Origin: a virus
Direction: 5' to 3' (one strand)
DNA: 22,109 bases
IMG/VR virus record: IMGVR_UViG_3300025781_000086
Coordinates: 1-22,109 of that record
Part shown: positions 1 through 22,109 of the stretch, piece by piece
Position numbering within the stretch: the stretch's first letter is position 1
How the letters are laid out: each line of letters begins with the position of its first letter
The notes under the pieces: model-generated
What the model was told of the DNA's origin: nothing
Database searches by the model: none
Seen by the model: the letters and a program-made list of their open reading frames with translations, nothing else
Made by a program: the position numbers and the translations under genes

Positions 1-1
1 C

Positions 2-250
2 ATCTGTCTTGTCCATGACAGGTACGGAGAAATGCTGCGCTGCATCTTTGGTAGTTGGCTGGAAGCAGTGGATGCCTTCCATGTACACGCGATTTCGTCC
101 TGCGCGGAGATCAGCGCCGCCGTCACTCTCTACGGTGATGTACATGCCATCCTTGTCGCGCTTGAGATTGTCCAGCAAGAGGAACGAACGATCCTTAATA
201 GTAGCCCCGCCGCGGGTCCAACCCGAGCTAATGCGCACAAACTGTTCCAT
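2..250 (-). CDS. Partial hypothetical protein, C-terminus off the left edge
   Basis: I do not recognise this protein. An open frame starts at the ATG at 250 and runs without a stop for 83 codons to the left edge, so the C-terminus is missing. The start is supported by a Shine-Dalgarno GGAG about 7 bases upstream and by a strong sigma70-like promoter at 284-311. The visible part begins MEQFVRISSGWTRGG and is rich in charged residues and glycine (DGGADLRAGR), with one Cys in GIHCFQP. No signal peptide or membrane segment is visible. It has its own promoter after a gap of about 135 bases, so it is probably a separate unit from the uvsY operon and may be expressed early. Existence is well supported; function is unknown. 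Confidence 0.7.
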   Translation of the reverse strand, partial: MEQFVRISSGWTRGGATIKDRSFLLLDNLKRDKDGMYITVESDGGADLRAGRNRVYMEGIHCFQPTTKDAAQHFSVPVMDKTD

Positions 251-283
251 TGGAATCTCCGTAGCTGTTGCTCTGTTATGTGC

Positions 284-311
284 ATATTAGCACAGTGCCA
301 CAGGCTGTCAA
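284..311 (-). promoter_or_regulatory. Sigma70-like promoter with extended -10
   Basis: On the minus strand there is an exact -35 TTGACA (306-311), a 16-base spacer, and TAATAT (284-289) preceded by TG one base upstream, which makes an extended -10. The inferred start near 277 leaves a leader of roughly 27 bases that contains the GGAG ribosome site of the gene starting at 250. This is the best host-type promoter in the window. Confidence 0.65.
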
Positions 312-385
312 CCACTGATTTTCCAAAATATACCTTTGAAATCATTGGCAAAAATAGCGAAAAAACCGTCAAAATTCCAGCAGAT

Positions 386-850
386 TTAGCCCCTAGTGTC
401 CAAGTGAGCGTCTTCCATGCCCTGGATTCGCAAGCGCACGATGTTGCTGATCTGAAACTGTTTGACGTCTAAACCTTTGATCAGTGCAAGATATTTGTTA
501 CGCACCAGCGCAACTTCGTTGATCAGAGTAGCCATTGTTACCACGTCATCCTCACCATCAATGTATTTTTCTATGGCGCGATCCGTCAATTCCCGCTGGT
601 ATCTTTCCAGATATCTGCGATAGTGATCGCTGCGTATCTTGTCATACTTGATATTGAGATGCTTGAGTATGGCTTCTAACTCTTGTAGTTGGCCAAAGCG
701 ATAGGCCATGATACCGCTGAGTTCTTGTGCAGCACGCTCTATGCCTCCAACGATCTTGGCTTCAACCCAAGCAGTTTCAAGTTGTTTTTGAAAGTAGTCG
801 ATGGCATCAGGCAACTGGCCAATGTCATCGACTATCCTGTTATACCACAT
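386..850 (-). CDS. uvsY: UvsY-like recombination mediator
   Basis: Probable counterpart of T4 UvsY, the mediator that loads UvsX onto gp32-coated single-stranded DNA. It is 154 aa (T4 UvsY is 137), almost entirely helical and charged, with no Cys. The C-terminal third resembles UvsY by eye: a hydrophobic helix (NKYLALIKGLDVKQF) followed by QISNIVRLRIQGMEDA, comparable to T4 SRGFAIKHIQDMRAFEAG; an acidic stretch (IDGEDD) also lies in a similar place. Position supports the call, since uvsX lies three genes upstream in the same operon. The start ATG directly abuts the TAA of the 69-aa gene, so translation is probably coupled. A terminase-like or other small helical protein is not excluded. Confidence 0.6.
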   Translation of the reverse strand: MWYNRIVDDIGQLPDAIDYFQKQLETAWVEAKIVGGIERAAQELSGIMAYRFGQLQELEAILKHLNIKYDKIRSDHYRRYLERYQRELTDRAIEKYIDGEDDVVTMATLINEVALVRNKYLALIKGLDVKQFQISNIVRLRIQGMEDAHLDTRG

Positions 851-1060
851 TTAGATACCGAACTTGTTGTAAAGTTCCCACAGTTTCCAATCAAGCCTTT
901 GGAGATATTGAAGCATAGCAAATTGCACTTCAAGCTGAGCTATAGCGATGTCCTTTGCTTCGCGAGAAGCTATGGCATCTTCAACTTTCTTCTGCAGCTG
1001 CTCGATGAATATATCGCCTTGGATTGAAACAGAGTCAGTGACTCCTGGCATTGTCATCAC
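851..1060 (-). CDS. Small hypothetical protein (69 aa)
   Basis: I do not recognise this gene. It is a 69-aa, mostly helical protein with a likely coiled-coil middle (roughly residues 17-55, IFIEQLQKKVEDAIASREAK onward) and an aromatic C-terminus (LDWKLWELYNKF). It overlaps the upstream 82-aa gene by four bases (ATGA) and its stop abuts the uvsY start, so it belongs to the uvsX-uvsY operon. Met1, Met2 and Met4 are all possible starts; the four-base overlap favours Met1. The tight packing argues that it is real. A role in recombination or replication is inferred from location only. Confidence 0.6.
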   Translation of the reverse strand: MMTMPGVTDSVSIQGDIFIEQLQKKVEDAIASREAKDIAIAQLEVQFAMLQYLQRLDWKLWELYNKFGI

Positions 1061-1305
1061 TCGTCCTCGTATTCTAGATCATCGTCGTAGTCGTCATAAC
1101 CACCCGACTCACCAGTGTACTGTGCTTCAATGGCGCTGTCAAGGTGCTCATCTTCGCCGTGAATGGCTTCAAAGTCATCCCTGTCCATGCCCTTGTCAGC
1201 AAATATGTTGACCAACTTACGAGCCATGTCTTCTCGTTTGTTGTTGGGAAGCAGTTCACTCACCACTTCCCAAACTTCTAGCAATAGGCTAGCACTTGCA
1301 TTCAT
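1057..1305 (-). CDS. Small acidic hypothetical protein (82 aa)
   Basis: I do not recognise this gene. The first 45 or so residues look helical (LLLEVWEVVSELLPNNKRED, then ARKLVNIFADKGMDRDDFEA). The C-terminal third is strongly acidic and tyrosine-rich (GGYDDYDDDLEYEDE), like the acidic tails of proteins that contact ssDNA-binding or DNA-mimicking partners. The start lies 3 bases after the uvsX stop, with a GGAGG Shine-Dalgarno inside the uvsX end, and the gene overlaps the next one by four bases. Operon position between uvsX and uvsY suggests a recombination accessory role, which is inference. Confidence 0.65.
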   Translation of the reverse strand: MNASASLLLEVWEVVSELLPNNKREDMARKLVNIFADKGMDRDDFEAIHGEDEHLDSAIEAQYTGESGGYDDYDDDLEYEDE

Positions 1306-1308
1306 CTA

Positions 1309-2397
1309 TCAATCCTCCGATGCAGCAATCTCTGTGTCGTCGCCATCTGTGTCGGATAGATCCTGAGCAAGCACAACCTTGCTCTCGTCCCATTCAGTCA
1401 TGATGAGATCCAACAGCTCATTAGTGACGCCAGACCGGAAGTACTTATGTTCCTTGCCAGTTTTGTCAGTGTACTTGAGCTTGTTACCATCCTTGACCAA
1501 CACGCCCTTCTTTTCAAAGAGATCGATGAGACCACTGTATTCATCCATGCCAGTGTCCCAGGGAATCTTGATCTCAACTGATTCAAACGGCTTGTTATAG
1601 CGCGTCTTCATGATCTTACAAGCTGCACGGATACCACGCACGTCAGAGGTCTTCTTGCCTTCCTCATCTTCTTTTAGTTTGAGCTTGCGCATAGCAACAA
1701 CGATAGATGAAGCATAGATAAAGCCCTGTCCACCTGAGATCTTGTCGTCTGGATCAAACATGTCTTGGCTGGCATAGGTATGATTGGTCACGACCAATCC
1801 CACATCATATTCACCAAACATGTTGACTGTGTTACGAACCAAGGATGCCAAAGCCTTTGGCTTACGGCCCATGTCGCCTTTCATCTCGCCAGCTTCAAAC
1901 TGGTTGACGTCTGTGGGAGTCAGCAACATGCCCAATGAATCCAACACGAACAAGATCTTTGGACGATTTTCTGGATCTTCTTTATCAAACCTGGCCTTGT
2001 AGTCCTTCATGAAGTCACTCATCAAGCGAGCAACGTCATCGATCATGGCCATGTTGACCTTGAGCAGCTTGTCTTCGCTTGTATCTACGCCAAGAGGTTG
2101 CAGCCACTTCTCGTCAAGGGCATTTTCAGTATCGATCAAGATCGGGAACACGCCGTTCTTCTGCGCATTACGTATGATGTTACCGCTGCAGATGTAGCTT
2201 TTGCCTGAGCCAGATTGGCCAGCAAACATGGTAACCTTGCCCAGCGGGATGCCTCGCTTGAAGTCGCCGCTGATAGCGTAATTTAATGCATAGTTACCGC
2301 TGTGGATCCAAGTCTTTGGATCGTGGAATCCCACACTGAGGCTTGGGATAGCTTTGGTGATGTCCTTACGGAATTTTGATAGATCATATGGTTTCAT
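1309..2397 (-). CDS. uvsX: UvsX, RecA-like recombinase
   Basis: ATP-dependent strand-exchange recombinase of the RecA/UvsX family, acting in recombination-dependent replication and repair with gp32 and UvsY. The 362-aa length is near the family norm. The N-terminus contains AIPSLSVGFHDPKTWIHSGN and ALNYAISGDF, typical of the UvsX entry region. Walker A is GQSGSGKS at residues 60-67, Walker B is around KILFVLDSLGML, and VVTNHTYASQ corresponds to the DNA-binding loop region. The C-terminus is acidic and Asp-rich (DLSDTDGDDTEIAASED). Unlike T4 UvsX (GPSKSFKS), the P-loop here is canonical. The start has an AGGAGA ribosome site. The gene lies 69 bases downstream of gp32 and upstream of the two small genes and uvsY. 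Confidence 0.93.
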   Translation of the reverse strand: MKPYDLSKFRKDITKAIPSLSVGFHDPKTWIHSGNYALNYAISGDFKRGIPLGKVTMFAGQSGSGKSYICSGNIIRNAQKNGVFPILIDTENALDEKWLQPLGVDTSEDKLLKVNMAMIDDVARLMSDFMKDYKARFDKEDPENRPKILFVLDSLGMLLTPTDVNQFEAGEMKGDMGRKPKALASLVRNTVNMFGEYDVGLVVTNHTYASQDMFDPDDKISGGQGFIYASSIVVAMRKLKLKEDEEGKKTSDVRGIRAACKIMKTRYNKPFESVEIKIPWDTGMDEYSGLIDLFEKKGVLVKDGNKLKYTDKTGKEHKYFRSGVTNELLDLIMTEWDESKVVLAQDLSDTDGDDTEIAASED

Positions 2398-2423
2398 GAG
2401 ATTCTCCTGTGAGCGCTAGAGCA

Positions 2424-2449
2424 GACGGGATTGATTGCTCAACCCCGCC
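2424..2449 (-). promoter_or_regulatory. RNA hairpin with GCAA loop between gp32 and uvsX
   Basis: In minus-strand RNA, GGCGGGGUUGA and UCAAUCCCGUC form an 11-bp stem closed by a GCAA (GNRA-type) tetraloop. Two of the pairs are G-U wobbles, so only the minus-strand transcript can form the full stem. No U-tract follows, so a classical terminator is unlikely; a processing, stability or translation element in the gp32-uvsX spacer is more plausible. The uvsX AGGAGA ribosome site lies about 20 bases downstream. Confidence 0.5.
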
Positions 2450-2466
2450 TTGCTAACTGTGTGATT

Positions 2467-3510
2467 TTAGGACTGTCCGCCCATCTTGCGAGCACGGATA
2501 GCTGCCAAGATGTCGTCTGGTGAACTCATCTTTGGTTTATCAAGTGCGGGTGCTGCCTTTGGAGCATCTGGAGTGAATGGCACGTCGTCATCAGCTGGTG
2601 CTGCCTTAGGAGCAGCACGTTCCATGATGCTAGCCGCTGTAACTGGTTTTGTCACAGGTGCTGCAGGAGCAGCTGCTGCATCATCGCTGTTGCCAGCAAA
2701 CGCATCCATGCGCATGCCGTTTGGACGATAGAACTGCCCCCAACGATCTGCATCATAGAGATCCTCGTTCACTGACGCTTCAAACATCTCCATGATTGCT
2801 GCGAGATGAGCATCATCTGGCTTCTTTGGAAGGAAGCTGTTGAGCGTGAACAGGCCGTTCTTTTCAATAGCACTCATCTCATCCTCACTGAGTGCACGTT
2901 CCTTCATAGACCAAGATGAGCTGCTATAATTGGCATAGCCACCTTTAGTTGTCTTGCTAAGGTAAAAATCACGTCCATGTGCGTAATCAGTAGGGCTATT
3001 CTCAAGGTCCTGACGCATAAGGATTGCCTTAATAGCATCAAACACGCTAGGATTGATGATAAATCTCCGGATTGGATTTTCCGGTGTTTGATCATCCTTG
3101 TTAGGATTCTGCGTGACAAAACCCTGGAACACATAGCTCTTCTTCCGCCAGTACTTGCGAGCCATATCTTCCAAAGTAGGATCCTTCCACCATGGACGTG
3201 TTTCGGCTGCGATGGGGCAGCTGCCTGGCTTCCACATGTCCATGCAAGGAACTTGCACTTCAACTGGACGAGCATCATTTTGCCCCTTGACTCCAGGGAA
3301 TGGAATCTTGATGATGAGTCGTTCCACCCAGAAGAAGTCGTTGGTGTCGTCGCCGTCCGGGAGAAACCTGAGAGTGGCAGTGGAGCCCTCTGGGTTGTTC
3401 CAGAATGGATAGATTGAGTTATCGCCGGTAAATGCGCCGCCCTTGGAGCGGTCTTTGCGAGCCTGTTGCTCGAGTAGCTTAGCTTGGATAGCTTTAAGAT
3501 CTAATCCCAT
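2467..3510 (-). CDS. gp32: gp32 single-stranded DNA-binding protein
   Basis: ssDNA-binding protein of replication, recombination and repair, the T4 gp32 family. At 347 aa it is somewhat longer than T4 gp32 (301). A basic N-terminus (KLLEQQARKDRSKGG) precedes the core motif GSTATLRFLPDGDD, equivalent to T4 QAVIRFLPSKND. The core contains PCMDMWKPGSCPIAAETRPWW (Cys89, Cys98), then RKKSYVFQGFV and RRFIINPSVFDAIKAI, which parallel the T4 core. The C-terminus is Ala/Pro/Asp-rich, as expected for the protein-interaction tail. The T4 zinc site uses one His and three Cys, but here only two Cys of the motif are present, so zinc binding is doubtful. An AGGAGG ribosome site lies 9 bases before the ATG, with a structured leader upstream. 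Confidence 0.92.
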   Translation of the reverse strand: MGLDLKAIQAKLLEQQARKDRSKGGAFTGDNSIYPFWNNPEGSTATLRFLPDGDDTNDFFWVERLIIKIPFPGVKGQNDARPVEVQVPCMDMWKPGSCPIAAETRPWWKDPTLEDMARKYWRKKSYVFQGFVTQNPNKDDQTPENPIRRFIINPSVFDAIKAILMRQDLENSPTDYAHGRDFYLSKTTKGGYANYSSSSWSMKERALSEDEMSAIEKNGLFTLNSFLPKKPDDAHLAAIMEMFEASVNEDLYDADRWGQFYRPNGMRMDAFAGNSDDAAAAPAAPVTKPVTAASIMERAAPKAAPADDDVPFTPDAPKAAPALDKPKMSSPDDILAAIRARKMGGQS

Positions 3511-3561
3511 GATAATGTGCCTCCTATGTGTGCTTTCATGTGCCTAATTGTGCTATAGACA

Positions 3562-3584
3562 GCTAGCAACGTGATATTGCTAAC
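3562..3584 (-). promoter_or_regulatory. Hairpin in the gp32 leader
   Basis: Minus-strand RNA forms an 8-bp stem, GUUAGCAA with UUGCUAGC, around a 7-base loop UAUCACG. One pair is G-U, so the stem is specific to this strand. The 3' arm can alternatively pair with UAUAGCA a few bases downstream (around 3549-3556), giving two mutually exclusive folds. It lies about 37 bases upstream of the gp32 ribosome site. T4 gp32 mRNA carries a leader pseudoknot used for autoregulation, so this may be an analogous operator; no pseudoknot was proven here. Confidence 0.45.
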
Positions 3585-3588
3585 TGAC

Positions 3589-3616
3589 AGTGTATTTATG
3601 CCGCAAGCTTTGTCAA
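3589..3616 (-). promoter_or_regulatory. gp32 promoter: late-type CATAAATA plus sigma70-like -35
   Basis: The minus strand carries GGCATAAATAC (CATAAATA at 3593-3600), matching the T4-like late-promoter core and identical over GGCATAAATAC to the site before gp19. The same stretch has an exact TTGACA (3611-3616) with TACACT (3589-3594) 16 bases later, so a sigma70-type start could overlap the late one. Either would give a leader of about 75 bases before gp32. Confidence 0.5.
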
Positions 3617-3635
3617 GAGTCAATATAGGAGAGGA

Positions 3636-4667
3636 TTAAACCAGGCCGGCAAGCTCTTCCAAACGCAGGATTTCCAAATCCATAGAGTCGTCTTGGGGTT
3701 CTGGTGCTGATATCTGGTAACCATTGCTGATAAGATATCTTGCTGCAGCTTCCAGCGAACTCATCGCATCGCTATTATCCTGCTGGCAGCCGCATGTCTC
3801 AGCTAGCCTGTTGCGCAGATCTATCACCTGCTCAGCCGGACTTGACATGGTCCTATTGGCCAGATTAGCAATGCCAGTGGCATAACCCTTGCTTCCGCTG
3901 AGTCGCTTGCTTTCCTTAGCCAGCTGTTCCAAAGCTTTCTTAACGTGCAAGCTCATGTCATCGTGTTTGCCACGCATGAGCTTGTTGGCTTTCTTGAGCT
4001 TGATGTAATCTTCGCTCATCTTTAGGATAGCCTTGGCTGTCTGATCGTTGAAACGACCTTCGTTGGCTAGATGCCGTGCCATAGCCCTTGCACCAGCTAT
4101 GTGCGGATGCGGATAGTTAAAGCGTTCACCCAGCTTGGTTTCAATGAAGATGTTCTTGATATGGCGCCAACGGCTGCCCTTCTTTTCCTCGTTGACAGGA
4201 TCAGTGTGGCGTATGATCAGCTTGCTGTTACCAATCTGCTGGTAGCTGCTCTTGGTGCTACCATATGGCTTGCTGATGTCTCGGCTTTCTTGTATGTTGT
4301 TCACAGCGTCCTCTCGGGGATCAATGTCATGATCAAACTTGTACCAGTTGACGCTGAGATTCTCACGATCGCCGATATTATTCTGCAGGCTGTCCTTGAT
4401 CTTGACCACCGTGTTGAAATCTTGATCATCAGCTAGATCGGGCGTCTTAATGTCCATATGGCTGTTTGTATCCTCATCATGCAAACTGATAAGGATGTTG
4501 AAACTGTCTAGGTTTGGATCATGGCTAGGTATGGTTGCAAAGAAGCGAGTAGCTTCATGCGGATCCATGGTCTTGTCGCCACCTTTGTCAAACATCTGCA
4601 AGCGATATCCTCTGCCTCGCAGTATGCCAAAGATCTTGTCGCCTATGATGTCCCAGTTGTGATTCAT
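3636..4667 (-). CDS. Hypothetical protein (343 aa) between gp17 and gp32
   Basis: I do not recognise this protein. It is soluble, highly charged and has no membrane segment. The N-terminal half (residues 1 to about 180) looks like an alpha/beta domain (GILRGRGYRLQMFDKGG, FNILISLHDED, SKLIIRHTDP). The second half is helical and includes NYPHPHIAGARAMARHLANE followed by a Lys-rich helical stretch (AILKMSEDYIKLKKANKLMR). The C-terminus has a single CGC pair and ends in LEILRLEELAGLV. The start has no Shine-Dalgarno, but a CTAAATA late-promoter-like motif lies 7 bases upstream. It sits 15 bases after the gp17 start-to-stop boundary, with its own spacer before gp32. Location suggests a late function such as head assembly, which is inference. 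Confidence 0.7.
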   Translation of the reverse strand: MNHNWDIIGDKIFGILRGRGYRLQMFDKGGDKTMDPHEATRFFATIPSHDPNLDSFNILISLHDEDTNSHMDIKTPDLADDQDFNTVVKIKDSLQNNIGDRENLSVNWYKFDHDIDPREDAVNNIQESRDISKPYGSTKSSYQQIGNSKLIIRHTDPVNEEKKGSRWRHIKNIFIETKLGERFNYPHPHIAGARAMARHLANEGRFNDQTAKAILKMSEDYIKLKKANKLMRGKHDDMSLHVKKALEQLAKESKRLSGSKGYATGIANLANRTMSSPAEQVIDLRNRLAETCGCQQDNSDAMSSLEAAARYLISNGYQISAPEPQDDSMDLEILRLEELAGLV

Positions 4668-4674
4668 GATGCTA

Positions 4675-4681
4675 TATTTAG
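4675..4681 (-). promoter_or_regulatory. Late-promoter-like CTAAATA just before the 343-aa gene
   Basis: The minus strand reads CTAAATA followed by 7 bases and then the ATG at 4667. If used as in T4, transcription would start about 2 bases before the start codon, giving an essentially leaderless message. This fits the absence of a Shine-Dalgarno sequence. Confidence 0.4.
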
Positions 4682-4682
4682 T

Positions 4683-6269
4683 TTAATATCCAAAGCTGAT
4701 TGGCATGGGTTCGTCTATTTGCTCAATGAATTCGTCTTTCATGAGGTTACCTATGCTTTCATCCCAGCGAGTGACCATCTGCATCATGCGCACACACAAT
4801 ATAGTAGCCATCACAGCATCATCATTTTCGCCAGTCTTGCCTTCAAAACTGTTACCTTTAGCAACAAAGAACTTTAGCTGACGTACCAGTGTCTTGCTGC
4901 GCAACCCTAGCTTGTTGCTTTCTATCAGGCTCTTCATCTTGGTACATGCCATAGCCTTGCTGCGCACGTTGGTGTTTAAGCCTCTGCGCAATCTCGACAC
5001 GCCCTTGACCTTGGGTTCGTGCAGCCAGATTGCATTGAAGCTTTCTTCGCCCATCTCATCTATGGTTACTATTGCAGCTTCACCCCAGCTGTTGTTTTCC
5101 AAAGTGAAATATATCTCTGGTTCGCCCCGCTGTTCGCTGTTCTTGCGCATCTCGCTGTGTATGAAGTTGATGATGCTCTGCATGGTCTTGACCTGCTGAG
5201 GTATGCTGGTGCGATTGTGAGTCCACTCTGCTACCTGCACCATGTCTGGCAAGCTGAACACTTGTATGCAGCTGAAATCCTTGCCCACACCAGCACTGGG
5301 ATCCAATGCTACCAGATATGTCTTATTGGGCTTTATCTGTTCATACCATCGTGTTTGGCCAGTCTTGTAAAGTGGTTCAACGCCCTGCAGTTGTAACAGC
5401 GTGGCTGCATTTATCAAGGTCTCGTCAGCGGTTATGAATTCGCAGCCATATTCGCGGCGGAAGCGATCTATGCTGATCTTAGCACGTTCTCTGTCTGCCC
5501 AAACTTCGTCTCGACCTGGAACTTCGCTATAGTGTGCAGTGAATGCTGCGAACCCGTTTACTCCAAGCCCATCTGGTGTGTCGTTGCCATAATCATCAAC
5601 AGTCTTGTTAGCACCAAACCATATCTCGGCAAACTTATCTTCATCGCTGTTTGGTGTGCTGGTGATGATACACTTACCACCAGTTGCTAGAGTAGGACTC
5701 ATAGCAGTCCAAAATTCTTCTGCGATACGCGGCTTCACGAACGCAAACTCATCCAAATACAGTAGCGAGATACTCATGCCGCGTCCGCTATCTGGTGTAG
5801 TTGTAGTAGCTTTGATGCGAGAACCGTTATCAAACTTGATGTCTTGCACGTTGTAAGTAGCCACGCCTGCACGCAACCAATCTGGCAATTCTTCGTAGGC
5901 AAACTTCACGCGATCCATGATTTCATTAGCAGCACGGAACTTGTTAGCAGCAATAAGCACTGTAACATCATCGTTGAACATGGCATACCACAGGAGATAA
6001 CCTGCTGCAGTGGTCGTCTTGCCGCTTTGACGAGGTAGCAGTGCTACTACCGAAGTGTTCTTCCAATAGCAGTGAACCAAACGCTTTTGATATTCGTATG
6101 CTTCAAAAGGCATGCGACCTTTCGTTGGATGTTGTATCTTCATGTAATTTTCCATGAAGTACAATGGATCCTTAGCACAGCGTGCTATCTCTCGTATCTG
6201 GTGAGCTGTGTATGCAGTCTTCTTGTTAGCCTGCTTTACCAGCTGGAAATCTATGTCAGTTTTTGCCAT
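4683..6269 (-). CDS. gp17: gp17 terminase large subunit (packaging ATPase/nuclease)
   Basis: DNA-packaging motor and headful nuclease of T4-like phages, acting at the portal with gp16. At 528 aa it is shorter than T4 gp17 (610). The ATPase domain has a Q-type entry (EAYEYQKRL near residue 57), Walker A LLPRQSGKT at 77-85, Walker B LLYLDE at 169-174, and coupling motif TSTPNSDED near 203-211. The RNase H-like nuclease domain shows ALDPSAGVGKD (Asp323), TLENNSWGE (Glu391) and ENDDAVMATI (Asp483/484), the expected acidic triad. The Shine-Dalgarno is weak (GAG about 7 bases upstream). The gene follows a terminator-like hairpin and precedes the 343-aa unknown. All catalytic positions I looked for are present. 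Confidence 0.95.
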   Translation of the reverse strand: MAKTDIDFQLVKQANKKTAYTAHQIREIARCAKDPLYFMENYMKIQHPTKGRMPFEAYEYQKRLVHCYWKNTSVVALLPRQSGKTTTAAGYLLWYAMFNDDVTVLIAANKFRAANEIMDRVKFAYEELPDWLRAGVATYNVQDIKFDNGSRIKATTTTPDSGRGMSISLLYLDEFAFVKPRIAEEFWTAMSPTLATGGKCIITSTPNSDEDKFAEIWFGANKTVDDYGNDTPDGLGVNGFAAFTAHYSEVPGRDEVWADRERAKISIDRFRREYGCEFITADETLINAATLLQLQGVEPLYKTGQTRWYEQIKPNKTYLVALDPSAGVGKDFSCIQVFSLPDMVQVAEWTHNRTSIPQQVKTMQSIINFIHSEMRKNSEQRGEPEIYFTLENNSWGEAAIVTIDEMGEESFNAIWLHEPKVKGVSRLRRGLNTNVRSKAMACTKMKSLIESNKLGLRSKTLVRQLKFFVAKGNSFEGKTGENDDAVMATILCVRMMQMVTRWDESIGNLMKDEFIEQIDEPMPISFGY

Positions 6270-6283
6270 GTTTCACTCAAGCA

Positions 6284-6306
6284 AACAGCGGCATTATGCC
6301 GCTGTT
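6284..6306 (-). terminator. Hairpin terminator between the 463-aa gene and gp17
   Basis: A perfect 10-bp inverted repeat (AACAGCGGCA / TGCCGCTGTT) with a 3-base loop lies 27 bases past the stop of the 463-aa gene. In the minus direction the 3' arm ends in CUGUU and runs into UGCUUG, so the U-tract is weak. It may reduce read-through into gp17 rather than stop it. Confidence 0.55.
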
Positions 6307-6332
6307 ACTTATGGTTATTTTTGATAAACCGC

Positions 6333-7724
6333 TCAATTCATCACGTCTTGGCGACCAATATGGCTCAGAGGACTGCGGCTACCGTCTGTGACAGGCTCTT
6401 CGTTGCTGAAGGGATCCTTGTCAAACTTGTCACGGCTATTAGCTGTGAGCGGGCTCTGCGAGTTACCATTTGCTGTGGTCACGCCTGCTGCATCTGATTC
6501 AGCCTCTATGAGATAGCTAGTGTATTCTTCATTGAGCACGTTGAACAAGCTATCAGCGCGTGCTTCTTGTTCCGCCATCAGCGTGTTATCACCGATCTTA
6601 CCAAAGCGCTGGTTAATGTGACGACCTTGATAGACATAATCCTTTACCTCGAGCGGTTCACCAGCTTCTGGATGCTCGTCATGTCCGTAATCATGATCTG
6701 CATTTTCCATAGCAACTTCTTCGCAGGTGCAAGCGCTCTCTGGGTTTCCGCAGTGCGGGCAAGTTGGTTCTGCCATCACTCCATATGGCATTCCTGCCTT
6801 AGGCTCAGCTACTACAACTTCTGCAGGTGCGCTGCTACGACCAATGCCGCTCATAGCAAGCAGGCGCTCCAGTGTTTCAAAATCTTCGTCAGTTGCAGTC
6901 ACTGTCATGCTCTTGTGGCTGCCGTTGTCGTCTATGTTCTGCGTCATCACGATATTCATGCTTTCACGCAGCTGCTTCTGGCTTTCGTTGTAAGCATAAA
7001 CGTATCCAACTTCGCTTGGACCATTGTTGGTAGCTCCGATCGGAGTGAAAGGAATTGGACCAAGCGGTGCATCTTCTTCCATGCTGGCTGACCAGCATTC
7101 TTCCATGCCGTGCACCGGGCAATATTCGCCCTCTGCAGTCATGTTGCACTCGCTCTCTTCCATTTCTTCGTTCATCTCATCATATTCTATGTCCTTGGTA
7201 ACACGACGACCTGCACGTTCTGCCTTGTCGTCTTCGCTACCACGGCGATGTCCGTGTATATGGTCCTTATGGCGTTCGTCGTATTCAATGTCGTGGGCAA
7301 CCTTGCGACCTGCCTTCTCGGCCCGATCATCACGAGTGACGTCAGATTCCTCATTCATCTCATCCCATTCAATGTCCTTGGTAACTTCGCGACCAGCACG
7401 TTCTGCCTTGTCGTCTTCGCTACCGCGCTTGTGACCATGTATGTGATCTTTGTGACGCTCGTCGTATTCAATGTCGTGAGATACCTTACGACCTGCTTTC
7501 TCAGCACGTTCGTCACGATCATGATCTGATTCTTCGTCCATCATCTCACCGCGGCTGTCTTCCATCTGTATGGTGCCCTGATAGCCAACGCATTCTTCCA
7601 TGCCATGCACTGGGCACATCTCGCCTTCAGCCGTCATGTTGCATTCTTCTGCTTCGTATACGCTGTCTCTGCGTCCCAAGGACTCAATAGCCCTAAGCTT
7701 GCCTAATATGCTATGGAAATCCAT
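6333..7724 (-). CDS. Repeat-rich Cys/His hypothetical protein (463 aa)
   Basis: I do not recognise this protein. After a short N-terminal helix (MDFHSILGKLRAIESLG) it carries a Cys module, CNMTAEGEMCPVHGMEEC (28-45), then a 61-residue tandem repeat in two copies (65-125 and 126-186). A second copy of the Cys module follows (193-210), and a zinc-ribbon-like CPHCGNPESACTC sits at 322-334. Each 61-residue copy divides into two half-units of about 30 residues with the pattern AE(K/R)AGR-x-V..DIE(Y/W)DE, and has a His cluster (HKDHIHGH). The composition is very acidic and charged. The C-terminal part contains FNVLNEEYTSYLIEAESD. An AAGGAAGGG ribosome site lies about 9 bases before the ATG, inside the end of the 274-aa gene. 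Position between gp16 and gp17 suggests a late head-related function; metal binding is inferred from Cys/His spacing. Confidence 0.75.
   Translation of the reverse strand: MDFHSILGKLRAIESLGRRDSVYEAEECNMTAEGEMCPVHGMEECVGYQGTIQMEDSRGEMMDEESDHDRDERAEKAGRKVSHDIEYDERHKDHIHGHKRGSEDDKAERAGREVTKDIEWDEMNEESDVTRDDRAEKAGRKVAHDIEYDERHKDHIHGHRRGSEDDKAERAGRRVTKDIEYDEMNEEMEESECNMTAEGEYCPVHGMEECWSASMEEDAPLGPIPFTPIGATNNGPSEVGYVYAYNESQKQLRESMNIVMTQNIDDNGSHKSMTVTATDEDFETLERLLAMSGIGRSSAPAEVVVAEPKAGMPYGVMAEPTCPHCGNPESACTCEEVAMENADHDYGHDEHPEAGEPLEVKDYVYQGRHINQRFGKIGDNTLMAEQEARADSLFNVLNEEYTSYLIEAESDAAGVTTANGNSQSPLTANSRDKFDKDPFSNEEPVTDGSRSPLSHIGRQDVMN
7167..7532 (-). repeat. 183-bp coding tandem repeat, two copies
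   Basis: Two adjacent 183-base units (7350-7532 and 7167-7349) encode near-identical 61-residue blocks of the 463-aa protein. Each unit has two related half-units. The array is flanked by two copies of an 18-residue Cys module (7590-7643 and 7095-7148). It probably arose by duplication and may vary in copy number between relatives. Confidence 0.85.
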
Positions 7725-7727
7725 GGT

Positions 7728-8552
7728 TTAACCCTTCCTTACGAATTCTGGTTTGTCTGGAGCCCTTGGTGCTCCCATGTTCACTCTTTTACCGTCGCGG
7801 TCCTTGTAGAACCTATAGATGATCTGCGCACCGTCGTCAAAGTTACCTTCTGGACCTAGACCACTGCGAGGTGTGGGATGTGCCGGATCTTTGCTAGATG
7901 GCTTATATACTGGCTTTGGTGTATCATACCCAGCATTGAAATCTGCCATGTCCTGCACTGGTTCACGAGGAGCTACCTTGTTCATCTCCAGCCAGCTGAA
8001 CAGCGGCTGGCTAGAATCAACTTCATCGCTAGGACGAGTAGACTTAACTCCTGCAAGATAATCCAAGAAACGCTTGTTATAGGCATCACCATATATGTCT
8101 GTCACTATCGGCTGTTCAATGTCTTGATAAAGACGATCGGTGCTAAGCCTGCCAAACGATGTGAGATCTTTGTCCTTGGCAATGGTCTGGAAACCACGAT
8201 CACTCATGTAATCGCCTACATATTCTTCAACCGGTTCTGTAGCAGTACGCACAACGATGTTCTTTTCAGGAACGTTTAGAACACTACGCAGGCCTTCCAT
8301 CGTGATGTAGCTGCTCAATGGCATGGTGGTTACGAAATTGATCTGCCATACCTGCACGTTTGCCTGATCAACAAAATCCAGCTTGTCATCCTTAAGCCAA
8401 ATTGGCTGTGTCATTTCTACCAGACCAAACTGGCTGAGATAAAGCTCTGCTGCATCCAGCTGTTCATCGCTAGGTTCTGCTGCTAGCTTGATAACATACC
8501 CGTATTCTCTGGTGCTTTCAGCGAGATATTCTCTGAACGACTTCATGGCCAT
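7728..8552 (-). CDS. Probable capsid-targeted internal protein (274 aa)
   Basis: The body of this protein is not recognised, but its N-terminus (residues 3-12, MKSFREYLAE) lines up residue for residue with the capsid-targeting peptide of T4 internal proteins (MKTYQEFIAE). It ends in L-A-E, matching the (L/I)-x-E cleavage rule of the T4 prohead protease gp21. I infer a protein packed inside the head and trimmed on maturation, possibly injected with the DNA. The remainder has an alpha/beta part up to about residue 170 and a Pro/Gly/Lys-rich C-terminal tail. Two starts are possible: the ATG at 8552 has GGAG 5 bases upstream, while the ATG at 8546 would give exactly the targeting peptide. It lies between gp16 and the 463-aa gene, 3 bases from the latter, with a CTAAATA late motif upstream. 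Confidence 0.7.
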   Translation of the reverse strand: MAMKSFREYLAESTREYGYVIKLAAEPSDEQLDAAELYLSQFGLVEMTQPIWLKDDKLDFVDQANVQVWQINFVTTMPLSSYITMEGLRSVLNVPEKNIVVRTATEPVEEYVGDYMSDRGFQTIAKDKDLTSFGRLSTDRLYQDIEQPIVTDIYGDAYNKRFLDYLAGVKSTRPSDEVDSSQPLFSWLEMNKVAPREPVQDMADFNAGYDTPKPVYKPSSKDPAHPTPRSGLGPEGNFDDGAQIIYRFYKDRDGKRVNMGAPRAPDKPEFVRKG

Positions 8553-8572
8553 AGATGCTCCAAATGTGACTG

Positions 8573-9046
8573 TTATTTAGTGTCGTTATCAATTTCGCTC
8601 AGCTGTTTCAACAGCTCATTGCGATCCATCAGCGTGGCTTTCACATCAAGAGGGTCGCTGTCAGGCGATTTAGTCGTGCGATCCAGCTTGAGTTTGTCCA
8701 GCTGTAGCTTCAGCATCTTTAGCTTCTTGTCAACTTTGGCATTCTTGGCATCTACCGCAATCTTAAGCATCTGGCTGCTGCTGCTGAAGATCTCACCAGC
8801 ATGTCGTATTTCCACGTTCATGCCAAGATCCTGCAGGTCCTGATGTGCTTTGATTGCCATATCGGCCAATTCATCCATCTCACGATCGTGGAGGTCCTTA
8901 CCTCTTACTTCGCTTAGCTGTCTATCAATGTCATCAGCCAATGCTAGCGCTGCTTGTATGTCAGCGTCATCAGGGGCTGTATCGTCTGGTTCTGGCACGC
9001 TCTGTATTTCAAAGGTATCTTCCAGCGTCTTGAATCTGTTGGACAT
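8573..9046 (-). CDS. gp16: gp16-like terminase small subunit
   Basis: Likely small terminase subunit, which recognises DNA and stimulates gp17. It is 157 aa (T4 gp16 is 164). It has an acidic N-terminal segment (EPDDTAPDDADIQAALALAD), a central helical hairpin region including IRHAGEIFSSSSQMLKIAVD and AKNAKVDKKLKMLKLQLDKL, and a polar C-terminus. The central region parallels T4 gp16, where a helix ending in an ...EIFLETAKNA-type sequence is followed by a Lys-rich helix. The ATG shares one base with the gp4 stop (TGATG), with an AGAGG ribosome site. Proximity to gp4 and gp17 supports the call, but in T4 gp16 directly precedes gp17, whereas here two genes intervene. Confidence 0.7.
   Translation of the reverse strand: MSNRFKTLEDTFEIQSVPEPDDTAPDDADIQAALALADDIDRQLSEVRGKDLHDREMDELADMAIKAHQDLQDLGMNVEIRHAGEIFSSSSQMLKIAVDAKNAKVDKKLKMLKLQLDKLKLDRTTKSPDSDPLDVKATLMDRNELLKQLSEIDNDTK
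8574..8580 (-). promoter_or_regulatory. Late-promoter motif CTAAATA before the 274-aa gene
   Basis: CTAAATA on the minus strand overlaps the stop codon of gp16 and lies 21 bases upstream of the ATG at 8552. A T4-like late start about 6 bases downstream would leave a leader of about 15 bases that includes the GGAG ribosome site, a conventional late-transcript layout. Confidence 0.5.
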
Positions 9047-9492
9047 CAGCGTTTCCTCTTGACCTTTGGTTTAGTGATATATATGTCGCTTTCCGTGAGG
9101 ATCCTAAAGGTCATGCCATTCTTCTTGCAGTAGCTCATTGCAGCTGCCCATTTAGCAGTGTTGAGAATCAAGCTCACCTTGTCACGCTTGCTCTTTGCAT
9201 TTTCAACTATGGTTTCTTTGGCAGGTTTTACTTCTACTATCTCTGCCCTGCGCTTGCCGTTCTTGTCTTGATAGAGAACCATGAAGTCCGGTACGTATTG
9301 GCTTGGTTTACCCGTGAGGGGATTGATGTATGGTATGCGTATGCTTTCACTGGCCCATTGCAGAACGCTGGGATGAGTATCAAGGAAGTTCATCACGGTC
9401 AATTCCCAGCTGCTGCGGAATACTACTTCCTGCTTGCCTATGAGTTTGGCTGGATTTTTAGGAACAAAACGCCCCTGGCTGTACTTGGTCAT
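9046..9492 (-). CDS. gp4: gp4-like head completion protein with PD-(D/E)xK nuclease motif
   Basis: Matches the T4 gp4 head-completion family (T4 gp4 is 150 aa; this is 148). It carries a PD-(D/E)xK nuclease core of the TnsA type: RSSWEL at 26-31, YVPDFMVLY with Asp69, and EIVEVKP with Glu87 and Lys89. In T4, gp4 is needed to finish packaged heads so that tails can join. The C-terminus is very basic (KPKVKRKR). The gene is one base into gp16 and follows the radical-SAM pair after 10 bases, with no clear Shine-Dalgarno. A free nuclease is an alternative, but length and neighbours favour gp4. Confidence 0.8.
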   Translation of the reverse strand: MTKYSQGRFVPKNPAKLIGKQEVVFRSSWELTVMNFLDTHPSVLQWASESIRIPYINPLTGKPSQYVPDFMVLYQDKNGKRRAEIVEVKPAKETIVENAKSKRDKVSLILNTAKWAAAMSYCKKNGMTFRILTESDIYITKPKVKRKR

Positions 9493-9502
9493 GTTGATTT
9501 AC

Positions 9503-10618
9503 TTATGTTTCTCGTAGAATGTAATCTAATTCAGGAACAACATCTTTCAGCTGTGTATTTCGCCGCATGTCAAGAACATCATTTAGGGCTACGAACTTCT
9601 TGCACCAGTCATCGGTGTTTATAACCGCTGGCAATTTCAGATGATTTGTAATGTGCTGCAGTTTGTCGCGAGCAGCATGAGAATTGTATGTTGATATCAA
9701 TCTTTCTTTGTATTCTGTGGGAAGATTCCTAGCATCTAGCGCCTCTGGTACGCGCAAAAATATTGGATTGATCCATATGCCAAACTCGTCGGCTAAATCC
9801 AAGATATCCGTGTAGGCGTGCGCATTGTAGACGCTGATGACACTCACTAGGTTAAATTTGATGTGATCAAACTTTTTTGCTAAATCAGACATCAATCTTA
9901 GATTTTGATAGATTGTGTTCCACTGACTATCTGAACGAATGTAATCATTGAGATCACCAACACCGTCAACGCTGCACCCGATGTTCACTTTCTTCATAGC
10001 ACTCATCAATTCTATCAACTCGTCGCATACAGCAACAGTCATGTTTGAATTGATGAACAATACAAGTTTATCCAAAGCACCATGTTTCTTGATTTGATTC
10101 AATGCTTCCAATATCTCTTCCTGATGCAACAATGGTTCACCGCCCATGAACTGCAAACGTGTGATTGTTTTTGCTTGCGAAGGGCTGAGTTCCCATTTTG
10201 AACTGAGCAATCCAACCGATTCCTCTCCAAGTGCTACAGCATCTGGAATCCATTTCGTTGACCGTTCCTGGTTACACGATCTGCATTTGATGTTGCACAC
10301 ATTGCTTAGATTCACTTCTTCGCTACGCAACTGTGACGGCAAATTGAAATCTACGTCTAATAGTTTGGCAATCTCAAATCCATATGTTCTATGGCTTCTG
10401 CCCTTAGTAGTTTCGTTGCGGATGCATTTTTGGCATCTCTCATGCGGTTGGTTATCTATAAAAGACTGCCTAAGAGAGGACATGAAGTTGCCGTGAAAGA
10501 AATCCTCACGACTGTAGCGTTTTACAGCACCTCCCCATACACAACATGGGTTGACACCGCCATCGGTTAATATATTCTGATGAAACCAAGGCCAAGCACA
10601 AAAAGGAGTCTCATGCAT
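9503..10618 (-). CDS. Radical SAM protein with N-terminal twitch-like Cys motif (copy 1)
   Basis: Radical S-adenosylmethionine enzyme of unknown substrate, 371 aa. The radical-SAM cluster motif CNIKCRSC gives Cys108, Cys112 and Cys115, and GGEP at 159-162 is the SAM-binding motif. An auxiliary Cys set lies before the core: FCAWPW (Cys7), NPCC (Cys25/26) and CQKC (Cys62/65), preceded by the PW and DGGV hallmarks of SPASM/twitch segments. Later barrel strands are visible (LVLFINSNMTV, IGCSVDGVGD). The C-terminus has only one scattered Cys, so no C-terminal SPASM domain. It overlaps its upstream paralogue by 8 bases (ATGCATGA) and is followed by gp4. The location in a late head-tail region is odd for an enzyme. 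Class is certain; function is unknown. Confidence 0.88.
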   Translation of the reverse strand: MHETPFCAWPWFHQNILTDGGVNPCCVWGGAVKRYSREDFFHGNFMSSLRQSFIDNQPHERCQKCIRNETTKGRSHRTYGFEIAKLLDVDFNLPSQLRSEEVNLSNVCNIKCRSCNQERSTKWIPDAVALGEESVGLLSSKWELSPSQAKTITRLQFMGGEPLLHQEEILEALNQIKKHGALDKLVLFINSNMTVAVCDELIELMSAMKKVNIGCSVDGVGDLNDYIRSDSQWNTIYQNLRLMSDLAKKFDHIKFNLVSVISVYNAHAYTDILDLADEFGIWINPIFLRVPEALDARNLPTEYKERLISTYNSHAARDKLQHITNHLKLPAVINTDDWCKKFVALNDVLDMRRNTQLKDVVPELDYILRET

Positions 10619-11735
10619 CTTCTGTATCCAGTGCAGCAGCTAGGCTTGGAATACAATCTTGCAACCTAGTACCTCTGCGATGATCAAGGAACTCGTTGTA
10701 TTTGTGGAACTGATCACGCCAATCTGATGTTTTCACGGTAGGATCAGATGAAAGATGGGATATTATAGGTTCCAGTTTTCTTTTATATCGAGAACTGGAT
10801 TTATACATGTCTAGCAGCTGTTTCTTGTATTGATGGGGTAGATTTCTAGCATTGAGATGTTCAGGGATACGAAGCAATATTGGATTGACCCACGTATCAA
10901 ATTCTCTGGCTAAATCCAATATTTCTATGTATGAATGAGCATTGTAAACACTGTAGAGGCATGCTATGTTGAAAAGAATATGAGCATGCGATCGGCTTAA
11001 TTCTCTGATTTGAGTTAGATTAGAAACTACATCTTCCCAATTTGTATCAGATCTTATGTATTCATTTTGCACACCTATGCCATCAATGCTGCAGCCAATA
11101 CCTACTTTTTTCATGCCCATCATCAGTGTCATTAACTCATCTGACAGAGATACTGTGATGTTAGAATTGATGAAAAGTGTGAGATTATGTAGATTGTCCT
11201 GCTCCTTTACGGTTCGCAATATGTCTACTATTTGATCTTGGTGCAACAATGGTTCTCCGCCCAAGAACTGCAAACGTTTGATCTCCTTGGCCCTATCTGA
11301 ACTAAGTTCCCAACCAGATTCCAAGACTTTTACTGCAGTTTCACCTAAAGCAACTGCATCTGGTATCCATTTTGTTGACCTGTGTTGATTACAAGATCTA
11401 CACTTGACATTACAAACGTTGCTGAGATTTACCTCTTGGCTTTGTAGACTGGGATTGGATTCAAAATCTATCCCTAGAAGCTTAGCCATATCAAAACTGA
11501 AAGTTCTCTGGCTAGCTCCTTTGATTTTTTCATTTGTTATGCACTTGTGACAAGATTCGCCAGGCTGCTGAGCTATAAAAGATCGTCTTAGATCTTCTAA
11601 CCATTCACCCTCAAAGAAGCTGCTATGATCATAGCTAGGAATGCCTGGTCCCCACTGCGAACAGGGGTTAACACCGCCGTCGGTCAGCACATGTTGATGG
11701 AACCACGGCCATGCACAGAATGGACCGCTTTGCAC
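10611..11735 (-). CDS. Radical SAM protein with N-terminal twitch-like Cys motif (copy 2)
   Basis: Paralogue of the radical-SAM protein encoded just downstream (374 aa), matching over the whole length with the same key positions: Cys7 (FCAWPW), Cys25, Cys62/65 (CHKC), and Cys108/112/115 (CNVKCRSC), followed by GGEP. It differs at the first auxiliary site, where CCVW is replaced by CSQW, so one potential cluster ligand is missing. The start is GTG, fixed by an in-frame stop two codons upstream, with GAGA about 6 bases before it. It begins 3 bases after the 158-aa structural gene and in the same frame. On five sampled 60-base lines I count 116/300 G+C, against 154/300 in gp17, suggesting a different origin. 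The pair may form a heterodimer or act on successive sites; substrate unknown. Confidence 0.86.
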   Translation of the reverse strand: MQSGPFCAWPWFHQHVLTDGGVNPCSQWGPGIPSYDHSSFFEGEWLEDLRRSFIAQQPGESCHKCITNEKIKGASQRTFSFDMAKLLGIDFESNPSLQSQEVNLSNVCNVKCRSCNQHRSTKWIPDAVALGETAVKVLESGWELSSDRAKEIKRLQFLGGEPLLHQDQIVDILRTVKEQDNLHNLTLFINSNITVSLSDELMTLMMGMKKVGIGCSIDGIGVQNEYIRSDTNWEDVVSNLTQIRELSRSHAHILFNIACLYSVYNAHSYIEILDLAREFDTWVNPILLRIPEHLNARNLPHQYKKQLLDMYKSSSRYKRKLEPIISHLSSDPTVKTSDWRDQFHKYNEFLDHRRGTRLQDCIPSLAAALDTEDA

Positions 11736-11738
11736 GTT

Positions 11739-12215
11739 TTATCTCACGAATGCAGCAGCTATAGTAGGGCCAAGCGTGGGGTTTTTCGTCCATACCGGAA
11801 ACGGATTGATACCCACGTATCCAAGCTGACTAGTTGGTAGGCGAATGCTGTTTATGGTAGCCATGAAGTCGTTCATGAGCACACCTTTTTGGAATAGATT
11901 GCCCACAGGCTCGCCTGTCTGACCAGAATAGTATGTGGCCATGTTAGCCAATACCTGTATCAGCTCGTCTGGCACACCCGGACCACCAAAGACACCAAGT
12001 GCCAGTTGATAGGCATTGGTACTCATGTTGGTTACGTATCTGGCCGGAGAATTAGACAACGCATAATTGGTGTAATCATTGCTAGACGGCAATGGTACAC
12101 CTTTGGAATTGGCCCACTGATATGCACCACCCTGTTGCGTGCCCTGCAGTTGTCCGCTTTGAGTGGCTAATTGTTTTTGTATGTTGCTTTGGATGATATC
12201 TTTAGGACCGCTCAT
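11739..12215 (-). CDS. Probable virion structural protein (158 aa)
   Basis: I do not recognise a named family. It is Gln/Ser/Asn-rich at the N-terminus (IQKQLATQSGQLQGTQQGGA), contains YVTNMSTNAYQLALGVFGGP in the middle, and ends in INPFPVWTKNPTLGPTIAAAF. There is no Cys, no signal peptide and no convincing membrane segment. The start overlaps the stop of the 568-aa tail-tube-like gene (TAATG), with a GAGG ribosome site 7 bases upstream, so the two are translationally coupled. It follows gp19 and the tail-tube-like gene, which suggests a tail or baseplate part. That role is inference. Confidence 0.7.
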   Translation of the reverse strand: MSGPKDIIQSNIQKQLATQSGQLQGTQQGGAYQWANSKGVPLPSSNDYTNYALSNSPARYVTNMSTNAYQLALGVFGGPGVPDELIQVLANMATYYSGQTGEPVGNLFQKGVLMNDFMATINSIRLPTSQLGYVGINPFPVWTKNPTLGPTIAAAFVR

Positions 12216-13921
12216 TAGTATACCTCGCCATCTAAATTTTCATTCTGATAAGGATATGCAACAGGAGGTGGCTCATTGTCGCTGGGATCGCCGCCGTATA
12301 TACCGGGGTCATCAAGATAACCAAATCCGCTTACGGTATTATTGCTCAATGCTGCTGCTGTTGACAGATTAACTCCGAATTCAGGATCGGGAGCTGGCTG
12401 ATAGTATGATTGATCATATCCAGTAAACACTCCGTATTGATCGTATGCGGGATTGCCAATTTCCAACGTCAAGCTCACTTGACCTTGTTGCACTCTGCGA
12501 CGAGCGTACTCTATCTGCTGACGCTGTGTGAGATAGCGAGGGCCGTCTGGTCCATAATTGGAATTGAGCTGGTTATGATAACTGATGCGCAGGCTTGGTA
12601 TCTGTTGTCCAGGAACTATGGTTGGTTGGGCATTCAGCTGAGCTGCATCATCTGGCACACCCGGACGATAACTCACTGTGCCGGTCACTGGGTCGTAGCT
12701 GCTGGAATAGTTTGCACCAACGGTTGTTAACACTCTTCCACCACCAAAATTGAAGGCTCCAAATGTGCCTAGCAGGTTATAAATGCCTGATCCAGTTACC
12801 TGAGTGAACTCCGTAGCCTCGTCAAACTGCACGTATTGTGGTATGTTAGGTAGCTGACCTTGTGGCAAGCCAGTCAATCCATAATTTTCTGGTATCGGGA
12901 AATTGCTTGGATTACCGCCGATAGTTGTTGCGCCGTCTCTTGGAGGAGTACCTGGTCCATACACAACGTCTGATGCAGCAGATGCGCTGACATATGATAC
13001 TTGTCCTGCCGGCACGTTAAGATCAGTGCCAGGTTGGTATTTGTTTGAAGAAGCTATTATGGCTGTGTAATTTGCACCAGATACACCTGCAGCCGGCGGT
13101 GCAGCTGCTATAGGACTGGTTATGTTTGGTCGATCAGCAAAGATGCTTGGTTGATAATCCACTCCGCTAAGATTAGTTGGCCCCTGTGCCGTCGGTATTG
13201 GTGCCGGAGTGTAACTTGGCTCGATGTACGGAGAAGCAAAGAGTCCAAATTGTTCTGCCAGCTCTACGGTCAATGTTCCGGCATTATACTGAAGAGTTTC
13301 ATATGTCAGCGTCATGCGAAAATCTTCAAGATCGCTGCTGCTGGTGTCGTGGTTTCCAAAATCAATGCTGCTTACTTTGGGATTCAAATATGTCGTAAGC
13401 GTATATTCGCTGCCGTAAAGTGCATAGATGTTTAACGCCGTAAAGAATTGTATTTGATTGACCAGCGGGCGCAATCCCCAGCCAGTGCTGTCATCAAAGG
13501 TTGGATCAACCACGCTGGTTCCCATGGTAGCAGCAGATTTATATCGTGCATCGCCAAAATAATAATTGAAATACTCAACCCACATTGTTAAAGGGGCGTT
13601 GTCTACCGTGTCATATATGGAGATGCTCACAGGCTTGTATTCTGTTTTAGTATAAGCATATCTCTTGCGATTATATTGGTTCAACTCACGTTGTTGTAGA
13701 TCAATGTTAGGCTTGTCAATGGTCCTGATCTTGAAACTAACACCGCCTTGCCAGTTGCTGATCTTGTTTAGATTGCTAAACATGCTCAAAGCTTCTGGAC
13801 TAACCTGGAAGTTGGCATAGAACATGTACTTGACCCTGGGGATCTGGTACATGGTTTGGCCAGGACTGTTGGCTCCAAAGAATACCGAAGCATATGAGGT
13901 ATTTTTCAATATGGTTGCCAT
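12215..13921 (-). CDS. Tail-tube-like structural protein with long C-terminal extension (568 aa)
   Basis: Structural protein. Roughly the first 230 residues look like a gp19-type tail-tube domain: IPRVKYMFYANFQVSP, VSFKIRTIDKPNIDLQQ, LNQYNRKRYAYTKTEYKPVS, ISIYDTVDNAPLTMWVEYF and DLEDFRMTLTYETLQYNAGT. The rest (about 340 residues) is Pro/Gly/Ser/Gln-rich and probably extended, ending acidic. In T4 the tube initiator proteins gp48 and gp54 share the tube fold, so a baseplate or tail-terminal role is plausible, but I cannot say which. The ATG has no Shine-Dalgarno; a CTAAATA motif lies 5 bases upstream. It sits after gp19 and its terminator, so it is probably a separate late transcript with the 158-aa gene. 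Confidence 0.75.
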   Translation of the reverse strand: MATILKNTSYASVFFGANSPGQTMYQIPRVKYMFYANFQVSPEALSMFSNLNKISNWQGGVSFKIRTIDKPNIDLQQRELNQYNRKRYAYTKTEYKPVSISIYDTVDNAPLTMWVEYFNYYFGDARYKSAATMGTSVVDPTFDDSTGWGLRPLVNQIQFFTALNIYALYGSEYTLTTYLNPKVSSIDFGNHDTSSSDLEDFRMTLTYETLQYNAGTLTVELAEQFGLFASPYIEPSYTPAPIPTAQGPTNLSGVDYQPSIFADRPNITSPIAAAPPAAGVSGANYTAIIASSNKYQPGTDLNVPAGQVSYVSASAASDVVYGPGTPPRDGATTIGGNPSNFPIPENYGLTGLPQGQLPNIPQYVQFDEATEFTQVTGSGIYNLLGTFGAFNFGGGRVLTTVGANYSSSYDPVTGTVSYRPGVPDDAAQLNAQPTIVPGQQIPSLRISYHNQLNSNYGPDGPRYLTQRQQIEYARRRVQQGQVSLTLEIGNPAYDQYGVFTGYDQSYYQPAPDPEFGVNLSTAAALSNNTVSGFGYLDDPGIYGGDPSDNEPPPVAYPYQNENLDGEVY

Positions 13922-13926
13922 GCAGA

Positions 13927-13933
13927 TATTTAG
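13927..13933 (-). promoter_or_regulatory. Late-promoter-like CTAAATA just before the 568-aa gene
   Basis: GGCTAAATATCTGC leads directly into the ATG on the minus strand, with 5 bases between the motif and the start codon. Spacing as in T4 would place the transcription start at or next to the A of ATG. It follows the gp19 terminator by a few bases, which fits a new transcription unit. Confidence 0.45.
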
Positions 13934-13936
13934 CCA

Positions 13937-13969
13937 TGAAAAAGCCGCTGGTTTTTAGGCCAGCGGCTT
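13937..13969 (-). terminator. Rho-independent terminator after gp19
   Basis: Minus-strand RNA has AAGCCGCUGG, an 8-base loop and CCAGCGGCUU, a perfect 10-bp stem, running straight into a tract of U (UUUUU in all) before CA. It begins 18 bases after the gp19 stop. This is the clearest terminator in the window. Confidence 0.85.
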
Positions 13970-13987
13970 GTTGATTAGCCGTTTCGA

Positions 13988-14584
13988 TTAACCGATTTGT
14001 GGTCCGAATCCAGTCTGTACAGGATCAGTTGTCATGATGTCCGGATCCTGTGTAGCGTTGTCATAACGTATTGTCAACGTGATCATCATTGATTCACTGT
14101 TGCTGTAATCAAACGTATCATAAGCTACTGTTTCTAGGTAGCAACCTTCCAGATACCAGTTTTCAAGCACACCGTCATTAGAACCATCAAGGGTTTCAAT
14201 CTGCGTGTTGAACTTGTAGTTGATACCAGATAGGAATGATGTCTGGTTAAAGTGGTTCATCTGCTTCTGCAGCTGATAAGCAACCAAGGTGCTCACGCTG
14301 CTGCTGACGTCATCGCGTACAGTAATTTCAATGGTTTGCCATTCTGGCTTTTGTGCCACGTACATGATGTTGTTGTAGCTGTGTATTGGCGTGCTATTGT
14401 GCTGAATGCTAGGACGACCAGCTGTAGCCACCTGCACTGTGAGCTGCGTGGCTGCTCCTGGAGGTCCAAAACTCTGCATGCTCACACGGAATCGATACTT
14501 CAGCTTTGGCATTAGAATGCCGTTGCCGCTAACGCCCGGAACTATCGGAACGCCAAACTGGCTGAGTGTTGGGGTGAAGGCCAT
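13988..14584 (-). CDS. gp19: gp19 tail tube protein
   Basis: Tail tube monomer of the contractile tail, forming the inner tube inside the gp18 sheath. At 198 aa it is somewhat longer than T4 gp19 (163). The tube fold is suggested by PKLKYRFRVSMQSFG, the loop PGAATQLTVQVATAGRPSIQ, then PEWQTIEITVRDDV, LSGINYKFNTQIETLDG, GVLENWYLEGCYLETVAYD and SESMMITLTIRYDNA, alternating strands as in gp19 and Hcp-like proteins. The AGGAG ribosome site is 8 bases upstream, the CATAAATA late promoter lies at 14610-14617, and a strong terminator follows, so gp19 probably has a dedicated abundant transcript. In T4 gp18 and gp19 are adjacent; here the cargo block separates them. Confidence 0.9.
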   Translation of the reverse strand: MAFTPTLSQFGVPIVPGVSGNGILMPKLKYRFRVSMQSFGPPGAATQLTVQVATAGRPSIQHNSTPIHSYNNIMYVAQKPEWQTIEITVRDDVSSSVSTLVAYQLQKQMNHFNQTSFLSGINYKFNTQIETLDGSNDGVLENWYLEGCYLETVAYDTFDYSNSESMMITLTIRYDNATQDPDIMTTDPVQTGFGPQIG

Positions 14585-14609
14585 GTCCTAATCTCCTGTC
14601 TTGCAATAG

Positions 14610-14617
14610 TATTTATG
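14610..14617 (-). promoter_or_regulatory. Late promoter CATAAATA before gp19
   Basis: GGCATAAATACTATT on the minus strand matches the T4-type late promoter core (TATAAATA) with C in the first position and is the same GGCATAAATAC as before gp32. The inferred start near 14604 gives a leader of about 20 bases with AGGAG. Confidence 0.65.
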
Positions 14618-14644
14618 CCTGACCGAGATTGATAATCTTAGGGG

Positions 14645-15766
14645 TTACAGCTTGCGCGATTTTGGAATCTTGCTGTCAGCACTGCTGACACAGGCGCTGC
14701 TGATACATGGCATCGGACTGTCAAAAAGCTTGAATCCTGTTTCTATATAACCCAGAGGTTTGTCACTGCAGCTGTAACTACGTTTGATAGCACCGTCGGG
14801 CTCTCGGATGATGATGCTGCGATACCCGCTCTCGCAGTCCCAGCCCTTGAAATTGTTGAAGTTGAACGCATTGAAACGTTCAGCTTGATCCATATACCAT
14901 TTTTGTCCAGTATCATCTTCAAATTCCACCTGCATGATCTGCGGTACAGATGCATCATCCCCGTTATCGATGCTCATCCTCTGCATGCTCATCTTTGGCT
15001 TTGGTCGTTTCACCTTGCTCTTAACTGTTGTGAAATCGCGCTGCGGCATGCCATTATGCAGTGTAGCTAACTGTTCTGCAGTATAACCATCAACTACCTT
15101 GCTAGCAGTAGGGTCGCTCTGCGGTTTCAAAGTCACGTTTATCCCGCGGCTTAAGAAGTATTCTGCCTCAGCATAGAGCGTATCAAACCATTCTGGTACC
15201 ATCACAGTGTTTACGGTAACCTGCACATCGCGCTCTTGAAGGAACACTAGCTTGTCTGCAAATTTCTCCGTATGAGCCTTGAGGTCACCTTGCTTGATTC
15301 CCTGCTCTCGATGCCAGCTAGCAGTGACGCTGACTCGATGTAGGTCTTTAGTAGCATCAACGTATTTCTCAAACCAACGCAGTCCCTGCGAGACGTTGCT
15401 GGTCATGTGTACGCTTTGATAATTGCAATTCTCAGTATCATTGGCATAGTGAGACAAAAGCTGTAGATAGTCTGGATATACGGTTGGTTCTCCGCCGCTG
15501 AAACTGAAATGAAAGCTGTTGTAACCTCGGTCGCGGCTCTGTCGTTTGATCTCATCCATGGTCAAGAGATTCAATTCTATTGGACGATAATCCTTGCTGT
15601 TGCTGCGTGCGTAAGGCCAACAATAGCTGCAGTTGTAATTGCAATACCTGCCAAGCAACCAACTCACAGCAAACATGTCTCTATACAGCAAGCTACGTTG
15701 GCCAAATTTCACTATCCTGTCAAAAGGTATCTTGGTAAAATCATAACTGCTCACTGCGTCATTCAT
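14645..15766 (-). CDS. Radical SAM protein with C-terminal SPASM/twitch-like Cys set
   Basis: Radical-SAM enzyme of a different type from the other four (373 aa). The cluster motif CNYNCSYC (Cys42, Cys46, Cys49) comes early in the chain, with SGGEP at 90-94. Later barrel elements are SVTASWHRE and VTVNTVMVPEWF. The C-terminal region has Cys311, Cys333, Cys354 and Cys359, with REPDGAIKRSYSC between the first two, which resembles a SPASM/twitch auxiliary-cluster domain. Such enzymes commonly modify peptides or small metabolites. It overlaps the SDR gene by four bases (ATGA) and is the last gene of the cargo operon before gp19. Five sampled lines give 143/300 G+C, closer to the core phage genes than the other cargo. 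Substrate unknown. Confidence 0.85.
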   Translation of the reverse strand: MNDAVSSYDFTKIPFDRIVKFGQRSLLYRDMFAVSWLLGRYCNYNCSYCWPYARSNSKDYRPIELNLLTMDEIKRQSRDRGYNSFHFSFSGGEPTVYPDYLQLLSHYANDTENCNYQSVHMTSNVSQGLRWFEKYVDATKDLHRVSVTASWHREQGIKQGDLKAHTEKFADKLVFLQERDVQVTVNTVMVPEWFDTLYAEAEYFLSRGINVTLKPQSDPTASKVVDGYTAEQLATLHNGMPQRDFTTVKSKVKRPKPKMSMQRMSIDNGDDASVPQIMQVEFEDDTGQKWYMDQAERFNAFNFNNFKGWDCESGYRSIIIREPDGAIKRSYSCSDKPLGYIETGFKLFDSPMPCISSACVSSADSKIPKSRKL

Positions 15767-16317
15767 GCCTGCACCTGTATAGGATCAATGCTTAGTTCGT
15801 TTATAGCAACACCGTTTGGTTGATCTACTACCCATTTAACATAGCTGGCGGCTAGATCAATGTCCATGCATGTACGATCTGGATGTTTGCTTTGGTTGTT
15901 GCTCAATGTCCCAAAGCTGATGTAGGACACTGTTGGACCTCCAGACCAAACTCCGGTTATATTAAGGCTGTTGCAATAGCTGCGCAGAGCCTTTTTCTCT
16001 TGTTGATATAACCAATCGCTGCCTTTGGTGGTCCTATCCGTGGTACTGCCTATGCAGACTATCTTAAGGTCATGCTTGGCTAACTTAGCAGCCTTATAGA
16101 CAGTTTCCAAAACTAAGGTCTGGTGAAATTTCCATAATGCGCTGTTGTTTATGAACACATCATATTCAATGCACATGCGAGCTAGATTCTCAATGAGGTT
16201 AGATTTTGTGAGATCCCATCCATTGCTCCGGCTGACGAAGGTAGCATTAGGCCAAAGCGCATGCAATGATCCTGCCAATCCCTTGGTCGGGTTACCTGTT
16301 ATCAATATCTTTGTCAC
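15763..16317 (-). CDS. Short-chain dehydrogenase/reductase-like protein
   Basis: Compact Rossmann-fold protein of the SDR type, 184 aa against about 250 for classical members. Visible motifs are the N-terminal strand and nucleotide loop ILITGNPTKGLAG (residues 4-16, a variant of TGxxxGxG with one extra residue), FINNSA (55-60, in place of NNAG), the conserved IGSTTD strand (Ser91), the catalytic-type Y-x-x-x-K as Tyr104/Lys108 (YQQEK), and GGPTVS near 126-131, where classical members have PG. The set suggests an active NAD(P)-dependent oxidoreductase or epimerase/dehydratase. The start is GTG, overlapping the upstream radical-SAM stop by four bases (GTGA), and it overlaps the next gene by four. 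Shared translation points to a common pathway with the radical-SAM enzymes. Confidence 0.75.
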   Translation of the reverse strand: MTKILITGNPTKGLAGSLHALWPNATFVSRSNGWDLTKSNLIENLARMCIEYDVFINNSALWKFHQTLVLETVYKAAKLAKHDLKIVCIGSTTDRTTKGSDWLYQQEKKALRSYCNSLNITGVWSGGPTVSYISFGTLSNNQSKHPDRTCMDIDLAASYVKWVVDQPNGVAINELSIDPIQVQA

Positions 16318-17624
16318 AGATACCCTCTCAGTTCTGGCACTACGTCAATTATGTTTTGTCCGCGTATTTCATCTAGACGCTTGGTGTAAGAAACGAAACC
16401 ATGCCAATGAGCGCTGTGATAATCTTGTGCATGCATATAACCTAAAACGCTATTCTTTATCATAATTGCACTGTCAATCACATGCTGCGGATAATCGTTT
16501 TCAATCACCCACTGATTAAAATCTTCAAATTTTTCTTTTACTAAGACTTTCAATTCAGCTGGCAACACCCTGATGTTGGTTTGTTGAGGATTATGGGCTA
16601 CATGATGAGTGACTATTGGGCGCCTTCTGGTGTTATTGAATTTAGATAAGCCACTCTGTTCAAGTTTCCATCGCATGAAATCTGGCATGTGTAGGACATT
16701 GTATGCTGTAACCGTGTACGCAAACCATGCATTGATGTTCTCTGAGCTAGAATCAATGACCTGTATGTTATGCCATACCTTTTGCCAACTTGCAGGATAT
16801 CGCTGATATTCTAACACAGATCCATAACCGTCGATGCTAGCTCCTATCTGTATGGTCTTAAACTGCTTCCATAGATTCAATGCTCTCGAAGATATGCTAG
16901 TCATGTTGGTGTTGTATTCGATCAACATGTTTTTAGCAGCGCCGTTTTCAATGCACCTCTCTAAAAACTCATAATGACGTTCTATGAGCAACGGTTCGCC
17001 GCCTGCCATGTATACGTGTTGTATGTTACCAGAATTACTTTCTATCTGCTGCCAAAAGCTATCACTGTCGTGCCAGCCATAGCTGTGACTGATCCACTTG
17101 CCGTTTTGCTTGATCATCTGCTCACGGCCGTGCGTATCATCAAACCAATCTTTACCCTCTAACTGGTAATGATCATCGTACCATCCTGTGCTGTCCTGCG
17201 GACCACACATCCTGCAAGCGAGATTGCAGAGATTTCCAAATCTCAAATCATAATACGCCACCGGAAAGTCATCTGTATTGATTGACCCGTCTTCTGCTGT
17301 AAGCTCTCGCACATCCTCGGCACGCAGAGTCCATCTATCATGTTCATAATTGCGCCTACTGATCAATCCAGTTGCTTCTTCACTCTTGCAGCGACCACAT
17401 TCTTCGCTCCAAATACCAGACAGCATGTTCTTGCGCATGATCTTCATCAGATCGCTGTTGCGCGATTCTGCTAAATTGTCGCGAGCAGCATTGTACGGAT
17501 TGCCGTCTTGTTTCCGCAGAACTCCTTTGTTTTTTGTAATATTTGCCTGACAGCATACTCGTAGATCACCATTGCTGCGTACAGCCTGAAAGTTCCACGG
17601 TATTGGACAAAAACACTCAGCCAC
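16314..17624 (-). CDS. Radical SAM protein with N-terminal twitch-like Cys motif (436 aa)
   Basis: Radical-SAM enzyme with an auxiliary cysteine set before the core. The N-terminus reads CFCPIPW (Cys4, Cys6), then SNGDLRVCC (Cys24/25) and CGRC (Cys76/79). The cluster motif CNLACRMC gives Cys133, Cys137 and Cys140, and GGEP is at 208-211. Further barrel strands are IEYNTNMTS and IGASIDGYGS. The C-terminal third is His/Asn-rich with VTHHVAHNPQ and no Cys. The start is GTG inside the end of the upstream gene, overlapping it by 8 bases (GTGGCTGA), and the stop overlaps the SDR gene. It is related to the 424-aa protein upstream and more distantly to the pair at 9503-11735. Substrate unknown. Confidence 0.87.
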   Translation of the reverse strand: MAECFCPIPWNFQAVRSNGDLRVCCQANITKNKGVLRKQDGNPYNAARDNLAESRNSDLMKIMRKNMLSGIWSEECGRCKSEEATGLISRRNYEHDRWTLRAEDVRELTAEDGSINTDDFPVAYYDLRFGNLCNLACRMCGPQDSTGWYDDHYQLEGKDWFDDTHGREQMIKQNGKWISHSYGWHDSDSFWQQIESNSGNIQHVYMAGGEPLLIERHYEFLERCIENGAAKNMLIEYNTNMTSISSRALNLWKQFKTIQIGASIDGYGSVLEYQRYPASWQKVWHNIQVIDSSSENINAWFAYTVTAYNVLHMPDFMRWKLEQSGLSKFNNTRRRPIVTHHVAHNPQQTNIRVLPAELKVLVKEKFEDFNQWVIENDYPQHVIDSAIMIKNSVLGYMHAQDYHSAHWHGFVSYTKRLDEIRGQNIIDVVPELRGYL

Positions 17625-18891
17625 GATAATCAGCCTTCCATTCTCTTGCTGTCATAGCAGCCATGGGGAATATCGTTTCCCAATCTTGCCTTTGATTGAG
17701 CTGTAAATTATCCCAAACCCGCAAGAAATAACCACGTTGCTCAGCAAGCTCGTCTGGCGACATGCGCACTTTATCGTGCATGGTTTCATACTGATCAATC
17801 TTTGGCAGCAATCTTTTGTGTCCATCTAGTTTTGATCTCGATGCATCAATGCAGCGCATGAGCTGATGTTTATCCATTAAACCAATGTTAAAGTATTTTG
17901 GATTGTATACCAAATGGCTAACTGTTTCTTTGATTTTCTTGTAGCGTTGATCAGCTATCCACGACAGGAGTTCACCGTAATGTTCTAATGATAGCATGCT
18001 GATCGTAGTTGATAAGAACACATGTATGTTATCGTCTGAGGAATCTAACATGCGCAGGTTGTCAACAACTGTTGGCCATTTGGTATGATACCTAATTGCT
18101 TCATTGGCTTGACCAAATGCATCAATGCTTCCGCATATCCTAATCAGCTTGAATTTTTTCCAAATATCAAATAGATCTGGCGGAAACACAGTTAGGTTTG
18201 AACTGTACTCTAATTCCATTCGGTCGGCATACCCCAAGCCTATCAACGACTCGAGAAGATAGCGATGATGCTTGATCAACAATGGCTCGCCGCCGCCAAA
18301 CTTGATCTTGATCAAATCTGTTGATTGTGATAGCAACGCATCTATGTTTTTCCTATCTTTTGACCATCCAAACGCATTTTTTGCTGTTGCTAGGTCATAT
18401 TTTTTGCCGTCTACTACAAAATAATCCCAGCCCAGTATGTCTTCGTGTACATCAATCCATTTAGATGACTCACCGGCAAAGCACATCACACAGCGTAGAT
18501 TGCATTCATTACCTATGCGTAGATCAAAATCCTGCCAAGATCCACCGTTGACTGTACCATCAGGATCAGTCATTGACAGTGCCATTTCCTTGGTAAAGCT
18601 TTGTAGATGCCTTTGTGTTTCCCACTGATCTCGACTGTTAATACCAGCTAGCGATTCGTCTTTGCAGCGTTTGCATTGCGCTGGCCACTTGCCTTTCAAC
18701 ATGTCTCTACGCACTGTCTTGAGAGTATCACAATTGATGATATCTGCACCGCTAAGGTCTGCAATGTTCAAGACCACGTCGTTGTTGCATAATAACGTGT
18801 TGCCTTTGCCGGCACTTTGGCTGTGCGAGCACATGCGAAGATCGCCGTTGTTTTTGACTCCAAGATGAGTCCAAGGCAACGGACACCACAT
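17617..18891 (-). CDS. Radical SAM protein with N-terminal twitch-like Cys motif (424 aa)
   Basis: First gene of the four-gene cargo operon. The N-terminus MWCPLPW (Cys3) leads into NNGDLRMCSHS (Cys21) and CKRC (Cys73/76), the same auxiliary layout as its neighbour, but with CS in place of CC. The radical-SAM motif CNLRCVMC gives Cys130, Cys134 and Cys137, followed by GGGEPLLIKHH. Strands LEYSSNLTV and ICGSIDAFGQ match the paralogue. The C-terminus has no auxiliary Cys cluster. Start is an ATG with only a weak GGA upstream. Five sampled lines give 123/300 G+C, below gp17. It is transcribed divergently from the PLP-enzyme gene across a 68-base spacer. Function unknown. Confidence 0.87.
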   Translation of the reverse strand: MWCPLPWTHLGVKNNGDLRMCSHSQSAGKGNTLLCNNDVVLNIADLSGADIINCDTLKTVRRDMLKGKWPAQCKRCKDESLAGINSRDQWETQRHLQSFTKEMALSMTDPDGTVNGGSWQDFDLRIGNECNLRCVMCFAGESSKWIDVHEDILGWDYFVVDGKKYDLATAKNAFGWSKDRKNIDALLSQSTDLIKIKFGGGEPLLIKHHRYLLESLIGLGYADRMELEYSSNLTVFPPDLFDIWKKFKLIRICGSIDAFGQANEAIRYHTKWPTVVDNLRMLDSSDDNIHVFLSTTISMLSLEHYGELLSWIADQRYKKIKETVSHLVYNPKYFNIGLMDKHQLMRCIDASRSKLDGHKRLLPKIDQYETMHDKVRMSPDELAEQRGYFLRVWDNLQLNQRQDWETIFPMAAMTAREWKADYRG

Positions 18892-18959
18892 TAGGATTTT
18901 TCCAAACGGTTGCGCATCATAATATATACATCCTAGCAGAGAGCAAGTAAACTGATATC
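18892..18959. promoter_or_regulatory. Divergent intergenic region of the cargo cluster
   Basis: This 68-base spacer separates the leftward radical-SAM operon from the rightward PLP gene, so promoters for both probably lie here. It has an A+T-rich core, CATAATATATACAT (about 18917-18931). On the minus strand TTTACT (18946-18951) stands 17 bases from TATATA (18923-18928), a weak sigma70-like pair; on the plus strand CATAAT resembles a -10. Neither strand has a convincing late CTAAATA/CATAAATA motif here, nor a good ribosome site. Confidence 0.35.
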
Positions 18960-19811
18960 ATGCGTGACAGTCCAGATCGACAATATACCAAAGAGTGGTT
19001 GCAAATTGATCGACCTCAGCCAATGTATGACAATGGCATAAACCGTCTTTATAGCAATATTTACCAGAAAAATCCAGTAGATTCTGCAGATATTGTCAAT
19101 GATTTCAAAAAGGTATTCTTAGAATTTCTCAAAGGACATACCCTGAGTAATCTCAGAGGATATGACAATTTTGAACGATTAGATATATGCATGGGATGCA
19201 CACAGTTCATTGATGACCTATACCAGCGGCTCGGTCCGACCGGATTGATGATATGGAGACGCGAATACAAATATCATTGGAGACTAAATCCAGAATTAGT
19301 TGCAACTAAGGTAGATACTCTTGATCCAAAGAAAGAATTATTGATAAGCATGCCGTTTTCATTTTACGGCGATGTGCATCCAAGAATGACAGAGATATTA
19401 GATCGTTGCGCCGAGCTAGAAATTCCTGTGCACATAGACGGTGCGTATATTACCTGTAGCAGAGATGTAGATTTTGACTTTGATCATCCTGCTATCAAGA
19501 CATTTGCCATAAGTCTTAGCAAGGGCGGACTTGGTCCAGATAGAGTAGCGTTAAGGTTTGCAAGATCAAAACCCGAAGGTTCTATTACCATCATGAATGA
19601 TTTTAACATGGTAAGCCAAAGCCTACTCAACGTTGGTATCGCTTTTATGAAAGAACTAGGACCTGAGTATTTTTGGAGAAAGTACGGTGGTGCTTATGAA
19701 CAGGTTTGTAAGGATTTTGAACTCTTGCCAACAAAATCCATTCATCTTGCCAGGACACAAGACGGAGAACCTGTAGGCATTAGGCCGCTGCTACGCTGTT
19801 TGGTAAAATGA
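18960..19811 (+). CDS. PLP-dependent aminotransferase-like enzyme, fold type I
   Basis: The only plus-strand gene, 283 aa. Aminotransferase-type features in order: CMGCTQFIDDLYQRLGP (78-93), a substitute for the usual glycine-rich cofactor segment; LLISMPFSFYGDVHPRMTEI; VHIDGAY with Asp160 to pair with the pyridine nitrogen and Tyr163; and FAISLSKGG with Lys188, the expected Schiff-base lysine, followed by LGPDRVALRF (Arg195). It is about 100 residues shorter than usual class I/II aminotransferases and seems to lack most of the C-terminal small domain. No Shine-Dalgarno is evident. The G+C is low (116/300 on five lines). It ends 6 bases from a convergent 96-aa gene. Placement beside the radical-SAM/SDR operon suggests a joint pathway; its substrate is not predictable. 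Class assignment is by motif only. Confidence 0.65.
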   Translation: MRDSPDRQYTKEWLQIDRPQPMYDNGINRLYSNIYQKNPVDSADIVNDFKKVFLEFLKGHTLSNLRGYDNFERLDICMGCTQFIDDLYQRLGPTGLMIWRREYKYHWRLNPELVATKVDTLDPKKELLISMPFSFYGDVHPRMTEILDRCAELEIPVHIDGAYITCSRDVDFDFDHPAIKTFAISLSKGGLGPDRVALRFARSKPEGSITIMNDFNMVSQSLLNVGIAFMKELGPEYFWRKYGGAYEQVCKDFELLPTKSIHLARTQDGEPVGIRPLLRCLVK

Positions 19812-19817
19812 TCTGAT

Positions 19818-20108
19818 TCAAGCGTGTCCTATGATGCCATATTGACTAGCATCATACAGCTTACTAACTTCTGTGATCTGATTCTTCATTATCTGATTGA
19901 CCAGCTTGATGTTGCTCTTATGAGCAGAAGGATCAAGCTGTCCTATAACATGACCTATATTCATGCTCAGCACCGTCAGAACGACATCATTTGCGATCTC
20001 AGTGCTGGTGTTGTTTTCCAACTGAGCATGCAATCCTGCTAGGTATGTGTACAAAGCAGCACTTAAATCGTTCTTGAGATCTATAGTCTTTTGTTCCAAC
20101 TCATCCAT
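19818..20108 (-). CDS. Small hypothetical protein (96 aa) downstream of gp18
   Basis: I do not recognise this protein. It is predicted mostly helical (DELEQKTIDLKNDLSAALYT, then VVLTVLSMNIGHVIGQLD), contains no Cys, and ends YDASQYGIIGHA. The ATG has no Shine-Dalgarno but is preceded at 5 bases by CTTAAATA, a late-promoter-like motif. It lies after the gp18 terminator and converges on the PLP gene with 6 bases between stops. Roles as a small late virion or chaperone protein, or as a peptide substrate of the cargo enzymes, are guesses. The frame is open in a region with no competing gene. Confidence 0.55.
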   Translation of the reverse strand: MDELEQKTIDLKNDLSAALYTYLAGLHAQLENNTSTEIANDVVLTVLSMNIGHVIGQLDPSAHKSNIKLVNQIMKNQITEVSKLYDASQYGIIGHA

Positions 20109-20113
20109 GCAGC

Positions 20114-20121
20114 TATTTAAG
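20114..20121 (-). promoter_or_regulatory. Late-promoter-like CTTAAATA before the 96-aa gene
   Basis: CTTAAATAGCTGC leads straight into the ATG, with the same 5-base spacing and nearly the same CTGC as before the 568-aa gene. The match to the late core is one base off CTAAATA. Confidence 0.35.
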
Positions 20122-20157
20122 TGTCAATCCGCACAACAAGCAACTACCCAGATAAGG

Positions 20158-20182
20158 TAAACCGGGCATTTAGCCCGGTTTA
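20158..20182 (-). terminator. Bidirectional-type terminator after gp18
   Basis: A perfect 10-bp stem (TAAACCGGGC / GCCCGGTTTA) with a 5-base loop lies 5 bases past the gp18 stop. In the minus direction the T-tract is short (GGTTTACC); in the plus direction a T-rich stretch (TTTATGTTTTTA) follows, so it could also stop read-through from the PLP gene. Confidence 0.75.
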
Positions 20183-20187
20183 TGTTT

Positions 20188-22109
20188 TTATCCTATTGCC
20201 TGTTGTTGGTTGCCAGTTGTTCTAGCGCCTCCAGGCAGCGGCTGAGTCAATGCCAATACTCTGATTGGTATGTAGATGAACTCGATAGCAACTTCTGGTT
20301 GTATCGCAACGTCAATCCACAACTCATTAGCAGATATTCTAGCAGGAGTATTGTTGCTAGTATCGCAAACCACTGAGTAATCATAGATAGCTCTCAAACC
20401 AATCAAGTTACCCATGAAGCTGTTGAACGCAGCGGTCACAGCCTGACGTGTCTGTTGATCGTTTGGCTCAAACAAGAATGGCTGTGCCAGTGTGTTCAAG
20501 TTGCGCGATAGATAGTTGATCAAGCGTGCAACATTGACTCGATCCAACAATGTGGTAATTGGATCCAGTGTCTTCTGACCAAATATCACCAAACCTCTGT
20601 TAGGTATGTAACTGATTGGATTGATGCTGTTGAGATACAGCACATCTCGCTGACCTTGGTTCAACGTCACAGGTTGGTATGTTCCATCTGCTTTGAGATA
20701 TCCAACGCTTAGTGCGCCAGATACAAGTCCGCGGTTGAAACCTGCTGGAGCAAACCATGGGTATGCAACCTGGTCATTGTAAGCATAGGTCGTAAGTGCC
20801 ATGACGCTTGGCGGAACAAACACGTTGTTACCATCAAGGTTAGTCTCAAGGGCCCATGGATAATACACCGCAGCATAAGGACTATGAGTGATCAGCGCGT
20901 CTGGACCATCTCCTGCAGCATTCGCGGCATTGGTAGCCCAGTTTGCCAAGCTGGTCGTATCTGCTGGCAGCGTACCCGGAGGATCAGCAACAATGAAGAA
21001 CGTATCCTGGCGATCAGTATTCAGAAGCACCATGTCTGCCAAGCATTCAATGTATCCCGGTGTTGCCATCAAGTTGTAATACACGGCTTCGCCGCGTATC
21101 TGTTGATTGCTTTGGATCGCAGCATTTAGTGCCTTAGTGACCATCACGCGCTGTGCAGAGGAAGCCATGTATGGTGTTCCGTCTGGACGATTTCCGCTTG
21201 CTGTTACCCATGCGTTTTTATCGTAAGGTGCACTTAGTGTTGGGAAGTAGTTTACATAATACTGCTTGACATTGTATGTGCTGTAACGTGTGTTGAACAG
21301 CAGCATGCCTGCTGGATATAGCTCGGCGTTAGGAGCATCGCTATCCACATAGTTGCTGACCACCATGGCGCTAGGAGCTTGGCTACCATTGGTGTAACCA
21401 TCGTTGTTCCAACGAGCATCGGTGAATATGATGCCCGATGGGCTAGAATGGTTCGTGTTGTCTATAAGCGAGAATGAGCTTGTGCTTGCATCGTAACGAT
21501 AAAGCACAGGATACGGTGTAGCACTGCTGTCTACCCAGATGTCGTTGGTAACCAACGGTGTTCCATCACTCTGTGTAGTAGGCATGCTACCGTCAATGAT
21601 TGGTCCGTTTGGATCTGTTGCAGGATATGCATTCTTATAACCTTGCCAGATCTGACCATTGCCAACCATGATGTCAACCTGCAGGTATGTGTTGTACCAC
21701 AGGGTTCCATCAGCAGGTGGGCCAACTGGTGCAGTTGCATTTGCCGTATAATCTAATGGTTCCCAAGCAGATCCATCCCAGTAGTAGAGCACTATGTTGG
21801 CAATAGCTGGGCTATTAGCTTCGTAGTTATAGCGTCCATATACAGTTCCAATGCCACGCAGCGCACCAAATGCAGCGTTAGCTACAGCGTCGCTGCTGTA
21901 CAATGGAACAGTACCGGTGTTTGGTACAGTGTTTTCCTGGATCCAAAGAGAACCGTTGTACTTGCTAACCACCAAGTTAGCTCCGCGATCCTGGCTGGTT
22001 GTATTGATCCAGACGTTAGTCGCTGCAGTCTGTGCAAGAGTGCTAGGGACTGTTAGGCTTGGATAATAACCTTGGTATACCAACTGGCGTCCAAACACAT
22101 AACCGTTCT
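20188..22109 (-). CDS. gp18: gp18 tail sheath protein, N-terminus off the right edge
   Basis: Contractile tail sheath. About 639 residues are visible against 659 in T4 gp18, so only the first residues are missing. The open frame continues to the right edge, and the first GTG near 22098 is not the true start. The C-terminal sheath signature is clear: NPISYIPNRGLVIFGQKTL, LLDRVNVARLINYLSRNL, QPFLFEPNDQQTRQAV, LRAIYDYSVVCDTSNNTPAR and ELWIDVAIQPEVAIEFIYIP. Upstream lie repeated Trp/Thr-rich elements (TLWYNTYLQVDIMVGNGQIW, NDIWVDSSATPYPVLYRYD) characteristic of an inserted variable region in long sheath proteins. It is followed by a terminator, then the 96-aa gene. Abundant late expression is expected. 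Confidence 0.93.
   Translation of the reverse strand, partial: NGYVFGRQLVYQGYYPSLTVPSTLAQTAATNVWINTTSQDRGANLVVSKYNGSLWIQENTVPNTGTVPLYSSDAVANAAFGALRGIGTVYGRYNYEANSPAIANIVLYYWDGSAWEPLDYTANATAPVGPPADGTLWYNTYLQVDIMVGNGQIWQGYKNAYPATDPNGPIIDGSMPTTQSDGTPLVTNDIWVDSSATPYPVLYRYDASTSSFSLIDNTNHSSPSGIIFTDARWNNDGYTNGSQAPSAMVVSNYVDSDAPNAELYPAGMLLFNTRYSTYNVKQYYVNYFPTLSAPYDKNAWVTASGNRPDGTPYMASSAQRVMVTKALNAAIQSNQQIRGEAVYYNLMATPGYIECLADMVLLNTDRQDTFFIVADPPGTLPADTTSLANWATNAANAAGDGPDALITHSPYAAVYYPWALETNLDGNNVFVPPSVMALTTYAYNDQVAYPWFAPAGFNRGLVSGALSVGYLKADGTYQPVTLNQGQRDVLYLNSINPISYIPNRGLVIFGQKTLDPITTLLDRVNVARLINYLSRNLNTLAQPFLFEPNDQQTRQAVTAAFNSFMGNLIGLRAIYDYSVVCDTSNNTPARISANELWIDVAIQPEVAIEFIYIPIRVLALTQPLPGGARTTGNQQQAIG

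Follow-up and report, generated by a model that had tools for sequence, protein, structure and literature searches.

A pair of N-terminal-twitch radical-SAM genes at an exchangeable joint between tail-tube and head-completion genes of a T4-like phage

Why do two radical-SAM genes lie side by side between the tail-tube genes and the head-completion gene of a phage, and what might their products do there? We addressed this question in a 22,109-base IMG/VR record (IMGVR_UViG_3300025781_000086), analysed over its whole length and hereafter called the window, which derives from a T4-superfamily myovirus. The minus-strand order runs from the tail sheath (phrog_10581) through a variable cassette, gp19, a 568-aa tail-tube-like gene, the 158-aa ORF P158 and the radical-SAM pair to gp4, terminase, a gp32-like gene, UvsX and UvsY. 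The best isolate match of the terminase is that of Sinorhizobium phage Phosso (469 kb), at 52.4% identity; in both Phosso and Atu_ph07 two tail-tube genes are followed by head completion/closure, and no radical-SAM gene is annotated in between. Relatives among the IMG/VR contigs are as long as 216 and 518 kb, which makes a large phage the probable source. Searches of the window for known RNA features and for tRNA returned none. The features on which the argument draws are as follows.

9046..9492, minus strand: gp4-like protein of head closure/completion, bordering the slot downstream (phrog_218, 5.9e-44; PF08722)
9503..10618, minus strand: copy A, 371 aa, ATG start, N_Twi_rSAM (NF033640, PF04055; model pLDDT 96.3)
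10611..11735, minus strand: copy B, 374 aa, GTG start, N_Twi_rSAM with Ser26 (NF033640, PF04055)
11739..12215, minus strand: P158, 158-aa ORF, upstream border of the slot, adjoining the tail-tube genes; no family match
12215..13921, minus strand: 568-aa tail-tube-like gene of the late run (phrog_13438, 1.4e-19)
13988..14584, minus strand: gp19-like tail tube gene, first of the late run (phrog_4542, 9.6e-51)
14610..14617, minus strand: CATAAATA, octamer resembling a T4-type late promoter, 33 bases ahead of gp19
14645..19811, no strand assigned: larger cassette between tail sheath and gp19, separate from the pair, with three radical-SAM ORFs, a 184-aa ORF and a 283-aa ORF (plus strand)

The first-pass annotation had proposed two full-length radical-SAM genes between the 158-aa gene and gp4, and both are intact at this position, overlapping each other by 8 nt and separated by 3 nt from the P158 stop and by 10 nt from the gp4 start. 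NF033640 (N_Twi_rSAM) scores 252.4 bits for copy A and 231.5 bits for copy B against a curated cut-off of 170, with coverage of profile positions 3-397 and 4-396 of 398, respectively, and PF04055 (Radical_SAM) matches both copies. The neighbours are also those that had been named, with gp4 (phrog_218) downstream and the 158-aa ORF just after two tail-tube-like ORFs. Assignment of the pair to the viperin family (NF038283) was considered and rejected, at 34 bits versus a cut-off of 180. P158 matched no family in profile searches and its structural model is poor (pLDDT 55); it is conserved between tail tube and gp4 across related phages.

Copies A and B are 54% identical over 371 columns, with pN 0.31 and a saturated pS of 0.80. 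Copy A carries C7/C25/C26/C62/C65 in its N-terminal twitch, the radical-SAM motif C108xxxC112xxC115 and GGEP at 159-162. C7, C25, C62, C65, C108, C112 and C115, together with GGEP (G159-P162), are invariant in 55/55 aligned viral relatives, and all seven cluster cysteines and GGEP are kept in 13/13 distinct full-length proteins of the slot type. Cysteines 7, 25, 62, 65, 108, 112, 115 and 215 bear the same residue numbers in both copies, as had been noticed at first pass; the further step, from shared numbering to duplication, does not follow, since L008:5642-6778 has the same numbering, which is therefore a trait of the clade and cannot alone prove a duplication.

Whether the pair is an insertion was examined by locating the same joint in other viruses with P158 and gp4 profiles, which gave 44 viral contigs holding both borders, the window included. 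The joint contains two radical-SAM ORFs in seven contigs, one in seven and none in 30, and no other ORF of at least 60 aa occurs in it in any of the 44. In the empty joints, nine in close and 21 in more distant contigs, P158 stands directly against gp4, many of them as a 4-base overlap, and the insertion junctions fall exactly at the P158 stop and the gp4 start; some computed gaps (L097, -58; L125, -35) are artefacts of ORF start choice. As all 21 of the 21 more distant relatives are empty, the slot content is an insertion, in agreement with the original proposal, whereas the expectation that the two genes always travel together fails, the copy number being 0, 1 or 2. Outside the 44 stand L011/L094, L012 and L108, in which the start of a slot enzyme is visible and the contig ends before gp4, as well as 38 gp4 loci without a detectable P158. 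A scan with all 13 slot-type proteins yielded no further slot-type member among the best 80 matches, and the census is a lower bound, because the scans cover the matches listed and their patterns passed over several slot-type genes, which came to light through the flanking genes. One short-pattern contig scan for a close cellular source of the pair returned none, its 470 pattern matches containing five weak relatives with 23-31% identity over part of the protein.

The 13 distinct slot-type proteins, 12 of them inside the slot and the L013 copy elsewhere, form one clade (SH-aLRT 100 in the 55-row tree; UFB/SH-aLRT 99/98 in the 17-row tree). Origin by duplication had been claimed for the window pair, and A and B are indeed sisters with moderate support (SH-aLRT 94 in the 55-row tree; UFB/SH-aLRT 89/86 in the 17-row tree), as are the two copies of L101 (SH-aLRT 98; 84/84). 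The AU test is not decisive, as it does not reject a grouping of B with the second copy of L008 (p 0.263) nor, narrowly, of A with that same copy (p 0.065), so duplication of the window pair is likely rather than proved. The pairs of L008 and L010 are not sisters (AU p 1.5e-7 and 2.9e-4). One ancestral duplication for all pairs was tried as an explanation and rejected, all first genes as a single clade having p 1.2e-69 in a 10-row set.

Replacement is most directly seen between L014 and L106, whose borders are nearly the same (P158 96.2% and gp4 98.6% identical, flanking DNA 97% and 94%) and whose slot enzymes are just 37% identical and not sisters (AU p 3.0e-4). On a P158 and gp4 backbone tree of 21 contigs chosen from the 44, presence changes at least five times and copy number six times; the presence pattern is not far from random on this tree, since shuffled labels do as well in 23/200 (all groups together). 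Because the L008 and L010 pairs are non-sister and near-identical flanks in L014 and L106 hold different copies, we conclude, at the level of sequence, that the slot undergoes turnover by gain, loss and replacement and does not preserve one fixed ancestral pair. A third radical-SAM copy lies right after gp4 in L101 (12381-12941, 186 aa), having lost a large internal part while keeping an N-terminal part and the C-terminal end.

At residue 26, which adjoins the invariant C25, A has Cys and B has Ser, a difference that had been read as a hint of functional divergence. The substitution is real and conserved, Ser26 being kept in every copy B found (window, L006, L007 and the L012 fragment). Among the viral relatives residue 26 is Cys in 53/55; the two with Ser are copy B and the window gene at 17617-18891. 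When the set was widened to 234 distinct ORFs from 93 loci, a simple motif could be read in 187, giving 182 CC, three CS, one CM and one CW; CS was read in copy B of the window (entered as L003), in copy B of L006 and in a 454-aa ORF of L108. The CC motif likewise has Ser as its second residue in the 424-aa cassette radical-SAM gene (window 17617-18891) and in its relative L108:2300-3664. Since the Cys/Ser difference sits beside C25 and outside the four-cysteine site, no core ligand is lost in B, and with Ser recurring in the distant 424-aa gene and relatives, Ser26 is at most a hint that the copies may have diverged.

The setting of the slot bears on when the pair might be expressed. TATAAATA is the T4 late promoter. 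Gp19 was found in 20 of the 21 contigs examined (L099 being the exception). In 19 of these 20 its ORF start is preceded, at 26-37 bases, by YATAAATA, and GATAAATA lies nearby in the twentieth (L123). With one mismatch allowed, this simple pattern is no commoner than chance in the window alone, so that the weight of the octamer evidence, as a sequence signal, lies in its conserved position upstream of gp19 and not in its count in the window. The 13 predicted sigma-70 promoters in the window, against 12.0 expected, are uninformative. No T4-type late octamer lies inside the slot in 8/8 filled slots tested; given the octamer before gp19 and none in filled slots, late co-expression of the pair with the tail and head-completion genes is likely. 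A second CATAAATA octamer is located at window positions 3593-3600 (minus strand), just upstream of the gp32-like gene.

To consider what reaction such enzymes could catalyze we turned to a model of copy A (mean pLDDT 96.3, pTM 0.92), which shows a radical-SAM core and an N-terminal twitch domain. Its full-length fold matches are uncultured phage proteins (TM about 0.8), while the best Foldseek matches in the PDB are CteB, SkfB and anSME, with TM scores near 0.4 over the query. VIA-align Z scores, from rows that mostly span residues 16-331 and do not bear on the C-terminal end, are about tied (BlsE 12.5, anSME 12.3, CteB 12.0, viperin-like 11.8, MoaA 11.7), with the cores of CteB, SkfB and anSME at 11.5-12.3. 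Because peptide enzymes and small-molecule enzymes (BlsE, viperin-like, MoaA) score about equally, the fold does not decide the substrate. In the full profile, residues 5-76 align to the BtrN twitch domain (186-257) with E 5.1e-6, whereas the twitch-domain profile alone finds no PDB match up to E 1. Of the SPASM motif CX9-15GX4C-gap-CX2CX5CX3C-gap-C, as given in the motif passage of PMC6231123, C7, G20, C25 and C62xxC65 fit, and there is no Cys at the following +6 and +10 positions and no seventh. The same source, where it treats auxiliary clusters, describes that of BtrN as fully ligated by four cysteines and reports the proposal that clusters of this kind oxidise a radical intermediate (PMC6231123).

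By analogy we propose that the pair may carry out a net two-electron oxidation. The genes would be read from the late transcript together with the tail and head-completion genes; SAM would be cleaved at the C108/C112/C115 cluster and the 5'-deoxyadenosyl radical would abstract a hydrogen atom from the substrate, after which the N-terminal four-cysteine cluster (C7, C25, C62, C65) would accept the second electron, in the way suggested for BtrN and anSME, with dehydrogenation or cross-linking as examples of the outcome. The least firm steps are those beyond the chemistry: the substrate would be available late in infection, perhaps a protein or peptide of the virion or the host, or else a surface molecule, and would vary between phages; whole enzyme genes would be swapped by recombination in the conserved flanks as it varied; and two copies would represent either tandem duplicates or two imported versions. 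A late and variable target is suggested because late expression and fast replacement would both fit it, and late oxidative modification is our best guess at the role of the pair. P158 was considered as the substrate and set aside; phages whose slot enzymes differ greatly share a P158 that is ~96% identical, and a protein that barely changes while the enzyme does is not a favoured target. Nor is there room for a precursor peptide gene adjoining the pair, the gaps being 3, -8 and 10 nt, and filled slots hold no other ORF of at least 60 aa. Taken jointly with the proposed chemistry and substrate swap, the reading of the pair as two active-looking N-terminal-twitch radical-SAM enzymes in an exchangeable slot of the T4-type late operon of a large T4-like phage has, in our estimate, a probability of about 0.5. 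An extension of it, in which a dedicated single-content slot swaps and stacks fast-diverging radical-SAM enzymes that modify a late target (virion or host envelope), and so diversifies the particle by exchange of enzymes and not of tail fibres, is speculative and we consider it improbable.

The main rival reading is that the products are auxiliary metabolic enzymes that serve the infected cell by synthesising or modifying a small molecule, cofactor or sugar, their site in the late operon being an accident of insertion. BtrN, to which the twitch domain is matched, has a small-molecule substrate, and the tie of small-molecule with peptide enzymes in the fold list leans the same way, as does the metabolic benefit proposed, in the passages concerned, for Campylobacter phage radical-SAM modules (PMC2853527). 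Against these points, the slot lies within a run of tail and head-completion genes and has no promoter-like octamer of its own, and none of the 14 filled slots contains a partner biosynthetic gene; we regard a metabolic role as possible, though on the whole unlikely.

Patchy presence, with five presence changes on the backbone tree, the internally deleted third copy after gp4 in L101 and the L013 copy of slot type located elsewhere would also be expected if the genes were mostly selfish or neutral cargo that enters intergenic joints and then decays with no function for the phage. Such cargo is hard to reconcile with the retention of the seven cluster cysteines and GGEP in 13/13 distinct full-length slot-type proteins, with pN 0.31 versus pS 0.80 (saturated) between A and B, or with a slot in which no transposase, nuclease or other additional ORF is found, and we think this reading quite improbable. 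The overlap of the A and B genes, their sister position in the trees and the Ser kept in all copies of B found could instead reflect a fixed heterodimer that arose by a single duplication and in which B was specialised through Cys26 to Ser. Half of the filled contigs (7/14) carry one copy, however, the clade of all first genes is rejected (p 1.2e-69, 10-row set), and neither in L008 nor in L010 are the two copies sisters; the fixed heterodimer is already disfavoured as a general rule, and we hold it to be highly improbable. The preferred reading remains late oxidative modification by exchangeable enzymes.

Multi-radical-SAM phages have been on record since 2010 (PMC2853527). The slot amounts to a natural experiment, in which near-identical flanks carry zero, one, two or different copies at one probably late-expressed site, and comparison of virions and infected cells across slot variants would make the substrate question directly testable.

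Radical-SAM genes are abundant in the window and its relatives. The window has five, four of them N_Twi above the cut-off and the fifth at 14645-15766 (PF04055 50 bits, N_Twi just 33 bits). The count given at first pass is right; that it is unusual finds no support in the related contigs, with up to 21 N_Twi matches, or in the precedents in PMC2853527 and PMC5332604. Of 13 related contigs, chosen from the loci and not sampled, 12 have an N_Twi match above cut-off, with 21 matches in a 518-kb, 11 in a 66-kb and seven in a 216-kb contig; in the largest (L124, 518,643 bases) many of the 21 stand in tandem near 87-102 kb. The cassettes between sheath and gp19 differ apart from an 'SRSNGW'-type motif common to short ORFs (window 15763-16317, minus strand; L010:5963-6466; L101:5500-5988). 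The window member of these, the 184-aa ORF, has no family match, and the 283-aa ORF on the opposite strand of the cassette (18960-19811, plus strand) shows a weak PLP aminotransferase likeness, 18 bits versus a cut-off of 402.

Among known systems, the NCBIfam entry NF033640 ('twitch domain-containing radical SAM protein'), which both copies match over their full length above cut-off, states no reaction or substrate, and the pair differs from it in setting only, as paired copies in a late structural operon. BtrN (PDB 4m7t/4m7s) is a dehydrogenase with a twitch domain, but the matched region is C-terminal in BtrN and N-terminal in the pair. The peptide-modifying enzymes CteB, SkfB and anSME resemble copy A in core fold and have C-terminal SPASM/twitch domains, whereas the pair has neither the seven-cysteine SPASM motif nor an adjacent precursor peptide gene. 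Isolate matches to copy B are few; one of them, at 19.9% identity over 95%, is a KVP40-type 'heme biosynthesis domain'/radical-SAM protein, whose gene, unlike the pair, lies among non-structural genes. Campylobacter phages CP220 and CPt10 carry 11 and 12 radical-SAM genes, together with a module that can be interchanged (PMC2853527), and the present phages are likewise T4-like with many radical-SAM genes; there a cluster of five is swapped en masse, whereas here one or two genes occupy one intergenic joint, and the relation between the two systems was probed by fold comparison, with weak matches. Multiple radical-SAM genes in uncultured T4-like phages are likewise on record, one environmental genome having 12 (PMC5332604) and pelagimyophages having radical-SAM cassettes (PMC7029224), and the radical-SAM passages of these two sources describe no slot between a tail gene and gp4. 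We found no report of a single-content radical-SAM slot in a late operon in the literature searched. The gene family and its abundance were already known, and the interest of this locus lies in the slot.

Follow-up and report, generated by a model that had tools for sequence, protein, structure and literature searches.

A radical SAM, SDR and PLP enzyme cassette at the tail sheath–tail tube junction of a jumbo phage lineage

Introduction

Radical SAM (rSAM) genes in multiple copies have previously been reported from large phages, without a product. The T4-like marine phage genome TARA_ERS488813_N000010 is described as carrying 12 rSAM genes (PMC5332604), and pelagimyophages as holding rSAM cassettes in a host-recognition cluster, a hypervariable island among structural genes, together with LPS and sugar genes (PMC7029224). 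The locus presented here resembles these T4-like marine phage cassettes, as described, in its multi-copy rSAM genes. The portions of the two reports that describe the marine cassettes name no partner genes, whereas here a PLP enzyme is paired with a twitch-rSAM enzyme and an SDR-type oxidoreductase with a further rSAM enzyme, at the sheath–tube junction of a jumbo phage and with a link to Bdellovibrionota. Phage rSAM cassettes are already known; this gene set, its site and its Bdellovibrionota link appear to be new.

Several characterized rSAM enzymes offer points of comparison. BtrN, the twitch-rSAM dehydrogenase of butirosin biosynthesis, carries out a two-electron oxidation in which the auxiliary cluster is proposed to act as electron acceptor (PMC9012708). 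It combines an rSAM domain with an auxiliary cluster, of which the twitch-rSAM enzymes described below have a putative counterpart, perhaps ligated by four Cys residues, and like them it has a PLP-type partner, an aminotransferase, in an alcohol-to-amine logic; unlike BtrN, the present enzymes carry the twitch at the N-terminus, and their PLP partner is of the class I/II amino-acid type rather than the sugar-aminotransferase type. The pairing of an rSAM enzyme with a partner reductase in AprD4/AprD3 is presumably the nearest parallel to the rSAM and SDR genes found here. The anaerobic sulfatase-maturating enzyme (anSME), SkfB and EpeE combine an rSAM domain with an auxiliary cluster in a similar fold, but they act on peptides or proteins, and no precursor gene stands at the cassette.

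The window and its phage lineage

The window, that is, the whole stretch of DNA analyzed, is a 22,109-base IMG/VR virus record in which open reading frames were called mechanically; the material compared with it consists mostly of metagenomic contigs. Its leftward genes encode tail, neck and packaging proteins of the T4-like jumbo phage type. The nearest cultured relatives are Agrobacterium phage Atu_ph07, Sinorhizobium phage Phosso and Pseudomonas phage PA5oct, with identities of about 47–52% to the nearest cultured matches (best for the terminase, about 52%, and the sheath, 48%). Relatives of the sheath, tube and terminase genes stand in the same order in the Atu_ph07/PA5oct jumbo lineage, which places the window within it.

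The left border of the cassette is the tail tube gene (13,988–14,584, minus strand; phrog_4542, E=1e-50), adjoined, as in Atu_ph07 and PA5oct, by a gene for a second tube-like protein of 568 aa (12,215–13,921). The right border is the tail sheath gene (20,188–22,098, minus strand), which matches annotated phage tail sheaths and runs off the contig end; sheaths of its relatives are longer (cluster median about 1350 aa). A strong hairpin lies directly past the sheath stop codon (20,157–20,183). Next to the sheath, a gene for a 96-aa protein (19,818–20,108, minus strand) keeps this position in close relatives; it is a gene of the lineage and at most a candidate member of the pathway.

Five enzymes with conserved active sites

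Between tube and sheath, a sequence-only reading had recognized about 5 kb of enzyme genes, namely three rSAM proteins, an SDR-type oxidoreductase and a divergent PLP enzyme, with overlaps of 4–8 bases among the leftward genes. These coordinates and gene types proved correct, profile scores, motifs and folds agree with the assignments, and the overlaps measure 4, 4 and 8 nt. The minus strand carries an rSAM gene (14,645–15,766; Pfam Radical_SAM, 5e-13, hereafter rSAM14645), a short SDR gene directly upstream of it (15,763–16,317; conserved motifs and SDR profile matches) and two genes for N-terminal-twitch rSAM enzymes (16,314–17,624 and 17,617–18,891; 379 and 288 bits on NCBIfam NF033640, N_Twi_rSAM, with a curated cut-off of 170). 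The second of these lies head-to-head with the gene on the plus strand (18,960–19,811) for a compact fold-type-I PLP enzyme resembling class I/II aminotransferases, as judged from invariant residues and fold. The 96-aa gene aside, no intergenic gap in the cassette exceeds 68 nt. With 33 bits on NF033640, rSAM14645 falls outside N_Twi_rSAM and is treated here as a putatively separate family; no characterized member of NF033640 was found in the open-access literature.

Conservation of active-site residues was read from alignments of 22 to 34 sequences, and the loss of such residues, which would have spoken against a functional pathway, was not seen. The radical SAM signature CX3CX2C is invariant in rSAM14645 (C42, C46 and C49) and in the twitch family, and rSAM14645 is predicted to adopt the rSAM fold. 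Four more Cys residues of rSAM14645 (C311, C333, C354 and C359), the most conserved gene of the cassette, are invariant and consistent with an auxiliary Fe–S cluster; in the twitch family, the further residues C6, C24, C76 and C79 are all invariant as well. The SDR protein retains the catalytic S91 and Y104-x3-K108 in all 27 sequences aligned, together with a conserved N-terminal GN...G motif and SDR profile matches; in a Pfam search the window protein had no match, and a bacterial homolog reached 24.8 bits on adh_short_C2 against a gathering score of 27. In the PLP enzyme, K188 (the Schiff-base Lys), D160 (the pyridine-N Asp) and R279 are invariant, as expected of fold type I, and the conserved arginine points to a substrate of the alpha-amino-acid type more than to a sugar.

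Confident structure predictions were obtained for rSAM14645 (pLDDT 88.7) and the PLP enzyme (pLDDT 91.4). The PLP model matches class I/II aminotransferases at Z 18–19. The rSAM14645 model is closest to BlsE (Z 17.1, at a sequence identity of only about 13%), followed by SkfB (15.8), EpeE (between 15.4 and 15.8), anSME (15.4) and BtrN (12.1). Since these nearest folds mix small-molecule and peptide enzymes, the fold leaves the substrate unsettled, much as the earlier reading had held that sequence alone does not decide the target. Comparison of the window with near relatives gave pN values of 0.05–0.26 and pS values of 0.65–0.90, with synonymous sites mostly saturated. The cassette genes are under strong purifying selection, far from chance or decay; decayed genes are ruled out by this selection and by the kept active sites, and all five enzymes look functional.

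The sheath–tube junction as a cargo site

For 74 tube relatives, the contig that carries the tube also yields a sheath match. The site is empty in 66 of them, with a sheath–tube gap of 34–189 nt, and in the other eight the gap measures 0.9–1.8 kb. The cultured relatives, which share sheath and terminase genes with the window, bear other cargo at this junction instead of rSAM genes: a gene for a Ro-like RNA-binding protein with small ORFs in Atu_ph07 and Phosso, and a homing endonuclease in PA5oct (loci L282, L283 and L284). In the close clade of the window the junction holds the cassette, which spans about 5 kb in the window itself. L092, L096 and L099 have longer versions, and the genes added between rSAM and tube vary.

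A T4-type late-promoter-like motif, CATAAATA, lies upstream of the tube gene (14,610–14,617, minus strand) and is kept in relatives. The window and 48 of 80 tube relatives share its conserved form, NATAAATA, which turns up in 3.4% of random windows; the exact TATAAATA has no match in the window, and no T4-type late promoter motif was seen inside the cassette. Generic promoter and terminator scans gave counts close to those of shuffled sequence. Because sites are mostly empty, cultured relatives carry other cargo and the tube has its own late-promoter motif, we infer that cargo is tolerated here because the junction falls between transcription units, and that no tail operon has been disrupted. 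The description of the cassette as splitting the sheath from the tube holds insofar as the enzymes lie between the two genes, but it does not extend to a broken unit, given that the junction is a cargo hot spot, that most relatives are empty there and that the tube would be read from its own promoter.

Conserved order and recombining modules

The full order of sheath, PLP, twitch, twitch, SDR, rSAM and tube is repeated in an independent contig (L093); it recurs with inserts or swaps in L096, L099 and L090 and in part in L006, L079, L081 and L168. This arrangement is found across many samples, down to about 53–64% identity for some genes. An assembly chimera of phage tail genes and a bacterial operon, which the earlier reading had named as a possible refutation, is ruled out by the repetition of order and junctions in independent contigs from many samples; nothing was found in its favor, and we regard it as practically negligible.

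Linkage was counted in distinct viral loci fetched by homology to the cassette, so that the counts describe linkage among carriers and not prevalence. The PLP gene adjoins a twitch-rSAM gene in 47 of 80 such loci and lies within three genes of one in 70 of 80. Of 90 loci, 21 have the SDR gene directly upstream of rSAM and 51 lack it altogether. In L090, L091 and L104, the PLP and twitch pair is swapped for a paralogous pair in the other orientation, while the twitch, SDR and rSAM genes stay. The five genes are two linked recombining modules, one of PLP and twitch-rSAM and the other of twitch-rSAM, SDR and rSAM. The proposed small biosynthetic or modification pathway is well supported as a functional pathway, as judged from active sites, selection, order and PLP–twitch linkage, but the five genes do not form one fixed unit.

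The gene pool behind these modules is large: at least about 600 viral stretches match the rSAM query, and 20 long viral records each contain 5–23 Radical_SAM and 2–16 NF033640 matches. Among cultured phages, no homolog of rSAM14645, the twitch-rSAM at 17,617, the PLP enzyme or the SDR was found. The twitch-rSAM at 16,314 matches only a single-cell virus of marine origin and the Vibrio phages K566/K567, at 24–27%.

Neighboring genes in phages and two rival readings

Neighbors at the phage loci were scanned as cluster representatives and as a 148-protein sample that includes four bacterial proteins. Their company comprises aspartyl/asparaginyl hydroxylases, QueC-like PP-loop ATPases, nitroreductases, GNATs, 2OG oxygenases, a carbamoyltransferase and B12-binding rSAM proteins. 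The neighbor families c70/c187/c99 and c6 gave no PDB profile, PHROG or listed Pfam match, and the labels "GT-like", "methyltransferase-like" and "prepilin-like" were assigned by eye, without a profile match. A protein family with a conserved DGDN-like motif stands beside rSAM genes in phages and Bdellovibrionota (L184, 14,951–16,596; L036, 161–1,702), with no PHROG or PDB profile match.

Aspartyl/asparaginyl hydroxylases, the commonest family in the phage-side sample, favor the main rival to the small-molecule reading that we develop below, namely peptide or virion-protein modification. RiPP-like maturases would cross-link, epimerize or oxidize a protein of the virion (its tail) or some other protein of the phage or host, and the PLP and SDR enzymes would finish the side chain. 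The presence of SkfB, EpeE, SuiB and anSME among the closest solved folds of rSAM14645 agrees with this, as do the position of the cassette among tail genes and the prepilin-like genes, so labeled by eye, beside some Bdellovibrionota clusters (L189, L192 and L196). RiPP clusters are recognized by a precursor peptide gene adjoining the maturase, and none was found at the locus: the gaps between cassette genes leave no room for one, the 96-aa lineage gene beside the sheath is the only small gene at hand, and the packed bacterial operon L293 contains no precursor either, although a distant one is possible. PLP and SDR partners are moreover unusual in RiPP clusters, and the place beside the tube is accounted for by the cargo hot spot. 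On balance we consider protein modification possible but rather unlikely.

A second alternative is nucleotide or DNA chemistry, yielding a modified nucleotide, a hypermodified base (7-deazaguanine-like or hypermodified thymidine) or a viperin-like product. In phages such as M6, rSAM and PLP enzymes take part in thymidine hypermodification, and some loci contain QueC-like PP-loop genes; these QueC-like matches are, however, partial and weak, and FolE, QueD, QueE and DpdA are not among the 25 families listed for the phage-side sample. The similarity of rSAM14645 to the viperin family (NF038283) amounts to 42 bits, far enough below the cut-off of 180 for membership to be rejected. Since the bacterial homologs also lie in chromosomes in which no DNA-modification context was seen, we judge this alternative improbable.

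Counterparts in Bdellovibrionota

When 84,980 species genomes of bacteria and archaea were scanned, 25 loci emerged, of which 19 lie in MAGs whose names assign them to Bdellovibrionota groups. The other loci include phage-like contigs, one of which (L178) has the same gene content as the IMG/VR record L107 at 100%. Across 18 Bdellovibrionota MAG genomes, there is usually one rSAM copy and 4–20 NF033640 genes, compared with none of 14 control genomes, and ten of the 18 have PLP homologs. Nine of the ten mapped bacterial PLP copies adjoin a twitch-rSAM gene and the tenth lies two genes away. In chromosome G022, an island of about 30 kb contains rSAM, PLP, SDR, PP-loop and B12-rSAM genes, and a phage-type integrase stands at its edge (L289, 12,854–13,963; Pfam PF00589, E=1e-36). 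In an rSAM tree with midpoint rooting, the viral clade of the window is nested among Bdellovibrionota branches. Judged from these comparisons, the closest cellular homologs of the cassette are found in Bdellovibrionota, and the gene pool is shared with their chromosomes.

Neighbor proteins in Bdellovibrionota include GT2 glycosyltransferases (11 of 106, a raw count for genes that are common in bacteria generally), AsnB, an O-acyltransferase and an epimerase. Two arrangements were noted in addition. On one Bdellovibrionota chromosome (L285–L286, G026:C1, about 745–775 kb), eight or more twitch-rSAM genes form an array that also includes a PLP gene. Elsewhere, two genes away from rSAM, lies the gene for a 982-aa protein (L192, 6,437–9,385) that by eye joins a GT2 glycosyltransferase to a radical-SAM-like domain.

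The rSAM gene is patchy in this group, present in 16 of 241 sampled Bdellovibrionota genomes. This distribution, together with the unrelated cargo (Ro-like protein, homing endonuclease) at the insertion hot spot in relatives, would suit genes that supplement host metabolism or supply the host with a cofactor, or cargo that hitchhikes with little benefit to the phage. Strong purifying selection and an order kept over large divergence argue against neutral cargo, and we hold this alternative to be quite unlikely.

A proposed tailoring pathway

An unusual building block is probably what the cassette makes or decorates, and we favor the tailoring of a small molecule or glycan. Specifically, we propose, tentatively and at somewhat less than an even chance, that a compact and mobile tailoring pathway of the natural-product type, inserted as cargo between sheath and tube in this jumbo lineage, would make an amino/deoxy building block for a glycoconjugate of the virion or of the infected cell's envelope. 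The twitch-rSAM enzyme would abstract a hydrogen atom from an alcohol or C–H position and its auxiliary cluster would take the second electron, as proposed for BtrN; the neighboring PLP enzyme would then aminate or decarboxylate the product. rSAM14645 and the SDR might carry out a radical rearrangement, dehydration or decarboxylation followed by NAD(P)H reduction, in steps of the AprD4/AprD3 or BlsE type. With its own late-promoter motif, the tube gene would be undisturbed by the insert.

The tailoring reading draws on the kept active sites and purifying selection, on the fold matches of rSAM14645 (led by BlsE) and of the PLP enzyme, on the SDR profile matches, on the adjacency of PLP and twitch-rSAM genes in phages and bacteria alike and the swap of the PLP module, on the tailoring-type enzymes that neighbor the phage loci, on the GT2, AsnB, O-acyltransferase and epimerase neighbors in Bdellovibrionota, and on the placement of the published pelagimyophage rSAM cassettes in a region described as rich in LPS genes (PMC7029224). 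Against it stand the peptide and protein modifiers SkfB, EpeE and anSME, whose match to the rSAM fold is almost as good as that of BlsE, and, for a sugar substrate in particular, the conserved PLP arginine. No glycosyltransferase was found in the window, nor does one figure in the 25 families most frequent in the phage-side sample, which counts against a glycan, and the glycoconjugate target is the weakest step of the proposal.

A bolder extension is that jumbo phages and Bdellovibrionota predators have in common an undescribed class of rSAM tailoring pathway, in which interchangeable twitch-rSAM/PLP modules would diversify a surface glycoconjugate, and that at least some such phages infect Bdellovibrionota; we regard this as speculative and, as a whole, unlikely.

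In this cassette, phage rSAM genes fall into modules that can be named, that have conserved partners and a cellular counterpart, and whose insertion site is defined. With modules and partners so defined, the pathway could be reconstituted from two to five genes, and through their link to the phage genes Bdellovibrionota provide cells, perhaps even hosts, in which to search for the product. If this product decorates the virion or host surface, it would represent a new phage route to altered recognition; if it decorates a protein, a new virion chemistry.

A second twitch-rSAM pair

A further pair of twitch-rSAM genes, overlooked in the sequence-only reading, lies on the minus strand at 9,503–11,735, between neck and tube genes, where relatives have one or two copies. 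The first gene (9,503–10,618; 252 bits on NF033640, cut-off 170) overlaps the second (10,611–11,735; 232 bits, same cut-off) by 8 nt, and among cultured phages the latter has only matches of about 20%, in KVP40-like phages. The 22-kb contig thus carries five rSAM genes in all, four of which exceed the NF033640 cut-off.
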